64,000 bases of DNA from Streptomyces sp. V1I1 (GTDB lineage: Bacteria > Actinomycetota > Actinomycetes > Streptomycetales > Streptomycetaceae): NCBI RefSeq assembly GCF_030817355.1, contig NZ_JAUSZH010000001.1, positions 2,784,501 to 2,848,500 of the forward strand. The letters run 5' to 3'. Positions within the stretch are counted from its first letter, which is position 1. The number at the start of each line of letters is the position of its first letter. Positions 1 through 64,000 of the stretch are shown piece by piece. The translations under genes and the position numbers were made by a program. Below the pieces are notes generated by a model. The model was not told where the DNA came from. It did no database searches and saw nothing but the letters and a program-made list of their open reading frames with translations.

Positions 1-180
1 GCCCTGTCCCCCATAAATTCCATCGTCGCACCACCTGCAACCCGCGTACACCTGGTATACCGCAGCCAGTGAGGTCACTACAGCGTTTTGTCGACATGCC
101 CACAGAGAGATAAGTCAAACACGCCCGACCCCAACTCGCCCCACGCGGCACACAGTTCTCACCGGCAGCACATACGCACG
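1..180. other. No gene recognised; lower-GC segment beyond the tRNA
   Basis: No ORF with a credible ribosome site is visible on either strand. Composition is noticeably less GC-rich than the genes to the right, including an AT-rich patch near 60-120. It lies downstream of the tRNA 3' end, the usual side for integrative-element insertion. I see no repeated tRNA tail and no integrase, so this is only a compositional remark. Confidence 0.4.
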
Positions 181-217
181 AAGAGGGCCCGGATCCTCAA
201 AGGATCCGGGCCCTCTT
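181..217 (-). terminator. Terminator of the tRNA-fMet gene
   Basis: A perfect 17-bp inverted repeat (181-197 with 201-217) has a 3-nt loop. It starts 10 bp beyond the tRNA 3' end on the minus strand. It is a strong GC-rich hairpin with only a short T run, which is typical of streptomycete terminators. Confidence 0.85.
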
Positions 218-226
218 TCATTTCAG

Positions 227-300
227 TAGCGGGGACAGGATTTGAACCTGCGACCTCTGGGTTATGAGCCCAGCGAGCTACCGAGCTGCTCCACCCCGCG
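227..300 (-). tRNA. Initiator tRNA-fMet (CAT anticodon)
   Basis: The minus strand folds into a cloverleaf with anticodon loop CUCAUAA, so the anticodon is CAU. The anticodon stem ends in three consecutive G:C pairs next to the loop (GGG/CCC), and position 1 (C) faces U at position 72. Both traits mark initiator tRNA rather than elongator Met. The T-loop is GCAGG-UUCAAAU-CCUGU. The 3' CCA is not encoded: CUG follows the discriminator A. The gene lies 50 bp downstream of the UPF0182 gene on the same strand. A TANNNT-type -10 (TACGGT, plus 314-319) lies just upstream of the 5' end, so it probably has its own promoter. Confidence 0.95.
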
Positions 301-350
301 TCGTTGTGTTGCAACCGTACCACGACGCGGGATGGTGCCTGCTCAGCGGC

Positions 351-3251
351 CTATGGGGTGGTCTTCGGCGCGGGGTTGGACTGCGCCGCCGCGGCCCGCT
401 CCAGCGCGTCCTGCAAGGCAGTCTGCGCCCTGCCGTACGCCTCCCAGTCCGTCGGCTTCTTCTCCAGTGCGGCCTCGGCATCGTCGTACGCCTTCTGGGC
501 GTCCGCGATCGCAGCCTTCAGCGCCGCGTCACCGGTCGCCGGTGGTGGCTTGGTGGTGTCGCCCGGCGGTGGTGTCGTCGTCGGCGGCTGCTCCGCGCCG
601 TTCTGTTCGAAGACCGCGTTGAGCGCGTCCGTGAGGCTGTCCTTGAAGACCGGTTTGCCTCCGCCGTACGCGACGGCGACCTTCTTCAGCAGCGGATAGT
701 TCGCACTTCCGCCCCGTGCGTACACCGGCTCGATGTAGAGGAACCCGCCGTCGAGCGGCACCGTCAGCAGGTTTCCGTACTCGATGTCCGAGTCGGTGCC
801 TCTGAGGTCCCGGACGAAGGTCGCGACCTCCGGCACACCGTTGAGCTCACTCTGCACCTGTTGCGGTCCCTGGACCGTCTCGGTGACTCTCAACAGCCTT
901 ATCGTCCCGTACTTGTCGCTGTTGGCGTCGGCGTCGACCGCCATGAACGCACCCAGGTTGGGGCGTCCGGCCGGTGTGAACGTCGTCGTCAGCGAGAACT
1001 TCTGCGCCGTGTCCCCGGGCATTTTCAGGCTCAGGTAGTACGGCGGGACGGCGCTGGTGTCCTTGTTCGTCGGGTCGTCCGGCACCTGCCAGGCGTCACT
1101 GCCGCTGTAGAACTGCTCCGGCTCGGTGACGTGGTACCGGGTGAGCAGCTCGCGCTGCACCTTGAACATGTCCTGCGGGTACCGCAGATGGGCCTTGAGC
1201 TCCGGCGAGATCTTGTCCTTCGCCTTCACCGTGCCCGGGAACGCCTTCATCCAAGTCTTCAGCACCGGGTCCTTGGTGTCCCACTGATACAGGTTGACCG
1301 TGCCGTCGTACGCGTCGACGGTGGCCTTCACCGAGTTGCGGATGTAGTTGACCTGGTTCTGCTGGGCGACGACCGCGCGCTGATTGGTGGTCAGCGAATC
1401 GGCGGTGGTGTCCCCCAGCGTCGTACGAGAGGCGTAGGGGTAGCCGTTGGTCGTGGTGTACGCGTCGACGATCCACTGGATGCGGCCGTCGACGACCGCC
1501 GGGTAGGCGTCGCCGTCGATGGTCAGCCAGGGGGCGACGGCCTCGACGCGCTCCTTGGGCGTGCGGTTGTACAGAATCCGCGAGCCCTCGCCGACAGCTC
1601 CCGAGTAGAGGATCTGCGGCTCGCTGAAGGCGACGGCGTACGCCGCGCGGTTCAGCGGATTGGAGAGGTTGACCCCGCTCTTGCCCTTGTAACTGGTGGT
1701 CTCCTCGCCGTTCTTCTCGTAGTCGAGCTCCTTCTGCGGACCGCCGACGATGGAGTACTGCTCGGTCTTCTCGCCGTAGTAGATCCGCTGCTCGTACTTG
1801 CCGAGCTGGCCCCTGGTCGGCAGACCGGACTCGGTGAAGTCGGGCGAACCGACAGTGCCCTTGTCCGGGTCCGTGATGGTGTTTGTGCCCTTGGCCGCGA
1901 TCGCGCCATAGCCATGGGTGTACGTGAAGTGGTCATTGATCCAGTTGCGCTTCTGGATGCCCTTGATGTTGAGCTCGCGCAGACCGATGACCGTGTCCTG
2001 CGGCTTGCCGTCGGGGCCGTTGTACCGGTCGACGTCCAGAGTCGCGGGGAACTGGTAGTACTTGCGCTCCTGCTGGAGCTGCTGGAAGGCGGGCGAGACG
2101 ACGTTCGAGTCGACGAGGCGGTAGCTGGCCGCCGTCGGAGCCGCGGCACGCTGCTGGGCCTTCCGCTTGGGGTCGCCCTTGCCGGAGTAGTCCTCCGGCT
2201 TGGCGCTGTCGATGCCGTACGCGTGCCGCGTGGCCTCGATGTTCTTCTTGATGTACGGGCTTTCCTTGGCCTGCTCGTTCGGCTGGACCTGGAACTTCTG
2301 CACGATCGCCGGGTAGAGGCCGCCGATGAGGATCGCCGACAGGACCATCAGGCCGAAGCCGATCACCGGCAGCTGCCAGGTGCGGCGCCAGAGCGTCGCG
2401 AAGAAGAGCACGGCGCAGATGACGGCGATGCAGAAGAGGATCGTCTTCGCGGGAAGGTAGGCGTTGGCGTCGACGTACCGCAGGCCCGTCCAGTTGCCGG
2501 TCGCCTTGAAGTCGCTCGACTTCACCGCGAGGCCGTACCGGTCGAGCCAGTACGCCACGGCCTTGAGCGAGACGAAGACACCGAGCAGCACCGAGAGATG
2601 GCCGGTGGCCGCGCCGGTCGCCCGGGCACCGGGACTGGTGATGCGCAGTCCGCCGTACAGATAGTGCGTGAGGGCGGCGGCGATCAGCGAGAGCACGGCG
2701 GCCGCGAAGCCGAAGCCGAGCAGGAAGCGGTACCAGGGCAGGTCGAACGCGTAGAACGACACGTCCATCTGGAACTGCGGGTCCTTCTGGCCGAAGGAGA
2801 CGCCGTTGACCCACATCAGCCAGGTCCGCCACTGACCGGTGGCGGAGGCTCCGGCGATCAGCCCGACAAGAGCGGTGATCGCGAGGAGCACCCACTTCTT
2901 GTACGGGGCGATGCCCATCCGGTACCGGTCGAGGCTCTGCTGCTCCAGCGACATCGCGCTCAGCGGCGGGCGCAGCCGGTGCGCGAGCCAGATGTTCAGT
3001 CCGACAGCCGTGGCCATCAGCAGGCCGAAGACGGCGAACAGTCCGACCTTGGTCCACAGGGTGGTGGTGAAGACGGACGAGTAGTGAACCGAGCGGTACC
3101 AGAGCCAGTCCGTCCAGAACCCGGCGAACATGACGAACGCCATGGCCAGAACCGCCAGGACGCCCAGTGTCATAAGCAGGGTGCGGACACGCCGGGACGG
3201 CCGGCCCACTCTGATCCGTGGCCCGGTCGGGCCTCCGCCGCGGTCCGGCAT
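351..3251 (-). CDS. UPF0182 family membrane protein
   Basis: This protein of about 966 aa belongs to the UPF0182 (COG1615) family of large actinobacterial membrane proteins, whose biochemical role is unknown. The first third holds about seven hydrophobic segments (near residues 22-45, 65-88, 112-130, 168-190, 215-232, 258-278 and 290-310). A long, probably extracytoplasmic region follows, with conserved stretches such as [20 protein letters not shown]. The C-terminus is a Pro/Thr-rich linker and an Ala/Glu/Lys-rich helical tail. I chose the ATG giving [12 protein letters not shown], remembered as the usual start in streptomycetes. A GTG seven codons upstream (3272) is possible. It is divergent from PPA1309 and sits upstream of tRNA-fMet. 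Confidence 0.93.
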
Positions 3252-3387
3252 CTGGAAAGCCAACGTGCGCACCTCGAAGTTCGCGGTCGTGTGAAACGGG
3301 CCCCGCGATCGTAGAGCCCACTACTGCAACTTACTGAGGCTTTACCTAGTTCCCGTCTTGGGGTCGGAAGGAGGCAGGATATTAGGC

Positions 3388-3972
3388 ATGTCCAACGTTT
3401 CCCCTTCCACCCCATCCGATCAGCCGCCTCCGGCGTCGGGCCCGATCGCCGCGAGCCCGCTGACCCGCGCAGTGCTCGAGATCGACGAGTACGCATCCGG
3501 GCTCGGCTGGGACCAGCCGGCCAGGCTCTTCGCGCTCGTCGACACCGGGCAACTGCGCTCCCAGGAGCCGGAGCTCGCGGCCCAGCTCGGCCTCGACGGC
3601 GATGAGGCGGCCGCGCCGCTGACCCCGATCGAGCAGGACGAGATCCCGGCCGGCACCCCGCTGGACGAGTTCCTGGCCACCATCGCCTGGCCGGACGCCG
3701 TGGCCGGCTGCGCGCTCACGGTGGAGCGCCAGATGCTCCCGCCGTCGGCGGAGGCCTCCGTCCCGGACGGCCTCGACGACAAGGCCCTGACCAAGTGGGT
3801 CGCCGCCCATCCGGACCGCCAGGAGGTCCGGATGACGGTGGCGGTCCTCCGAGACGGCGCCCGCGAGTCGGCGCTGCGCCTGCGCGAGAAGGACTCCCCG
3901 AAGGAGGTCCTGACGGGCTCGGCCCTGGTCCCGGGCCTCGCGGAGGCGCTTGCGGCGACGTTCGAGGCGTAG
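3388..3972 (+). CDS. PPA1309 family protein
   Basis: This soluble protein of 194 aa is recognisable as the actinobacterial PPA1309 family, which has no assigned function. The start MSNVSPSTPSD follows an AAGGAGG sequence at 3368-3374. That spacing is 13 nt, slightly long, but no better start is near. The N-terminus is Pro/Ser-rich. The body has conserved segments such as ASGLGWDQPARLFALVDT and VAGCALTVERQMLPPS. The gene is divergent from UPF0182, with about 135 bp between them for both promoters, and converges on the PDZ protease gene. No catalytic motif is evident. Confidence 0.88.
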   Translation: MSNVSPSTPSDQPPPASGPIAASPLTRAVLEIDEYASGLGWDQPARLFALVDTGQLRSQEPELAAQLGLDGDEAAAPLTPIEQDEIPAGTPLDEFLATIAWPDAVAGCALTVERQMLPPSAEASVPDGLDDKALTKWVAAHPDRQEVRMTVAVLRDGARESALRLREKDSPKEVLTGSALVPGLAEALAATFEA

Positions 3973-3992
3973 CCAGTCCTGACGGCACGAGG

Positions 3993-4034
3993 AAACCGCC
4001 GTACCGGGTCGGGAGGGACCCGGTACGGCGGTTT
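3993..4034. terminator. Bidirectional terminator after the PPA1309 gene
   Basis: A perfect 18-bp stem (3993-4010 with 4017-4034) has a 6-nt loop and begins AAACCGCC and ends GGCGGTTT. Flanking acggca/tgccgt can extend it. It lies just after the PPA1309 stop codon, in the convergent gap before the PDZ protease gene. Confidence 0.85.
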
Positions 4035-4102
4035 GCCGTGGGCGGCGCGGTGCGGGCGCCCGGCGCGGCGCAGCGGCGGGCGCGGGACGGCTGGGCGCGA
4101 GG

Positions 4103-4217
4103 CGCGCTCGGAGCAGAGCCGCGGGCCCCGCGCGGCCGACGGCCGAGCAGGCGCGGGGCGCGCTCGGAGCAGAGCCGCAGGCAGCGGCGCAGGCGACGGC
4201 CCAGCAGGCGCGGGGCG
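4103..4217. repeat. Imperfect direct repeat, two copies of about 57 bp
   Basis: Two adjacent copies (4103-4160 and 4159-4217) share GCTCGGAGCAGAGCCGC and GAGCAGGCGCGGGGCG-type blocks. They fill the 316-bp convergent gap between the PPA1309 terminator and the PDZ protease stop codon. No gene is visible there. This is probably slipped duplication of GC-rich spacer. Confidence 0.6.
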
Positions 4218-4288
4218 GCCTACAGGCGCCTCGCGGGGCGGAGGAGTACCGCCGGGCGGCGTCGCCGCGGAGCCCGCCGCCCCGGGCG

Positions 4289-5377
4289 TCAGCTCGCCGA
4301 GCAGCCCACCAGGTCCGCCGTGTCCCCCGACTTGATCTTCTCCAGCGACTTCGCCGCGTCGTCGATCGTCTTCACCTTCACCAGCGTCAGCCCGTCCGGA
4401 ATGTCCGACGCCGCCGTCGCGCAGTTCTCACTCGGCGTCAGGAAATACTTCGCGCCCGCATTGCGCGCCCCGACGAGCTTCATCTCGATCCCGCCGATCG
4501 GACCGACCTTCCCCTGGTCGTCGATCGTGCCGGTGCCCGCCACGAACTTCCCGCCCGTGAGGTCCCCCGGCGTCAGCTTGTCGACGATCCCGAGAGCGAA
4601 CATCAGGCCCGCGCTGGGACCCCCCACATCCGCCAGATTGATGTCGATCCCGAACGGGAACGTGTGGTCGGTCCCGGCATGGATGCCGACGATCGCCCGG
4701 TCGCCCTTGTCCGCCTTCACCGTGGTGATGCTGACCTTCTCGGTGCCCTTGGGCTCCTTGCCCGCCTTCTCAGCCGCTGCCGCCTCCTTCGCGGGGACGA
4801 TCGTGAAGACCACGTCCTCGCCGGGCTTGTGCTTCACGACCAACTTGGCCACGTCACCGGGCTCCTTCACCGCCGTGCCGTCGACGGCGCGGATGACGTC
4901 GCCCGCGTGCAGCCGGTTCTCCGAGGGCGAGTCCTTGAGGACCGTGGAGACCACGACCCGCGACTTCACCGGGATCTTCAGCTGCTTCAGCGCGGCGACC
5001 TTGGCGCTCTCCTGAGACTGGCTGAACTCCTCGGCGTTCTCCTGAGTCGACTGCTCCTCGGTCTTCCCGTCCGGGTAGAGCGTGTCGTGCGGCACCACCA
5101 CGTCGTCGTGGGCCAGCCAGCCGTACACCGCCTCGACGAGGTTCATCTTGTAGTCCGCGCCGGTAACCCTGACCGTCGTCATATTGAGATGGCCGGTCGT
5201 CGGGTATGTCTTGCGGCCGGAGATCTGCAGGACCGGTTCGCCACCAGCCGCGCCGAGCGTGTTGACCGTCGGTCCGGGCGACATCTCCGAGTACGGCACG
5301 GTGATGAACACCCCTGCGCAGAGAAGCGCGATGAAAGTCAGGGTGGAGGCGAGCATCGTCGCGGTGCGGCGTGGCAT
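4289..5377 (-). CDS. Membrane-anchored PDZ / Lon-like (S16) serine protease, YlbL family
   Basis: This 362-aa protein combines an N-terminal transmembrane anchor (residues about 7-27), a PDZ domain (about 140-215) and a C-terminal Lon-type S16 domain (about 240-350). The Lon Ser/Lys dyad is intact, with Ser in GGPSAGLMFALG and Lys in GPIGGIEMKLVGA. The family is thought to be a secreted, membrane-tethered protease acting on the outer face. Substrates are not known from this sequence. It is the last gene of a minus-strand run (SDR, moaE, 56-aa protein, protease) and is conserved near UPF0182 in Actinobacteria. Confidence 0.93.
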   Translation of the reverse strand: MPRRTATMLASTLTFIALLCAGVFITVPYSEMSPGPTVNTLGAAGGEPVLQISGRKTYPTTGHLNMTTVRVTGADYKMNLVEAVYGWLAHDDVVVPHDTLYPDGKTEEQSTQENAEEFSQSQESAKVAALKQLKIPVKSRVVVSTVLKDSPSENRLHAGDVIRAVDGTAVKEPGDVAKLVVKHKPGEDVVFTIVPAKEAAAAEKAGKEPKGTEKVSITTVKADKGDRAIVGIHAGTDHTFPFGIDINLADVGGPSAGLMFALGIVDKLTPGDLTGGKFVAGTGTIDDQGKVGPIGGIEMKLVGARNAGAKYFLTPSENCATAASDIPDGLTLVKVKTIDDAAKSLEKIKSGDTADLVGCSAS

Positions 5378-5478
5378 GGAACGACAGTACGGGACGGGTC
5401 TGTCAGACCACCGTCGGGGACGCTGCGTACGGGGCGACTTGGCAACTGCGTACGGTCGGCGGCGGGGTCACACCCGGG

Positions 5479-5649
5479 TCAAGCGGCGTCAGTACCGGAG
5501 TCGGTTTTCTCCATCGCGTCGCGGAACCGCGCATAACCGGCAAGCTCGGCGACATCCCCGGTCGTCCGGTTCCGTGAAGCCCAGCCTCCCCATATCGCAG
5601 CCCCGACGGCAGCGAAAAGCGGAATCAGCAACCAGGCGAGTGCTGCCAT
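5479..5649 (-). CDS. Small membrane-anchored protein, 56 aa
   Basis: This short gene encodes a single N-terminal hydrophobic segment (MAALAWLLIPLFAAVGAAIW) followed by a polar tail with GGWASRNRTTGDVAEL and YARFRDAMEK. It is supported by a strong ribosome site (AGGGAGG, 5 nt before the ATG), normal streptomycete codon bias, and position between moaE and the PDZ protease on the same strand. It resembles small conserved streptomycete proteins, but I cannot name a function. A role with the adjacent membrane protease is only a guess from position. Confidence 0.82.
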   Translation of the reverse strand: MAALAWLLIPLFAAVGAAIWGGWASRNRTTGDVAELAGYARFRDAMEKTDSGTDAA

Positions 5650-5799
5650 CGCGACCTCCCTACCCTGTGAGCGAACGAAACCGGATGATCAGCAGACTAG
5701 TCATCTGCCGGTTCAACGCTCAGGCCAGGGGGGCGGTTACGCAAATCGGGGCGCATGGGAGCCGACCGGGTTTCAACGGGCTCCGATCGGCCCACCGCC

Positions 5800-6261
5800 T
5801 CAGCAGGCGCCGACCCACTCTTCCGTGCCGTCGGAGAATTTCTGGTGCTTCCAGATGGGCACCTCGTGCTTGAGGTCGTCGATCAGCTTCCGGCATGCCT
5901 CGAAGGCCTCCCCGCGGTGGGGGCACGACACGGCGACGACGACCGCCAGATCGCCGACTGCCAAGTCACCCACACGGTGGACGGCGGCGAGCGCCCGAAC
6001 GGGGAATTCCGCCGTGACCTTCTCGGCGATACGGCGCATCTCCGCCTCGGCCGTGGGGTGGCAGGAGTACCCCAGCGTGTCGACATCGGCGCCGCCGTCG
6101 TGATTACGCACCGTGCCGACGAAGAGCGCGGTGCCTCCCGCCGCGTCGTCGCCGACGGCAGCGAAGACCTCGTCGACGGAGAGCGGGGTGTCACGGATCG
6201 CGAGCAGGCGGATGGGGTCGTTCGCCGCTTGCTCGCCGGGGTGGTCGTACCTGCTTGCCAT
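5800..6261 (-). CDS. moaE: Molybdopterin synthase catalytic subunit MoaE
   Basis: MoaE is the large subunit of molybdopterin synthase. It transfers sulfur from the thiocarboxylated MoaD C-terminus to precursor Z to form molybdopterin. The 153-aa product shows family hallmarks: ALFVGTVRNHDGG near the N-terminus, a central HRVGDL, CPHRGEAFEACR, and the active-site lysine segment VPIWKHQKF with C-terminal WVGAC. The start MASRYDHPGEQ is chosen because homology begins there. An ATG three codons upstream (6270) is also possible. moaD is not in the window. The sulfur-loading enzyme candidate MoeZ is 32 kb away. Confidence 0.93.
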   Translation of the reverse strand: MASRYDHPGEQAANDPIRLLAIRDTPLSVDEVFAAVGDDAAGGTALFVGTVRNHDGGADVDTLGYSCHPTAEAEMRRIAEKVTAEFPVRALAAVHRVGDLAVGDLAVVVAVSCPHRGEAFEACRKLIDDLKHEVPIWKHQKFSDGTEEWVGAC

Positions 6262-6340
6262 GCCGTCCATCGTGCCGTACGCCACTGACATCGCGGAATA
6301 GCCCATTCGCCCGGCCGGGAACACGCCTCCTTGGAGCCTC

Positions 6341-7468
6341 CTACAGACGCCGCCGCGCCTTGCGCGCCCGCCGCACCAGCGCGGCCGTACCGAGCAGCGC
6401 GACCGTCGCTCCCGCGGCACCCGCTGCGGTCGCGTCCTTGCGGCCGAGGCGGCGGCCGGCCACCGTGTGGCGGCCCTCCACCTCCTCCAGCAGCGCGGCG
6501 AGGACCTCCTCATTCGTCCACTGGGGACGCCATCCCGCGTCGTGGAGGCGGCTCACACTGACCACCCAGGGGTGCATGGTGTACGCCAGGTCCCCGGCCG
6601 GGGACGGGGTGAGGCCGATCCGGTGCAGCCGGGCCGCCGCGCCCAGGGCGATCGCCGAGGGCAGCTCCATCCGGCGGATGCCGCTGAGCTCCTCGACCTC
6701 CTCCTGCTCCAGCCAGCCGTCGCAGCCGACCGCCAGCTCGCCGTCCACCTTCTCCAGCGCGGCATACTCCAGTGCGCTCACCAGGTCCTCGACATGGCAG
6801 AACTGCCAGGTGGGACGGGATCCGGCGACCACAAGGAGCCGTGGTGACTCGAAGTAGCGGGTCAGCGCGGTGTCAGTACCGCCCACCAGGACGGCGGGCC
6901 TTACCACCGTGACGTTGAGCCCGGGGTGGGCGCGCGGCGCACGGCGGCTCAGGCGTTCGATCTCCAGCAGGTCGCCGACACCCGTGGCCTCGGCGGTGGC
7001 GCGCAGTTCCGCGTCCTCCGAGAGAGGGATGTCATTGTCCGGCAGCGCGCCGTACACCATCGCCGAGGTGCACAGGACGACCCGGTGGACACCGGCGGCC
7101 GCCGCGGCGGTCAGCACGGTCTGTGTACCGCGCACGTTGTACGCGGTACGGGCGGCGGAGTCGGTCTCAAGGTCGAGGTTGAGCGCCAGGTGTACCACCA
7201 CGTCCGCGCCGCGCAGTTTCTCGGCGATGGCCGGATCGCGCACGTCGAGAATGTGCCACTGCGCCTCGAAAACCTCGCCCCGGCGCTCGTCGATCGCGAT
7301 GACCTGCTTGATCTCCTCGGACGCGGCGAGACGCCGGGTGAGCAGGTCGCCGACGCCCGAGGCGGCACCGGTGACCGCGACGACGGGACCACGGCCGGCC
7401 GACCCGCGACCTGAGGTCTGGGTTGAGGGGTTTCGCGCTGCGCGAACCTGCGGATCTGGGGAACTCAC
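6341..7468 (-). CDS. NAD-dependent epimerase/dehydratase-like SDR protein
   Basis: This 375-aa extended short-chain dehydrogenase/reductase has an N-terminal Rossmann motif VAVTGAASGVGDLL (Gly-rich, NAD(P)-binding) and CTSAMVYGALPDN in the catalytic region. YGA replaces a clear YxxxK, so true epimerase activity is uncertain. A putative C-terminal hydrophobic helix (AAGAAGATVALLGTAALV) precedes a basic tail RRARKARRRL, suggesting membrane association. The GTG start has GGAG 8-9 nt upstream. It heads the minus-strand run with moaE, the 56-aa protein and the PDZ protease, and is divergent from the zinc-protease gene. Confidence 0.88.
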   Translation of the reverse strand: MSSPDPQVRAARNPSTQTSGRGSAGRGPVVAVTGAASGVGDLLTRRLAASEEIKQVIAIDERRGEVFEAQWHILDVRDPAIAEKLRGADVVVHLALNLDLETDSAARTAYNVRGTQTVLTAAAAAGVHRVVLCTSAMVYGALPDNDIPLSEDAELRATAEATGVGDLLEIERLSRRAPRAHPGLNVTVVRPAVLVGGTDTALTRYFESPRLLVVAGSRPTWQFCHVEDLVSALEYAALEKVDGELAVGCDGWLEQEEVEELSGIRRMELPSAIALGAAARLHRIGLTPSPAGDLAYTMHPWVVSVSRLHDAGWRPQWTNEEVLAALLEEVEGRHTVAGRRLGRKDATAAGAAGATVALLGTAALVRRARKARRRL

Positions 7469-7660
7469 CAGGCGTCTCCAGCGGTTGTCTTCAGTACGAA
7501 CGCGAATGACGCGTGCGCACCAGGTGGCGTCCATCCTGCCGCAGGCCAAGAGTCGGCGGAGCACCCGAGCCCATATGCGGCCCGGATGTCTACGCTGGGT
7601 GGTGTTGTCGGGCATTCGCCGTCGGCAGGAAGCCGGCGGCCCTACGAGCCGAGGAACCCC

Positions 7661-9106
7661 GTGAGTGACACCCCATTCGGATTCGGCCTTCCGCCGGAGG
7701 AGCCGGAGAACGGCGACGAGGGCAAGAAGAAGGATCCCGCCGGAGGTGGACAGGGCTCCGGCGGGCCGTCCCCGGCAAATCCTTTCGGTTTCGGGGAAGG
7801 CGCGGACAATCCGTTCGCCGCGATGTTCGGCTCCCTGAACCCCAATGACCTGGGCGCGGCGTTCCAGCAGCTCGGCCAGATGCTCAGCTACGAGGGCGGT
7901 CCCGTGAACTGGGACATGGCCAAGCAGATCGCGCGCCAGACGGTCTCGCAGGGCACACAGGACGGCACCAAGGACGAGAGCGTGGGCCCGGCCGAGCGGA
8001 CCGCGGTCGAGGAGGCCGTGCGCCTCGCCGATCTGTGGCTGGACAGCGTGACGTCCCTGCCCTCCGGGGCGAGCACCGCCGTGGCGTGGAGCCGCGCGGA
8101 GTGGGTCGAGGCGACGCTGCCCGCGTGGCAGCAGCTTGTCGATCCGGTCGCCGAGCGCGTCGGCCTGGCCATGGGCGATGTGCTGCCGGAGGAGATGCAG
8201 GCCATGGCGGGCCCGCTGATCGGCATGATGCGCTCCATGGGCGGCGCGATGTTCGGCCAGCAGATCGGGCAGGCCGTGGGTGTGCTGGCGGGCGAGGTGG
8301 TCGGCTCGACCGACATCGGCCTGCCGCTCGGCCCGGCCGGCAAGGCCGCGCTGCTGCCGCTGAACATCGAGACGTTCGGCAAGGACCTCGGCGTGCCGAA
8401 GGAGGAGGTGCGGTTGTATCTCGCCCTGCGCGAGGCCGCCCACCAGCGGCTCTTCGCCCATGTGCCGTGGCTGCGGTCGCATCTGTTCGGCGCGGTCGAG
8501 GCGTACGCCCGCGGGATCAAGGTCGACACGACCAAGCTGGAGGACGTGGTCGGCCAGTTCGACCCCACACACCCCGAGCAGCTGCAGGAGGCCCTCCAGC
8601 AGGGCATGTTCCAGCCGGAGGACACCGCGGAGCAGAAGGCGTCGCTGGCCCGTCTGGAGACCGCGCTCGCTCTGGTGGAGGGCTGGGTGGACGCGGTGGT
8701 GCACGAGGCCGCGTCGAGGCGGCTGGCCTCGGCGGACGCCCTGCGCGAAACGCTGCGCAGGCGCCGCGCTTCCGGCGGTCCCGCCGAGCAGACCTTCGCG
8801 ACCCTGATCGGCCTTCAGTTGCGTCCGCGCCGGCTGCGGGACGCCTCCAGGCTGTGGGCCTCGCTCACCGACGCGCGGGGTGTGGACGGGCGTGACGGCC
8901 TGTGGGAGCACCCGGACATGCTGCCGACGGCCACCGATCTGGACGACCCGGACGGCTTTGTCCACCGTGAGCAGCTCGACTTCTCGGAGCTGGACAAGAT
9001 GCTCGGCGAGGCGGCAGGCGGCGGGAAGCCGAAGCTCGACAAGGACACGGACCTCGGCAAGGACGACCAGGGCGACAAGGACGACAAGGACGACAAGGAG
9101 CAGTGA
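7661..9106 (+). CDS. Zinc-dependent metalloprotease-like protein (DUF2342 / zincin_2)
   Basis: This 481-aa protein matches the actinobacterial DUF2342 family. The Gly/Pro-rich N-terminus precedes a conserved core with MGGAMFGQQIGQAVGVLAGE, GSTDIGLPL and REAAHQRLFAHVPWL. The last carries the histidine pattern read as a divergent metal site. Enzymatic activity is not established. The C-terminus is a charged Lys/Asp repeat (KDDKDDKEQ). The GTG start follows GAGGAA by 5 nt and begins VSDTPFGFG. Its stop overlaps the GTG of the Nudix gene, so the two are translationally coupled. Confidence 0.88.
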   Translation: MSDTPFGFGLPPEEPENGDEGKKKDPAGGGQGSGGPSPANPFGFGEGADNPFAAMFGSLNPNDLGAAFQQLGQMLSYEGGPVNWDMAKQIARQTVSQGTQDGTKDESVGPAERTAVEEAVRLADLWLDSVTSLPSGASTAVAWSRAEWVEATLPAWQQLVDPVAERVGLAMGDVLPEEMQAMAGPLIGMMRSMGGAMFGQQIGQAVGVLAGEVVGSTDIGLPLGPAGKAALLPLNIETFGKDLGVPKEEVRLYLALREAAHQRLFAHVPWLRSHLFGAVEAYARGIKVDTTKLEDVVGQFDPTHPEQLQEALQQGMFQPEDTAEQKASLARLETALALVEGWVDAVVHEAASRRLASADALRETLRRRRASGGPAEQTFATLIGLQLRPRRLRDASRLWASLTDARGVDGRDGLWEHPDMLPTATDLDDPDGFVHREQLDFSELDKMLGEAAGGGKPKLDKDTDLGKDDQGDKDDKDDKEQ

Positions 9107-9624
9107 GCCTGCACGACGACGCCGTTCTCGTACTGAAGAGCTACGAGCATCAGGAGGAGCTGCGACAGCTCTATCTGGACCACCTGGCAGCGCACCCGGA
9201 CGGGATGTGGAAGGCCTGTGAGGCCGGGCATGTCACGGCGAGCGCGCTGGTCGTCGAACCGGAGCACGGGCGGGTGCTGCTGACGCTGCACAAAAAGCTC
9301 GGCATGTGGCTGCAGATGGGCGGCCACTGCGAGCCGGGTGACGCGACGCTTGCGGACGCCGCGATGCGCGAGGCCACGGAGGAGTCCGGGATCCGCGGGC
9401 TGACGCTGCTGCCCGGCGGTCCTGTGCGACTGGACCGGCATGCGATTCCGGCGCCCTGCCACTGGCATCTCGATGTGCAGTACGCGGCGATGGCGCCGGC
9501 CGGGGCGGCCGAGGAGATCAGCGAGGAGTCGCTGGATCTGCGCTGGTTCGCGTACGACGAGGTGGCGGACGTGGCCGACGAGTCGGTCGTACGACTGCTG
9601 GATCGTACGCGCACAGCACTGTGA
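9103..9624 (+). CDS. NUDIX hydrolase
   Basis: This 173-aa Nudix-fold protein would hydrolyse a nucleoside-diphosphate-linked substrate that I cannot specify. The Nudix-like segment is GGHCEPGDATLADAAMREAT followed by EESGI. It carries Asp where the first Glu is usual and one extra residue before REATEESG, a variant box that keeps the REXXEE core. Translation is coupled to the metalloprotease gene: GTG at 9103 overlaps TGA at 9104-9106, with AAGGAG just upstream. The gene ends at a strong shared terminator facing the AIM24 operon. Confidence 0.9.
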   Translation: MSLHDDAVLVLKSYEHQEELRQLYLDHLAAHPDGMWKACEAGHVTASALVVEPEHGRVLLTLHKKLGMWLQMGGHCEPGDATLADAAMREATEESGIRGLTLLPGGPVRLDRHAIPAPCHWHLDVQYAAMAPAGAAEEISEESLDLRWFAYDEVADVADESVVRLLDRTRTAL

Positions 9625-9629
9625 CTGAG

Positions 9630-9673
9630 CACGGGTAAGGGGCGGTCTCCATGGAGACCGCCCCTTACCCGTG
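9630..9673. terminator. Bidirectional terminator, 21-bp stem
   Basis: A perfect inverted repeat (9630-9650 with 9653-9673) is centred on CCATGG. It separates the convergent Nudix and AIM24 genes and can stop transcription from both sides. Confidence 0.88.
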
Positions 9674-9699
9674 CGTCCTTACCCGTGCGCCCTTGCTCG

Positions 9700-10455
9700 T
9701 CAGTTCCAGGCGTTGTTCTGGTTCTGAGCGTGGGCGCCTTGCTGGCCCACGCCGTACTGCGCGCGCAGGCCCTGCCCGATCTCCGTGCCCTGTGGCGGCA
9801 TGACCTCGCTGGGCTGCACAAGGGCGAAGCCCTGGCCGAGGAAGCTCAACTCCCAGCCCTCACCTGTGTTGCCGCGCCTTCGCCGTACTCCGGACGAATG
9901 CGTCTGCGCCTGCATCTGCACCCGCAGTGCTGAGGACCAGGCGACAATCGCGTCGGCGTCCGCATTGACGTACTTGTCCGGCGTGACCTGCATCATCAGC
10001 GGCTGGCCCGAGGTCATCAGCGCGACCTTGCCCCTGCCGGAGACATTGAGCTGGTACTTCCCGGAGCCGGAGATTCCGTACTGGCTGTCCACCGCGATGA
10101 CCTCGGTGTGCAGCGTGGAGTCCAGCGCCAGGACGTAGGCGCTGTCGACCGTCATGCCCTCGTTGTCGACGTCCACGACATGGATGTACTGGGCGAGGTT
10201 GGCGAAATAGACGGTGCCCTGCCCGGAACAGCGCATCAGGTCCAGGCCCTCACCGGTGTTGGCACGGGCCCGCCGCTGATTGTTCGTCTGGTACTCGCCG
10301 TCGAAGTCGACAAGCCCTTGGTACGCGACCATGGCGCCCTTGCGGGCGAGGATGTCGTCGTGGCCCGTCAGCGCGACCCGCAGCAGCTGCGGGTTCTGCA
10401 CGACGTACCGGTCCTGGGACTGCTGTTCCGTGTAGCTGAAAAGCGGACTCTGCAT
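9700..10455 (-). CDS. AIM24 family protein (third gene of the TerD-AIM24 operon)
   Basis: This 251-aa protein of the AIM24 beta-sandwich family has the repeated ILARKGAMVAYQGLVDF, MRCSGQGTVYFANL, GSGKYQLNVSGRGKVALMTS and FLGQGFALVQPSE blocks that define the family. The biochemical role is unknown. The mitochondrial namesake concerns membrane organisation, and bacterial members often accompany tellurite/TerD genes. The ATG start (MQSPLFSYTEQQ) is 19 bp beyond the stop of the preceding AIM24 gene, so the two are probably co-transcribed. The C-terminus is Gln/Asn-rich. Confidence 0.88.
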   Translation of the reverse strand: MQSPLFSYTEQQSQDRYVVQNPQLLRVALTGHDDILARKGAMVAYQGLVDFDGEYQTNNQRRARANTGEGLDLMRCSGQGTVYFANLAQYIHVVDVDNEGMTVDSAYVLALDSTLHTEVIAVDSQYGISGSGKYQLNVSGRGKVALMTSGQPLMMQVTPDKYVNADADAIVAWSSALRVQMQAQTHSSGVRRRRGNTGEGWELSFLGQGFALVQPSEVMPPQGTEIGQGLRAQYGVGQQGAHAQNQNNAWN

Positions 10456-10474
10456 GGTGTGTTCTCGCTCCCCC

Positions 10475-11155
10475 TCAGTTCCGGATCCGCAGGCGGTCGG
10501 TACTGTCCTCGCTCGGCTGTACGACGACGATGCCCTGGCCCGAGAAGGCCATCTGGTACGCCTCACCGCTGCCCCGCCCGACCAGCGAGGACGCCTTGAA
10601 GCTGCGCTTGCCCTTCACCTTGAGGTTCGGGGACCAGGCGACAAGGGCGTCCGGGTCGACGTATGTCTCGTCCTCGCCACGGCCGCAGTCGACGACGATC
10701 GGGGTGCCGCGCGAGGTGAGGGCCACCCAGCCGGTGCCCGAGATCTCCACGTTCCACAGGCCCTGGCCGGCCAGCTTGGCCAGGCCCTTGACCCGCTCGA
10801 CGCCCCACTGGAGGTGCGCGTCGAAGGCCAGCACATTGGTGCCGTTGACCGAGATCGAGTCGTTGTTGAGGTTGATGACGACCACGTCCGCGCCGTAGTC
10901 GGCGAGGTAGAGCAGTCCGTCACCGGAGCACTTCATGATGGGCGCGCCTTCGCCGGTCACCCACTGGGAGGCGATCTGGCGGACGGCGGGCGGGTTCGGC
11001 TCGTACTGCACGAAGCCTTCGTAGGCGACCATCGAGCCGGTGCGTGCGTACAGGTCCTGGCCACTGGCCATGGCGACCTTGAGCATGGTGCGGCCGTGGT
11101 TCTCCATCCGGGCCGCGATCGGGGTCGGGGCGAAGCCCGCGAGTTGCTGGTTCAT
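10475..11155 (-). CDS. AIM24 family protein (second gene of the operon)
   Basis: This 226-aa AIM24 paralog starts MNQQLAGFAPTPIA. It shares the block order of its neighbours (LYARTGSMVAYEGFV, IMKCSGDGLLYLADYG, WNVEISGTGWVALTS, FSGQGIVVVQPSE). Its divergence from both neighbours suggests an old duplication. It lies 14 bp after the TerD-AIM24 fusion gene and 19 bp before the third gene. There is no signal peptide, so it is probably cytoplasmic or peripheral to the membrane. Confidence 0.88.
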   Translation of the reverse strand: MNQQLAGFAPTPIAARMENHGRTMLKVAMASGQDLYARTGSMVAYEGFVQYEPNPPAVRQIASQWVTGEGAPIMKCSGDGLLYLADYGADVVVINLNNDSISVNGTNVLAFDAHLQWGVERVKGLAKLAGQGLWNVEISGTGWVALTSRGTPIVVDCGRGEDETYVDPDALVAWSPNLKVKGKRSFKASSLVGRGSGEAYQMAFSGQGIVVVQPSEDSTDRLRIRN

Positions 11156-11169
11156 TTCTTCGGGCTCCC

Positions 11170-12771
11170 TCAGACCTCGTACGGCTGGACGACGATGAAG
11201 TTGCCGGGGGCGCCCCGGAACTGGAGGTTGACGGTCTCTCCGCTGTGCCCCGGGTACGCGTTGCGCCGCAGCCGGACCTGGCTGGAGAGGATCACCTGGG
11301 ACGCGGACGACCAGGCGACGACGGCATTGCAGTCGGCGAAGGTGGTCGGTGTGACCGGGAGGACCACGGGGACACCGTGGGTCTTCACGACGACCGTGCC
11401 GGTGCCCTGGAACTGCATGGTGAACAGGGCGCCGCCGGGGATGCCGTGGCCCTCGATCCTGCGGATCTCGTGCTGCAACGACTCGTCGAACGCGAGGACG
11501 TTCTCCGCGGAGACGCAGATGCCGTCACCCTGCAGCTCGATGGAGTGCAGATGCGATCCGTTCTCGGCGAGGAAGACCTGGCCGCGGCCGCTGCAGCGCA
11601 TCAGCTGCATCTCCTGGCCGGTCGCATTGCCGACGATGCGCCCGGCGAAGCCGGCGCCCTTGTAGCTGAAGTCGACCTTGCCCTGGTACATCACCATGCT
11701 GCCCTGGCGGGCGAGGACGGGCGTGCCACCCATGGTCAGGTCGACCCGCATGAGCTGCTGGTTCTGCGGGGTCCAGCGCTGGCCGGTGGGGGTCTCTCGG
11801 TAGGGCTGCAGGGCGGCCTGGAGACCGGCGCCGGTCGCCGGGGCTCCCTGGGGAACACTTTGCGGGACGCCCGGAGCCTGCTGTCCGTAAGGGGACGGTG
11901 CCGGCTGTCCGTACGGCGAAGGCGCACCCGGCGGGACCTGGCCAGGCATCTGGCCAGGAGCTTGGCCCGGCACCTGGCCGTACTGAGGCGGCTGTCCGTA
12001 CGGGGTCATGGGAGCCGCGATGGTGGGCGCGGCGTGCATCTGCGGGTTCGGCTGCTGAGGGGCGGGGGCCGGTGCCGGGGCCTGGGCGGCCGGTGCGCCG
12101 AAGGAGGGCGCGGGCTGCGGCACTTGGGGCGCCTGCGGTGCCTGCGGTGCGGCAGGTGCGCCGAACGCCGGGGGCGCGGTGGCCTGCGCGGGCGGTGCGA
12201 ACGACGGCGCGGCGCCCTGCGGCTGCTGCGCGGCCGGTTGCTCCTCGGCGACCTCGCCGCCGAAGTTCTTGAGCAGCGCGTCGAGTCCGCCGTCGAAGCC
12301 CTGGCCGACGGCGGTGAAGCGCCACACGTCCTTGAGGTAGAAGTCGCCGAGCATCACGGCGCGCTCGGTGGTGAACTCCGAGCCGTTGAAGGCGTACCGG
12401 ACGACCTCTTCGCCGCCCGCGACGATGCGGATGTAGCCGGGGCCGACGTTCGACATCTGCCCCGCGCCGTCGATCGTCGCGGTGAACGAGAGCCTGTGGA
12501 TGTTCGCCGGAATGCGGTCGAGAGTGACGCGGAAGGACTCGGTGTCACCGGCCTGCGCGCCGAGCAGCTGAATGGACTCCTCGGGCGACTTCGGCTGGTT
12601 GAAGAAGATGAAGTACCGGTCGTCCGAGAGCTGCTCGTTGGCGTCGAGTCCGAAACAGCTGATGTCGAAGGTCAGCCCAGGAGCGGCGATCTGCACACCT
12701 ACGTACAGATCCGTTCCCGGCGTGAGATCACTGATCTTGGCCTTGTGGCCGCGTTGGAATTCCCTGGCCAT
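11170..12771 (-). CDS. TerD-domain / AIM24-domain fusion protein
   Basis: This 533-aa protein joins an N-terminal TerD-like domain (residues about 1-190, with DLTPGTDLYVGVQIAAPG, DISCFGLDANEQLSDDRYF and a conserved DGGLDALLKNFGGEV end) to a C-terminal AIM24 domain (about 335-533). A Pro/Ala/Gln-rich linker of about 140 residues joins them. TerD proteins bind calcium and belong to the tellurite/stress Ter system. AIM24 is of unknown biochemistry. It heads a tight three-gene operon with two stand-alone AIM24 genes. The start MAREFQRGHKAKIS matches the usual TerD N-terminus. Confidence 0.9.
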   Translation of the reverse strand: MAREFQRGHKAKISDLTPGTDLYVGVQIAAPGLTFDISCFGLDANEQLSDDRYFIFFNQPKSPEESIQLLGAQAGDTESFRVTLDRIPANIHRLSFTATIDGAGQMSNVGPGYIRIVAGGEEVVRYAFNGSEFTTERAVMLGDFYLKDVWRFTAVGQGFDGGLDALLKNFGGEVAEEQPAAQQPQGAAPSFAPPAQATAPPAFGAPAAPQAPQAPQVPQPAPSFGAPAAQAPAPAPAPQQPNPQMHAAPTIAAPMTPYGQPPQYGQVPGQAPGQMPGQVPPGAPSPYGQPAPSPYGQQAPGVPQSVPQGAPATGAGLQAALQPYRETPTGQRWTPQNQQLMRVDLTMGGTPVLARQGSMVMYQGKVDFSYKGAGFAGRIVGNATGQEMQLMRCSGRGQVFLAENGSHLHSIELQGDGICVSAENVLAFDESLQHEIRRIEGHGIPGGALFTMQFQGTGTVVVKTHGVPVVLPVTPTTFADCNAVVAWSSASQVILSSQVRLRRNAYPGHSGETVNLQFRGAPGNFIVVQPYEV

Positions 12772-12878
12772 GCGTAACGACCGTCCCCCATCCCGAATGT
12801 GAATGCGTCGCGTCAGGCTAACGGCTGAGTGCGACATTGAGCCAAGCCGGTACACATTCGGTACAGGACCGTCGACAG

Positions 12879-13529
12879 TTACTCTCCGCGCGCTGCGGGC
12901 AAATGCGGCAGCCGGTCGGCGGCGACGACGCCCTCGAGATAGCCCCGCGCCCGCTCGGTGCGGGGATACGCCTCGAGGAGCCGCCAGAACCGCGGCCCGT
13001 GCCCCGGCACGAGGAGATGGGCAAGCTCATGGACGAGCACATAGTCAACGACGTACTCGGGCATCCCCTGCAGGCGGTGCGAGAGGCGGATACTGCCCTC
13101 GGCCGGGGTGCACGAGCCCCAGCGGGTGTTCTGATTCGTCACCCATCTCACGGATGTCGGTCTTGCGCGTTCGTCGAAGTACTGGGCGGACAAGCGCTCG
13201 GCGCGCTCGGCCAGTTCGGTGTCGCCGAGGATGCGCTTGCTCTCCTGGGCGGCGAGTTTGTCGAGCATCACGCTGACCCAGCGCTGCTCCTCCGCCTCCG
13301 ACATCCGGGCGGGGATGAGCACGATGGTCCGGTCGCCCTCCCGATAGGCCGAGACCGTTCTGCTGCGCCGGGCGCTCCTGCGGACCTCGACCGCGCTCGT
13401 CGCCGATCCGCGAGGCGGTCGGTTTGTCGCGCTGCGCTGTTGACTTCCGGCGCTGTGCGGTGGGCCCTCTCCGACAAGGCGAGGGGGTGGGGTCTCCCCA
13501 GCGAAGCGAGGGGACTGGTCGACGGACAC
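12879..13529 (-). CDS. YgjP-like (DUF45) zinc metallopeptidase
   Basis: This 216-aa member of the YgjP/SprT-like metallopeptidase group has the zinc motif HELAH within VLVHELAHLLVPGHGPRFW and the typical TRWGSC segment (NQNTRWGSCTPAEGSIRLSH). Substrates are unknown. The first 50 residues are low-complexity and probably disordered. The GTG start at 13529 is the outermost option, and translation could begin further in because homology starts near VEVRRSARRSRTVSA. It lies upstream of, and on the same strand as, the TerD-AIM24 operon, with its own promoter region. Confidence 0.87.
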   Translation of the reverse strand: MSVDQSPRFAGETPPPRLVGEGPPHSAGSQQRSATNRPPRGSATSAVEVRRSARRSRTVSAYREGDRTIVLIPARMSEAEEQRWVSVMLDKLAAQESKRILGDTELAERAERLSAQYFDERARPTSVRWVTNQNTRWGSCTPAEGSIRLSHRLQGMPEYVVDYVLVHELAHLLVPGHGPRFWRLLEAYPRTERARGYLEGVVAADRLPHLPAARGE

Positions 13530-13634
13530 GCCCCGACGTTACCCGCTGCCAGTGGAGGAAGTCCCGCCTCCGGGACGGTTCGAGCTTGATCCACTCCATG
13601 GCGTGCACCATTTGAACGACTAATACCCGGTGCC

Positions 13635-13643
13635 TGTGGATAA
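13635..13643 (-). promoter_or_regulatory. Isolated consensus DnaA box (TTATCCACA)
   Basis: The minus strand reads TTATCCACA, a perfect 9-mer, in the gap between the YgjP and ThiF genes. A second, GC-variant box (TTGTCCACA) occurs alone at 20252-20260. There is no cluster, so this is not an origin. It could titrate DnaA or be chance. Confidence 0.4.
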
Positions 13644-13739
13644 CTTTTCACACCCATCGTCGCGACCGTGCATTCTGACAACAGATCGCGGAGAGATCCG
13701 ACAACACTTCAACGGAGGAAGTGGACGGGGGAAGTGGAT

Positions 13740-14885
13740 ATGCATCCGATGGTGAAGCCTGCCCTCAGGCGGGCATGGCGGGAGCGGCAGACCGTGCAGT
13801 TCGGGGTTACTCCCGCGCACGCGGTGATGGTCGGCCCGGTGGACACGGCGACCGGCGCCCTGCTCGAGCTGCTGGACGGGACCAGGGGGCTGCCGCTGCT
13901 GCGTGAGGAGGCGCGGGCGATAGGGCTGCCGGACGGACAAGTGGACGCTCTGGTGAAGCGGTTGACGTCGGCCGGTCTGCTCGACGATCCGACGGCAGGC
14001 GGTCCTGCGGCCGATGCGTTACGGAATCGGGCCGGTGCTCTCGACCGGCTGCGCCCCGATCTGGCGTCGCTCTCCGTCGTCCATCCGGAACCGGGCGGCG
14101 GGACGGCGCGCCTGACGGCCCGGCGGGCGATGCGCGTCCAGGTCCGGGGCGCGGGCCGGGTGGGCGCGACGGTCGCCGCGGTGCTGTCCGCCTCCGGGCT
14201 GGGCCGGGTCGAGGTGCTGGACGGCGGGTGTACGGAGCCGTGGGATGTGGCGCCCGGCGGGCTGCCGCCGGAGGCGGTCGGTGAGCGGCGCGACGCGGCG
14301 GCCCGACAGCTGGTGCGGCGGTGCGCGCCCGACCGCCCGCCGCGCGCGGCCGAGTCGGCGGGTCCGGGCACGGGCGAGCCCGGCCTTTCCCTGGTCGTGG
14401 TGGCGCCGCGGGACGGGCTGGCGGCCTATGCGCCCGACCCGGCAGCGGCCGAGGGCTGGATCGCCACCGGGACACCCCATCTGTACGCGGGAGTTGTGGA
14501 AGGGACCGGAGTGGTGGGCCCGCTGGTGCTGCCCGGGGGCACGGCCTGCGCCGGCTGTCTGGAGCTGGGCCGGGCGGACCGCGACCCGGGCAGGCCCAGG
14601 CTGCTCGCGCAGTGGCGCTCGGGCCGCCGTCGCAGCGCGGTGCCGGCCTGCGATGTCGCCCTGGCCACGGCTGTGGCGGGGTTGACCGCGGCGCATGCGC
14701 TGTCGTTCCTCGACGGGGAGCTGCCCGCGAGTACGGGAGCGCGATGGGAGGCGTCACTGCCGCTGCTGGAGTGGCAGTCGGAGAGCATCACGCCGCAACT
14801 CGACTGTGTCTGCAGCGCGTATGGGAAGAGTGAGAGGGAGCACACCTCAGGGTTCGGGCCGCTGCACGAGACAATGGCCGGGTAA
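13740..14885 (+). CDS. Orphan ThiF/E1-like protein (TOMM cyclodehydratase C-protein-like)
   Basis: This 381-aa protein resembles the E1/ThiF-like leader-binding partner of azole-forming cyclodehydratases. The N-terminal 90 residues form a small winged-helix-like region. A Rossmann-type segment VQVRGAGRVGATVAAVLS (near residue 125) follows. Two cysteine pairs, CAGC and CVC near the end, fit the structural zinc site of E1 folds. No YcaO gene, precursor peptide or dehydrogenase is nearby, so the partner is unknown. The ATG at 13740 follows a GGGGGAA sequence. It is transcribed with the AarF kinase gene 65 bp downstream. Confidence 0.75.
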   Translation: MHPMVKPALRRAWRERQTVQFGVTPAHAVMVGPVDTATGALLELLDGTRGLPLLREEARAIGLPDGQVDALVKRLTSAGLLDDPTAGGPAADALRNRAGALDRLRPDLASLSVVHPEPGGGTARLTARRAMRVQVRGAGRVGATVAAVLSASGLGRVEVLDGGCTEPWDVAPGGLPPEAVGERRDAAARQLVRRCAPDRPPRAAESAGPGTGEPGLSLVVVAPRDGLAAYAPDPAAAEGWIATGTPHLYAGVVEGTGVVGPLVLPGGTACAGCLELGRADRDPGRPRLLAQWRSGRRRSAVPACDVALATAVAGLTAAHALSFLDGELPASTGARWEASLPLLEWQSESITPQLDCVCSAYGKSEREHTSGFGPLHETMAG

Positions 14886-14950
14886 CCGCCGTCAATGAAG
14901 TAATGCCGTCAGGCACACGCGGCACGGCTGTCTGGGATTTGGAGGGGCGC

Positions 14951-16315
14951 ATGTCTGATCTTCCCCGGAAGGCGGTCACCCGGACCGCCAAGTTGGCCGC
15001 ACTGCCACTGGGCTTCGCCGGGCGTGCCACTTGGGGTCTGGGCAAGCGGATCGGCGGGAAGTCCGCGGAGATCGTGGCCAGGGAACTGCAACAGCGCACG
15101 GCGGAGCAGCTGTTCAAGGTGCTCGGCGAGCTCAAGGGCGGTGCCATGAAGTTCGGGCAGGCCATGTCCGTCTTCGAGTCGGCGCTCCCCGAGGAGATCG
15201 CGGGCCCCTACCGCGCGGCCCTCACCAAGCTCCAGGACGCGGCACCCCCGATGCCGACGCGTACGGTCCACACGGTCCTGGAGGAGCGGCTGGGTGCTCA
15301 GTGGCGGGAGCTGTTCCTCAATTTCGAGGACAAGCCGTCGGCCGCCGCATCCATCGGCCAGGTGCACCGGGCGGTGTGGCACGACGGGCGCGAGGTCGCG
15401 GTGAAGGTGCAGTACCCGGGGGCGGGGGAGGCGTTGTTGTCCGATCTGACGCAGCTCAGCCGCTTCGCCCGGCTGCTGGGTCCGCTGATCCCGGGCATGG
15501 ACATCAAGCCGCTGATCGCCGAGCTCCGTGACCGGGTGTCGGAGGAGCTGGACTATGAGCTGGAGGGACAGGCACAGCGGGAGCATGCGGCGGAGTTCGC
15601 GGACGATCCGGATGTGCTGGTGCCGGATGTGGTGCACCAGTGCGACCAGGTGCTGGTGACCGAGTGGATCGACGGGATCCCGCTGGCCGAGGTGATCGCC
15701 GACGGCACGGACGAGCAGCGGGACCGGGCGGGCCAGCTGCTGGCCCGCTTCCTCTTCTCGGGCCCGGCCCGCACGGGGCTGCTGCACGCGGATCCGCACC
15801 CGGGAAACTTCCGGCTGCTCCCGGAGGAGGACGGCGAAGGCTGGCGGCTCGGAGTGCTGGACTTCGGCACGGTGGACCGACTGCCCGGCGGGCTGCCGCC
15901 GACCATCGGCGAGTGTCTGCGGATGACGCTGGAGGGCGAGGCCGAAGGGGTCTACGAGCTGCTGCGCCAGGAAGGCTTCGTCAAGAAGACCATAGAGCTC
16001 GACCCGGACGCAGTGCTCGAGTATCTGGTGCCGATCATCGAGCCGGCGGAGGCGGAGGAGTTCACCTTCACCCGGAGCTGGATGCGCACCCAGGCGGCCC
16101 GGATCGCGGATATCCGCTCCCCCGCGCATCAGCTGGGAAAGCAGCTCAATCTGCCGCCCTCGTATCTGCTGATCCACCGGGTGACGCTGAGCACGATCGG
16201 CGTGCTGTGCCAGCTGAACGCGACGGTGCGGCTGCGGGACGAACTCGAGTCGTGGGTGCCCGGTTTCCTGCTGGAGGACGAGGAGGACGTCAGGGCGGTC
16301 GAGGCTCAGGCCTGA
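14951..16315 (+). CDS. AarF/UbiB (ABC1) family atypical kinase
   Basis: This 454-aa ABC1/ADCK family protein is linked in other organisms to quinone or lipid metabolism, with ATPase-like activity. It has the family KxGQ-type motif (MKFGQAMSVFES), an Ala-rich ASIGQVHRAVW loop, the ATP-binding lysine in VAVKVQYPG, the catalytic HADPHPGNF loop and the metal-binding DFG (VLDFGTVDRLPGG). The ATG has GGAGGGG 4-5 nt upstream. It is conserved next to whiB7 and uvrD2 in Actinobacteria. Substrate and membrane partner cannot be read from the sequence. Confidence 0.93.
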   Translation: MSDLPRKAVTRTAKLAALPLGFAGRATWGLGKRIGGKSAEIVARELQQRTAEQLFKVLGELKGGAMKFGQAMSVFESALPEEIAGPYRAALTKLQDAAPPMPTRTVHTVLEERLGAQWRELFLNFEDKPSAAASIGQVHRAVWHDGREVAVKVQYPGAGEALLSDLTQLSRFARLLGPLIPGMDIKPLIAELRDRVSEELDYELEGQAQREHAAEFADDPDVLVPDVVHQCDQVLVTEWIDGIPLAEVIADGTDEQRDRAGQLLARFLFSGPARTGLLHADPHPGNFRLLPEEDGEGWRLGVLDFGTVDRLPGGLPPTIGECLRMTLEGEAEGVYELLRQEGFVKKTIELDPDAVLEYLVPIIEPAEAEEFTFTRSWMRTQAARIADIRSPAHQLGKQLNLPPSYLLIHRVTLSTIGVLCQLNATVRLRDELESWVPGFLLEDEEDVRAVEAQA

Positions 16316-16372
16316 GTGTTCACCGCCGCGGGCCGAGCGCGCCAACAGCCGGCGGCGGTCAGCGGGAGGCGG

Positions 16373-16573
16373 TCACCACCAGGCCGAGTCGAGCCTGCCC
16401 TCGATCGCCCTGATGTTGGCGCGTGCGCAGTCGTCGCAGAAGTAGTGACGAGTGCCGTTCTCCACGGAGCAGGTCCAGGTGGGCGGTGGTCCCTCGGCGA
16501 CGGCGCCGCAGTGGGAACACACGATGCTCTCGGCACCCGGCTGCGCAGGGTGAGGAGTCTGCTGCTGGTCCAC
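16373..16573 (-). CDS. Small zinc-ribbon protein, 66 aa
   Basis: This short protein has two CxxC knuckles (CSHCG and CDDC) flanking a WTCSVENGTRHYF segment and ends RLDSAWW. The pattern fits a treble-clef or zinc-ribbon fold. It starts with GTG and has no strong ribosome site, and it converges with the AarF gene. It lies downstream of the wblC transcription unit on the same strand. Function is unknown, and nothing in the sequence indicates a target. Confidence 0.8.
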   Translation of the reverse strand: MDQQQTPHPAQPGAESIVCSHCGAVAEGPPPTWTCSVENGTRHYFCDDCARANIRAIEGRLDSAWW

Positions 16574-16684
16574 GTCGTGACGATAGCCCCGTCGGGGACC
16601 AGTCGCAGGGACAACGCACCGCGGGGACCGGTCCGTTCGGACCGGCCCCCGGGTCAGTGTGTGCTGTCAGTGCCTTGATTGCGG

Positions 16685-17008
16685 TCAGTGCATGACGGCC
16701 ATGGCCAGTGCGCGGCGGGCACGCATCGACGCGCGCTCGGCGCGGCGCTGCATCCGCCGGGCGGCGACCAGGCGCACGGCCTGGCGTTCCGCGTCGGCTT
16801 CCCGCAGGCGCTCGTGCATATGCGCACGAGCCATGGCTTCTGGGATGAGTTGCATCTCACGGGTCCTGTTCTGACGCGAGGCGTTCGCGCCGATGGTGGT
16901 GACGTCTGGGGTGGCGGAGCCGGACGGCTCGCTCGTGGAAGAGGTCATTGGGGCCAGCTTCTGGGGATCGTGCGTGATGGGTCGGTCGATGGTTCCGATG
17001 GCGGTCAT
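16685..17008 (-). CDS. Basic helical protein translationally coupled to wblC
   Basis: The 107-aa ORF begins at an ATG that overlaps the wblC stop codon (ATGA), so it should be translated with wblC. The first half is polar (ITHDPQKLAP...SATPDVTTIG). The second half is a strongly basic, Arg/Ala-rich helix (HERLREADAERQAVRL, MQRRAERASMRARRAL). Translation could alternatively begin at 16855 (MQLIPEAMARAHMHERL), which holds just the basic helix. I do not recognise a family with a known role. Coupling suggests a role in the WblC response or RNA/DNA binding, by inference only. Confidence 0.6.
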   Translation of the reverse strand: MTAIGTIDRPITHDPQKLAPMTSSTSEPSGSATPDVTTIGANASRQNRTREMQLIPEAMARAHMHERLREADAERQAVRLVAARRMQRRAERASMRARRALAMAVMH

Positions 17009-17373
17009 GCCGCGACCGGGTTCTTGCGCGGGCGACCACGCGGCCGCTTGCGGGCGACGACCACGCCCTGGATGAAGAGCTCTCCGCCCCAGACGCCCCA
17101 CGGCTCACGCCGCTCCTTGGCGCCCGCAAGGCAGGCCTCCATCAGCGGGCAGGTACGGCAGAGGGACTTGGCGTACTCGACGTCGGCCGGCGACTCGGCG
17201 AAGAAGACCTCCGGGTCGTAGGAACGGCAGGGGACGGGTACGCCGAGGTTCTCGATGGCGTCGTCGAGCGCGGTGAGCGCAGTGAGCGGAGTCAAGGTGG
17301 AGTCCTCCGTGTGGGCGGGCGGGGGGATCGTCTCGGAAGGCGGTACGGACGGGGCGTGCGCTTCGAGTTGCAC
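17005..17373 (-). CDS. wblC: WhiB7-type transcriptional regulator WblC
   Basis: WhiB7/WblC is an iron-sulfur protein that binds the principal sigma factor and activates intrinsic antibiotic-resistance genes. The 122-aa protein has the four WhiB cysteines (VPCRSYD, CRTC in LCRTCPLME, EACL), the GVWGG turn and a C-terminal AT-hook RGRPRK. The AT-hook separates WhiB7 from other WhiB classes. The family is conserved beside uvrD2. A leader of over 500 nt with an uORF and terminator precedes it. The N-terminal 40 residues are a polar extension whose start (MQLEAHAPSVPP) is the outermost option. Confidence 0.93.
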   Translation of the reverse strand: MQLEAHAPSVPPSETIPPPAHTEDSTLTPLTALTALDDAIENLGVPVPCRSYDPEVFFAESPADVEYAKSLCRTCPLMEACLAGAKERREPWGVWGGELFIQGVVVARKRPRGRPRKNPVAA

Positions 17374-17477
17374 GGTGGTGTCGTTCCTCGTCTGGTCGGT
17401 CCGGCCTGTTGGCCGGGTGTCGGCTTGGTACCGGGTGCTTCTTGTCCCGAGGCCCCTTCGCTCCGTCCGCCCCGTTC

Positions 17478-17523
17478 GGGGAAAACAGAAGGGCCGCGGA
17501 TCCCGGGTGGGGTTCCGCGGCCC
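17478..17523 (-). terminator. Rho-independent attenuator in the wblC leader
   Basis: On the minus strand a 10-bp perfect GC stem (17514-17523 with 17491-17500) is followed by TTCTGTTTTC, an unusually T-rich run for this genome. It lies 24 nt after the uORF stop and about 105 nt before wblC. It would stop transcription unless translation of the uORF is disturbed. Confidence 0.85.
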
Positions 17524-17534
17524 TGAAGGCGCCG

Positions 17535-17552
17535 GCCTGATCTGGATCAGGC
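17535..17552 (-). promoter_or_regulatory. Hairpin spanning the uORF stop codon
   Basis: A perfect 8-bp inverted repeat (GCCTGATC and GATCAGGC, 2-nt loop) includes the uORF stop codon at 17547-17549. It sits between the uORF and the terminator stem. A ribosome reaching or stalling before the stop would change whether it forms, so it is a candidate switch element. Confidence 0.55.
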
Positions 17553-17873
17553 TGGATCACTCCAGGGTTCGAGCCCACGGAAGGCCCACATCGTGTGGTG
17601 CTGCGTCTGCTGCTTCTTGGTGCCGGCACTGGCTGCCGCAAAGGCATAGGCCCGAGCCTTTGCCGTTGCTACTGCTGCTTCCAGTGCCTTGGTCGGTCGC
17701 TCATTGCGCTCCATGCCGGGCAGTCCGCCCAGACCGGAGACCGGAAGCGCGGCGGCGACGCCGGACACACCGGTGCCGTTGAACGCCGCGGAGAAGCCGA
17801 GCGAGCAGGCGGAGACGACCGAGCGATCGGTCATTTTGGCGGTGCTGATGAAGCTGGTGTTGATGCTGATCAC
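17547..17873 (-). CDS. Leader ORF (uORF) of wblC, 108 codons
   Basis: The ORF starts with GTG after a strong AGGAGG site (8-nt spacing), so it is very probably translated. The peptide begins MISINTSFISTAKMTDRS, has an Ala-rich middle and ends in a polar, aromatic tail with KKQQTQHHTMWAFRGLEPW. It lies wholly within the wblC leader and stops 24 nt before the attenuator. The likely role is as a sensor of impaired translation, as described for whiB7 leaders. Whether the peptide has a function of its own is unknown. Confidence 0.7.
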   Translation of the reverse strand: MISINTSFISTAKMTDRSVVSACSLGFSAAFNGTGVSGVAAALPVSGLGGLPGMERNERPTKALEAAVATAKARAYAFAAASAGTKKQQTQHHTMWAFRGLEPWSDPA

Positions 17874-17984
17874 TGGAATCGCCTCCTCTCGGCGTCTAAG
17901 GACCGGCCGAGGCCAGTCACGCGTATTCGGATAAGTACAGCACGAGGACAGGGCTTCAGAGAAGTCGCTGTTCCCGTGGTTAAG

Positions 17985-18024
17985 AACCTATGGGGCTTGC
18001 TGGGGCGGGCGCAAACTATTTTTT
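17985..18024 (-). promoter_or_regulatory. Putative WblC-autoregulated promoter
   Basis: On the minus strand an A-rich block (AAAAAATAG, plus 18016-18024) lies directly upstream of TTTGCG (-35-like, 18010-18015). CATAGG (17987-17992, 17-nt spacer) or TAGGTT (17985-17990, 19-nt spacer) can serve as -10. An AT-rich block abutting the -35 is the documented WhiB7 promoter signature. It lies between the uvrD2 stop and the uORF. Confidence 0.55.
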
Positions 18025-18037
18025 CGACGAGTTTGTA

Positions 18038-20212
18038 TCAGTCCTCTTCGCCGTCTCCCACAACCTCCTGACCTGCGCAGATGGTCAGCACATCGGCTCC
18101 GAAACGCTCGAGCTTGCGTCCACCGACACCGGAGATCTGGGCCAACTCCCCCTCGCTGCCCGGCACGGCCTCGGCGATCGCCATCAGTGTCTTGTCGGTG
18201 AAGACGCAGTACGCGGGCTGGCCCAGCTCCTTCGCCTGGTCCGCACGCCAGTCGCGCAGGCGCTCGTACAGCGCCTCGTCCATGTCGGAGGGGCAGTCCT
18301 CGCAGCGCATCAGTTTCATTTCGCCCGCGTCGGTGAGCGTCTTGCCGCAGACCCGGCACAGCACAGGGCCTCGCGGCTTGCGGCGGCCGCCGCTGCCGCG
18401 CTCGATGCCACCGCCACCGCCCGCGCCGCGTGCGCCGGGTGCCACGGAGCCCGGCCGCATCCCGTTCAGGAAGCGGGTGGGCCGGCGGGAGGCGCGGCCG
18501 CCTGGTGAGCGGGACAGCGCCCAGGAGAGGCAGAGATGGAGCCGGGCGCGGGTGACGCCGACATAGAGCAGTCGGCGCTCCTCCTCGACCTGCTCGTCGG
18601 TCTTGGCGTAGGTGATCGGCATCATGCCCTCGGTGAGGCCGACCAGGAACACGGCGTCCCACTCCAGGCCCTTCGCCGAGTGGAGCGAGGCGAGGGTGAC
18701 GCCCTGAACGGTGGGGGCGTGCTGGGCCGCGGCGCGCTCGTCCAGCTCGGCCACCAGATCGCCGAGGCTCGCGTCCGGCTTGACCCGTACATAGTCCTCG
18801 GCGAGGCGGACCAGCGCGGCCAGGGACTCCCAGCGATCGCGCACCGCTCCCGATCCGGCGGGCGGCTCGGTGGTCCAGCCCTTGGTGGAGAGCACAGCCC
18901 GGACCTGGGAGGGGAGGTCACCGGCGTCGTCGAGCAGGGAGTCGTTGCCACCGGCGCGGGCCGCGCCGCGCAGGGCGACTCCCGCCTCCCGTACTTCCTG
19001 GCGTTCGAAGAAGCGCTCGGCGCCGCGCAGTTGGTACGGGACTCCGGCGTCGGCGAGCGCCTGCTCGTAGACCTCCGACTGGGCGTTGATCCGGTAGAGC
19101 ACGGCGATCTCGCCGGCCGGGACGCCCGCGGCGATCAGGTCGCGGATCCGACGGGCGGTGCCCTCGGCCTCGGCCGGTTCGTCCGCGTACTCGGTGTAGG
19201 CGGGGTCGGGGCCGGCTGAGCGCTGCGAGATCAGTTCGAGGCGGTGCTCGGCGGCGCGGCCGTGCGCCTGGCTCAGCAGGCCGTTGGCGAGATGGACCAC
19301 CTGGGGAGTGGAGCGGTAGTCACGGACCAGCTTGACGACGGTCGCACTGGGGTGGCGGGTGCGGAAGTTCAACAGGTGGTCGGGGGTGGCGCCGGTGAAG
19401 GAGTAGATCGTCTGGCTGGCGTCGCCGACGACGCAGAGGCTGTCGCGGTCGCCGAGCCACAGGTCGAGCATCCGCTGCTGGAGCGGGCTGACGTCCTGGT
19501 ACTCGTCCACCACGAAGTGCTGGTACTGGCGGCGGATCTGGTCGGCGATGTCGTGCCGGTCCTGGAGGATGCCGACCGTGAGGAGCAGGACATCCTCGAA
19601 GTCGATCACCGAGCGGTCGCGCTTGAGCTGCTCGTACATCCCGTAGATCTGGCTGATCTCGGCCGGGTCGCGCGGGGCGTCGCGGTGCGATTTGGCGACC
19701 GCGGCCGGATAGTCGGCGGGCACGGTCTGGGTGACCTTGGCCCACTCGATCTCGCTCGTGACGTCCCGCAGCTCATTGCGGTCGAGTCGGATGCGGCAGC
19801 GGGCCGAGGCCTCGGCGACCAGCTGGATCTTGCGCTCGAGGAGGCGGGGCATGTCGCCGCCGACCGCCTTCGGCCAGAAGAACTGGAGCTGGCGCAGCGC
19901 TGCAGAGTGGAACGTACGCGCCTGGACGCCGCCCGCGCCGAGCTGGCGCAGTCGGCCCCGCATCTCGCCCGCGGCGCGGTTGGTGAAGGTGACGGCCAGC
20001 ACACTGGCGGGCTGGAGTATGCCCGCGCGCACTCCGTACGCGATGCGGTGGGTGATCGCGCGCGTCTTGCCCGTGCCGGCGCCTGCCAGCACGCACACCG
20101 GACCGTGCAGGGCCGTCGCCACTTCGCGCTGCTCGGGGTCGAGCCCGTCGAGCACCGCGTCCGCCGACTCGGGGACCTGTGGGAAAAGAGAGGAGTGCGT
20201 TGCTGCTGTCAC
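18038..20212 (-). CDS. uvrD2: ATP-dependent DNA helicase UvrD2
   Basis: This 724-aa SF1A 3'-5' helicase has Walker A GAGTGKT, TFTNRAAGEMRGRL (motif Ia), DEYQDVSPLQQ (motif II), GDASQTIYSFTGA (III), LVRDYRST (IV), TLASLHSAKGLEWD (V) and LYVGVTRARLHL (VI). The actinobacterial UvrD2 type is identified by the C-terminal four-cysteine module (CRVCG and CEDC) followed by an HRDC domain. It acts in DNA repair. It starts with GTG (MTAATHSSLFP), is upstream of wblC on the same strand and divergent from the mycoredoxin gene. Confidence 0.95.
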   Translation of the reverse strand: MTAATHSSLFPQVPESADAVLDGLDPEQREVATALHGPVCVLAGAGTGKTRAITHRIAYGVRAGILQPASVLAVTFTNRAAGEMRGRLRQLGAGGVQARTFHSAALRQLQFFWPKAVGGDMPRLLERKIQLVAEASARCRIRLDRNELRDVTSEIEWAKVTQTVPADYPAAVAKSHRDAPRDPAEISQIYGMYEQLKRDRSVIDFEDVLLLTVGILQDRHDIADQIRRQYQHFVVDEYQDVSPLQQRMLDLWLGDRDSLCVVGDASQTIYSFTGATPDHLLNFRTRHPSATVVKLVRDYRSTPQVVHLANGLLSQAHGRAAEHRLELISQRSAGPDPAYTEYADEPAEAEGTARRIRDLIAAGVPAGEIAVLYRINAQSEVYEQALADAGVPYQLRGAERFFERQEVREAGVALRGAARAGGNDSLLDDAGDLPSQVRAVLSTKGWTTEPPAGSGAVRDRWESLAALVRLAEDYVRVKPDASLGDLVAELDERAAAQHAPTVQGVTLASLHSAKGLEWDAVFLVGLTEGMMPITYAKTDEQVEEERRLLYVGVTRARLHLCLSWALSRSPGGRASRRPTRFLNGMRPGSVAPGARGAGGGGGIERGSGGRRKPRGPVLCRVCGKTLTDAGEMKLMRCEDCPSDMDEALYERLRDWRADQAKELGQPAYCVFTDKTLMAIAEAVPGSEGELAQISGVGGRKLERFGADVLTICAGQEVVGDGEED

Positions 20213-20287
20213 ACCGCCATGCTGCCAGGTCGGCAGAGATGGGTGCGGCCGTTGTCCACAGAGGGCCGGGGGCGGTCGTACTAATGC

Positions 20288-20314
20288 GGGAATGGCGGCC
20301 AGATCACGTACGTT
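20288..20314 (+). promoter_or_regulatory. Perfect sigma-R type promoter for the mycoredoxin gene
   Basis: GGGAAT at 20288-20293 and GTT at 20312-20314 are separated by exactly 18 nt. This matches the published streptomycete SigR consensus (GGAAT-N18-GTT). It directs transcription toward the mycoredoxin gene starting at 20427, so induction by thiol-oxidative stress is predicted. Confidence 0.75.
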
Positions 20315-20426
20315 CTACGCCGTGCGAACACGCACGAGCACGCATCGACCACGCATCGAGCGCGCACGAGCCGACTCGCACGACCGAGACGAACGAGACG
20401 GACGAGACAGAGGAGCGCGAGAAACC

Positions 20427-20669
20427 ATGCAGGGGACTGTGACGATGTACAGCACCACGTGGTGCGGCTACTGCCGTCGGCTGAAGAGCCAGATGGACCG
20501 CGAAGGCATCACGTACAACGAGATCAACATCGAGCAGGACCCGCATTCCGCGGCCTTCGTCGAGAAGGCCAACGGGGGCAACCAGACCGTCCCGACCGTG
20601 CTCTTCGCGGACGGTTCGACGCTGACCAACCCCTCGCTGGCCCAGGTCAAGCAGAAGATCGGCGTCTGA
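20427..20669 (+). CDS. mrx1: Mycoredoxin (glutaredoxin-fold, mycothiol-dependent)
   Basis: This 80-aa glutaredoxin-fold protein has the active site CGYC in TTWCGYCRRLKSQM, a cis-Pro loop QTVPTVLFADG and C-terminal LTNPSLAQVKQKIGV. Mycoredoxins reduce protein-mycothiol mixed disulfides using mycothiol. The ATG at 20427 has GAGGAG about 13 nt upstream, and an in-frame ATG at MYSTTW could also serve. A perfect sigma-R type promoter lies about 115 bp upstream. It neighbours uvrD2 and nudC, as in other Actinobacteria. Confidence 0.93.
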   Translation: MQGTVTMYSTTWCGYCRRLKSQMDREGITYNEINIEQDPHSAAFVEKANGGNQTVPTVLFADGSTLTNPSLAQVKQKIGV

Positions 20670-20685
20670 GCGGGGGACCGCTCAG
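20666..20685. terminator. Compact shared hairpin over two stop codons
   Basis: CTGAGCGG and CCGCTCAG form an 8-bp stem with loop GGGA. The left arm contains the mycoredoxin TGA (20667-20669). The right arm contains the nudC stop on the other strand (20682-20684). It is a minimal bidirectional terminator. Confidence 0.55.
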
Positions 20686-21647
20686 GCCATATCTCCGGGC
20701 TTCGGCAACGGCTTGCCGTACCAGAGCTCGATCAGGCGGGCCGCAATCGAGATCCCGTAGGGAGGCAACACCTCCCCGGACTCGAATGCGGCCCGCAGGT
20801 CTTCCCGGGAGAACCAGCGCGCCTCGTGGATCTCTTCGCCGTCGACGTCGATCTCGGAGGATGTCGCCCGCGCCATGAAGCCGAGCATCAGGCTGGACGG
20901 GAAGGGCCAGGGCTGGCTGGCGATGTACTCGACATCGCCGACCGTGACGCCCGCCTCCTCGAAGACCTCGCGGCGCACCGACTGCTCGATCGACTCACCC
21001 GGCTCGACGAATCCCGCCAGGGTGGAGAAGCGCCCTTCCGGCCAGTGCACCTGGCGGCCCAGCAGCGCGCGGTCCTCCTCGTCCGTGACGAGCATGATCA
21101 CGGCGGGGTCGGTACGGGGGTAGTGCTCCGCCCCGCATGCCTGGCAGCGGCGGATGTGGCCCGCGGCCGCGATGACCGTGCGCTCGCCGCAGCGTGAGCA
21201 GAAGCGGTGCAGCCGCTGCCAGTTCTCCAGTGCCACGGCGTGCACCAGGAGTCCCGCGTCGCGCGGGGAGAGCAGCAGTCCGGCCTCGCGCAGGCCTGCG
21301 GGGCGGGCCGACTGGTCCATGCGGCCGGGCAGGGCGTCCTTCTGCAGCGCGAAATAGCGCACGCCGGCTTCGTCGGTGCCGAGGAAGTAGCGGTGGGTCT
21401 CGGTGACGGGGGCCTCGAAGGCCGGGGTCATGACCAGTTCGGTGCGGCCGTCGGGGGTGTCGTCGACCAGCACCTGGCCGCCCGAGACCACGAAGACCCG
21501 GGTCGTCGGGTGGCTCCACGCCGCCGCCAGCCAGGCCTCGTCGAGGCGGTGGTGCGCCTCGCGGTCGATACCGCTCGGCGCGGTGAGACCGATCGGCGCG
21601 GTGAGATCGATCGTGCGGTGTGTGATGCCGTTGCTGGTGGTGCTCAC
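20682..21647 (-). CDS. nudC: NADH/NAD pyrophosphatase NudC
   Basis: NudC hydrolyses NAD(H) to NMN(H) and AMP and can remove NAD caps from RNA. The 321-aa protein has a four-cysteine zinc site (CSRCG and CQACG near the middle), a canonical Nudix box (GFVEPGESIEQSVRREVFEE then AGV) and the NudC signature SQPWPFPSS. The GTG start (VSTTSNGITHRTIDL) follows a GGAAG sequence. It is 38 bp downstream of the dipeptidase gene on the same strand and converges with mycoredoxin. Confidence 0.94.
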   Translation of the reverse strand: MSTTSNGITHRTIDLTAPIGLTAPSGIDREAHHRLDEAWLAAAWSHPTTRVFVVSGGQVLVDDTPDGRTELVMTPAFEAPVTETHRYFLGTDEAGVRYFALQKDALPGRMDQSARPAGLREAGLLLSPRDAGLLVHAVALENWQRLHRFCSRCGERTVIAAAGHIRRCQACGAEHYPRTDPAVIMLVTDEEDRALLGRQVHWPEGRFSTLAGFVEPGESIEQSVRREVFEEAGVTVGDVEYIASQPWPFPSSLMLGFMARATSSEIDVDGEEIHEARWFSREDLRAAFESGEVLPPYGISIAARLIELWYGKPLPKPGDMA

Positions 21648-21685
21648 AGGTACTTCCAACTCCCCCGAGTGGATTGGATGGCGGT

Positions 21686-23083
21686 TCAGCGGAGGGCGGC
21701 GGCGAGGTCGCCCCACAGGTGGGCAGTCGTCTCCACACCCTTGATGAGCAGGTCCAGTTCGACCTTCTCGTTGGGCGCGTGCCAGCCGTCGGACGGTACG
21801 GAGATGCCAAGAAAGAGCACGGGGGCCGCGAGCACGTCCTGAAGATCTGCGGCGGGGCCCGATCCGCCCTCGCGGGTGAAGCGGATCTTCCGTCCGTCGA
21901 AGGCGCGGCTCATCGCCCGTACGACCGACTGCAGGGCCGGGTGGTCCAGCGGCGTCAGACAGGGGCGGGTCGAGGCGCCGAAGGTGATCTCGTGGCGGAT
22001 ACCGGCCGGCACCTGGGCCGCGACCCAGTCGCCGATCGCCTGCTCGATCTTCTCCGGGTGCTGGCCCGCGACCAGACGGAACGTGAGCTTCAGCTGGGCG
22101 GATGACGGGATGATCGTCTTGCCGCCGAGGCCCTGGTAGCCGCCGCCGATGCCGTTGAGCTCGGCCGTCGGGCGGGCCCAGATGCGCTCCAGCGTGGAGT
22201 AGCCGGCCTCGCCGAGCGTGGCGTGCGACTTGGCGGTGTTCAGCCAGGACGCCTCGTCGAAGGGGAGCTCGGCGAACAGCTCGCGCTCGGCGTCAGTGAG
22301 CGGCTCGATGCCGTCGTAGAAGCCGGGGATGGTGACGTGCTCGTCGGCGTCGTGCAGCGCCGCGACAAGACGGGCGGCGACGGTGGCCGGGTTGGGTACC
22401 GCGCCACCGAACGAACCGGAGTGGATGTCCTGGTCGGGGCCGTACAGCTCGATCTCGCAGTCTGCGAGGCCGCGCATTCCGGTGCAGACGGTGGGGGTCG
22501 TCTCGGACCACATGCCGGTGTCGGACACGATCACGGTGTCGGCTGCGAGGCTGGCGGAGTTGGCCTCGACCAGGGCACGGAAGTTCGGCGATCCCGACTC
22601 CTCCTCGCCCTCGATCAGCAGCTTGAGATTGACCGCCGGTGCGGTGCGTCCGGTGACGGCGAGGTGGGCCCGTACGCCCAGGGTGTGGAAGAAGACCTGC
22701 CCCTTGTCGTCCGCCGCGCCGCGCCCGTACATCCGGCCGTCGACGATCTGCGGCTCGAAGGGGTCCGTGTGCCAGCCGTCCTCACGGGCGGCGGGCTGGA
22801 CGTCGTGGTGGCCGTAGACCAGGACGGTGGGCGCATCCGGGTCGCCGGACGGCCACTCGGCGAAGACCGCGGGGGCACCGGGGGTGGGCCAGACCTCGGT
22901 GACCGGGAAGCCGGTCTCCTTGAGCTTGGCCGCGAGCCAGTCGGCACTGCGCCGGACGTCCGCCGCATGGTTGGGCTGGGCCGACACGGACGGGATGCGC
23001 AGCCAGTCGGCGAGGTCGTCCAGGAAGGCAGCGCGGTGCTGCTCGATGTACGTACGGACGGCGCTGTCCGGGGTGTCGCTCAT
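21686..23083 (-). CDS. M20 family dipeptidase
   Basis: This 465-aa M20/M25/M40 metallopeptidase probably hydrolyses dipeptides in the cytoplasm. Zinc and catalytic motifs are visible: YGHHDVQPAAREDGWHTDPF (His and catalytic Asp), GRGAADDKGQV (bridging Asp), LIEGEEESGSPNF (general-base Glu) and IVSDTGMWSETTPT. The ATG start MSDTPDSAVRTYIEQHR agrees with family length. The gene lies between AdnB and nudC on the minus strand, 11 bp after the AdnB stop, so it is probably co-transcribed. Confidence 0.93.
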   Translation of the reverse strand: MSDTPDSAVRTYIEQHRAAFLDDLADWLRIPSVSAQPNHAADVRRSADWLAAKLKETGFPVTEVWPTPGAPAVFAEWPSGDPDAPTVLVYGHHDVQPAAREDGWHTDPFEPQIVDGRMYGRGAADDKGQVFFHTLGVRAHLAVTGRTAPAVNLKLLIEGEEESGSPNFRALVEANSASLAADTVIVSDTGMWSETTPTVCTGMRGLADCEIELYGPDQDIHSGSFGGAVPNPATVAARLVAALHDADEHVTIPGFYDGIEPLTDAERELFAELPFDEASWLNTAKSHATLGEAGYSTLERIWARPTAELNGIGGGYQGLGGKTIIPSSAQLKLTFRLVAGQHPEKIEQAIGDWVAAQVPAGIRHEITFGASTRPCLTPLDHPALQSVVRAMSRAFDGRKIRFTREGGSGPAADLQDVLAAPVLFLGISVPSDGWHAPNEKVELDLLIKGVETTAHLWGDLAAALR

Positions 23084-23093
23084 GCACCTGAGC

Positions 23094-26000
23094 CTAACGG
23101 GCGCGGGTGACTGTCTCGTCGGCCGTCTCGCCCAGCAGGATGCGCTCCAGCTCGGCCCGGGCGGGGAGAGGGTCGGGGCGGACGATCTCTCCGGTGCGTA
23201 CGTAAACGAACGCGGCGTTGACGGCTTCGAGGGGGATGTCGTGCTGCTCGGCCCAGGCGAGCCGGTAGATGGCTAGCTGGAGGGGGTCGGCGGTGTTTGT
23301 GCGGCTGGTCTTCCAGTCGACGATTTCGTACGTCCCCGTCGCCTCGTCTGCCGTTCCCTCTGCCCGCTCGTCGCGGTAGACGGCGTCGATACGGCCGCGG
23401 ATCACGCGGCCCGCGAGGGTGACCTGGAACGGGGACTCCACGCGGTAGGGCGTGCGGCACGCGTAAGGGGTGCGCTCGAATGCCTCCTTGAGCGCGGCCA
23501 GGTCGCGCTCGTCCGCGATCTCGGGGTCGTCGGCGTCACCGCCGGGGAGCTCGTCCGGGCCGAGCATCGGGAGCGGGATCTCCTCGAACCGCGACTCCAC
23601 CCAGGCGTGGAACCGGGTGCCTCTGCGGGCCGCGGGGTGCGGGGGGCGCGGCATGGGGCGGGCCAGCTCCTGAGCGAAGCCGTCGGGGTCGGCGGCGAGG
23701 CGCATGAGCTGGGAGGCGGACAGGGAGGGGGGCAGGGTGACGTCGCGGACGGTCGCGCGGCTACGGCGGAGCTCACCGGCGAGGGCGTCGAGGTCGCGGT
23801 CCCAGGAGGCGATGGTGCGGGCGTCTTCGGGGGTGGGGGCCGCCGCCTCAAGAGCGTCGGCTTCGCGGCGCGGGTGCGGCAGGTCGGCCGCCGCGACGTC
23901 CGGGAGCTCCGGCTCGTCCCAGGGGTCGTCCCAGTCCGGCTCGTCCGGCTCGGACAGGAACTCCTCCGGCTCGGACGAGGGCTCGTCAGGCGCCGACAGG
24001 AGCTCCTCCGGCTCGTCCAGATACGCCAGCACCGTGTCCGCCGCGGCGCGGCGGCGCATCAGAGAAGTCGCGTCCAGCGGCAGGGGCCAGGCCTGGTCGG
24101 CCGTCGTTTCGTGCAGGGTCGGGTTCTCCGCGTCCTCCTCCGGTCCGTCTGCCCAGATCTCGATCTCGCCGAAGCCCTCCGCGCAGTGGTCGTACAGCGC
24201 CTGCAGGAACAGCGAGGGGCCGCGGCGGCGCTTCTGGGTCGGGCCCCACCAGTGGGCCGATCCCAGAAGCAGGGAGCGGGGGCGGGTGAAGGTGACGTAG
24301 CCGAGGCGCAGTTCCTCCGTGTGCTGGTGGTCCTTCATCGCGTCCTTGAAGGACTTGAGGCCCTTGGCGTCCCAGGACTCGACGGAGGGAAGGGTGGCCG
24401 CGTCGCCCCGCAGGGCGTGCGGCAGGACCTTGGACTGAGAGGTCCAGGCCTCGCGCGCCTGGTCGTTCGGGAAGTGCTTGGCGACCAGGCCGGGGACCGC
24501 GACCACGTCCCATTCCAGGCCCTTGGACTTGTGGGCCGTCAGGACCTTGACGGTGTTCTCGCCGCCCGGAAGGGCGTTGTCCAGGCCCTTCTCGTACTGC
24601 GCGGCCGTACGCAGGAAGGCGAGGAAGGCCAGCAGGGTGGCCTCCCCGTCCAGTGCCGCGAAACCGGCGGCTGTGTCAAGGAAGTTGGCGAGGGTCTCGC
24701 GGCGGCGGGCGGCCAGGGCGTTCGGGGATGCGGAGAGTTCGACTTCGAGGCCGGTGGTGGACAGGACGCGGTGCAGGACGTCCATCAGCGGGTCGGCCAG
24801 GGAGCGGCGCAGGTCGCGCAGTTCGGCGGCGAGGCGGGCGAAGCGGACCCGCGCCTCCGCGGAGAAGGGGAGCTCGTCGTCCTCCCCATCCGCCGACTCC
24901 AGGAACGTGTCCAGCGCGTCGGCGAGCGAGATGACCTCGGCCGGGTCGGTGCCTTCGACGGCCGCGGCCAGCCGCTCGTCGGGATCCGTCCCGTCGGACG
25001 AGGCGCGGTGGACCAGCAGCCGGGCCCGGCGGCCCAGCAGGGCCAGGTCGCGCGGGCCGATCCGCCAGCGCGGTCCGGTGAGCAGACGTACGAGAGAGGC
25101 GTTGGCCCCCGGGTCCTGCAGGACCTCGCACATCGCGACCAGGTCGGCGACCTCGGGCAGGTGGAGCAGCCCGGACAGGCCGACGACCTCGACCGGGACG
25201 TCTCTGGCGACCAGCGCGCCCTGGATCTCGGGGAAGTCGCCCGCCGTGCGGCACAGGACCGCGATCTCGCCCGGCTCCTTGCCAGTACGCACCAGGTGGG
25301 CGATCGAGTCGGCGAGCCACTCGATCTCCTCCGCGTGGGTGGGGAGGAGAGCGATGCGGACGGACCCGTCGTGCTCGGCGCCCGGGGCGGGCCGCAGCGC
25401 CTCGACGCCCTCGTGCATGGCACGCAGCGGGGCCGCCAGGCCGTTGGCGAGGTGCAGCAGCCGACCGCCGCTGCGGCGGTTCTCGCTGAGGGAGAAGCGG
25501 GTCGCGGGACGGCCGTCGGGGTACGCGAAGTGTGCCGGGAAGTCGTCGAGGTTGGCGACGGAGGCCCCACGCCAGCCGTAAATCGCCTGGCAGGGGTCGC
25601 CGACCGCGGTCACGGCATGGCCGGTGCCCTGGCCGAACAGGCCGGACAGAAGCAGCCGTTGGGCCACCGACGTGTCCTGGTACTCGTCGAGCAGCACGAC
25701 CCGGAACTCGTCCCGCAGGATGGCTCCGACCTCGGGCCTGGTCAGCGCGAGTTCGGCGGAGAGCGCGATCTGGTCGCCGAAGTCGAGGAGGTCACGGGTG
25801 CGCTTGGCCTCGCGGTAACGGACGGTCAGGTCGAGCAGCTCACGGCGGGCCGCGGCCGCCTCGGGCACCTTGCGCAGTTCGGCGTTGCTCAGCCGGGCGC
25901 TCTCCAGGGTGCGCAGCAGTTCGGAGTCGTACGCGCCGAGCTGCTCGGGACGTACGAGATGCTCCGCGAGCTCCGCGTCGAGCGCCAGCAGATCGCTGAC

Positions 26001-26498
26001 CAGGGACGGAAATGACCTGGTCAGCGAGGGATACGGGCCCGGCGCCTCGCGCAGCACACGCGCGGCGAGCTGGTAGCGGGTGGCGTCCGCGAGCAGGCGC
26101 GCGGTCGGCTCCAGGCCTATCCGCAGCCCGTGGTCGGTGAGGAGCTGCCCGGCGAAGGCGTGGTACGTGGAGATGCGCGGCTCGCCAGGAGGGTTGTCCG
26201 GGTCGATGACGTCGGGGTCCATCACCCCCGCCCGCACGAGCGCCTTGCGGACGCGCTCGGCAAGCTCCCCCGCCGCCTTGTTGGTGAAGGTGAGGCCGAG
26301 GACCTGCTCGGGGGCGACCTGGCCGGTCCCCACGAGCCACACCACCCGCGCGGCCATCACCGTCGTCTTCCCCGAGCCGGCTCCGGCCACGATCACCTGC
26401 GGGGCGGGCGGCGCGGTGATGCAGGCCGTCTGCTCCGGGGTGAAGGGGATGCCGAGGAGCTCTTTGAGCTGCTCGGGGTCGGTGATGCGTGCGGTCAC
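23094..26498 (-). CDS. adnB: AdnB-like UvrD/RecB helicase-nuclease
   Basis: This 1134-aa protein joins an SF1 helicase motor to a RecB-like nuclease. Motifs include Walker A VAGAGSGKTTVMAARV, LGLTFTNKAAGELAERV, LLDEYQDTSVAQRLLL, GDPCQAIYGWRGA, LTAHKSKGLEWD and, near the C-terminus, GRIDAVYRD with EIVDWKTSR (PD-(D/E)XK catalytic residues). Mycobacterial AdnAB resects double-strand breaks as a heterodimer. An acidic Glu/Pro/Asp-rich linker (about residues 830-880) joins motor and nuclease. I chose GTG at 26498 (VTARITDPEQLKELLGIPF) over 26522 by family length. The AdnA-like partner is upstream, separated by a lipoprotein gene. Confidence 0.85.
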   Translation of the reverse strand: MTARITDPEQLKELLGIPFTPEQTACITAPPAPQVIVAGAGSGKTTVMAARVVWLVGTGQVAPEQVLGLTFTNKAAGELAERVRKALVRAGVMDPDVIDPDNPPGEPRISTYHAFAGQLLTDHGLRIGLEPTARLLADATRYQLAARVLREAPGPYPSLTRSFPSLVSDLLALDAELAEHLVRPEQLGAYDSELLRTLESARLSNAELRKVPEAAAARRELLDLTVRYREAKRTRDLLDFGDQIALSAELALTRPEVGAILRDEFRVVLLDEYQDTSVAQRLLLSGLFGQGTGHAVTAVGDPCQAIYGWRGASVANLDDFPAHFAYPDGRPATRFSLSENRRSGGRLLHLANGLAAPLRAMHEGVEALRPAPGAEHDGSVRIALLPTHAEEIEWLADSIAHLVRTGKEPGEIAVLCRTAGDFPEIQGALVARDVPVEVVGLSGLLHLPEVADLVAMCEVLQDPGANASLVRLLTGPRWRIGPRDLALLGRRARLLVHRASSDGTDPDERLAAAVEGTDPAEVISLADALDTFLESADGEDDELPFSAEARVRFARLAAELRDLRRSLADPLMDVLHRVLSTTGLEVELSASPNALAARRRETLANFLDTAAGFAALDGEATLLAFLAFLRTAAQYEKGLDNALPGGENTVKVLTAHKSKGLEWDVVAVPGLVAKHFPNDQAREAWTSQSKVLPHALRGDAATLPSVESWDAKGLKSFKDAMKDHQHTEELRLGYVTFTRPRSLLLGSAHWWGPTQKRRRGPSLFLQALYDHCAEGFGEIEIWADGPEEDAENPTLHETTADQAWPLPLDATSLMRRRAAADTVLAYLDEPEELLSAPDEPSSEPEEFLSEPDEPDWDDPWDEPELPDVAAADLPHPRREADALEAAAPTPEDARTIASWDRDLDALAGELRRSRATVRDVTLPPSLSASQLMRLAADPDGFAQELARPMPRPPHPAARRGTRFHAWVESRFEEIPLPMLGPDELPGGDADDPEIADERDLAALKEAFERTPYACRTPYRVESPFQVTLAGRVIRGRIDAVYRDERAEGTADEATGTYEIVDWKTSRTNTADPLQLAIYRLAWAEQHDIPLEAVNAAFVYVRTGEIVRPDPLPARAELERILLGETADETVTRAR

Positions 26499-26588
26499 CT
26501 CAGAGAGGCTAATGGGGACCACTGACAGCGATGGTCCCCGTTGGCCTCAACCGCCGCGGGCGGGCGTGGGGCGCGGCCTCGGGGGGCG

Positions 26589-27521
26589 TCAGGTTCCGGT
26601 GCCGGACCCGAAGCCGAAGCCGAAGCCGAAGCCGAGGCCGAAGCGGGAGCCGGTGCCAGAGCCAGAGCCAGGGCCCGCGCTCAAGCCCGTGCCCAGCTTC
26701 TCCAAGTCGACGACCTGGTCGGCCGGCGGGGCCACGGCCTTGACCGGCTTGTTGTAGTCGGAAAAGGTCATCGTGCCGGGCCCGTCACCGCCGACCCTGA
26801 CGACTCTGATGAGGTACGGCTCGCCCTTCTTGGCCACGTACATGGTGATCGTTTCACCGCCGGGCTGCTTCTTCACGAGGGTCGTTGTGGGCACAGAGTT
26901 GACCTCGGCGTCGGGTCCCTTGGTCATCCCCTGACGCTCCGACGTGTCCTTGTCCCTCTCGGCGAGCATGGCCTTGAGGTCACAGACGCCGCCCATGGCC
27001 TTCGCGCTGCCCGCCGGCATCTTGATCCAGCGGTCCTTCACCAGCTCGACGACGCCTTCGCCGTCTGTGCCGGGCGAGCTGCTCTCGCTGAGCGAGGCGC
27101 GCCAGAATTTCTCGTTGCCCTTCATGTACAGGACCTTGCTGACCTGGCGCAGCTCGGCGCTGCCGCCGCCGAAGCCCAGCTTGCCCGTACATGCGCCCTT
27201 GTTGTCCACCGCAAGGTCGACGGACGCCCGCTCGCCCTCGCTGGTGACCTGGCCCGCCATCCTCATGGACCGGGCCGCCTGTGTGGCCGCGACGGCCCTC
27301 TCCGCGATCTGATCGGCGGTCAGGCCGGTGAGGTCGGTGGGTGCCGCGCTGGTGACGGCCGCCGGTTCCTGCTCCCTCTCCTGCTTCTGCTGCTCCCTCC
27401 TCTCCTCGGAGGCGCTCTTGGCCTTGATGTCGCCATCGTTGGAGCAGCCCGCCAGCGCAGCGGTCGCGGTCGCGGTCGAGAAGACCACCGCCGTAACCAA
27501 GGACTTCCGTTTGGCCGCCAT
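26589..27521 (-). CDS. LppX-like lipoprotein with Phe/Gly repeat tail
   Basis: This 310-aa secreted lipoprotein has a signal peptide and lipobox TATAALAGCSN. The body resembles the LppX/LprG-like fold family (AARSMRMAGQVTSEGERASV, KVLYMKGNEKFWRASLS, KDRWIKMPAG). That family binds lipids or assists envelope assembly, but function here is unproven. It ends in a low-complexity tail (GSRFGLGFGFGFGFGSGTGT) encoded by tandem gaagcc hexamers near 26602-26640. ATG at 27521 follows GGGGAG. It sits between the two adn genes. A paralogous lipoprotein is at 59838-60605. Confidence 0.85.
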   Translation of the reverse strand: MAAKRKSLVTAVVFSTATATAALAGCSNDGDIKAKSASEERREQQKQEREQEPAAVTSAAPTDLTGLTADQIAERAVAATQAARSMRMAGQVTSEGERASVDLAVDNKGACTGKLGFGGGSAELRQVSKVLYMKGNEKFWRASLSESSSPGTDGEGVVELVKDRWIKMPAGSAKAMGGVCDLKAMLAERDKDTSERQGMTKGPDAEVNSVPTTTLVKKQPGGETITMYVAKKGEPYLIRVVRVGGDGPGTMTFSDYNKPVKAVAPPADQVVDLEKLGTGLSAGPGSGSGTGSRFGLGFGFGFGFGSGTGT

Positions 27522-27604
27522 GTGTCTCCCCTTGCAGTCCGCGTGTCGCCTTGTCGCCATTTATTGGATGCAAGCGAATGCGGCAATGCGCGATAAAACA
27601 CCGC

Positions 27605-30600
27605 TCATTCCACTATTTGGCGGCCTTCCGGCTGGGCGCTGCACGAGGAACGGAACGTGCAATGGGTGCAGTGCTGCCCCGCGCTCGGGGTGAAGCGCTC
27701 ATCGAGTACGCGGCCGGCGGCGGTGGCCAGCAGCTCGCCGACCCACTCCCCCGCGAGCGGCTCCTGCGCCTGGATCCTCGGGAGGGCGTCGCCGCCCTCC
27801 TTCTTGGCGGCGGCCTGGCGCAGTTGTACGAGCTCGGCGCCGCCGGGTTCGGGGCGGCGGCCGTCGAAGGCCTCGTCCACGGCGCCCTCGCGCACGGCAA
27901 GCTGGTAGACGGCGAGTTGAGGGTGCCGGGCGACCTCGTCCCGGGTCGGCGTCTGCTTGCCGGTCTTGAAGTCGACGACGTACGCGCGGCCTTCGGCGTC
28001 CTGCTCTACGCGGTCCATGGAGCCTCGGATGCGTACCTCGTACTCGCCGGCCTCCAGGGTCACGTCGAAGTCGTGCTCGGTCGCGGCAGGGGCTCGGCCA
28101 CCGCGGTCCATGACGTGCCAGCGCAGGAAGCGTTCGAGCGCCACGCGCGCGTGCTCCTTCTCCTGCTGCGACTTCCATGGCGCGTCGAAAACGAGCGCGC
28201 TCCAGACGGAGTCGAGGCGCTCCATGAGAACGGCCAGGTCGGCGGGGCTCTGTCCGGAGGCGACCTCGTCCGCGAGTACGTGAACGACGTTGCCGAACCC
28301 CTGGGCAGCCGTTGCGGGGGCGTCCGCCTTCACCTCGCGGCCCAGGAACCACTGGAGCGCACAGGTGTTGGCCAGCTGGTCCAGTGCGCTGCCGGAGAGG
28401 GTGACGGGCTGGTTCCGGTCCCGCAGGGGGAGCCGGCTGTGGGTCGGCTCGTACAGCCCCCACCAGCGGTAGGGGTGTGCGGCGGGCACGAGCGGCTGGC
28501 CCTCGTCGTCGGCGAGCGCAGCGAGGCGCGCGAGGCGGCGGGCGGCGGCGTCGCGCAGCGCGGGCGTCGCCTGCGGGTCCACGGTGGTGGCGCGCAGCTC
28601 GGCGACGAGCGCGGCGACGGCGAGGGGGCGGCGGGGGCGGCCGGTGATGTCCTTGGGTTCGACGCCGAGTTCGGTGAGGAAGCGGGAGGGCTGGTCGCCG
28701 TCGTCGGCGGGTGCCTTGACGGCGGTGACGACGAGGCGGTCGCGGGCGCGGGTGGCGGCGACGTAGAAGAGCCGGCGTTCCTCGGCGAGGAGGGCTCCGG
28801 GGGTGAGGGGCTCCGCGAGCCCGTCGCGCCCGATCCTGTCCGCCTCCAGGAGCGAGCCCCGCCGTCGCAGATCGGGCCAGAGGCCTTCCTGTACGCCGGC
28901 GACGACGACGAGGCTCCATTCGAGGCCCTTGGAGCGGTGGGCGGTCATCAGGCGTACGGCGTCGGGGCGGGTGCTTCTCCTGGCCAGGGTGTCGGCGGCG
29001 ATGTCCTGGGCCTCGATCTCCTCGAGGAAGTTGAGGGCGCCGCGGCCGCCGGTGCGCTCTTCGGCACGGGCGGCGGTCTCGAAGAGGGCGCAGACGGCAT
29101 CGAGGTCGCGGTCGGCATTGCGGCCGGCCGCGCCGCCGCGGAGGGCGGCGCGTTCGAGGCGCTGCGGCCACGGGGTGCCGGCCCACAGCTCCCACAGCGC
29201 CTCTTCGGCGGTGCCACCGCCTTCGAGGAGCTCGCGCGCCTTACGCAGGAGCGCACCGAGCCGCTGCGCGCCGCGGGCGTACGCGGGGTCGTGCGCGACG
29301 AGGCGCTCGGGCTCGGCGAGGGCGCGGGCGAGGAGCTGGTCGGAGGGCGGGGGTACGCGGTTGCCGCCGGCGCGCTCCTCGTCGCGGAGGGCACGGCCGA
29401 GGCGGCGGAGGTCGGCGGCGTCCATGCCGCCGAGAGGGGAGGTGAGGAGGGTGAGGGCGGTCTCTGTGCTGAGCCAGGGGGTGGTGGGGTCGTCCTTCCC
29501 CTCCCCCGCAGCGTCGGCCCCCTCCCCCGCAGCGTCGGCCCCCTCCCCCGCAGCGTCGCCGCCCTCCCCCGCAGTGTCGGTTGATTGCGCCCTCTGCGGC
29601 TGCGTCGCTGCCGTAGCCACCGCTCGCAGTGCCGTCAGCAGCGGGGACACCGCCGGTTCATGGCGCAGAGGGACGTCGTCGCCGTCGATTTCCAGGGGGA
29701 CTCCCGCCGACGCCAGGGCGCGGCGCACCGAGGGGATCGTGCGGCCGCCCGCGCGGACCAGGACTGCCATGTCGTGCCAGGGGACGCCGTCCTCCAGATG
29801 GGCCCGGCGCAGGATGTCCGCGATGTTGTCCAGTTCCGTGGAGGCCGTCGGGTAGGTGCATGTCTCGACCCGGCCGCCCTCCCGGACCGCGCCCAGCTCC
29901 CGGTGCGCCCGGACCTTCTCCAACGGGAGGCGGGGCAGCGGCATCCGGCGGGTCAGCAGCCGGGTCGCCGCCAGCAGGTGCTCGCCACTGCGCCGGGACG
30001 TCGTCCAGGACCGCCACGTCCGCCGGGCTGCCGTTCGCCTGCCGGAAGGCGTCGGGGAAGTCGAGGATGCCGTTCACGTCCGCGCCGCGGAAGGCGTAGA
30101 TCGACTGGTCCGGATCCCCGAACGCGACCAGCGTGCGGCCCTGCCCGGCCAGCGCCTGGAGCAGTTGTACCTGGGCCGGGTCGGTGTCCTGGTACTCGTC
30201 CACGAACACCGCGTCGTAGGGGAAGTCGTAAGGCGAGGCGACGCGCTGGGCAAGCAGCACCGCCCTGTGCACCAGTTCCGCGTAGTCGAGCACCCCCTGC
30301 AGGTCCAGGACGTCCAGATACTCCGCGAGGAACGACGCGGCCGCCCCCCAGTCGGGGCGGCCGGTACGGGCCGCGAAACGGGCCAGGGAGTCGGGGCCCA
30401 GGCCAAGCTCACGGCTCCGGGCGAGCACCGCCCGTACCTCGTCGGCGAAGCCACGCGTCGTCAGACACGCCCGCAGCTCGTCCGGCCAGCGGTTGCGCGC
30501 CAGCCCCTCCGCCTCCAGGTCGAGCTGGCCCGTCAGCAGCTCCCGTACGGCGACGTCCTGCTCGGGACCCGACAGCAGCCGCAGCGGCTCGGAGAACAGA

Positions 30601-31025
30601 TCTGCGTCCTGGTGCGCGCGGACCAGCGCGTAGCAGAAGGAGTGGAAGGTCGTCGCCTGCGGCCCCTGCGCGCCGCCGAGCCGCAGCGCCATCCGGTCAC
30701 GCAGTTCCACCGCCGCCCGGCGGCTGAAGGTGAGCACCAGGATCCGCTCCGGATCCGTCCCCTTGGCCACCCGCGCGGCGACCGCCTCCACCAGCGTGGT
30801 GGTCTTGCCGGTGCCCGGACCTGCCAGAACGAGCAGCGGACCGTGATCGTGGTCAACCACCGCGCGCTGACTTGCGTCCAGAAGAGGGGGATCCACGGGG
30901 CTCGGCGGGGTACGCACCAGTCGGTACGCACCGGGAGTCCTCCCTCTACGCCCCTGCGGGCGTGGGGGGACCCCCTGCCGTACCTGCTGGTACGTCGTAT
31001 GCCCTGTGGTGGAGGAGGAGCTCAC
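27605..31025 (-). pseudogene. adnA: AdnA-like helicase-nuclease, frameshifted
   Basis: The two halves of one UvrD/RecB protein lie in different frames. The N-terminal part (31025 to about 30000) has Walker A AGPGTGKTTTLVEA, VFVDEYQDTDPAQ and FGDPDQSIYAFRGA. The C-terminal part (about 30000 to 27605) has TAHRSKGLEWSLV, YVVDFKTGK (nuclease) and a HCTHCTFRSSC iron-sulfur-like cluster. The switch is near 29998-30006. CTGGACGACGTCC would read VLDTSRRSGEH if one G were removed, restoring an uninterrupted protein of about 1140 aa. It is either a real lesion or a sequencing/assembly error. The N-terminus also carries a GGGGGTCCCCCC palindrome (near 30964) absent from the family consensus I remember. 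Confidence 0.78.
29501..29584. repeat. 21-bp tandem repeat inside adnA (four copies)
   Basis: Units of CTCCCCCGCAGCGTCGGCCCC start at 29501, 29522, 29543 and 29564. In the adnA frame they encode repeats of GADAAGE, a flexible Gly/Ala/Asp/Glu linker. In-frame length preserves the ORF whatever the copy number, and copy number is likely to vary between strains. Confidence 0.75.
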
Positions 31026-31183
31026 GTGGATCGCCGGTCCTGGTGGGTGTGCTGGTGGTGATGGAGCGGTTCGTGCCGCGCGCTGACGACGCTACGCCAG
31101 CGCGCTACCGCGACGCAGTGAGTCCGGCGCGTACTCCGTACGGTCGGCAGAGCGCCCGCGCGACCGCCGAATGGCGGAAGCTG

Positions 31184-31504
31184 TCATATGTGAGCGCTGT
31201 CGCCGGCACCACCGCCGCCGTCCCATCGCGCGCGCTTCACGTCGAGGCGCGGCACGTGTTCCTCGGCGCTGCGCGCGGCCTCGCGCAGGGGCGTCCCCTC
31301 CGTGCGGTAGTGCTCCAGGGCACGCAGCTCATGGCCGGGCAGCAGCGCGCCGTCCGCGCGCACGACGCGCCACCAGGGCACGCCGCCGCCGTACAGGGAC
31401 ATCGCCCGGCCGACCTGGCGCGGCCCGCCGTCCCCGAGCCACTCGGCGACGTCGCCGTACGTCATCACCCGGCCCGGCGGAATCAGCTCGGCGACCTCGA
31501 GCAC
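31184..31504 (-). CDS. MGMT/alkyltransferase-like protein, 5' end apparently frameshifted
   Basis: The protein matches the DNA-binding domain of O6-alkylguanine alkyltransferase-like proteins (ELIPPGRVMTYGDVAEWLG, PRQVGRAMSLYGGGVPWWRV, HELRALEHYRTEGTPL). The reactive PCHR cysteine is replaced by PWWRV, so it is an ATL-type protein that flags alkyl lesions for repair. It starts here with GTG at 31504 (VLEVAELIPP). The codons expected before it (MEELPEYAER) lie one base out of frame, joined by GAGCGCGGTGCTC, where one extra G breaks the frame. If that G is an error, the gene starts near 31540. Confidence 0.8.
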   Translation of the reverse strand: MLEVAELIPPGRVMTYGDVAEWLGDGGPRQVGRAMSLYGGGVPWWRVVRADGALLPGHELRALEHYRTEGTPLREAARSAEEHVPRLDVKRARWDGGGGAGDSAHI

Positions 31505-31732
31505 CGCGCTCCGCGTACTCCGGCAGCTCTTCCATCCGGTCCATCCTGCCGTACGCCACCGACAACGCCCCGGACAGCAGGACCCGAGGGGCAAAGGGGC
31601 GTATCCTGCCCGCCCCGCGCCCCTGCAATGCACCCTGATGCCCCCCTCTGTCGGCGGGCCGTGCCACCATCATGCGGGCGGTGACTGGTGATACGAGATC
31701 AAGAAGAGACCGAGACGGCGAAGGAGCAGGGC

Positions 31733-34609
31733 GTGCAGCCTCCTCAGGCGGCGAGCACCCCTGAGCCCGAGTCGTACCCGGACGCGCCCGTTCCGCGTGA
31801 GGGTGCCGGCGCTTCCAAGGGGAAAAAGGAAGCGGCGGACGACGCCACTGACCAGGCCCTGGACACAGCCGCGGGCAAAGCAGCAGACGCCGCGGCCAAA
31901 GCCGCCGACAAAGGCGCCGACAAAAAGGGCGCCGACAAAGGCGCGGACACAACCGCAGGCAAAGACGCGGACAAAGCCACCGAAGCCGCAGACAAACCGG
32001 CAGACGCCGCCGACGGCCCCGGCGTCGACCGGGTCTCGGGGGACGAGCCGCTGCTCGCCGCCCGCGTCCACCGTCCCTCCGACCTGCTGCGCCTGCTCAT
32101 CGGCATCCTCGCGATCGCCGTCGTACTCGCCATCGCCGCCTTCGCCCACGGCACCACATCCGGCCTCGAGCAGGACATCAACAAGGGCACCGGACAGGCA
32201 CCCGACCTCTTCGTCAAGATCGCCGGTCTGGTCTCCAGCATCGCCGTACTACTCGTCCCGGTCGCCTTCGCGATCGAGCGGCTGATCAAACGGGACGGGC
32301 TGCGGATCGCGGACGGCGTCCTCGCCGCCGTGCTCGCGCACGGCGCCACCCTCGCCACCGACCTCTGGGTCGCCAGGGCCGCGCCCGGCCCCCTCCAGGA
32401 GGCCCTGACCCAGGCGCAGAGCGGCGGCGGGCTGACCGACCCCGTCCACGGCTATCTCGCCCCCGTCATCGCGTACATGACGGCCGTCGGCATGTCCCGC
32501 AGACCCCGCTGGCGCGTGGTCCTGTGGGTGGTCCTGCTGCTCGACGCCTTCGCGATGCTGGTCGCCGGCTACACCACCCCCTTCTCGATCATCCTCACCG
32601 TGCTGCTCGGCTGGACCGTCGCCTACGGCACGCTGTACGCCGTCGGCTCACCGAACGTACGGCCCACCGGCCAGACCCTGCTGGCCGGTCTGCGCCACGT
32701 CGGCTTCCGCCCGGTCACCGCCATGCGCGCCGAGGAAGTCCCCGACTCCACCGAGCCGGGCGACCGCGGCCGCCGCTACCAGGTCACGCTGGAGGAGGGC
32801 GCACCGCTCGATGTCACCGTTGTCGACCGTGAGCAGCAGGCACAGGGCTTCTTCTACCGGGTGTGGCGCCGGCTGACGCTGCGCTCCATCACCACCCGCC
32901 GCTCCATCCCGTCGCTGCGCCAGGCCCTGGAGCAGGAGGCGCTGCTCGCGTACGCGGCGATCGCCGCAGGTGCCAACGCTCCCAAGCTCATCGCGACGTC
33001 GGAGCTCGGCCCGGACGCCGTGATGCTGGTGTACGAGCACCTGGGCGGCCGGTCCCTCGACTCCATGGCGGACGACGAGATCACCGACGACGTGCTGCGC
33101 GGGGCCTGGCGGCAGGTGCAGGCGCTCCAGTCGAGGCGTATCGCGCACCGTCGGCTGACCGGCGACGCGATTCTGGTGGATCGTTCCGGCAAGGTGATCC
33201 TGACCGATCTGCGCGGCGGCGAGATCGCGGCGGGCGATGTGGTGCTGCGCATGGACATCGCGCAGCTGCTCACCACGACCGGCCTGCGGGCCGGCGCCGA
33301 GCGTGCGGTGGCCACCGCTGTCGAGGTGCTCGGCCCCGACAAGGTCGCCGACTGTCTGCCGCTGCTCCAGCCGATCGCCTTGAGCCGCTCGACCCGGGCG
33401 ACGCTGCGCAGACTCGCCCGCGAGCGGTCGCATCGCGAGCGGGAGGCGGTGCTGGAGGCGTCCGCGGCCGCCAAGCGGGCCCGTACGGCAGAGTCGGAAG
33501 AGGCGGCGGTCGACGACCGCAAGGCCGTCCGCAAGACCGAACGGGCGGAGAAGCAGGCCGACAAGAAGGCCATGGACGAGGCCATGGACGAGGTGCGCGA
33601 GGAGGATCTGCTCTCCCAGATCCGCCGGCAGATGCTCCTGATCCGGCCGCAGGCGCCGGTCGAGCCGGTCCGCCTGGAGCGGATCAGGCCGCGTACGCTC
33701 GTCAGCTTCATCGCCGGCGCGGTCGCCGCGTACTTCCTGCTCTCGCAGCTCGCCGGCATCGACTTCGGCACTGTCTTCGCCCGGGCCCACTGGGGCTGGG
33801 TGGCGGCCGCGGTCGCCTTCTCCGTGCTCAGCTACTTCGCGGCAGCGATGAGCCTGCTGGGCTTCGTGCCCGAGCGGGTGTCGTTCCTGCGGACCGTCGT
33901 CGCACAGGTCGCCGGGTCCTTCGTCAAGATCGTCGCCCCGGCGGCGGTCGGCGGCGTCGCGCTGAACACCCGCTTCCTGCAGCGTTCGGGAGTACGTCCC
34001 GGCCTCGCGGTGGCCAGTGTCGGCGCCTCCCAGCTCTTCGGGCTCGGCGCGCACATCCTGCTGCTGCTCGCCTTCGGCTATCTGACCGGTACGGAGCGGA
34101 CGACGTCGTTCACCCCGTCCAGGACGGTGATCGCGGGTCTGCTGACGGTCGCCGTGCTGGTGCTGGTCGTGACCGCGATCCCGTTCCTGCGGAAGTTCGT
34201 CTCGACGCGGCTGCGCTCGCTGTTCGCCGGGGTGGTACCGCGCATGCTCGACGTACTGCAGCGGCCGATGAAGCTGCTCACCGGCATCGGCGGGATGTTG
34301 CTGCTGACCGGTGTGTTCGTGATGTGCCTGGACGCGTCGGTCCGGGCCTTCGACAACGGCAACCAGCCGCTGAGCTACGCCAGCATCGCCGTGGTCTTCC
34401 TGGCGGGCAACGCGCTGGGATCGGCGGCGCCGACGCCCGGCGGTGTGGGCGCGGTCGAGGGTGCTCTGACCTTCGGTCTGATCGTGGCCGGGGTGCCGAA
34501 GGAGGTCGCGGCGCCGGCGGTGCTGCTGTACCGCATGATGACGCTGTGGCTGCCGGTGTTGCCGGGGTGGTTCGCCTTCAACCACCTCACGCGCAAGGGC
34601 GCGCTGTAG
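31733..34609 (+). CDS. Membrane protein: kinase-like domain plus LPG synthase-type flippase domain
   Basis: This 958-aa polytopic protein has three parts. The N-terminus is a Lys/Asp/Ala-rich disordered tail with KGAD-type repeats. The middle has six or so membrane segments (about residues 115-320) followed by a kinase-like region. The C-terminal half (about 665-955) is a UPF0104/lysylphosphatidylglycerol-synthase transmembrane domain with GVGAVEGALTFGLIVAG. In the kinase-like region the catalytic HxD is HRRLTGDAILV and DFG is DLRG, so kinase activity is doubtful. GTG at 31733 has AAGGAG 6 nt upstream. Substrate is unknown, and lipid transport is an inference. Confidence 0.85.
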   Translation: MQPPQAASTPEPESYPDAPVPREGAGASKGKKEAADDATDQALDTAAGKAADAAAKAADKGADKKGADKGADTTAGKDADKATEAADKPADAADGPGVDRVSGDEPLLAARVHRPSDLLRLLIGILAIAVVLAIAAFAHGTTSGLEQDINKGTGQAPDLFVKIAGLVSSIAVLLVPVAFAIERLIKRDGLRIADGVLAAVLAHGATLATDLWVARAAPGPLQEALTQAQSGGGLTDPVHGYLAPVIAYMTAVGMSRRPRWRVVLWVVLLLDAFAMLVAGYTTPFSIILTVLLGWTVAYGTLYAVGSPNVRPTGQTLLAGLRHVGFRPVTAMRAEEVPDSTEPGDRGRRYQVTLEEGAPLDVTVVDREQQAQGFFYRVWRRLTLRSITTRRSIPSLRQALEQEALLAYAAIAAGANAPKLIATSELGPDAVMLVYEHLGGRSLDSMADDEITDDVLRGAWRQVQALQSRRIAHRRLTGDAILVDRSGKVILTDLRGGEIAAGDVVLRMDIAQLLTTTGLRAGAERAVATAVEVLGPDKVADCLPLLQPIALSRSTRATLRRLARERSHREREAVLEASAAAKRARTAESEEAAVDDRKAVRKTERAEKQADKKAMDEAMDEVREEDLLSQIRRQMLLIRPQAPVEPVRLERIRPRTLVSFIAGAVAAYFLLSQLAGIDFGTVFARAHWGWVAAAVAFSVLSYFAAAMSLLGFVPERVSFLRTVVAQVAGSFVKIVAPAAVGGVALNTRFLQRSGVRPGLAVASVGASQLFGLGAHILLLLAFGYLTGTERTTSFTPSRTVIAGLLTVAVLVLVVTAIPFLRKFVSTRLRSLFAGVVPRMLDVLQRPMKLLTGIGGMLLLTGVFVMCLDASVRAFDNGNQPLSYASIAVVFLAGNALGSAAPTPGGVGAVEGALTFGLIVAGVPKEVAAPAVLLYRMMTLWLPVLPGWFAFNHLTRKGAL

Positions 34610-34674
34610 CGCCCGCGCCACCCGCATGGACCGCCGCCCGCGCGCCGCACGCCCCCGCGGCGCACCATGGCGGC

Positions 34675-36261
34675 ATGCCGACCTTTTCCGCGGCCGTGCG
34701 CGCCACCGCCCCGCGCGCCGCCGCACTCGCCGTCTCCGTCGCCGTGCTGCTGACGGCCGCCGGCTGTTCCGACAGCGGCGACAAGGGCGGGGACACGGGC
34801 GAGGAGCGGGCGAAGGATCTCGCCTCGCAGACGCTCGACTGGCAGAAGTGCCCGGCGCCCTCGGAGGCGGAGGGCGGTGGGACCGCGCCCTCGCCGCTGC
34901 CCGACGGCATCGCCTGGGAGTGCGCCTTCATGGACGCCCCTCTCGACTACGCCAAGCCGGACGGCGAGACCATCGAGCTGGCCCTCATCCGGGCGAAGGC
35001 CCGCGACACAAGCCGGCGGATCGGCTCCCTGATCTTCAACTTCGGCGGCCCCGGCGGCTCCGGGGTCGCCAACCTGCCCGCCGCCGCCGCGGACTACGCC
35101 ACCCTGCACACCCGCTACGACCTGGTCAGCTTCGACCCGCGCGGGGTCGGCCGCAGTGCGGCGGTGGAGTGCGAGGACGACAAGCAGCTCGACGCGTACT
35201 TCGCCCAGGACTTCACACCCGACGACACCGCCGAGGAGGAGACGTACACGGACGGCCTGAAGAACTTCGCCGATGCCTGCGAGCAGAACTCCGGCGAGCA
35301 TCTGCCGTACGTCGGCACCACCAACGCCGCCCGCGACATAGACCTGATGCGCCAGGTACTCGGCGACGACAAGCTCTACTACTTCGGCATTTCGTACGGC
35401 ACCGAACTGGGCGGCGTCTACGCCCACTTGTTCCCGACCAAGGTCGGCCGGGCCGTCTTCGACGCCGTCGTCGACCCGACAAAGAACTACGAACAGAGCT
35501 CGCTCGGCCAGGCGAAGGGCTTCCAGCTGGCTCTCACCAACTTCGCGCAGGACTGCGTGGACCGCGGCGATCAGTGCCTGCTGCCCGGCACCACAGCGCG
35601 GGAGATCCAGGACTGGATCATCGCGCTGCTCACGAAGCTCGACAAGGAGCCGATCGCCGGCGTCGGCGACCGGAAACTGACCCAGAGCCAGGCCACCAAC
35701 GGGATCGCGCAGGCTCTGTACTCCAAGGAGTACTGGGAGTTGCTGGAACAGGGTCTCGACGAGGCCGACGGCGGCAACGGCGCACTGCTGCTCGCGCTCT
35801 CCGACGCGATGAACGGGCGCAGCGAGAACGGCCACTACAGCAACATCTCGGCGGCCAACGCGGCCATCAACTGCGTCGACTCCAAGGAGCGCTTGTCCCT
35901 GGCACAGACGAAGGCGAAGCTGCCGGAGTTCCGCAAGGTGTCGCCGGTCTTCGGTGACTACCTCGGCTGGGGCCTGATGGGCTGCACCGAGTGGCCGGTG
36001 CCCGGCGCCTGGAACACACCCGACGTCTCCGCGCCCGGCGCGCCGCCCATCCTCGTCGTCGGCACCACCGGCGATCCGGCGACCCCGTACGAAGGCGCGA
36101 GGGCCATGGTCAACGCCCTCGGCAAGGGCGTCGGCGTGGAGCTCACGTACCGGGGCGAGGGCCATGGCGCGTACAACGGCGGTAACAAGTGCGTGCAGCA
36201 GGCCGTGAACGCCTACCTCCTTCAGGGCAAGGCGCCTGCCTCCGGTACGGTCTGTCAGTAG
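34675..36261 (+). CDS. Secreted alpha/beta hydrolase lipoprotein, tripeptidyl-aminopeptidase type (first of two)
   Basis: This 528-aa lipoprotein has a signal peptide ending in lipobox LLTAAGCS. The alpha/beta hydrolase core has oxyanion segment NFGGPGGSGVANLP, nucleophile GISYGTELGG (Ser near 239), catalytic Asp in GTTGDPATPYEG and His in EGHGAY. It belongs to the family of streptomycete tripeptidyl/mycelial aminopeptidases (Slp/Tap type) that release N-terminal tri- or larger peptides outside the cell. The start MPTFSAAVRATAPRA follows the kinase-flippase gene by 65 bp. A close paralog follows directly. Confidence 0.92.
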   Translation: MPTFSAAVRATAPRAAALAVSVAVLLTAAGCSDSGDKGGDTGEERAKDLASQTLDWQKCPAPSEAEGGGTAPSPLPDGIAWECAFMDAPLDYAKPDGETIELALIRAKARDTSRRIGSLIFNFGGPGGSGVANLPAAAADYATLHTRYDLVSFDPRGVGRSAAVECEDDKQLDAYFAQDFTPDDTAEEETYTDGLKNFADACEQNSGEHLPYVGTTNAARDIDLMRQVLGDDKLYYFGISYGTELGGVYAHLFPTKVGRAVFDAVVDPTKNYEQSSLGQAKGFQLALTNFAQDCVDRGDQCLLPGTTAREIQDWIIALLTKLDKEPIAGVGDRKLTQSQATNGIAQALYSKEYWELLEQGLDEADGGNGALLLALSDAMNGRSENGHYSNISAANAAINCVDSKERLSLAQTKAKLPEFRKVSPVFGDYLGWGLMGCTEWPVPGAWNTPDVSAPGAPPILVVGTTGDPATPYEGARAMVNALGKGVGVELTYRGEGHGAYNGGNKCVQQAVNAYLLQGKAPASGTVCQ

Positions 36262-36309
36262 GCCCGCATAGGATGCCGAAAGAATCTTCGAAGCCGTGGG
36301 GGGCACGGA

Positions 36310-37905
36310 ATGACCATGCGGGTACGGGCGGGGACCCTGGCCGCGGCCGCGCTGCTGCTGGCAGGGGCGGCCGTCGGCTGTAACAGCGGTACGGACAAGG
36401 CGGATTCCGACGGCAAGAACACCGCCAAGCCATCGGCGTCCGAGGCCGCCCCCGGCAAGGCCGCGCCGAGCAAGCCGGGCGAGCAGGCCCTGCCCGCCGC
36501 GCTCACCGGTCAGCAGCTGGACTGGAAGCGCTGCAAGGCGCCCGTGAAGGCCCGGGGCAGCTACGCACAGACGCCGGGCAAGGAATGGCAGTGCGCCCTG
36601 CTCAAGGCCCCGCTCGACTACCAGAAGCCGACGGGCGAGACGATCGGGATCGCCCTGATCCGCGCCAAGGCACTCGACGCGGACAAGCGGATCGGCTCGC
36701 TGATCTTCAACTTCGGCGGCCCCGGCGGCTCGGGGGTGGCCGGACTGCCCGGCTCGGCAGACGGCTTCAAGAAGCTGCACAGCCGTTACGACCTGGTCAG
36801 CTTCGACCCGCGCGGGGTCGCGGAGAGCGCCGCGGTGGTCTGCCGGGACAGCAAGCAGTCGGCTGCCTCGTTCCGGCTGGACTTCACCCCGGACACACCC
36901 GCCGAGGAGAAGGCGTACCTCGAAGACTCCACCGCCTTCGGCGCGGGCTGCGCCAAGAAGTCGGGCAAGGTGCTGCCGCACGTCGGCACCGCGAACGCCG
37001 CCCGCGACATGGACCTGATTCGCCAGGTACTCGGCGACGACAAGCTGTACTACCTGGGCTTCTCGTACGGCACCGAACTGGGCGGCGTCTACGCCCACTT
37101 GTTCCCGGCGCGGGTAGGACGGCTTGTCCTGGATGCCGTGGTCGACCCTTCCGCCGACTACCCGGGGCACTCGCGCAACCAGGCCCTCGGCTTCCAGCGC
37201 GCTCTGGAGAACTACTTCAAGAGCCGCGGCATTTCAGCGAAGGACGGCACCGCGCGCGTGGTGAAGCTGCTCGACAAGCTCGACCGCAAGCCGCTGCCCA
37301 CCAAGCAGGGCCGCACGCTCACCCAGAGCCTCGCGCTCACCGGCATCATCACGCCGCTGTACTCCAAGGACGAGTGGCAGTACCTCACGAAGGCCCTGGA
37401 CGAGGCCGACAGGGGCGACGGGAGTCGGCTGCTGCTGATGGCCGAGTCGTACAACGGTCGTGACGAGGACGGCAGTTACAGCACGCAGGACCACTCGCAG
37501 CGCGCCATATCGTGCGCGGACACCACGGGACGGGTGACGGCCGCCGAGGTCAAGTCCCGCCATCTGGCCGAGTTCACGCAGGTGTCGCCGGTCTTCGGCC
37601 CGTATCTGGCCTGGGACCTGACGGGCTGGTGCGCGAACTGGCCGGTGCCCGGCGAGTGGGAGACTCCCGAGGTCGCCGCGGAGGGCGCGGCCCCGATCCT
37701 GGTCGTCGGCACCACGGGCGACCCGGCGACCCCGTACGAGGGCGCGAAGAAGATGGCGGACGAGCTCGGCGCGGGCGTCGGCGTGCTGCTCACCAACAAG
37801 GGCGAGGGCCACGGCGCGTACGGGAACGGAGCGTGCGTGACCGGGACGGTGGACGCGTATCTCCTGGACGGCAAGGTCCCGGCGAACGGCAAGACCTGCG
37901 GATAG
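36310..37905 (+). CDS. Secreted alpha/beta hydrolase lipoprotein, tripeptidyl-aminopeptidase type (second of two)
   Basis: This 531-aa paralog of the preceding gene has the same layout: lipobox AGAAVGCNS, Ser/Lys-rich linker, NFGGPGGSGVAGLP, nucleophile GFSYGTELGG (Ser near 250), GTTGDPATPYEG and EGHGAYG. Long identical stretches show tandem duplication, but the N-terminal linker differs. It starts 49 bp after the first paralog and ends before a strong terminator at 37949. It is probably co-expressed, with partly overlapping peptidase specificity. Confidence 0.92.
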   Translation: MTMRVRAGTLAAAALLLAGAAVGCNSGTDKADSDGKNTAKPSASEAAPGKAAPSKPGEQALPAALTGQQLDWKRCKAPVKARGSYAQTPGKEWQCALLKAPLDYQKPTGETIGIALIRAKALDADKRIGSLIFNFGGPGGSGVAGLPGSADGFKKLHSRYDLVSFDPRGVAESAAVVCRDSKQSAASFRLDFTPDTPAEEKAYLEDSTAFGAGCAKKSGKVLPHVGTANAARDMDLIRQVLGDDKLYYLGFSYGTELGGVYAHLFPARVGRLVLDAVVDPSADYPGHSRNQALGFQRALENYFKSRGISAKDGTARVVKLLDKLDRKPLPTKQGRTLTQSLALTGIITPLYSKDEWQYLTKALDEADRGDGSRLLLMAESYNGRDEDGSYSTQDHSQRAISCADTTGRVTAAEVKSRHLAEFTQVSPVFGPYLAWDLTGWCANWPVPGEWETPEVAAEGAAPILVVGTTGDPATPYEGAKKMADELGAGVGVLLTNKGEGHGAYGNGACVTGTVDAYLLDGKVPANGKTCG

Positions 37906-37948
37906 CTGAACGGCCAGACCCGCGGGTAGCTGTCCACGACAGCGCGAA

Positions 37949-37980
37949 GGGCCCTGGACCGGCACTCCGGTCCAGGGCCC
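37949..37980. terminator. Bidirectional terminator, 14-bp stem
   Basis: GGGCCCTGGACCGG (37949-37962) pairs with 37967-37980 across loop CACT. It lies between the convergent peptidase and moeZ genes. Confidence 0.85.
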
Positions 37981-37993
37981 CAGCACACTCGCG

Positions 37994-39172
37994 TCAGTAG
38001 ATCGGCTTGTCCGGCTCGATCTGGTTGACCCAGCCGATCACGCCGCCGCCCACGTGCACCGCGTCCGCGAAGCCCGCGGACTTGAGCACCGCGAGGACTT
38101 CAGCACTGCGGACACCCGTCTTGCAATGCAGGACGATCTTCTTGTCCTGCGGCAGCGCCTCCAGGGCGGTGCCCATCAGGAACTCGTTCTTCGGGATCAG
38201 CCTGGCGCCGGGGATCGAGACGATCTCGTACTCGTTGATCTCACGGACATCGATGATGTCGATGTTCTCGCCGTCGTCGATCCACTCCTTGAGCTGCTTG
38301 GGAGTGATCGTCGAACCGGCCGCCGCCTCCTGGGCCTCCTCGGACACGACGCCGCAGAAGGCCTCGTAGTCGATGAGCTCGGTGACGGTGGGGTTCTCGC
38401 CGCAGACCGCGCAGTCCGGGTCCTTGCGGACCTTGACCTGGCGGTACTGCATCTCCAGGGCGTCGTAGATCATCAGTCGGCCGACCAGCGGCTCGCCGAT
38501 GCCCGCGAGCAGCTTGATGGCCTCGTTGACCTGGATGGAGCCGATGGACGCGCAGAGCACGCCCAGCACGCCACCCTCGGCGCAGCTCGGGACCATGCCG
38601 GGCGGCGGGGGCTCGGGGTAGAGGCAGCGGTAGCAGGGACCGTGCTCCGACCAGAACACGCTCGCCTGGCCGTCGAAGCGGTAGATGGAGCCCCAGACGT
38701 ACGGCTTGTTCAGCAGCACGCACGCGTCATTGACCAGGTAGCGGGTCGCGAAGTTGTCCGTGCCGTCGACGATCAGGTCGTACTGGCTGAAGATGTCCAT
38801 CACGTTCTCGGCCTCGAGCCGCTCTTCGTGCAGGACCACGTTCACGTACGGGTTGATGCCGAGCACCGAGTCCTTCGCGGACTGGGCCTTGGAGCGGCCG
38901 ATGTCGGCCTGGCTGTGGATGATCTGGCGCTGCAGGTTCGACTCGTCGACCTCGTCGAACTCCACAATGCCGAGCGTGCCGACACCGGCCGCGGCGAGGT
39001 ACATCAGGGCCGGCGAACCCAGGCCGCCGGCGCCCACACACAGCACACGGGCGTTCTTCAGCCGCTTCTGTCCGTCCATCCCGACATCCGGGATGATCAG
39101 GTGGCGGGAGTACCTGCGGACCTCGTCGACGGTGAGCTCAGCAGCTGGCTCGACCAGGGGTGGCAGCGACAC
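37994..39172 (-). CDS. moeZ: Adenylyltransferase/sulfurtransferase MoeZ
   Basis: This 392-aa protein combines an N-terminal E1-like ThiF/MoeB domain (CVGAGGLGSPALMYLAAAG, DGTDNFATRYLVNDAC) with a C-terminal rhodanese domain. The catalytic cysteine is in LHCKTGVRSAE. Such enzymes adenylate and thiocarboxylate small sulfur carriers (MoaD, ThiS, CysO) for molybdopterin, thiamin or cysteine synthesis. CxxC pairs (CYRC, CAVC) form the structural zinc site. It starts with GTG (MSLPPLVEPAAEL). It is the first backbone gene after the inserted peptidase region, and its other neighbour is the glycan operon. Confidence 0.94.
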   Translation of the reverse strand: MSLPPLVEPAAELTVDEVRRYSRHLIIPDVGMDGQKRLKNARVLCVGAGGLGSPALMYLAAAGVGTLGIVEFDEVDESNLQRQIIHSQADIGRSKAQSAKDSVLGINPYVNVVLHEERLEAENVMDIFSQYDLIVDGTDNFATRYLVNDACVLLNKPYVWGSIYRFDGQASVFWSEHGPCYRCLYPEPPPPGMVPSCAEGGVLGVLCASIGSIQVNEAIKLLAGIGEPLVGRLMIYDALEMQYRQVKVRKDPDCAVCGENPTVTELIDYEAFCGVVSEEAQEAAAGSTITPKQLKEWIDDGENIDIIDVREINEYEIVSIPGARLIPKNEFLMGTALEALPQDKKIVLHCKTGVRSAEVLAVLKSAGFADAVHVGGGVIGWVNQIEPDKPIY

Positions 39173-39235
39173 GGGGGCTCCGTTGGTCGGTATGTCAGTA
39201 CGGTTGTTCTCTCCGTAACACTGCCACGGCCCTCC

Positions 39236-39997
39236 TCATTCCGAGACACCCGGTCCGATCTGCGAGACGATTTCGTCCCAGTAACCGGGCAGTGCCTCGA
39301 ATGCAGTGCTATGTCCCCTGTGATCGGAACGTGTGGACCTGTCGGTGAAGAAGATCGTCCCCGCGCCCTGCCAGCGCGCGATGCGGGTGGCCTCCTCCAG
39401 ATGCGTGCGCGGCACCCCGTGGACGAAGTGCGCGAACCGCTCCGGCGGATAGTCCGCCGTCCACTCCGCCACCTGCGACCAGCGGTAATCGGTCCACGGC
39501 CCGGAGAAGGTGACCAGCTGGTCGGCGACCTCCGCATATCCGGGGTAGGGGTGCGAGCCGTGGTTGAGGACAAGATGCCCGCCGTCCAGGACCGCCTCCA
39601 GCGTCGCCGTGATACGCCGCACTCCGTGCAGATCGGCCCGGTCCGCAGGACAGCGGTCCAGCAGGAAGCCGTCCACGCGGTACCACTCGAGGTAGTGGTG
39701 CGCATCGGAGACGACATCGCCGAAGGAGCGCGAGCCGTGCGCCATGTCGATGTGCCCGAGGACCTGTACGCCCGCGTTGCGCACCTTGCCCGTGGCTTCC
39801 AGGCAGTGCGGGTCGGGGCGGTCGCCGGGGCCGTCGTCGACATTGAGGACGACCCAGTGCAGCGGCGTGCCGGGACGGGTCAGCTCGGCCCATTCGACGG
39901 GGGCGAGCAATGGGTGGGCGTAGCCGGGGATACCGAAGCCGAGCCCCTCCGCGCCGGTCGCGGTGAGCTGGGTGCCGGTCGTGGTCAGATGCGGCAT
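39236..39997 (-). CDS. Spherulin-4-like glycosidase-fold protein
   Basis: This 253-aa member of the spherulation-specific family 4 is related to GH135/Sph3 enzymes that cleave galactosaminogalactan and to the hydrolase half of PelA. Visible blocks are GFGIPGYAHPLLAPVEW, WVVLNVDDGPGDRPD, QVLGHIDMAHGSRS and YRVDGFLLDRCPAD. In the last, the usual acidic pair after the GFFLD strand is DR, so catalysis may be altered. No signal peptide is visible, although Sph3 and PelA work outside the cytoplasm. The ATG lies inside the end of the epimerase gene (13-bp overlap), so translation is coupled. Confidence 0.85.
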   Translation of the reverse strand: MPHLTTTGTQLTATGAEGLGFGIPGYAHPLLAPVEWAELTRPGTPLHWVVLNVDDGPGDRPDPHCLEATGKVRNAGVQVLGHIDMAHGSRSFGDVVSDAHHYLEWYRVDGFLLDRCPADRADLHGVRRITATLEAVLDGGHLVLNHGSHPYPGYAEVADQLVTFSGPWTDYRWSQVAEWTADYPPERFAHFVHGVPRTHLEEATRIARWQGAGTIFFTDRSTRSDHRGHSTAFEALPGYWDEIVSQIGPGVSE

Positions 39998-40944
39998 GCT
40001 GCCTCCATCCAGATGTCGGCCAGGGATTCTTCGAGGTTGATACGGGGACGCCAGCCGAGCCGGTCGCGGGCCGTGCGGACATCCGCCTGCTGCCAGCTGC
40101 CGCAGCCGTCGGGGTACGGCGCCGGGGTCGCGGACAGCTGCTCCAGTACGGATTCGGAGCGCGGGGCGCCGATGGACGGGCGGCCGGAGGGCGCGTCGAG
40201 CTCGTGCAGCGCGCCCGCGTAGCCCGCGACCCGGGCCAGCACGGCGGCCGCGTCCCGCAGACGGACGGCACGTCCCGTGCCGATGTTGACGACGCCCTGC
40301 GCCGCGGACAGGGAGGCGGCGTGCACGGCGCGCGCCACGTCCCGTACGTCGACGAAGTCGCGCTGCACCCCGAGGCCGCTGAGCTTCAATTCGCCGTCGC
40401 CGGCCTGCATGGCGCGGCGCATCGCCTCGGCGAGGCGGCCGAGCGGGGAGCCGGCCGGGGTGCCGGGGCCGACGGGTGAGAAGACCCGCAGCACGACGGC
40501 GTCCAGGCCGGAGCCGAGCACCAGCTCGGTGGCGGCGAGCTTGCTGACGCCGTACGGCCCGCCGGGGCGCGGAATCGCGTCCTCCGCGGTCGACGACCCC
40601 TGCTGGGACGGGCCGTACTCGGAGGCGCAGCCGAGCTGGACGAGCCGGGCGCCGCAGCCGCTGCGGCGCAGGGCCTCGCAGACGGTGGCGACGGCGACGG
40701 TGTTGTGCCGGGTCAGATCGCGGGCGCCGCCGCGGGTGGCGCCTGCGCAGTTGATGACGACACCGGGGTGGACGGCGCCCAGGAAGCGGGTGAGCGCGCC
40801 CGGGCTGCCGCCGGCGAGGTCGAAGCGCACGTCGGCGTCGTCGCCGCGACCGAGGGCGGTGAGGTGCACGGCCGGGTCGGCGAGCAGCCGGTCTGCGACG
40901 AAGCGGCCGAGGAATCCATTGGCACCGAGCAGCAGCACCCTCAT
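39985..40944 (-). CDS. NAD-dependent sugar epimerase/dehydratase-like protein
   Basis: This 319-aa extended SDR has a Rossmann motif LLLGANGFLGRFVADRL, a catalytic Tyr-Lys pair in GGPYGVSKLAATEL and the sugar-binding region ADIRT-like VRTARDRLGWRPRI. That layout fits a UDP-hexose epimerase or dehydratase, such as the 4-epimerase that supplies GalNAc or GalN for Pel/galactosaminogalactan. The substrate is inferred. ATG at 40944 is 62 bp after the membrane-protein stop. The end overlaps the spherulin-4-like gene. It belongs to the minus-strand operon. Confidence 0.85.
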   Translation of the reverse strand: MRVLLLGANGFLGRFVADRLLADPAVHLTALGRGDDADVRFDLAGGSPGALTRFLGAVHPGVVINCAGATRGGARDLTRHNTVAVATVCEALRRSGCGARLVQLGCASEYGPSQQGSSTAEDAIPRPGGPYGVSKLAATELVLGSGLDAVVLRVFSPVGPGTPAGSPLGRLAEAMRRAMQAGDGELKLSGLGVQRDFVDVRDVARAVHAASLSAAQGVVNIGTGRAVRLRDAAAVLARVAGYAGALHELDAPSGRPSIGAPRSESVLEQLSATPAPYPDGCGSWQQADVRTARDRLGWRPRINLEESLADIWMEAACRI

Positions 40945-41006
40945 CGCGCGGCCCCTCGGTGCCGACGGGCCGGAGCTGGGGGTTGGGGGGTCATGTCGCT
41001 TTCTCC

Positions 41007-42215
41007 TTAAGGGTGTTGCTGTCGATGCGGGTGCTGTTGCTGCCGGGGTTCGCCCGCGGTGTCGGCTCCAGGGGCGGTCTGGACGGTGTGCGCCGAGGCC
41101 CGGGACAGGGCCGCGGTGGCGTGGGCCAGCAGACCGAGGGCGGCGGCCCCGCAGGCGATCGCCGGTACGGATCCGGCGCCCCAGGCGCCGACGGCCGCCT
41201 CGACGGGGCTCGCCAGGAAACCGCAGCCGGGCAGGCGGCCGGCCAGCAGCAGAGCGGGGGCCGCGACTTCGGCGGCGCAGGCGGCGGCCAGCCCGGCGGC
41301 GGCGGATTCGGGAAAGCCGTGGACGATGAGCAGCCGGGCCAGGAAGAGCAGGGTGCCGAGGGTGACGGCGGGGGCGAAGGCATCGTGCGGGAGGACGAGG
41401 CCGGCCAGCACGAGGAGCGCGGTGAGGACGCAGACATAGAACGCGACGACTGAGAGCAGCAGGGGGCGCGCGCCGGATGCGAACTCCTCCAGACCACGGC
41501 TGCCGTCCAGCTTGCGCCGGGCCTGCACGGAGAAGACGCGGGCGCACCAGGCCGCGGGGGCGACGGCAAGAGCGAGGGCGACGAGCGGGGCTGCGGTCAG
41601 GGGCAGAGGTCCTTCTGGTCCGCCGTCGGCGATCTGCTCCGGCAGGCCTTCGCCGTACGCCGCGTACGCCAGCAGCCATACCGTCCACAGGCGTACGGCG
41701 GGGACGGTGCGCCCCGTCGCGCGCAGCGGCCCGCGCCGCAGGCAGAGGGCGAGCGCGACTGCGGTTCCGGCCGCGCCCGCGGCCCCGGCCGCGAGTTGGG
41801 CGGCGCCGTCGGTCGCCTCCAGGGCGACGACGGCCAGGACGCAGACGGCGCCCGGCAACAGCGCGAGCAGTGCACGACCGGCGCGCCCCGCGTGCCCGGC
41901 GCGCGATTCGGCGACGCGCGCGCCCGTACGTGCGGGGCGGGGATCCGACTCCGCTCCGCGCGGCACGCGCGCGTACAGCTCCTCGGCGAGCGAGAAGACG
42001 TCCCGGTGACGGAAGCGCGAGGCGGTCCGGTCGGTAACGCCATGGGCTTCGAGGCCCGCGGCGATCTCCAGCGGGTCGACGGCCCGCTCGCACAGTTCCC
42101 GATGGCGGTGCATGAGCGCCTTGACGGGGTCGGCGGGGCCACGGCGCGGGGCGGGGGGCTTGCCCGGCTTTGCGGGCGCGTCCTCCCCGGCCCCGGTGAT
42201 ACGGGACGTACTCAT
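41007..42215 (-). CDS. Polytopic membrane protein of the Pel-like operon
   Basis: This 402-aa protein has an N-terminal soluble stretch (about residues 25-90, RHRELCERAVDPLEIAAGLE) and roughly ten hydrophobic segments. These include LALLPGAVCVLAVVALEA and PLLLSVVAFYVCVLTALLVL. The C-terminus is His/Gln-rich (QQQHPHRQQHP). It has no clear PelG or PelE motif, but it occupies the position expected of a membrane export or assembly component. It starts at ATG overlapping the TGA of the glycosyltransferase (ATGA), so expression is coupled. Family unknown to me. Confidence 0.78.
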   Translation of the reverse strand: MSTSRITGAGEDAPAKPGKPPAPRRGPADPVKALMHRHRELCERAVDPLEIAAGLEAHGVTDRTASRFRHRDVFSLAEELYARVPRGAESDPRPARTGARVAESRAGHAGRAGRALLALLPGAVCVLAVVALEATDGAAQLAAGAAGAAGTAVALALCLRRGPLRATGRTVPAVRLWTVWLLAYAAYGEGLPEQIADGGPEGPLPLTAAPLVALALAVAPAAWCARVFSVQARRKLDGSRGLEEFASGARPLLLSVVAFYVCVLTALLVLAGLVLPHDAFAPAVTLGTLLFLARLLIVHGFPESAAAGLAAACAAEVAAPALLLAGRLPGCGFLASPVEAAVGAWGAGSVPAIACGAAALGLLAHATAALSRASAHTVQTAPGADTAGEPRQQQHPHRQQHP

Positions 42216-43891
42216 GCGCGTGCCTCCTGTGCCGTGACGGCCGCCGCACCGACGAGCCCCCGCCCGTCCGCCCAGCGGGGTGTGCGGCCCTTCGACGGGG
42301 TGCCGCCCGTCCAGTGGCCCGGCACATGCGCCTCGGCGGGATGGGCGAAGGGCAACGGTTCGCCGTCCTCGTTCACGGCCTCGCGCTGCACCGGAGAGTG
42401 CGAGATCAGCTCCAGGTAAATGCCGCGAAATGCCGTCAGGTTCTGTTCGATCGTGAAGAGTTCGAGCGCACGGGCGCGCGCCGCGGCGCCCAGCCGTTCA
42501 CGGCGCTCCGGGTCGCGCAGCAGCGCGAGGCAGGCGTCCGCGAGCGCCCGCGGATTGCGCGGGGGCACGACGAGGCCCGTACCACCGATGACTTCGACGA
42601 CCGCGCCGACATCCGTCGACACCGTCGCGCGGCCGCAGAACATCGCCTCGACCAGGCTGATCGGGAAGCCCTCGACGACGCTGGAGAGGACGACCACGCC
42701 CCCGGAGGCGTACGCGTCGGCGAGCTCGGGGGCCTCGGGTCCACCGATCTCCTCGAAGGAGACGGGGTTGGTGCCCACCGCGTGCGCGTCGGCCGCCTCG
42801 TCCGGGAAGAGCTGGGCGGCCAGCGCCTTGCAGTGGGCGAGATACGTCGCCGCCTGAGGCCCTTGTACCGGCGCGCCGAACAGCCGCAGCCGCGCCCGCG
42901 GCTCCTTCTTGAGCACCTCGGCGAAAGCGTGGAGGAGCGCGATGAGGTCCTTGGCGGGCTCGATCCTGCCGATCCAGACGAGGGTGTGCGGGTCGCCGCT
43001 GTCCGCGCCCTCCCCCACCGGCTCCCCCACCGCCGCGAAACGATCCGCCTCCATGCCGGGGTAGACGGTCCGCAGCTTGGCGCGGTCGGCGCCGCATTTC
43101 TCCTGCCAGCGCCGGGCGTGCGTGTTGCCGGGCGTGATGACGGATGCCTGCGCGTACACCTCTGCGGCGAGCCGTCCCTGGAAGGCGGCGAGCAGGGCCC
43201 GTACAGGCGCGGTCAGCTCGCCGTCGCTCGCGGCCAGATAGTGCGCGCGCAGCTGTACGCCGTACTCCGTGACCAGCAGTGGGACCCCGAAGAAGCGTTT
43301 GGCCACAAGTCCGGACAGAGCGGCGGATCCGCCGGAAGCGGCATGGCAGAGGTCGACCGCGCCGAGGCCGTCCTCGCCGTACCAGTCGAGGGAGAGCGGG
43401 CGCAGCGCGCGCTCCAGCTGGTCGGCGAAGGCGAGGTAGTCGGGGACGGTGGCGGCGTGCACGGTGCGGCGTGCGCCGTGGGCGCGGCAGGCGGATTCGA
43501 GGACGCGTACGGCGAGTTCGGAGCGGAGGGCCGCGTAGAGGCCGCCGCTGTCGCGGGCGAGTTCGGCGAGCCCGTACAGGCCGTCGGCGAAGCCATCGCC
43601 CTCGCCGCAGACGGCGGTGGCAAGTTCCTTGAAGTGGCCGACGAAGCGCCGTCGTTCACGCCGCCCGTAGGTGCGCCCGTCATCCTCGGGCGCCCACAGC
43701 GGGGCGGTGCGCACGCGCTGCACCTGCGGCGGGAGCTGGATCCAGCCGTGGTCTTCCTGCCGTGCGCTGCGGCTCAGCGCGTAGATGTCGAACTCGTGCT
43801 GCGCGAGCCCGTGCACAAGCCGGTCGCACCACAGCCTTTGCTCACCCGTCGCATACGGATAACCACCTTCCGTAAGCAGTCCGATCCGCAC
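42212..43891 (-). CDS. PelF-like family 4 glycosyltransferase (DUF3492)
   Basis: This 559-aa GT4 glycosyltransferase has the DUF3492 N-terminus characteristic of PelF (MRIGLLTEGGYPYATGEQ, LWCDRLVHGL). The GT-B C-terminal domain holds LVWIGRIEPAKDLIALLHAF and the E-x7-E motif EGFPISLVE. PelF polymerises the cytoplasmic N-acetylhexosamine chain of Pel polysaccharide from UDP-sugars. The GTG at 43891 is chosen because homology starts there. The reading frame extends upstream to 43999 without a plausible ribosome site. First gene of the four-gene operon. It follows the ABC permease relic and the DUF3152 gene. Confidence 0.88.
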   Translation of the reverse strand: MRIGLLTEGGYPYATGEQRLWCDRLVHGLAQHEFDIYALSRSARQEDHGWIQLPPQVQRVRTAPLWAPEDDGRTYGRRERRRFVGHFKELATAVCGEGDGFADGLYGLAELARDSGGLYAALRSELAVRVLESACRAHGARRTVHAATVPDYLAFADQLERALRPLSLDWYGEDGLGAVDLCHAASGGSAALSGLVAKRFFGVPLLVTEYGVQLRAHYLAASDGELTAPVRALLAAFQGRLAAEVYAQASVITPGNTHARRWQEKCGADRAKLRTVYPGMEADRFAAVGEPVGEGADSGDPHTLVWIGRIEPAKDLIALLHAFAEVLKKEPRARLRLFGAPVQGPQAATYLAHCKALAAQLFPDEAADAHAVGTNPVSFEEIGGPEAPELADAYASGGVVVLSSVVEGFPISLVEAMFCGRATVSTDVGAVVEVIGGTGLVVPPRNPRALADACLALLRDPERRERLGAAARARALELFTIEQNLTAFRGIYLELISHSPVQREAVNEDGEPLPFAHPAEAHVPGHWTGGTPSKGRTPRWADGRGLVGAAAVTAQEARA

Positions 43892-44071
43892 CAGTGCACC
43901 CCCGATCTCCCTTGTGGGCGGCCACCGTTGGTCCGGCGACTCGCAGCGGGAAGACGGTAAGCCGGTACGCCGGTGGCGCGACGGACGGTTGTCCATCACG
44001 CCACCGGAAGGGGTGAATGCACGTAACTTTCCTACCCAGGTAGCGTTCTGTCGCGCTACGCGGGTATCTCG
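43892..44071. promoter_or_regulatory. Putative promoter region of the Pel-like operon
   Basis: No gene is seen. This segment lies between the permease relic and the PelF-like start and is AT-richer near 44020-44045 (GTAACTTTCCTACC). It should contain the operon promoter, but I cannot identify -35/-10 elements with confidence. Confidence 0.35.
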
Positions 44072-44425
44072 TTACGGAGCGTCAGGCTGCGGCCAGCTCC
44101 ACAACAGCAGCAGCCCGAGAATGAAGACGGGTGTGCTGGTGCCTGCCGGCGTGAGCGTGCTCAGGGCCCGCTCGGTGAGGCCGCCGCGGCGCAGCGCGGA
44201 CAGCAGCCCGGTGCCCACCCCGATGACCAGCCACAGCGCCATCACGCCGAGCGCGAGGGACGCGGTCGCCGGGAGGCGCTCCGAAGTGCGCGTACTGTGC
44301 GAACACCGAGTCGTTCAGGCCGAGTTGGTCCCGAACCTGCGCGATCTGCTGCGTGTTGCGGCGTTCGCCGCAGGCGAGCCCGGCCGGGTCGCCCGGCGCT
44401 AGATGGAACAGCGCCGCGCGAGGAG
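44072..44425 (-). pseudogene. Relic of an ABC transporter permease gene (DppB/OppB type)
   Basis: Two segments of one oligopeptide/dipeptide permease are visible. In one frame, HLAPGDPAGLACGERRNTQQ continues to QLGLNDSVFAQYAHF. After a shift of frame it continues ERLPATASLALGVMALWL, LLSALRRGGLTERAL and TSTPVFILGLLLLW, then a stop. About 30-35 residues normally between the halves are missing, and both the true start and the C-terminal two thirds are lost. It is a decayed fragment between DUF3152 and the Pel-like operon. There is no partner permease or binding protein nearby. Confidence 0.8.
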
Positions 44426-44458
44426 CCGTGCGCGAGACGTCTGTCCCGCATGCTGGAC

Positions 44459-45829
44459 TCAACTGCCGGGGTGCACCCAGGGGTTGGCCTTGCACTGGAT
44501 CCCGTCGACGTCCAGGGACTTGGTCTGCTGCTGCATCACCGGCGCGAGCGCTCCCGGCGTGCGGCAGTTCACATGCCCGTGCCCGAGCCGGTGCCCGACC
44601 TCGTGGTTGATGAGCATCTGGCGGTAGGGGAACATCGCCTTGTCGCCGTACGTCTCCGAGCCCTGCGCCCAGCGGTACGCGTTGATCATCACGCGGTCGG
44701 TCGACGCGGAGTCGCAGCTGACATTGTCGACGGTCGTATCCAGACCGGATTTGGCGCACCAGTCCGCCGTGGTCCCCGGACTCGCCAGCGTAATGACGAA
44801 TTCCGGCTCGCCGGACGAGATCCGCTCGAAGGTCATTGCCCCGCCGTGCGCCCAGCTCCGCTCGTCGTTCAGAGTTTCCTGGACCGCTTTGGCGAAGAGC
44901 TCGCCGTCCAGTCCGAGGCCCTTCTCGACATCCACCCGATAGCGGATCTTGCGGCCCTTGCCCGGCGCCTTCTGGAAGCCGGGCACCACCTCGAATTTTC
45001 CGCTCGCCGTCAGTTTCGGATCGATCGAGAACTGAGTGGCCATCAGCTTCGCGTACGTGACCGGGGCAGCCGGAGCGGCGGGCGGCGCGCCCTTCGGCGG
45101 CGCCTGCCGGCCCTTGGAGCGGGACGCCGGGCTCTGCGCGGCCCCCCGGTCCTCGCCCGCGGACTGCGCGCTCGATGTGCCGGGGCCGTCGGTGGCGACC
45201 TGGCCGGCCACGACGACCGCGAGAACGGTGGTCACCGCGGCGGCGGCGATCCCGGTGAAGGTGCGCCCCTTGCCGGCCTTGGCGGGCGGCTCCTCGGGCG
45301 CTTCCTCGTCTGCATCGGGGACATCTCGCTCGGAGACGAGGTCGGGGACGTCGTCCCAGGAGGTGACGGAGGCGTACGGATCGGCCCCCCGCGGACCGGG
45401 CACCCTGCCCTGCTGTGACTGCGCCTGCGACGGCGCCTGTGACTGCGGCTGGTCGAAGGCCTCGACGAACTCCCGTCGCGGGCCCGGTATTCGCGCCCCC
45501 GTGGCGATCCGCGGCGGCGCGGCGGGTGTCTGCATCCGCTGCCTGCCCTGCCCGCCCTGCCTGTTGTCGTACTGCTGCGGGACGCCCCAGCCGCCGCCCG
45601 CCTCATGCTGCTCGGGGTGCCCGCCCCTGGCCTGCGGCGTGCCGTACCCGGAGGGGCCGTATCCGGAGGGGGTGTGCTGCTCGGAGCCCCTGAGCTCGGC
45701 CCCCCGCCTGCGCCGCCCGCTGCCGGGGTCCGGAACCACACCCTCCGGCCCACCGGCGGTCGATATGCCGGACCTGTCGTCCGATTCGGAGCCCCTGGGT
45801 GCGGGGCCTTTGCGGCTGTGTCGTCCCAC
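44459..45829 (-). CDS. DUF3152 membrane-anchored zinc-metalloprotease-like protein
   Basis: This 456-aa protein has a long disordered Gly/Pro/Gln-rich N-terminus, a single transmembrane segment (about residues 190-212, FTGIAAAAVTTVLAVVVAG) and an extracytoplasmic C-terminal domain. The domain has a metzincin-like zinc motif HEVGHRLGHGH near residue 409 and conserved RVMINAYRWAQGSETYGD and CRTPGALAPVMQQQT. Family DUF3152 is widespread in Actinobacteria. Proteolysis is predicted from the motif but substrates are unknown. It sits 9 bp downstream of the alpha/beta hydrolase, probably as one unit. Confidence 0.9.
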   Translation of the reverse strand: MGRHSRKGPAPRGSESDDRSGISTAGGPEGVVPDPGSGRRRRGAELRGSEQHTPSGYGPSGYGTPQARGGHPEQHEAGGGWGVPQQYDNRQGGQGRQRMQTPAAPPRIATGARIPGPRREFVEAFDQPQSQAPSQAQSQQGRVPGPRGADPYASVTSWDDVPDLVSERDVPDADEEAPEEPPAKAGKGRTFTGIAAAAVTTVLAVVVAGQVATDGPGTSSAQSAGEDRGAAQSPASRSKGRQAPPKGAPPAAPAAPVTYAKLMATQFSIDPKLTASGKFEVVPGFQKAPGKGRKIRYRVDVEKGLGLDGELFAKAVQETLNDERSWAHGGAMTFERISSGEPEFVITLASPGTTADWCAKSGLDTTVDNVSCDSASTDRVMINAYRWAQGSETYGDKAMFPYRQMLINHEVGHRLGHGHVNCRTPGALAPVMQQQTKSLDVDGIQCKANPWVHPGS

Positions 45830-45838
45830 GGCCCCGAT

Positions 45839-46804
45839 TCAGCTCCTGTCGCAGTCGTTCAGCAGTTCCCGGAAGGCCAGAGCGACCGTTTCCGGGTACT
45901 CCATCATGGCAACGTGCCCCGCGTCCGGGAGAGACAGCAGCCGGGAGTCCCGGAAGGCCGCCGCCGCCCTGCGCGCCATACGGTAGGCGACGAGCTGGTC
46001 CCGCCCCCCGTACACCAGGAGCGTCGGCGCGAGCACCCGCTCGGCCTGCCGCCACAGTCCGTGCTGGCCGCCGAGCGTGTACGCATCGACGATGCCGCGC
46101 GCCGACCGGGCCATCACGTCCCAGAAGTACGGGAGCTGCATACGCCGCTCCATCTCCTGCACAGCATTGCGCAACGCTTCCTCGTCGACCCGACTGGGGT
46201 CTCCGTAACAGAGCGCCATCACGCCTCTGGTGCGCTGCTCGGCCGTCCAGTCCTTGGTGAGTCGGCTGAACAGCGAGGCGAGCCCGGGCAGCGCGAGCAG
46301 CGCGGTGGGCACGGCGGAGCGCTGGACACGCAGCTCGGGCAGAGCGGGCGAGACGAGGGTGAGCGTGTGCACCAGATCGGGCCTGACAGCCGCGACCCTG
46401 GTGGAGACCGCGCCGCCCAGGGAGTTCCCGAGCAGATGCACGGGCCCGCGCCCGGCCGCGTCCAGATGCCGGATCACCGCCCGGGCATGCCCGGTGACCG
46501 AGTAGTTGCCGTCGTCCGGCGGCGGCGAATCCCCGAAGCCGGGCAGGTCGAGCGCCTCGCCGTCCACGACGTCATCGAGCAGCTGCATCAGCGCCGACCA
46601 GTTCTGCGAGGAGCCGCCGAGCCCGTGCACGTACAGAGCGGGCGGCAATCCGGTGCGCGCCGGGGGCCGGGATCTGACGGTGAGGGAGAGTCCGGGCAGC
46701 GCGACGGAGCGCAGCTCCTCCCCCTCGGCGACCCGCACGGTCGCGACCTTGGGGGCCGCCGCGGCGGTGATGGCGCGGACTCCCGGCAGCTCGGTCGAAG
46801 ACAT
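45839..46804 (-). CDS. Alpha/beta hydrolase
   Basis: This 321-aa cytoplasmic alpha/beta hydrolase has the HGLGGSSQNW oxyanion region, the DLPGFGDSPPP strand, nucleophile GNSLGGA, catalytic Asp in LVYGGRDQLVAY and His in PDAGHVAMMEYPE. The substrate cannot be told. The fold includes esterases, lipases and C-C hydrolases. ATG start MSSTELPGVRAITAAAAPK. It is transcribed just upstream of DUF3152 and divergent from the acidic-protein gene. Confidence 0.9.
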   Translation of the reverse strand: MSSTELPGVRAITAAAAPKVATVRVAEGEELRSVALPGLSLTVRSRPPARTGLPPALYVHGLGGSSQNWSALMQLLDDVVDGEALDLPGFGDSPPPDDGNYSVTGHARAVIRHLDAAGRGPVHLLGNSLGGAVSTRVAAVRPDLVHTLTLVSPALPELRVQRSAVPTALLALPGLASLFSRLTKDWTAEQRTRGVMALCYGDPSRVDEEALRNAVQEMERRMQLPYFWDVMARSARGIVDAYTLGGQHGLWRQAERVLAPTLLVYGGRDQLVAYRMARRAAAAFRDSRLLSLPDAGHVAMMEYPETVALAFRELLNDCDRS

Positions 46805-46928
46805 GCGGCAATGTTACGAGACGATCACACCCTGGATCGTGTGTTCGGCATCACACATCGCGTAGCGCCATGAATCAGGACCTCCTAGGCTCGTAGGAAA
46901 GGCAGCTCTCCATGGAAAGCGGTGCCGC

Positions 46929-47153
46929 ATGCCTGTCGATCCCACTGACCCGGAGACCTTCGAAGATGAAGAGGACCTGGGCGACGCCGCACTCGACGAA
47001 GAGGTGCCCGAGGCCGACGCCGCCGAGCAGCACACCGAGATACAACCGGAGCACGACGACCCGCTGACCGGCATCGACCCGGACACCGCGAACGAGGCCG
47101 ATGCCGCGGAACAGGCCCGCGTCGTCTCTCTCGACGAGGACGACTACCGGTAA
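46929..47153 (+). CDS. Small acidic protein, 74 aa
   Basis: This highly acidic polypeptide (about 40% Asp/Glu) has sequence such as PETFEDEEDLGDAALDEEVP and no recognisable domain. It is probably disordered. It begins at ATG with a weak GGAAAG site 10-15 nt upstream. It is divergent from the alpha/beta hydrolase and upstream of the TetR gene on the same strand. I do not recognise a family function. Confidence 0.7.
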   Translation: MPVDPTDPETFEDEEDLGDAALDEEVPEADAAEQHTEIQPEHDDPLTGIDPDTANEADAAEQARVVSLDEDDYR

Positions 47154-47299
47154 CCTGCCCCTCTTTGCCCCCGAATCGGGAGCTACCAAGACCGTCCGGT
47201 CCATGAAATTCTGCGTTCGCAGCACGCACAGCCGGGTTACCCAAAAGTACGATGGCGGCGCGGCGCACAGCGCGCACGGAACGAATTTTGGGAGGCGGC

Positions 47300-47941
47300 G
47301 TGACAGCCATCGAGCAGACAGAGGCAGCGCGCCCGCGGGGCACACGTCTGCCACGCCGAGCCCGCAGGAACCAGCTTCTGGGCGCTGCCCAGGAAGTTTT
47401 CGTGGCCCAGGGCTACCACTCGGCCGCGATGGACGACATCGCCGAGCGGGCCGGCGTCAGCAAGCCGGTGCTCTACCAGCACTTCCCGGGCAAGCTCGAG
47501 CTCTATCTGGCTCTGCTTGACCAGCACTGCGAGTCCCTGCTGCACGCGGTCCGTACGGCGCTGGCGTCGACGACCGACAACAAGCTGCGCGTCGCCGCCA
47601 CGATGGACGCGTACTTCGCGTACGTCGAGGACGAGGGCGGGGCCTTCCGGCTGGTCTTCGAGTCCGACCTGACGAACGAGCCCGCGGTGCGCGAGCGCGT
47701 GGACCGGGTCTCGCTCCAGTGCGCCGAGGCGATCTCGGACGTGATCGCCGAGGACACGGGCCTGTCCAAGGAGGAGTCCATGCTGCTGGCCGTAGGCCTC
47801 GGCGGGGTCTCCCAGGTGGTGGCCAGGTACTGGCTCTCCAGCGGCTCCGGCATCCCACGCGACACGGCGGTACAGCTGCTCACCTCGCTGGCGTGGCGCG
47901 GCATCGCGGGCTTCCCGCTGCACGGCACAGACCAGCACTGA
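47300..47941 (+). CDS. TetR family transcriptional regulator
   Basis: This 213-aa regulator has the TetR N-terminal helix-turn-helix (LLGAAQEVFVAQGYHSAAM, IAERAGVSKPVLYQHFPGK). The C-terminal ligand domain contains AFRLVFESDLTNEPAV and VARYWLSSGS. GTG start with GGGAGG 5 nt upstream. The operator is probably its own promoter region, but I see no clear palindrome. It is conserved before DUF3107 in Actinobacteria, as in the M. tuberculosis Rv3208-Rv3208A pair I remember. Target genes unknown. Confidence 0.92.
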   Translation: MTAIEQTEAARPRGTRLPRRARRNQLLGAAQEVFVAQGYHSAAMDDIAERAGVSKPVLYQHFPGKLELYLALLDQHCESLLHAVRTALASTTDNKLRVAATMDAYFAYVEDEGGAFRLVFESDLTNEPAVRERVDRVSLQCAEAISDVIAEDTGLSKEESMLLAVGLGGVSQVVARYWLSSGSGIPRDTAVQLLTSLAWRGIAGFPLHGTDQH

Positions 47942-48074
47942 GGCGCGGCGCTGCCGCGGGATGTTCGCTCCTGGCGTTCCCCGCGGACGTCGGCCCCGTC
48001 CGTCGGCCGGGCTAATGTGTGCTGCGTACGGCGCGGCTGACCGCGCATCGCTGACCGTTCGGAGGGACATAGCC

Positions 48075-48302
48075 GTGGAGGTCAAGATCGGCGTGCAGCA
48101 CGCGCCCCGGGAGATCGTTCTGGAGAGCGGGCAGTCCGCCGAGGAGGTCGAGCGCGCGGTGGGAGACGCGCTGGCCGGCAAGGCGCAGCTGCTCAGCCTC
48201 TCGGACGACAAGGGCCGCAAGGTCCTGGTACCGGCCGACCGGATCGCGTACATCGAGATCGGTGAGCCGGCGGCACGGCGCGTGGGATTCGGCGCGCTGT
48301 AG
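48075..48302 (+). CDS. DUF3107 family small protein
   Basis: This 75-aa protein has the DUF3107 pattern EVKIGVQHAPREIVLESGQS and KVLVPADRIAYIEIGE, and ends RRVGFGAL. The family is common in Actinobacteria beside the TetR gene and is known from M. tuberculosis as a cytosolic ATP-binding-like small protein. Function is not defined. GTG start with GGAGGG 8-9 nt upstream. It is followed by a strong terminator at 48336-48369, so it probably ends the TetR transcript. Confidence 0.9.
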   Translation: MEVKIGVQHAPREIVLESGQSAEEVERAVGDALAGKAQLLSLSDDKGRKVLVPADRIAYIEIGEPAARRVGFGAL

Positions 48303-48335
48303 CAGGGCGGCTCGAGCCACTGGAGCAGTACGCAG

Positions 48336-48369
48336 GAGGGCCCGGCGGGGAGTTCCCCGCCGGGCCCTC
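48336..48369. terminator. Terminator after the DUF3107 gene
   Basis: A perfect 15-bp stem (48336-48350 with 48355-48369) with loop AGTT is followed by TTTCGCT. Strong intrinsic-type terminator. Confidence 0.88.
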
Positions 48370-48498
48370 TTTCGCTGCTCAGTCCGCTGCTCAGTCCGCT
48401 CTCAGGTCCGCAGCTCAGGGAGGGTTGCGTTCCGCGGACGCCGGGTAGTACGGGCTACGACCGTTTTGCCCGCACCGGCGTCCGTGAGGTGATCAGCA

Positions 48499-48768
48499 GT
48501 GCTGCTGGAAGCGCTCGGTTCAGTCCTGCTCGGACTCGCCCTCTCCTGGGCGGTTTCCCGTCATCTGCCCGACCGGCTTCCGGCCCGCCGTGTGGTCTTC
48601 ACAACAGGCCCGCTGGGCGCGCTGTTCGGCGCGTATGTGACGCATGCGGCGCTCGGTCCCGGTCACTTCCTGGCGACGCTCGTGGGCGCGGCGGCCATCG
48701 GAGCCGTACTGCTCTCGCTGCTGATCCGGCCGTCAACGCGCCGCCTGCGCCGAGCGTTCCCTTTCTGA
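48499..48768 (+). CDS. Small membrane protein, 89 aa
   Basis: This protein has three hydrophobic segments (ALGSVLLGLALSWAV, VVFTTGPLGALFGAYVTHAAL, FLATLVGAAAIGAVLLSLLI) and a basic tail RPSTRRLRRAFPF. GTG start with GAGGTGATCAGCA upstream. It lies between the DUF3107 terminator and the convergent ferritin-like gene. I do not recognise the family. Its length and topology suggest a small inner-membrane protein, with no further functional evidence. Confidence 0.72.
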   Translation: MLLEALGSVLLGLALSWAVSRHLPDRLPARRVVFTTGPLGALFGAYVTHAALGPGHFLATLVGAAAIGAVLLSLLIRPSTRRLRRAFPF

Positions 48769-48849
48769 GGCCGCATGACGCGGCTTCCGCGAAGCCCGAG
48801 GAGCCGCGGAAGCCGCCGAAACCGCCGGAGTCTGCGAATCCTCCGGGGC

Positions 48850-48885
48850 CGCCCGAGTCGCCCGAGTCGCCCGAGTCGCCCGAGA
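48850..48885. repeat. 9-bp tandem repeat, four copies
   Basis: CGCCCGAGT units at 48850, 48859, 48868 and 48877 (last one CGCCCGAGA) lie immediately before the ferritin-like gene stop codon in the convergent gap. Non-coding in both orientations as read here. Confidence 0.75.
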
Positions 48886-48886
48886 G

Positions 48887-49612
48887 CTAGGCCGCGAGGC
48901 CCAAGGCCGCCATCCGCTTGGTGTGCGCCTCGGTGATCCTGGAGAACATCCGGCCCACCTCCGCGAGGTCGAAGCCGTCCGCCACACCACCCACGAGCAT
49001 CGTCGAGAGCGCGTCGCGGTCGGCCACCACACGCTGCGCCTGGGAGAGCGCCTCGCCCATCAGCCGGCGTGCCCACAGCGCGAGCCGTCCGCCGACGCGC
49101 GGTTCGGCCTCGATCGCGGCGCGGACCTTCTCGACCGCAAAGTTCCCGTGGCCCGTGTCGTCGAGCACGGCGAGCACCAGCGCGCGGGTGTCGGTGTCCA
49201 GCCGGGCCGCGACCTCACGGTAGAAGTCGCTGGCGATCGAGTCGCCGACGTAGGCCTTGACCAGGCCCTCCAGCCAGTCGGACGGCGCGGTCTGGCGGTG
49301 GAAGTCGTCCAGGGCCTGGGCGAAGGGCTCCATCGCGGCGGTCGGCTCGGCGTCGATGGCGGTGAGCCGGTCGCGCAGCTGCTCGAAGTGGTGGAACTCG
49401 GCGGAGGCCATCTTCGCCAGCTCCGCCTTGTCGCCGAGCGTCGGTGCGAGCTTGGCGTCCTCGGCGAGCCGCTCGAAGGCCGCGAGCTCGCCGTACGCGA
49501 GCGCGCCCAGCAGATCCACCACGGCGGCGCGGTACTGCGGGTCGGCGGACGCCGTGGCCCAGTCCTGGGCGGCGATCCCGGTGTGTTCAGTGGCGTTGTC
49601 AGGCGTCTCCAT
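48887..49612 (-). CDS. Ferritin-like fold protein (MiaE-like hydroxylase domain)
   Basis: This 241-aa all-helical protein fits the ferritin-like/tRNA-(ms2io6A)-hydroxylase-like family, known from Actinobacteria next to rhlE. Metal-ligand Glu/His candidates are in ALAYGELAAFERLAEDA, ASAEFHHFEQLRDRL and DDTGHGNFAVEKVRAA. A di-iron enzyme role is implied, but the substrate is not established. ATG at 49612 (METPDNATEHTG) is preferred over the GTG at 49621. It converges with the small membrane protein gene and is divergent from the DEAD-box helicase. Confidence 0.85.
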   Translation of the reverse strand: METPDNATEHTGIAAQDWATASADPQYRAAVVDLLGALAYGELAAFERLAEDAKLAPTLGDKAELAKMASAEFHHFEQLRDRLTAIDAEPTAAMEPFAQALDDFHRQTAPSDWLEGLVKAYVGDSIASDFYREVAARLDTDTRALVLAVLDDTGHGNFAVEKVRAAIEAEPRVGGRLALWARRLMGEALSQAQRVVADRDALSTMLVGGVADGFDLAEVGRMFSRITEAHTKRMAALGLAA

Positions 49613-49977
49613 GAAGCGCACAATAGCCCGCTCGCCGCAGGGCGGAAGGGGCTGGTCAGCCCCGCCCGCACCTCGGTTCCTACGAATTCACCCAACACAC
49701 ATGCGCGATTCCGGGGTACAGTGGTAATGCGCCTGTCGAGCGTTTTGGTTACTCGGCGGGCGATCGCAGTGTATGACTGGAGGATTTGCTCCTCCAGAGT
49801 CCCCTTGAGGATGCCCGGTCGGTGGCACGATCGGCTCCGAACCGACCGCCCTCCGCGCGGACCGTGCGCACAGTTGCGTATGACCGCAGATGAGGGGCCC
49901 CCTCAGCGGCACGAGCGCTCGAGCGACGGCAGTGGTCCCGCGCCATCCGGCCAACCCACGGCCGGCCCAGTACCCAG
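49613..49977. promoter_or_regulatory. Divergent regulatory region before the DEAD-box helicase
   Basis: This 365-bp gap holds no gene. A perfect hairpin CTGGAGGA-TTTGC-TCCTCCAG lies at 49777-49797, with further GC-rich arms near 49820-49850. Long structured leaders are common for RNA-helicase genes, so this may be a regulated 5' UTR. The transcription start is not determined. Confidence 0.45.
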
Positions 49978-51873
49978 GTGCGGTACGACCCCCATCGTTC
50001 GCCTCGCGCCGCGTCTCACAGAAGAGGCAGCACCCTGACTACGACTTTCCGGGATCTTGGGATCCTTCCCGAGACCGCCGAGGCCCTCGAAGCCGTCGGC
50101 ATTCTGTCCCCGTTCCCCATCCAAGAGATGACACTCCCCGTCGCGCTCTCCGGCAGCGATGTAATCGGCCAGGCCAAGACCGGCACCGGCAAGACGCTCG
50201 GTTTCGGCCTGCCGCTGCTGGAGCGTGTCACCGTCCCCGCGGACGTCGAGGCGGGCCGGGCGAAGCCCGAGCAGCTGACCGACGCCCCGCAGGCGCTTGT
50301 GGTCGTCCCCACCCGCGAGCTGTGCCAGCAGGTCACCAATGACCTGCTGACCGCCGGCAAGGTCCGTAACGTCCGCGTGCTCGCGATCTACGGCGGCCGT
50401 GCGTACGAACCGCAGGTCGAGGCGCTCCGCAAGGGCGTCGACGTGATCGTCGGCACCCCGGGCCGCCTGCTCGACCTGGCCGGCCAGCGCAAGCTCGACC
50501 TCTCGCATGTGCGCGCGCTCGTCCTCGACGAGGCCGACGAGATGCTCGACCTGGGCTTCCTGCCCGACGTCGAGAAGATCATCAACATGCTTCCGGCCAA
50601 GCGCCAGACGATGCTGTTCTCGGCGACCATGCCGGGTGCGGTCATCGGCCTCGCCCGCCGGTACATGTCGCAGCCCACGCACATCCGCGCGACCGCGCCG
50701 GACGACCAGGGCGCGACCGTCGCGAACATCACGCAGCGTGTGTACCGCGCGCACTCCATGGACAAGCCGGAGATGGTCTCGCGGATACTGCAGGCCGACG
50801 GGCGCGGGCTCGTGATGATCTTCTGCCGTACGAAGCGGACGGCGGCGGACATCGCCGAGCAGCTCGCACGTCGCGGCTTCGCCTCCGGCGCAGTTCACGG
50901 CGACCTGGGCCAGGGCGCGCGCGAGCAGGCGCTGCGGGCCTTCCGCAACGGCAAGGTGGACGTCCTCGTCTGCACCGATGTCGCGGCGCGCGGCATCGAC
51001 GTCGAGGGCGTGACGCACGTCATCAACTACCAGTCGCCCGAGGACGAGAAGACCTACCTCCACCGCGTCGGCCGTACGGCCCGGGCGGGCGCGTCCGGTA
51101 CCGCCGTGACGCTGGTGGACTGGGACGACATCCCGCGCTGGCAGCTGATCAACAAGGCGCTTGACCTCGGCTTCAGCGACCCGGTCGAGACGTACTCCAC
51201 GTCGCCGCACTTGTTCGAGGAGCTGGGCATCCCGGCCGGCACGAAGGGTGTTCTGCCGCGGGCGGAGCGCACCCGCGCGGGCCTGGCGGCGGAGGACGTC
51301 GAGGACCTGGGCGAGACGGGCGGCCGCGGCCGTAAGTCGTCGCCGTCCGCGGCCCCGACGCGGGAAGAGCGCGCACCGCGCACGCCGCGCCAGCGCCGCC
51401 GGACGCGGAGCGGCTCCACGCCGCTCGACGCCCCGGAGCCGACGGTGACACCGGACGCCACGGACGCACCCGACGCCTCGGACGCCCCGGCTGAGCCGCG
51501 GACCCCGCGCCGCCGTCGCCGCACGCGAGTAGCAGCGCCGGCCGCGGTGGAGCTGGTCGAGGCCGCGGTCGAGGCCGTCGAGGCGGAGGCCGCGACGAAG
51601 CCGCGCCGTCGTACGCGCACGGTGAAGGTCGCGGACCCGGTCGAGGCGGTGGCCACGGTCGAGGCCGAGCCCGAGACGAAGCCCCGCCGCCGTACGCGCG
51701 CCGCAAAGCCGGTCGTGGATGCCGTCGTGGATGCGACCGAGCCGGAGACGAAGCCGCGCCGCCGTACGCGGGCCGCAAAGCCCGTGGTCGAGGCGGTCGT
51801 CGACACGCCCGAGCCCGAGACGAAGCCGCGGCGCCGTACGCGCACGGTGAAGGCGGCCCAGCCCGAGAGCTGA
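49978..51873 (+). CDS. DEAD-box RNA helicase with repetitive basic tail
   Basis: This helicase (about 630 aa) has all DEAD-box motifs: Q-motif PFPIQEMTLPVALSG, Walker A AKTGTGKTLGF, PTRELCQQV, TPGRLLDL, LVLDEADEMLDLGF, FSATM, VLVCTDVAARGIDVEGV and HRVGRTARAG. The C-terminal 170 residues are a Pro/Arg/Lys-rich tail with about four near-copies of TKPRRRTR-(A/V)-K spaced about 23 residues apart, probably RNA binding. The start is uncertain. Homologs begin TTTFRDLGILPETAEAL, where the codon here is CTG at 50035 with AGAGG upstream. The nearest standard start in frame is GTG at 49978. Confidence 0.93.
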   Translation: MRYDPHRSPRAASHRRGSTLTTTFRDLGILPETAEALEAVGILSPFPIQEMTLPVALSGSDVIGQAKTGTGKTLGFGLPLLERVTVPADVEAGRAKPEQLTDAPQALVVVPTRELCQQVTNDLLTAGKVRNVRVLAIYGGRAYEPQVEALRKGVDVIVGTPGRLLDLAGQRKLDLSHVRALVLDEADEMLDLGFLPDVEKIINMLPAKRQTMLFSATMPGAVIGLARRYMSQPTHIRATAPDDQGATVANITQRVYRAHSMDKPEMVSRILQADGRGLVMIFCRTKRTAADIAEQLARRGFASGAVHGDLGQGAREQALRAFRNGKVDVLVCTDVAARGIDVEGVTHVINYQSPEDEKTYLHRVGRTARAGASGTAVTLVDWDDIPRWQLINKALDLGFSDPVETYSTSPHLFEELGIPAGTKGVLPRAERTRAGLAAEDVEDLGETGGRGRKSSPSAAPTREERAPRTPRQRRRTRSGSTPLDAPEPTVTPDATDAPDASDAPAEPRTPRRRRRTRVAAPAAVELVEAAVEAVEAEAATKPRRRTRTVKVADPVEAVATVEAEPETKPRRRTRAAKPVVDAVVDATEPETKPRRRTRAAKPVVEAVVDTPEPETKPRRRTRTVKAAQPES

Positions 51874-51883
51874 CCGCCCCCAA

Positions 51884-51918
51884 AATGGCCCGGCCCCCGT
51901 TGCGGGGGCCGGGCCATT
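51884..51918. terminator. Terminator of the DEAD-box gene
   Basis: A perfect 16-bp stem (51884-51899 with 51903-51918) has loop TTG and begins AATGGCCCGG, followed by a CTTTCCCC run. Lies 11 bp after the stop. Confidence 0.88.
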
Positions 51919-52012
51919 GGCTTTCCCCCAGCCCGGCCCTTCCCGCTGTGTCGATTTGCGGCTCCGCCGCGTGGGGGGCTCCGCCCCAGACCCCGGTACG
52001 CCCTTCAGGGCG

Positions 52013-52195
52013 TTGTCCTCAAACGCCGGACGGGCTTGATTTCCGCCGGTCGGCCTGAAAATTCAGGCCGACCGGCGAAACTTCGAGTCCGCCCGGGCGA
52101 AAACCAAGCCCCGTGGGGGTTCCCCGGACGAAGTCTGAGGGAGATTGAGGCCCGGGGCCCGGGGCGGAGCCCCGGTCAGGGGAAATCCCCGTCCC
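52013..52195. repeat. Dispersed intergenic repeat, copy 1
   Basis: Modules shared with 59704-59830 and in part with 63847-63890 are TCCTCAAACGCCGGACGGGC, a 16-bp perfect hairpin at 52044-52077, GACGAAGTCTGAGGGAGATT at 52127, and CGGGGCGGAGCCCCGG. This is a known kind of streptomycete intergenic palindrome. It fills the gap between the DEAD-box terminator and the alpha/beta hydrolase gene. Confidence 0.8.
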
Positions 52196-52210
52196 CGTTA
52201 GCCTCGTCGC

Positions 52211-53068
52211 ATGAGTCGCCCGCCCACCTTCACCCCGCCCCCCTCCGCCCGGTCCCGCGACCTCCACACCCCCCGCGGCACCTTCGCCGTGCTCGATGCG
52301 CAGCCCGACCCCGTTCGCCGCGCCGACAACCGCACCGCCCTCCTCCTTCCCGGGTACACCGGGAGCAAGGAGGACTTCATCGCCCTGCTTCAGCCCCTCG
52401 CCGAGGCCGGCTACCACGCCGTCGCCGTCGACGGGCGCGGGCAGTACGAGACCGCCGGGCCGGACGACCAACAGGCCTACGCCCAGGAAGAGTTGGCCCG
52501 CGACGCGCTCGCGCAGGCCGAGGCGATCGGCAGGCCCGTGCACCTCCTCGGGCACTCCCTCGGCGGGCAGATCGCCCGCGCCGCCGTCCTCATCGACCCC
52601 ACCCCCTTCCGCACGCTCACCCTCGTGTCCTCCGGGCCCGCCCAGATCTCGCCCGCCCAGCAGCAGAAGGTCAAGCTGCTCAGCGACGCGCTCGCGCTCA
52701 TGACGATGGACCAGGTCTGGGATGCCATGAGGGCGCTCGACCCGCCCGAGGACGCCGACACCGGCCCCGGCAACGGCGAGGACCTCCGTCGCCGCTGGCT
52801 GCGCCACAACCCCGCCCAGCTGATCGCCACCGGCCGCCAGCTGACCGTGGAACCGGACCGGGTCGACGCACTCGCCGCCGTACAGCCGCTGCCCAAGCAT
52901 GTGGTGTCCGGCGAGCGGGACGACACCTGGCCGGTGCCACTGCTCGACGCGATGGCGCAGCGGCTCGACGCCCACCGGACCGTGATCGCCGGCGCCGAGC
53001 ACTCACCGAATACCGACCGCCCCAGCGAAACCGCCGCAGCCATCGCCAGGTTCTGGGATCAGCACTGA
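52211..53068 (+). CDS. Alpha/beta hydrolase
   Basis: This 285-aa protein has an alpha/beta hydrolase fold: oxyanion LLLPGYTGSKEDF, VDGRGQYETAGP, nucleophile GHSLGGQIAR (Ser), Asp in VSGERDDTWPV and His in AGAEHSPNTDRP. The first 20 residues are Pro-rich. The true substrate is not determinable. ATG at 52211, inside the repeat-rich gap, begins MSRPPTFTPPP. The stop at 53068 is 2 bp before a 15-bp tandem repeat array and it converges with the NYN gene. Confidence 0.88.
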   Translation: MSRPPTFTPPPSARSRDLHTPRGTFAVLDAQPDPVRRADNRTALLLPGYTGSKEDFIALLQPLAEAGYHAVAVDGRGQYETAGPDDQQAYAQEELARDALAQAEAIGRPVHLLGHSLGGQIARAAVLIDPTPFRTLTLVSSGPAQISPAQQQKVKLLSDALALMTMDQVWDAMRALDPPEDADTGPGNGEDLRRRWLRHNPAQLIATGRQLTVEPDRVDALAAVQPLPKHVVSGERDDTWPVPLLDAMAQRLDAHRTVIAGAEHSPNTDRPSETAAAIARFWDQH

Positions 53069-53070
53069 AC

Positions 53071-53205
53071 GAGTCGGTACTGGAGGTGTCGGTACTGGGC
53101 GTGTCAGTACTGGGCGTGTCAGTACTGGGCGCGTCAGTACTGGGCGTGTCAGTACTGGGCGCGTCAGTACAGGGCGCGTCAGTACAGGGCGCGTCAGTAC
53201 TGGGC
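53071..53205. repeat. 15-bp tandem repeat array, nine units
   Basis: Nine units of about GTGTCAGTACTGGGC run without gaps from 53071 to 53205. Each contains the palindrome CAGTACTG, with small changes (gtgtcg, gcgtca, acaggg). The array fills the convergent gap between the alpha/beta hydrolase and NYN genes. It includes the NYN stop codon (53194-53196), so its last unit encodes the C-terminal AQY. Confidence 0.9.
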
Positions 53206-54132
53206 CTGAAGGTGCTGCCAGAACCCGTCCCGCAGCGCCCGCCTCAGCACCGCATGCCCCCGCAGCGACCGCTGCAACACCCTCTCCGCCTCGATCAGCA
53301 GGTCCTGGTCCACCGGACCCGGCAGATACGGATGGCCCGGCAGCAGCTCCCCCATCGCCTCCCGCCCCCGCTCCCCCAGCCACGTCGCCGCTATCTGCGC
53401 CCCCACGAAGCGCACCTCGTCCCGCGACGGCGGCGGCGCGCCCTCGTTCTCGTACGTCGTGACCGGTCGGCGCGTGATGTAGGGGCGGCAGAAGTCCAGG
53501 TCGAACGTCCGCTGGCTGTCGACCTCCCACAGCAGCGGCTCCGCCTGATTGCGCCCTTCACCCGCCTCGATGCCCCACAGATGGACCCGCGCGCCGTACC
53601 CCTGCGCCGCCTCGACCGCCGAGACCAGGTCCTCGTCGCCGCCCACCAGCGCCGCGTCGCTGATCGCGCGGTGCCGGGCGAGTGACTCCAGGTCCGTACG
53701 AATGAGTGAGTCGACGCCCTTTTGCTGGTTGTTCGCGTTGAGGTTGCCCAGGCGCACCTTCACGTCCGGCAGCTCGGCGATGGACTGCTGCTCGGGGGTG
53801 TGGATACGGCGCCGGGCTCCGTCGTACCAGTACACCCGCAGCAGCCTGCTGTCCGCGAAGATCGTGCGGGCCTTGTCGATGAAGGCCTCGATCAGCCCCT
53901 CCGCGTCCAGATCGAAGGAGCGCCGGTCCTCGGTGCCCGCGACAAGCAACCCGGCCGCAGCATAGACGTAACCCGCGTCCACGAAGATGGCGTGGGTGGA
54001 AGGCGTCTTGGCGACCTCGGCGAGCATGCGATGGAGCAGCTCGTTGGTGCGCTCCAGGCGGGCGCCGATCTCGTTGATCTCTGCGTCGTCCATACGGTGC
54101 TCATTCATACGCTGCTCATTCTCCGTGGCCAC
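53194..54132 (-). CDS. NYN (PIN-like) domain ribonuclease-like protein
   Basis: This 312-aa protein has a NYN domain (about residues 45-210) with acidic residues of the PIN-like active site in AIFVDAGYVYAAAG, DSLIRTDLESLA, DAALVGGDEDLVSAVE and YGARVHLWG. The N-terminus is a short coiled region (NELLHRMLAEVAKTPSTH), and the C-terminal 100 residues are a helical extension. Metal-dependent RNA cleavage is predicted from the fold. It starts with GTG (MATENEQRMNEHRM). Its stop codon is embedded in a 15-bp tandem repeat array. Confidence 0.9.
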   Translation of the reverse strand: MATENEQRMNEHRMDDAEINEIGARLERTNELLHRMLAEVAKTPSTHAIFVDAGYVYAAAGLLVAGTEDRRSFDLDAEGLIEAFIDKARTIFADSRLLRVYWYDGARRRIHTPEQQSIAELPDVKVRLGNLNANNQQKGVDSLIRTDLESLARHRAISDAALVGGDEDLVSAVEAAQGYGARVHLWGIEAGEGRNQAEPLLWEVDSQRTFDLDFCRPYITRRPVTTYENEGAPPPSRDEVRFVGAQIAATWLGERGREAMGELLPGHPYLPGPVDQDLLIEAERVLQRSLRGHAVLRRALRDGFWQHLQAQY

Positions 54133-54281
54133 GCCACAGCCTGCCAGTAGTTAGGCATCCAAAAAATTTCCTTAGCGTAGGGAATGTTTGCAGGGTGCAT
54201 CCCGTTGAACACGTACAGAACGCAGACGGACATCCGTCGCCATCAGTTCTCCAGCAGGAGGATCAGACGAAGGGAGAAGCC

Positions 54282-54434
54282 ATGCGCTTCGAGATCATGC
54301 GACTGGACGACGTCGACGGCACCGCCGTGGACAGCACCGTCGTAGACGCCGCCTCCGTCAACCGGATCGTGCAGCAGGCCGCATCGACAGGCCAGCGCAT
54401 CTATATCCGCCCGGCCGAATCCATGGCTTCGTAA
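54282..54434 (+). CDS. Small conserved protein, 50 aa
   Basis: This protein reads MRFEIMRLDDVDGTAVDSTV and NRIVQQAASTGQRIYIRPA. It starts at ATG with GGGAG 6 nt upstream, preceded by a second purine-rich block (AGCAGGAGGATCAG). It matches what I remember of a short streptomycete conserved protein of unknown role. It is followed by a strong terminator at 54462-54498 and probably forms a single-gene unit next to the NYN gene. Confidence 0.78.
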   Translation: MRFEIMRLDDVDGTAVDSTVVDAASVNRIVQQAASTGQRIYIRPAESMAS

Positions 54435-54461
54435 CGCTTGAAGACGTAGTGATGTGACGCG

Positions 54462-54498
54462 CTGCGCCCCCGTACGGACGATCCGTACGGGGGCGCAG
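54462..54498. terminator. Bidirectional terminator, 17-bp stem
   Basis: A perfect stem (54462-54478 with 54482-54498), CTGCGCCCCCGTACGGA and its complement, has loop CGA. It lies between the 50-aa gene and the convergent MarC gene. Confidence 0.9.
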
Positions 54499-54517
54499 TG
54501 CGTTCGGCACGACGGCC

Positions 54518-55123
54518 TCAGGACCCCTGGATGACCTGGGTGACGCCGTTGATGATCTGCTGCACGGCGATCGCGGAGAGCATCATGCCCGCGAGCCGGG
54601 TCACCAGCACCACACCGCCGTCCTTGATCAGCCGGATGATCAGCAGCGAGTAGCGCATGGTCAGCCAGAGCACGACGTGCATCGCGACGATCGCCGCCCA
54701 GACCGAGATCTGCTGGGCCGCGCCGTCCGCGTGCTGCACGGCCAGGATCACCGACACGATCGCGCCGGGCCCGGCCAGCAGCGGCATGCCGAGCGGTACG
54801 AGCGCGACATTGACGTCCTTCGTCTGCTGGGGCTCGTCCGTCTTGCCGGTCAGCAGGTCGAGTGCGATGAGCAGCAGAAGCAGACCTCCCGCGATCATCA
54901 GCGCCGGTACGGAGACATGCAGGTAGTCCAGGATCTGCTGGCCCAGAATGCCGAAGACGGTGATCACGCCGAAGGCGACGGCCACCGCCTGCCAGGCCAT
55001 CCGTCGCTGCACCTTGGCGGGCCGCCCCGAGGTCAGAGCGAGGAAGATCGGGGTGATCCCGGGGGGATCCATGATCACAAAAAGGGTGAGGAAGAGGGAG
55101 CCGAAAACGGCAGCGTCAAACAC
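54518..55123 (-). CDS. MarC family integral membrane protein
   Basis: This 201-aa protein has six or so transmembrane helices and the MarC signature FVIMDPPGITPIFLALTSG near residue 18 and PLGMPLLAGPGAIVSVIL in the middle. The family has no agreed substrate, despite the name from multiple antibiotic resistance. Length is normal. Immediately downstream of the PHP gene on the same strand (46-bp gap), so the two may be co-transcribed. Confidence 0.92.
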   Translation of the reverse strand: MFDAAVFGSLFLTLFVIMDPPGITPIFLALTSGRPAKVQRRMAWQAVAVAFGVITVFGILGQQILDYLHVSVPALMIAGGLLLLLIALDLLTGKTDEPQQTKDVNVALVPLGMPLLAGPGAIVSVILAVQHADGAAQQISVWAAIVAMHVVLWLTMRYSLLIIRLIKDGGVVLVTRLAGMMLSAIAVQQIINGVTQVIQGS

Positions 55124-55169
55124 AGTGAGGGCCTAGCGGGAAGAGGGGTCGAACAGAGGAGGGCGAGGG

Positions 55170-56033
55170 TCAGGCGCGGCGTCCGCCCGTGCCCGGCACC
55201 GGGAAAGCGCCGGTCGCGCGCCGCGTGATCTCGCCGTAGATCTCCGGGTCGGTGGTGTACTCGCCGAGCCGGCAGGTCTTGCGGCTGCCGTGGTAGTCGC
55301 TCGATCCGGTGGCCAGCAGCCCGAGGTCGGCGGCGAGGCCGCGCAGATGGGCCCGGGTCGCCTCGTCGTGGTCCATATGGTCGACCTCGATGCCGTCGAG
55401 GCCGTACGCGGCGAGGTCGGCTATCGCGGCCTCGGGAACCGTGTTGCCGCGCTTGACGGCGAGCGGGTGCGCGAAGACGCTGACCCCGCCTGCGGCCTTG
55501 ACCAGGCGGATCGCCTTGAAGGGGTCGAGCTCGTGCTTGGTGATGTGCGCACGGCCGCCGTCGGCGATCCACTCAGGCGTGAAGGCGTCCGAGACGGTCG
55601 GCACGACGCCGAGCTCGACGAGCGCGGTCGCGATGTGCGGCCGGCCGACCGAGCCCTCCCCGGCGATACGGGCGACCTGGGCCCACTCGATCGGGACGCC
55701 CAGTTCCTGGAGCTTGGCCACCATCGCCTGGGCGCGCGGTACCCGGTCGTCCCGTACGAGCTCACGCTCGCGCAGCAGCTCCGGCTCGTCGGCGTCGAAG
55801 AGATACGCCAGCAGATGCAGGCTCACTCCGTCGATACGGCAGGAGAGCTCGGCGCCCGTGACCAGAGTCACGCCCTCGGGGAGCGCGGCGATCGCCTCGG
55901 CATGGCCGCGGGTGGTGTCGTGGTCGGTGAGCGCTACGACGTCCAGTCCGGCCGCCGCGGCGCCCAGCACCAGCTCGGCGGGGGTGTCCGTACCGTCCGA
56001 AGCCGTGGAGTGGGTGTGCAGATCGATGCGCAC
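55170..56033 (-). CDS. PHP domain phosphatase
   Basis: This 287-aa PHP-domain protein resembles 3',5'-nucleotide bisphosphate phosphatase (YciV/RNase AM type). Metal-binding residues are in RIDLHTHSTASDGTDTPAEL, VALTDHDTTRG, GAELSCRIDGVSLHLLAYL, VFAHPLA and ATGSSDYHG. No other domain is present, in contrast to DNA polymerase PHP modules. ATG start MRIDLHTHST is the family start. It is upstream of marC and downstream of DUF6758 on the same strand. Confidence 0.93.
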   Translation of the reverse strand: MRIDLHTHSTASDGTDTPAELVLGAAAAGLDVVALTDHDTTRGHAEAIAALPEGVTLVTGAELSCRIDGVSLHLLAYLFDADEPELLRERELVRDDRVPRAQAMVAKLQELGVPIEWAQVARIAGEGSVGRPHIATALVELGVVPTVSDAFTPEWIADGGRAHITKHELDPFKAIRLVKAAGGVSVFAHPLAVKRGNTVPEAAIADLAAYGLDGIEVDHMDHDEATRAHLRGLAADLGLLATGSSDYHGSRKTCRLGEYTTDPEIYGEITRRATGAFPVPGTGGRRA

Positions 56034-56115
56034 GACGCGTAACTCCAGGGACGGCAGACGGACAAGGGGACGGTCCAGTGTATCGGGGATTCGAACACCC
56101 CCGCTTCAGCCCGGT

Positions 56116-56754
56116 TCAGGACAGCAGGCGGGGCGACAGCGCCCCGCAGGGCACCAGTTCCACCTCCGCGCCCGCGTCCCGCAGATCCGTCAGCACCAGC
56201 TCGTCGTACATCAACAACCCTGACTGCTCCGGCCAGACGATCGCCCACAGCCACAGCCCGCGCGCCTCGCCCGCGAAGACCGCGCGGTCGGCGGGGGCGT
56301 CGCTGACATGCCAAAGCGGGGTGGGGCGTCCCGCGGCGAGCACCTTGGTCTGCGGCGGCTTGTCGACGCAGATGTGCGGACCGGGGTCGGGTCCGTCCAT
56401 CCCCGCGTAACGCGCGCCGAGGCCGACGCCCAGCTCCTCTGCGATCAGCAGCAGTTCGCCCAAGCCGCCGAGCGGGCCGGGCCCCGAGCAGGCAACTGCG
56501 GTCGCGCGGCCGCCACTTCGGTCGTCCCCCGCATAGGCGACACCGGTGAAGAGCCAGCCGACAGGCAGCGGCCAGGGCATCCAGACAGGGACTTTCGCGC
56601 GGTGCACGACCACACCTAGAGCCTCGACACTGGGCGGAATCACCGGCTGCAGCGGGTGCACCGCACCATGCACATCGCACTGCCAGGAGTCGGCAAAGAG
56701 ACCGGGCGCCCTGACCCGGCCACCGCACTTCGGGCAACTGGGTTCGCCCCTCAT
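56116..56754 (-). CDS. DUF6758-like zinc-binding protein
   Basis: This 212-aa protein has an N-terminal CPKCGGRVRAP knuckle and a following SWQCDVHG that could supply remaining zinc ligands. The rest is a hydrophobic alpha/beta domain with WMPWPLPVGWLFTGVAYAGD and a conserved DAGAEVELVPCGALSPRLLS end. The start MRGEPSCPKCG is preferred over the upstream TTG. It matches the actinobacterial DUF6758 type as I recall it, with no known function. Upstream of PHP on the same strand. Confidence 0.75.
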   Translation of the reverse strand: MRGEPSCPKCGGRVRAPGLFADSWQCDVHGAVHPLQPVIPPSVEALGVVVHRAKVPVWMPWPLPVGWLFTGVAYAGDDRSGGRATAVACSGPGPLGGLGELLLIAEELGVGLGARYAGMDGPDPGPHICVDKPPQTKVLAAGRPTPLWHVSDAPADRAVFAGEARGLWLWAIVWPEQSGLLMYDELVLTDLRDAGAEVELVPCGALSPRLLS

Positions 56755-56840
56755 AGCGTCCAACGGTCCTCCCCGGCCGTCGTCGCGTCAAGGACGATCA
56801 CCCGTCCGGCGCGTGCCCTCACCAGACGAAACTAGATGCA

Positions 56841-56850
56841 GCTTGCAAGC
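56841..56850. promoter_or_regulatory. Palindrome GCTTGCAAGC, candidate operator
   Basis: The 10-bp perfect palindrome is extended by imperfect flanks (CTAGATGCA... and ...ATTAG). It lies in the AT-richer gap upstream of the DUF6758 start on the minus strand (about 87 bp from it) and 140 bp beyond the SUFU stop. The spacing and composition fit an operator of unknown regulator. Confidence 0.4.
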
Positions 56851-56990
56851 ATTAGAGTGTCCAGCCTATTGCCTGCATATCGCACCCATTCGACGGAGAA
56901 GCGACCGGTGGCCGGCGTGGGCAGCGCCGGCGCTCCAGCCCGTCCACGCGACCGAGGACGATGTGACGGTCTTCACCAACTGGCCTGAAA

Positions 56991-57587
56991 TCAGTCGAGA
57001 GTTACGGACCTGCGCAGCGGATCGCGCAGATCCGTGCCGTGCGTCAGCCACCGCTCCTGGAGCTCCTGCGCGCCGTGCACCCGCTTCCAGGCCGCCTCGT
57101 TCGACGTCATCGGCAACAGCGGAAGGAAGCGCACCGGATCCATCGGCCCGTCCAGCTCCAGATCCTCGACAAGCCCGCCCGGCTCGGCGACAAGCACCGA
57201 GCTGAACGGCGCGTCCGGCCACAGCGGACCGCCGACGTCCAGCGAGGCGCCTGGCGCCACCACCACGCCCTCGACCTGCGGGGACGCGGCCAGTACGGCG
57301 AGCGGACGCAGCACCTTGTCGGTGTCGGCGAGCCCGGCCCGTACGGAAAGAACCAGCTCCGCGCGCGGCCCCTTCACCGGGTCGGCGAGGGCCGCGGTGG
57401 GGTCCGTCATCGGGTGGGCGGACATGCCGAGAGTGGCGTACCGCGCGATGTCCCCGTCGCCGCCCCGGTCATGGAACCGGAGCACCTCGATACGGTCCGT
57501 ACCGAGGAAGGTCACCGCGGCGCGCGCGTCCGGTTCGCCAAGTGCCGTACGCAGCCGGGCCTCGACCAGAGCAAGAACGTCTTCCAT
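56991..57587 (-). CDS. Suppressor-of-fused (SUFU) domain protein
   Basis: This 198-aa protein resembles the bacterial SUFU family, which is related to the eukaryotic Hedgehog regulator in fold only. Visible blocks are FLGTDRIEVLRFHDR, YATLGMSAHPMTDPT, ELVLSVRAGLADTDKVLRPL and MDPVRFLPLLPMTSNEAAWKR. Role unknown. Bacterial members often accompany contact-dependent or immunity loci, but none is here. The ATG at 57587 is MEDVLALVEAR. It is the only gene between DUF6758 and the divergent CorA gene. Confidence 0.85.
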   Translation of the reverse strand: MEDVLALVEARLRTALGEPDARAAVTFLGTDRIEVLRFHDRGGDGDIARYATLGMSAHPMTDPTAALADPVKGPRAELVLSVRAGLADTDKVLRPLAVLAASPQVEGVVVAPGASLDVGGPLWPDAPFSSVLVAEPGGLVEDLELDGPMDPVRFLPLLPMTSNEAAWKRVHGAQELQERWLTHGTDLRDPLRRSVTLD

Positions 57588-58031
57588 GTCGCGAGCATAA
57601 ATGGCGTATGGAACGGGCAAACGAAGGGATTGGCCCTCAGTCGGCTGATAGTCTTGGCCGCTGGTCGGGACGGGCACGCAGGTGGGGGTACCCCCAGGCG
57701 GAGCTCTGGGGGAGTTGCTCTCAAGTCCCGACGACACGTCATCCCCCACGGGGGACCGGCTGGAGGAGGTGGGGCTGCGGTGGATCGAAGTCGACCGGTC
57801 AGTACCAACCGCTCTTCCGCACGGCACCTTTCCTCTGTGATCTGAGGCCTTCCCGCACGGGGCCCATGGCATTTCGCACGACGGAAGAGCACTTCGTTTT
57901 TGCCTGTCTGTAGCGAACGCCGTCACCGCGATCCCCGCGGTGCCGCCCGCTTTGCGGACGTACGCATCACGTCCCCATTCCGGGCTGTGCCACGCCACTC
58001 GTACGACGGCCTCTCCGTGAAGGAGCCTGCC
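57588..58031. promoter_or_regulatory. Divergent gap between SUFU and corA, with palindromes
   Basis: This 444-bp gap has no gene that I can support. It contains GGGGGTACCCCC (57684-57695) and a second hairpin CCCCCAG-CTGGGGG (57691-57712), a common streptomycete intergenic pair. No canonical M-box is recognised upstream of corA. The corA ribosome site AAGGAG lies at 58019-58024. Confidence 0.5.
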
Positions 58032-59147
58032 ATGTCGATGATCCGTGACCTGCGTGAAGCGGTCCGTCCGTCCCTGCGCAAGAGCAACGCCCCCTACAGC
58101 ACGTACGACGCCACCCGCGACCCGTCCGCCTCCAGCGCGGTCGTCGACTGCGCGGTCTACCGCGACGGAAAGCGGATGGAGAGCGCGACCTGCCAGACGC
58201 CGCACGAGGCGATGCTGCGGGTGCGCGAGGGCGGCGGCTTCGCGTGGATCGGGCTGCACGAGCCGACGGAGGCCGAATTCGCCGGTATCGCGGCGGAGTT
58301 CGGGCTGCACCCGCTGGCCGTCGAGGACGCGGTCCACGCCCATCAGCGGCCCAAGCTGGAGCGGTACGACGACACGCTCTTCACGGTCTTCAAGACGATC
58401 CACTACGTCGAGCACGCCGAGCTCACCGCGACGAGCGAGGTCGTCGAGACCGGCGAGGTGATGTGCTTCACCGGCCGGAACTTCGTCATCACGGTGCGGC
58501 ACGGCGGCAAGGGCTCGCTGCGGGCTCTGCGGCACGGGCTGCAGAAGGACGTCGAGCTGCTCGCCAAGGGGCCTTCGGCCGTGCTGCACGCCATCGCCGA
58601 CCATGTCGTCGACGGGTACATCGCAGTGGCGGCGGCCGTGCAGGACGACATCGACGAGGTCGAGATCGATGTCTTCTCCGCGCCCGCGAAGGGCAGCCCG
58701 CGCGGCAGCGACGCGGGGCGTATCTACCAGCTCAAGCGTGAGGTGCTGGAGTTCAAGCGGGCCGTGTCGCCGCTGCTGCGGCCGATGCAGCTGCTGAGCG
58801 AGCGGCCGATGCGGCTGGTCGACCCGGACATCCAGAAGTACTTCCGCGATGTCGCCGACCACCTCGCCCGGGTGCAGGAGCAGGTCATCGGCTTCGACGA
58901 GCTGCTGAACTCGATCCTCCAGGCCAATCTGGCGCAGGCGACGGTCGCGCAGAACGAGGACATGCGCAAGATCACGTCCTGGGCGGCGATCATCGCCGTA
59001 CCGACGGCGGTCTGCGGGGTGTACGGCATGAACTTCGACCACATGCCGGAGCTGCACTGGAAGTACGGCTACCCCATGGTGCTCACCGGCATCATCGGCG
59101 TCTGCCTCGCGATCCACCGCACCCTCAAGCGCAACGGCTGGCTGTAG
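58032..59147 (+). CDS. corA: Magnesium/cobalt transporter CorA
   Basis: This 371-aa CorA family channel imports Mg2+ (or Co2+). The large cytoplasmic N-terminal domain is followed by a long helix and two C-terminal transmembrane helices. The selectivity signature GMN is present (VYGMNFDHMPELHW) with IIGVCLAIHRTLKRNGWL at the end. ATG at 58032 (MSMIRDLREAVRPSLRKSN) has AAGGAG 7 nt upstream. The family forms pentamers. It stands near the MgtE-N/CBS and DUF1003 genes, which may also concern Mg2+. Confidence 0.94.
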   Translation: MSMIRDLREAVRPSLRKSNAPYSTYDATRDPSASSAVVDCAVYRDGKRMESATCQTPHEAMLRVREGGGFAWIGLHEPTEAEFAGIAAEFGLHPLAVEDAVHAHQRPKLERYDDTLFTVFKTIHYVEHAELTATSEVVETGEVMCFTGRNFVITVRHGGKGSLRALRHGLQKDVELLAKGPSAVLHAIADHVVDGYIAVAAAVQDDIDEVEIDVFSAPAKGSPRGSDAGRIYQLKREVLEFKRAVSPLLRPMQLLSERPMRLVDPDIQKYFRDVADHLARVQEQVIGFDELLNSILQANLAQATVAQNEDMRKITSWAAIIAVPTAVCGVYGMNFDHMPELHWKYGYPMVLTGIIGVCLAIHRTLKRNGWL

Positions 59148-59176
59148 CCCTGGGGGGCTGTCGTTAAGCTGCAGGC

Positions 59177-59689
59177 ATGACAGACATGCTCCTCGGCCAG
59201 GCCCTCATCGAGGAGGCCACCAAGAAGTCCGGGCTCATCTGGGTGCGCGGCGAGGGCCCCGCGAGGGCGCTGTGGCACGTGTGGCACGAGGGCGCGGCAC
59301 ACATCGTCGGCGACGGCCCCGGCGAGCAGCCACTGCCGCGGCTGGTGAACGGTGGTACGGCGGAGATCACCGTACGCAGCAAGGACAAGGGCGGCCGGCT
59401 GATCGTCTGGACGGCGGCGGTGAGCGAGCTGGAGCCGCACTCCGAGGCGTGGGAGTCGGCCGTCGCGGAACTGAAGGGCAAGCGCCTTAACGCGCCGGAC
59501 GCGGAGCAGATGACGGAGCGATGGGCACGTGAGTGCCGGGTGCTGCGACTGGAGCCGAAGGACGCGATCACGGAGCTGCCGGAGGGCTCGGGGGCGGCCG
59601 CGCCGCTGCCGACGACGGCGACGACGCGGCGTCCGGTGCCGGCGGCTTTGCCGAGGCTGCTGCTGAAGCGCAAAAAGAGGCGCGGCTAG
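59177..59689 (+). CDS. Hypothetical protein, 170 aa
   Basis: This soluble protein has MLLGQALIEEATKKSGLIWV, ALWHVWHEGAAHIVGDGPGE and RLIVWTAAVSELEPHSEAWE, and a basic Lys/Arg tail (LLLKRKKRRG). The layout suggests a split-barrel, FMN-binding-like fold, but I see no convincing cofactor motif. It starts 29 bp after corA, so it may be co-transcribed. Function not identified. It ends next to a dispersed repeat that probably serves as terminator. Confidence 0.78.
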   Translation: MTDMLLGQALIEEATKKSGLIWVRGEGPARALWHVWHEGAAHIVGDGPGEQPLPRLVNGGTAEITVRSKDKGGRLIVWTAAVSELEPHSEAWESAVAELKGKRLNAPDAEQMTERWARECRVLRLEPKDAITELPEGSGAAAPLPTTATTRRPVPAALPRLLLKRKKRRG

Positions 59690-59703
59690 CCCCGGCCGGG
59701 GCT

Positions 59704-59830
59704 TTGTCCTCAATCGCCGGACGGGCTTGATTTTCAAGCCTGTTGGGGTCCCCCCGAACGAAGTCTGAGGGAGATTGAGGACCGGGGTCCGGGGCGGAGC
59801 CCCGGCAGGAGTCCGGGGCGGGAGCGCCGG
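59704..59830. repeat. Dispersed intergenic repeat, copy 2
   Basis: TGTCCTCAATCGCCGGACGG leads the copy, followed by GGGGTCCCCCC, GAAGTCTGAGGGAGATTGAG and CGGGGCGGAGCCCCGG. These match the modules at 52013-52195. It fills the convergent gap between the 170-aa gene and the lipoprotein gene and can form terminator hairpins. Confidence 0.8.
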
Positions 59831-59837
59831 GGAACAG

Positions 59838-60605
59838 CTAGTCGCTGGTCTTCGGCAGCTGGCGGCCGTAGTCGACCGTTTCATCCCTCTCCGGCGCCGC
59901 CAGCGCGAAGTCCTTGTCCCAGTCCCCCAGCGTCAGCACCCCCGCGCCGCCCGCCCTCGCGAACTGGAGCGGGTACGGCTTGCCCTCCAGCGAGACGTCG
60001 AGCGTGCCGCCCGCGCCCTCGCCCGCCATGACCTTGATCGTGCGGACGCCGCCCACCTGCGTGCGGTTGCCCTTGCTGAGCTCGCCCTGCATACCGAGCA
60101 GCCCCTCCAGCAGCACATCCATGTCCGTGAAGCCGCGGAACTGGTTGTACGCCGGGTCCCCCTCCGGCACCTTCACGTACTTGTCGTCGAGCTTGCCCGC
60201 CGCCTCCGCGTCCGTCTTGCTCGGCTGCTCGTCGCCCTTACCTCCCGCGCCGCTCCAGAAACCGGCGTCGGCCTTCAGATAGAGCGCCTTCCCGACCCGC
60301 AGCAGCTCGAAGGTGTTGTCCTTCGAGGTGACGGAACCGGTGCCGCCGTCCTGCTTGAGCCGCATGTTCAGCTTGTATGTGCCGCGCTTGCTGACCAGTG
60401 TCCCTGAGAGGCGTACCGACACCGCCGCGTCCGCCGCCGCGCGTGCCTTCGTCTCGATCTCGGCGGCGGAGAGTCTGCCGACGCCATTGGTCCCCGCGTC
60501 CGGATCCTCGCTGCCGCATGCCGTGAGCGCCACGGTCAGCCCGGCGCACAGCGCCAGGGGGAGCGCGGCCCGGCGGGCTCGGGAAGCCGGAGGGAGGGGA
60601 GTCAC
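59838..60605 (-). CDS. LppX-like lipoprotein, paralog of the 26589-27521 gene
   Basis: This 255-aa secreted lipoprotein has lipobox TVALTACGS. The body shows LSAAEIETKARAAADAAVSV, LLRVGKALYLKADAGFW, DDKYVKVPEGDPAYNQF and MAGEGAGGTLDVSLEGKPYP. The order of blocks parallels the lipoprotein between the adn genes. Lipid binding is inferred from family resemblance. The GTG start at 60605 follows a GAGG site. It is divergent from the MgtE-N/CBS gene. Confidence 0.85.
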   Translation of the reverse strand: MTPLPPASRARRAALPLALCAGLTVALTACGSEDPDAGTNGVGRLSAAEIETKARAAADAAVSVRLSGTLVSKRGTYKLNMRLKQDGGTGSVTSKDNTFELLRVGKALYLKADAGFWSGAGGKGDEQPSKTDAEAAGKLDDKYVKVPEGDPAYNQFRGFTDMDVLLEGLLGMQGELSKGNRTQVGGVRTIKVMAGEGAGGTLDVSLEGKPYPLQFARAGGAGVLTLGDWDKDFALAAPERDETVDYGRQLPKTSD

Positions 60606-60790
60606 AAGCGCACTGCCTCTCGTCTGCGTGTCGTTGGTGGCAGACCGCAGCGTACCCGTGCGGAGGGCACCGATCCGCAGAGAGCCGTACGGACGCCAGC
60701 CAGGGCGGCCCAGAAGGGTACGGGCTAGCCTGAAGCCGTCAAACACTGGTATTTCCCGGCAGATGTCGCGGCGAAGAGGAGGCGCGGAGC

Positions 60791-62068
60791 ATGCCCGCAG
60801 GCGCCCCCCGGATCTTTGTCTCCCACCTCGCCGGCGTGCCCGTCTTCGACCCCCAGGGAGACCAGGTGGGACGCGTCCGCGACCTGGTCGCGATGTTGCG
60901 CGTCGGCCGCCGCCCGCCGCGGCTGCTGGGCATGGTCGTCGAGGTGCTCAGCCGCCGCCGGATCTTTCTGCCCATGACGCGGGTGACCGGCGTGGAGTCG
61001 GGTCAGGTCATCACCACCGGCGTGCTCAACATGCGGCGCTTCGAACAGCGCCCCACCGAGCGGCTGGTGCTCGGCGAACTGCTCGACCGGCGGGTACGGC
61101 TCGTGGACACCGGCGAGGAGGTCGCCGTGCTCGACGTCTCTATCCAGCAGCTGCCGGCCCGCCGCGACTGGGAGATCGACAAGGTCTTCGTACGCAAGGG
61201 CAAGCCCGGGGCGCTGCGCCGCAAGGGCGCGACGCTGACCGTCGAGTGGTCCGCGGTCACCGGCTTCTCACTGGAGGAGCACGGACAGGGCGCCGAGAGC
61301 CTGCTGGCGACCTTCGAGCAGCTGCGCCCCGCCGACCTCGCCAATGTGCTGCACCACCTCTCCCCCAAGCGGCGCGCCGAGGTCGCCGCGGCCCTCGACG
61401 ACGACCGGCTCGCGGACGTAATGGAAGAGCTGCCTGACGACGACCAGGTGGAGATCCTCGGCAAGCTCAAGGAGGAGCGGGCGGCGGACGTCCTGGAGGC
61501 GATGGACCCGGACGACGCTGCCGACCTGCTCTCCGAGCTGCCCGAGGAGGAGAAGGAGCGGTTGCTGGCGCTGATGCGGCCGGACGACGCCGCGGATGTG
61601 CGTCGGCTGCTGTCGTACGAGGAGCGGACGGCGGGCGGTCTGATGACCACCGAGCCGATCGTGCTGCGGCCGGACGCGACGGTCGCGGACGCGCTGGCGC
61701 GCGTACGCCAGCAGGACCTCTCCCCCGCGCTCGCCGCGCAGGTGTACGTGTGCCGGCCGCCGGACGAGACGCCGACCGGCAAGTACCTGGGCACGGTGCA
61801 CTTCCAGCGGCTGCTGCGGGACCCGCCGTTCACGCTGGTCAGCTCGATCGTGGACACCGATCTGCCGCCGCTCTCGCCGAACACCCCGCTGTCGGCGGTC
61901 ACCAGCTATCTCGCGGCGTACAACATGGTCGCCGCGCCTGTTGTGGACGAGATCGGTTCGCTGCTGGGGGCGGTGACAGTCGACGACGTACTCGACCATC
62001 TGCTGCCGGAGGACTGGCGGGAGACGGACTTCGAGGAGTCGCTCCGCGAGGAGTCCGCCCATGGGTAG
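60791..62068 (+). CDS. MgtE N-domain / CBS-pair protein without a transmembrane channel
   Basis: This 425-aa protein has an N-terminal PRC-barrel-like region, then an MgtE intracellular N domain with superhelical repeats (LRPADLANVLHHLSPKRRAE, ALDDDRLADVMEELPDDDQV, EERAADVLEAMDPDDAADLL), and two CBS motifs near the C-terminus (TEPIVLRPDATVADALARV). The MgtE channel helices are absent, so it is a cytoplasmic sensor-like protein, possibly Mg2+- or nucleotide-responsive. The last codons overlap the DUF1003 start (62061), so the two are coupled. Confidence 0.9.
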   Translation: MPAGAPRIFVSHLAGVPVFDPQGDQVGRVRDLVAMLRVGRRPPRLLGMVVEVLSRRRIFLPMTRVTGVESGQVITTGVLNMRRFEQRPTERLVLGELLDRRVRLVDTGEEVAVLDVSIQQLPARRDWEIDKVFVRKGKPGALRRKGATLTVEWSAVTGFSLEEHGQGAESLLATFEQLRPADLANVLHHLSPKRRAEVAAALDDDRLADVMEELPDDDQVEILGKLKEERAADVLEAMDPDDAADLLSELPEEEKERLLALMRPDDAADVRRLLSYEERTAGGLMTTEPIVLRPDATVADALARVRQQDLSPALAAQVYVCRPPDETPTGKYLGTVHFQRLLRDPPFTLVSSIVDTDLPPLSPNTPLSAVTSYLAAYNMVAAPVVDEIGSLLGAVTVDDVLDHLLPEDWRETDFEESLREESAHG

Positions 62069-62654
62069 CGGCAGCGAGTACGGGCTGAGCGAACGCGGCG
62101 AGCCGAAGGAGCGCATGCCGTCCGGGGCGAGCGCCGCGCCGCGTCACCGGGTCCGGCTCGACCAGCCGCGCGCGCCACGGCGCAGTCTGCTGCCGGAGTA
62201 CGACCCCGAGGCCTTCGGCCGGTTCTCGGAGCGGATCGCCCGCTTCATCGGAACCGGACGGTTCCTCGTCTGGATGACGTTGATCATCATCCTGTGGGTC
62301 GTCTGGAACATCTTCGCGCCCAGGGATCTGCGCTTCGACGAGTACCCGTTCATTTTTCTGACGCTGATGCTGTCGCTCCAGGCCTCGTACGCCGCCCCGC
62401 TGATCCTGCTGGCACAGAACCGGCAGGCCGACCGGGACCGGGTCACACAGGAGCAGGAACGCAAGCAGAACGAGCGCTCCATCGCGGACACGGAGTATCT
62501 GACCCGGGAGATTGCGGCGCTGCGGATGGGTCTCGGCGAGGTCGCCACCAGGGACTGGATCCGCTCCGAGTTCCAGGATCTGATGACGGAGATGGACGAC
62601 CGGCGTCTATTCCCGCAAGACACCTCCCGCGGGCGTGATGAAGGCGACCGCTGA
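62061..62654 (+). CDS. DUF1003 family membrane protein
   Basis: This 197-aa protein has the DUF1003 pattern: two transmembrane helices (GRFLVWMTLIIILWVVWNIF, DEYPFIFLTLMLSLQASYAA) and the conserved ILLAQNRQADRDRVTQEQER segment followed by a cytoplasmic coil. The N-terminal 55 residues are polar and extra. Function not established. Translation overlaps the MgtE-N/CBS gene by 8 bp, so the two form a functional pair by inference. Mrp follows after 44 bp. Confidence 0.93.
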   Translation: MGSGSEYGLSERGEPKERMPSGASAAPRHRVRLDQPRAPRRSLLPEYDPEAFGRFSERIARFIGTGRFLVWMTLIIILWVVWNIFAPRDLRFDEYPFIFLTLMLSLQASYAAPLILLAQNRQADRDRVTQEQERKQNERSIADTEYLTREIAALRMGLGEVATRDWIRSEFQDLMTEMDDRRLFPQDTSRGRDEGDR

Positions 62655-62698
62655 CCGCCCTTTCCGGGGGTGGGCGTCAGCGCCGTACCATCGTCCGT

Positions 62699-63832
62699 AT
62701 GGCTACGGAAGACGCGGTGCTTGAAGCACTGGCGACGGTGAACGACCCCGAGATCCACAAACCGATTACCGAACTCGGCATGGTCAAATCGGTCGGGATC
62801 GGGGCGGACGGTGCGGTCGCCGTCACGGTGTATCTCACCGTCTCCGGCTGCCCGATGCGCGAGACGATCACCAAGAACGTGACCGACGCGGTCGCGCGCG
62901 TAGACGGCGTCACGCGCGTCGACGTCACGCTGGACGTGATGAGCGACGAGCAGCGCAAGAACCTCGCGAGCTCGCTGCGCGGCGGGACCGCCGAGCGCGA
63001 GGTGCCCTTCGCCAAGCCCGGCTCTCTGACCCGCGTCTACGCGGTCGCCTCCGGCAAGGGCGGCGTCGGCAAGTCCTCCGTCACCGTGAACCTGGCGGCG
63101 GCGATGGCGGCCGACGGGCTGAAGGTCGGCGTCGTCGACGCCGACATCTACGGACACAGCGTGCCGCGGATGCTGGGCGTGGACGGCCGTCCCACCCAGG
63201 TCGAGAACATGATCATGCCGCCGTCCGCGCACGGCGTGAGCGTGATCTCCATCGGCATGTTCACCCCGGGCAACGCCCCGGTGGTGTGGCGCGGGCCGAT
63301 GCTGCACCGCGCACTCCAGCAGTTCCTCGCGGACGTGTACTGGGGCGACTTGGACGTGCTGCTGCTCGATCTGCCGCCGGGCACCGGCGACATCGCGATC
63401 TCGGTGGCGCAGCTGGTGCCGAACGCCGAGATCCTGGTGGTCACCACCCCGCAGCAGGCCGCGGCCGAGGTCGCCGAGCGGGCCGGCTCCATCGCCGTAC
63501 AGACGCATCAGAAGATCGTCGGCGTCGTCGAGAACATGTCGGGTCTGCCGTGCCCGCACTGCGACGAGATGGTCGACGTATTCGGCTCGGGCGGCGGCCA
63601 GCGGGTCGCCGAGGGGCTGACGAAGACGACCGGTGCGAACGTGCCGGTGCTGGGCTCCATCCCGATCGACGTACGGCTGCGCGAAGGCGGCGACGAGGGT
63701 AAGCCGGTCGTCCTGACCGACCCGGACTCACCGGCGGGCGCGGCGCTGCGGGCCATCGCGGGCAAGCTGGGGGGCCGTCAGCGCGGCCTGTCGGGCATGT
63801 CGCTGGGAATCACCCCGCGCAACAAGTTCTAG
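62699..63832 (+). CDS. mrp: Mrp/NBP35-type iron-sulfur carrier ATPase
   Basis: This 377-aa P-loop ATPase acts as a scaffold or carrier for iron-sulfur clusters. The N-terminal 95 residues are a MIP18/DUF59 domain (VNDPEIHKPITELGMVKSV, SGCPMRETI). The deviant Walker A is ASGKGGVGKSSVTVNLAAA, with switch motifs VVDADIYGHSVPRML and LLLDLPPGTGD. The bridging CxxC of Mrp is GLPCPHCDEMVD. ATG at 62699. It follows DUF1003, and a hairpin follows at 63847. Confidence 0.94.
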   Translation: MATEDAVLEALATVNDPEIHKPITELGMVKSVGIGADGAVAVTVYLTVSGCPMRETITKNVTDAVARVDGVTRVDVTLDVMSDEQRKNLASSLRGGTAEREVPFAKPGSLTRVYAVASGKGGVGKSSVTVNLAAAMAADGLKVGVVDADIYGHSVPRMLGVDGRPTQVENMIMPPSAHGVSVISIGMFTPGNAPVVWRGPMLHRALQQFLADVYWGDLDVLLLDLPPGTGDIAISVAQLVPNAEILVVTTPQQAAAEVAERAGSIAVQTHQKIVGVVENMSGLPCPHCDEMVDVFGSGGGQRVAEGLTKTTGANVPVLGSIPIDVRLREGGDEGKPVVLTDPDSPAGAALRAIAGKLGGRQRGLSGMSLGITPRNKF

Positions 63833-63846
63833 GCGGCTTGCCACCG

Positions 63847-63884
63847 ATCGCCGGACGGGCTGGAAATCAAGCCCGTCCGGCGAT
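63847..63884. terminator. Terminator after mrp, related to the dispersed repeat
   Basis: ATCGCCGGACGGGCT (63847-63861) pairs with 63870-63884 in a perfect 15-bp stem around GGAAATCA. Its sequence is the head module of the dispersed repeats at 52013 and 59704. Confidence 0.85.
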
Positions 63885-63935
63885 TGAGGACGAACCGGCT
63901 GCCGGACGGCCCCGGCAGCCATCGCGGTCACCGCA

Positions 63936-64000
63936 CTAGACGTACGCGCCGAGATCCTGGACCGCCGAGAAGCCCAGCCCGTACGCGCTCATCCCACGCC
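63936..64000 (-). CDS. C-terminal end of a gene running off the window
   Basis: On the minus strand a frame is open from the window edge to TAG at 63936-63938 and ends GLGFSAVQDLGAYV. The tail is too short to assign to a family, and the rest lies beyond 64000. Confidence 0.4.
   Translation of the reverse strand, partial: RGMSAYGLGFSAVQDLGAYV

Follow-up and report, generated by a model that had tools for sequence, protein, structure and literature searches.

Operons for bacterial exopolysaccharides that contain Agd3, as outlined in excerpts of PMC7229062, couple a cytosolic glycosyltransferase to a multi-spanning membrane protein and carry an SDR; in some Actinobacteria they include spherulin-4. 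These components recur in an operon within the window, a stretch of 64,000 nucleotides of Streptomyces sp. V1I1 DNA. Compared with the operons as outlined there, however, it has no Agd3/CE18, GH114 or nucleotidyltransferase, its spherulin-4 protein (Sph) has lost the catalytic Glu, its membrane protein (MEM) is shorter, and it resides at a fixed chromosomal site beside moeZ. The Gram-positive pel operons pelDEADAFG, in the part of PMC7112168 available, share with the window a DUF3492 PelF-family glycosyltransferase (GT) directly ahead of a polytopic membrane protein, but PelG, PelD, PelE and PelA are absent among the four window genes, and the GT is not placed on the sampled PelG-linked branch. 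Aspergillus Sph3/GH135 (5c5g; PMC12054363, in part) and Sph both belong to the spherulin-4 family and have Asp at the nucleophile position, Sph differing by a Ser at the Glu222 position and by a non-hydrophobic N-terminus.

The four minus-strand genes form one tight operon, as the initial annotation had it: GT (42212..43891, GTG start, 559 aa; DUF3492 102 bits plus a GT4 domain), MEM (41007..42215, 402 aa, no Pfam match), an extended SDR (39985..40944, 319 aa) and Sph (39236..39997, 253 aa). The ATGA overlap of GT and MEM (42215/42212), the 62-bp gap between MEM and SDR (41006..40945) and the 13-bp overlap of SDR and Sph (39997/39985) are all exact. Flanks on the same strand are moeZ (37994..39172; ThiF plus rhodanese), placed outside the proposed function, and the gene of a DUF3152 protein (44459..45829). 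The annotated insertion into a conserved gene block holds, the moeZ-DUF3152 gap being wider in Streptomyces than in genomes where the two are a close pair. Among 59 genomes sampled, 30 had a DUF3152 match; by gaps taken by hand, less than 200 bp separates the moeZ and DUF3152 matches in 7 of these, 1.9-2.9 kb in 4 and 5.3-11.6 kb in the 4 Streptomyces (own genome included); in the remaining 15 the two are far apart or on different contigs. The order GT-MEM-SDR-Sph-moeZ is found in 71 of 80 related loci, 7 of the other 9 being contig ends, and SDR-Sph-moeZ in 80/80; the arrangement is therefore not due to chance. Nor is this form of operon rare, since Sph was found in 12 of 13 genomes of the genus (one sample) and the operon in other genera of Streptomycetaceae, with single genes missing in some lineages.

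An eight-gene Agd3-type cluster, with Agd3-like and GH114 proteins, resides at another site of the same genome, and GT, MEM, SDR and Sph are each related to their counterpart in it. Judged by these relationships, the window operon is a reduced, diverged relative of the Agd3-type cluster, and the relation to the Pel/galactosaminogalactan machinery claimed at the outset is sound. As in Agd3-type (CE18) systems, a PelF-family GT adjoins a non-PelG multi-spanning protein. Neither a deacetylase nor GH114 was found among the four operon genes, both being located in the second cluster, and the claim of a Pel or galactosaminogalactan polymer as product is not upheld. We give about an even chance to the reading that this is a developmentally induced Streptomycetaceae operon whose parts, taken over from an Agd3-type (galactosaminogalactan-like) PelF machine and put to new use, build a glycan of the envelope. 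An ECF sigma factor would drive transcription in aerial growth and sporulation, and the SDR would supply the nucleotide sugar. The cytosolic GT4, docked on the conserved N-terminal domain of MEM, would transfer or polymerise the sugar at the membrane; MEM, a putative shortened MOP-like protein, would pass the product outward, and a cytosolic pseudo-spherulin might hold the growing GalNAc-type chain, controlling its length or quality and cutting nothing. The sugar-nucleotide SDR of the initial annotation is present (Epimerase 124 bits). It is the most conserved gene of the operon, has GDP-6-deoxy-D-lyxo-4-hexulose reductase as closest solved chain, and probably acts on a sugar nucleotide.

The annotation of GT as PelF-like stands at family level and fails at the PelF equivalog of NCBIfam, NF038011 (95.1 bits against a cut-off of 100; 175.6 for the GT of the second cluster). 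In the tree, GT lies on a PelG-less branch, the other members of which accompany Agd3-like (CE18) deacetylases or GH114, separate from all six PelG-linked PelFs sampled. What GT and MEM make together may be no polymer at all: they could form an oligosaccharide that is short or carried on a lipid, or add sugars to a protein or wall polymer, and the shortened MEM would then serve as an anchor of GT rather than as a flippase. Several residues common to Agd3-type and PelG-linked GTs are altered in 18/18 aligned moeZ-type GTs (278, N to P; 362, G to F), as this alternative would lead one to expect, and the missing deacetylase and GH114 agree with it. By contrast, E-x7-E is intact in the window GT (E407, E415) and, in the alignment, is retained with R309 in all 18 moeZ-type GTs and K314 in 17; the derivation of GT from a branch of polymer-type systems also speaks against it. 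The shortening of MEM favors the no-polymer alternative: simple hydropathy counts give it 7-8 hydrophobic segments at 69 of 70 loci and 9 at the remaining one, while six Agd3-type proteins have 9-12 and three PelGs 11-12. On balance this alternative is possible, and rather doubtful.

MOP superfamily proteins (MATE/MurJ/Wzx) have 12 or more transmembrane helices, and the 7-8 segments of MEM, in the same simple counts, fall below this number; 7-9 were counted in 120/120 database proteins. MEM also has a conserved N-terminal helical domain (residues 28-86, approximately). PelG (PF16933) has no match anywhere in the genome, and MEM compared with PelG profiles gives no similarity; a PelG homologue is rejected, MOP being indicated by fold comparison only. 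The structure model of the 402-aa MEM is similar to MATE/MurJ/Wzx. The statement that no PelG-type component is visible is thus right by sequence, and perhaps wrong by function, the predicted fold being possibly MOP-like. MEM evolves fast yet under purifying selection, and on the strength of the model may be a flippase-like partner.

Sph is a spherulin-4 family member (PF12138, 85.4 bits), and matches 5c5g by sequence at E 5e-4; annotated as GH135-like, it should nevertheless not count among working GH135 hydrolases, the acid/base Glu being lost. The nucleophile-position Asp is retained (D114), and the position of the general acid/base Glu222 is S165. The Glu was found in none of 80 Streptomyces moeZ-linked loci, against 12/12 clusters without moeZ linkage, and residue 165 of Sph is variable, with many letters. 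An active GH135 hydrolase is ruled out by this loss in the Streptomyces moeZ-linked set. Fungal Sph3 is membrane-anchored. The N-terminus of Sph has no hydrophobic stretch (maximal 15-residue hydropathy over the first 60 residues 0.51-1.21 in 80/80 orthologues), and by hydropathy Sph is not of the extracellular or membrane-anchored kind typical of GH135. Sph is under purifying selection despite the lost Glu, and its sequence predicts a cytosolic pseudo-hydrolase. Foldseek with the Sph model placed 5c5g second (E 0.017), the model being too poor for use. The Sph3 nucleophile, which we take to be Asp166, is placed at 166 also by the alignment, with a spacing of 56 residues before Glu222. The catalytic pair is printed as Asp196/Glu222 in the accessible part of PMC12054363; Asp196 is taken as a misprint because this spacing gives Asp166.

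Loss of the acid/base residue, as the below-cut-off score of GT, weighs against the functional, minimal Pel/galactosaminogalactan operon of the initial annotation; here MEM would be the exporter, and the second cluster would lend its processing enzymes. The identity of the families, and the Agd3-like and GH114 proteins available in the second cluster, would suit such an operon; yet no second cluster was seen in several genus members carrying the moeZ-type GT (G016, G096, G143, G208; single GT and single Sph match at thresholds of 1e-30 and 1e-10), and this explanation is improbable.

The preferred reading, a developmental envelope-glycan operon, draws on the region upstream of the GT start. 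An ECF-like promoter signature, AAC-N17-GTTACG (44022..44047, minus strand; AAC 44047..44045, GTTACG 44027..44022), is followed by a covarying 16-bp hairpin with an AACC loop (43971..44006, minus strand), and one copy of this leader was found in its own genome. GTTACG is present in 86 of 98 loci, and AAC 17 bases ahead in 85, a count conditional on GTTACG. Of the other 12, L036 and L062 read AAC-N17-GTTACT, L148 is diverged, L141 and L150 have none, and seven are at contig ends. The 52 rows of the leader alignment were chosen by the exact core GGACAACCGTCC, the invariance of which is there built in; GACAACCG occurs in 62 of 64 upstream regions chosen independently of the core, the other two being broken by N. 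One-sided changes in the hairpin are of G.U type in 38 cases versus 9 of A.C type (a hand count ignoring relatedness), an excess which favors an RNA rather than a protein-bound palindrome. As a TANNNT hexamer just below the hairpin is invariant (T82, A83 and T87 in 52/52), a second promoter may be located there, its -35 region overlapping the hairpin. The sole match to known RNA families, MIR8008 (23.7 bits versus a gathering score of 66), was taken as spurious; pairing of a 5' CACCCC with the GT start region, in the MFE of 14/60 leaders only, is unsupported.

Of the S. coelicolor equivalents, assigned by position, SCO5174/5175/5177 are reported, in excerpts, to be >8-fold up in reproductive mycelium, and SCO5174 insertions to reduce actinorhodin. 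A decaying relic travelling with moeZ might show the fast change of MEM, the variable residue 165 and the lineages missing single genes, but is hardly credible given purifying selection on all four genes, the order intact in 71/80 loci, the conserved promoter signature and hairpin, and this strong developmental induction, as excerpted. No published work devoted to the moeZ-linked operon was found in the literature searched (SCO5173-5178 included; main texts, mostly outside subscription journals).

CslA/GlxA makes a Streptomyces surface polysaccharide, an envelope glycan tied to aggregation or development; the MatAB and CslA/GlxA synthases differ from the window GT in type. The MatAB polysaccharides of Streptomyces, too, are glycans of the envelope with links to aggregation or development (PMC5972031, in part), and CslA/GlxA is named in the portion of PMC6585502 available. 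Quite tentatively, the operon might represent a glycan pathway that is core to Streptomycetaceae and linked to sporulation, a galactosaminogalactan-type synthase rebuilt by turning the hydrolase into a cytosolic sugar-binding subunit, trimming some four helices from the flippase, and placing expression under a single ECF promoter of its own that has a structured leader, its product being an undescribed glycan of the aerial-hypha or spore envelope. The operon offers a set of genes with which a developmental surface glycan of Streptomyces can be put to the test, tied to fungal galactosaminogalactan and Pel families, and Sph a natural example of a hydrolase partner in which catalysis was lost and selection retained. 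With a single-copy promoter-like signature and hairpin, regulation lends itself to direct tests in S. coelicolor or S. venezuelae.

Inside the 62-bp gap between MEM and SDR, a mini-ORF of 17 codons plus stop (40941..40994, minus strand) looks translated; AAGGAG precedes it, and its stop overlaps the SDR start (ATGA). By the script criteria it is present in 75 of 79 loci, window counted.

The operon formed by the minus-strand genes GT (PelF-type, DUF3492), MEM (membrane protein), SDR and Sph (spherulin-4/GH135-like) is real, widely retained and of the PelF type; genes, junctions and flanks are as described in the initial annotation. When one genome from each of 84,980 species was scanned with Sph, 559 related stretches emerged, the best 80 of which were kept (79 records named Streptomyces, one Microtetraspora). 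The order GT-MEM-SDR-Sph-moeZ is found in 71 of these best 80; of the nine exceptions, seven are located at the end of a contig. L040 lacks MEM and has a weak GT, and L068 lacks both genes; these two cases appear to reflect genuine loss or pronounced divergence. Sph matches reside in 16/148 genomes of a class-wide sample: 12 of the 13 that belong to the window's genus, plus 4 from outside it. In 101 family genomes GT-type matches (E up to 1e-30) occur in 89 and Sph matches (E up to 1e-10) in 79, both counts lumping the two operon types. The moeZ-linked operon is present in genera besides Streptomyces, as seen in 23 further stretches, of which 22 come from the family genomes and L152 from the class-wide sample. 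Three of them (L148, L150, L151) feature GT-MEM-SDR-moeZ without Sph, and L141 features SDR-Sph-moeZ, GT and MEM being missing. SDR-Sph-moeZ is retained, with no GT or MEM found, in L141 (5278-8392) and L068 (6697-9983), which suggests that SDR and Sph may have a function of their own. The operon was probably inserted into an older conserved block, as initially proposed, since moeZ and DUF3152 are directly adjacent in 7 of the 30 genomes of the class carrying DUF3152. A second DUF3152 match lies distant from moeZ in the window's genome (G000:C1:3811040-3811552).

The operon is a reduced relative of Agd3-type operons, clusters encoding a CE18 deacetylase-like Agd3 protein. The window's genome has one additional DUF3492 and one additional spherulin-4 match, about 5 kb apart in a single Agd3/GAG-like cluster of eight genes (L085:5376-15051; G000:C1, about 913.9-923.6 kb), ordered Agd3-like protein, PelF-type GT, MEM, SDR, nucleotidyltransferase, second SDR, spherulin-4, GH114. 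The Agd3-like protein alone has no Pfam or PDB match, and its identity rests on a five-sequence profile matching solely 6nwz, the solved Agd3 (E 4.4e-17). A GDP-mannose-dehydratase-like SDR and the nucleotidyltransferase hint at an unusual nucleotide sugar in this cluster. The same eight-gene order is found on a S. californicus plasmid, and related clusters on Deinococcus, Kocuria and Thermus plasmids. The gene 3' of pelF in these clusters encodes a hypothetical protein with, by alignment, the N-terminal motif of MEM, whereas six records from Proteobacteria have an annotated pelG at that place. A Kocuria rosea plasmid (L120) carries a five-gene set (Agd3-like, PelF, membrane protein, spherulin-4, GH114) with copies of one transposase at either end; as the plasmid is also mobilizable, clusters of this kind may pass between bacteria. 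In L142, a complete Agd3-type cluster, SDR and Sph are closer matches to those of the window than to those of the second cluster. Open frames exceeding 1,240 aa, part of which weakly matches the C-terminal quarter of PelG (22-33 bits), were noted in six genomes of the window's genus (L086-L090, L092). The available sections of PMC7229062 already describe Agd3-type bacterial operons that encode a GT and a multi-spanning protein, joined by spherulin-4 in some Actinobacteria; the moeZ-linked form is not described in those sections.

In a tree of 37 GTs, the moeZ-linked proteins form one clade (100/100, stem 1.63), sister to Streptomyces Agd3-type GTs (96/93), and both fall within the PelG-less set (94/87); rooting at depth is uncertain, because the outgroup branch is very long and some deep forks are weak. 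The operon is related to Pel, yet falls outside it by the tests of Pel membership. E-x7-E and R309 are retained in all 18 moeZ-type GTs aligned and K314 in 17, while several residues that Agd3-type and PelG-linked GTs have in common are no longer present. Within the operon, SDR is under the tightest constraint (dN/dS 0.03-0.09), and "epimerase" is a putative label only, the nearest solved chains being GDP-6-deoxy-4-hexulose reductases.

Aligned to Sph3 (5c5g), whose Asp/Glu pair is experimentally verified according to PMC12054363, the window Sph retains the nucleophile Asp as D114, but the position of Glu222, the general acid/base, is occupied by S165, and that of the Glu adjoining the Asp by R115. 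The Asp is retained in 77/80 moeZ-linked loci, Glu at the Glu222 position in none (S 57, T 8, R 8, A 4, C 3), nor in any of 120 database proteins, a set overlapping the 80 loci. Outside Streptomyces, Glu is found in 1/14 (L137), and L141 carries Asp there. Glu is present in 12/12 clusters without visible moeZ, as judged within the examined stretches, several only about 4 kb long. In these clusters, too, Q or R adjoins the Asp, so that position is not diagnostic. The many different replacements suggest, from sequence comparison, a relaxed need for catalysis rather than a new fixed residue; the remainder of the protein is under selection, as dN/dS is 0.14-0.23 against four relatives. None of the 80 moeZ-linked Sph has a hydrophobic N-terminus, and by eye the second-cluster Sph start likewise lacks one.

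An ECF-like promoter signature and a covarying hairpin precede GT (window 43933-44047, minus strand), and much of the family shares them. Of 98 loci searched, 86 have GTTACG directly ahead of TTCACC, and in 85 of the 86 an AAC stands exactly 17 bases 5' of GTTACG, any other spacing from 10 to 25 occurring in at most 3 loci. Of the 12 loci without a match, two carry AAC-N17-GTTACT, seven are situated at the end of a contig, L148 has diverged, and no signature was found in L141 and L150. AAC-N17-GTTACG, which resembles an ECF sigma site, occurs once in the 64-kb window. The downstream hairpin (16 bp, loop AACC) is present in the MFE structure of 59/60 leaders, and 95.3% of alignment cells are paired. 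Doubly changed cells number 24, vs. 10.0 +/- 2.5 in shuffles, and the covariation score is 0.181 vs. 0.146, neither value being reached by any of 500 shuffles; six pairs changed on both sides, a number reached by 45/500. With the partners slid by +3, there are 21 doubly changed cells spread over 7 pairs, but only 58% pairing and a score of 0.111. Taken together, the shuffle and slide tests show that the covariation is real, though moderate. A covariance model run over the genome (150 of 7,796 first-look candidates scored) gave one good match (121 bits), and three others of at most 23 bits. No Rfam family was found for the leader element.

The 62-bp MEM-SDR gap houses a conserved mini-ORF of 17 codons (40994..40941, minus strand) with a strong ribosome-binding site, AAGGAG, its stop overlapping the SDR start codon as ATGA. 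By script criteria the arrangement recurs in 75/79 loci, window included (60 rows, with all four misses, were inspected; L054, one of the 75, has two codons only).

By position, the operon corresponds to S. coelicolor SCO5174-5177, since moeB is SCO5178 (PMC4340878) and SCO5174 is named transferase in PMC3610822 and putative glycosyltransferase in PMC6585502. In published data, SCO5174, 5175 and 5177 are among 53 tabulated conserved genes of unknown function that differ over 8-fold when reproductive mycelium is compared with vegetative mycelium; the log2 values of the three are 2.2-2.6 at 24 h, then 3.0-3.8 at 48-72 h. The operon probably makes an envelope glycan connected with development. 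SCO5174 insertions are reported to lower actinorhodin.
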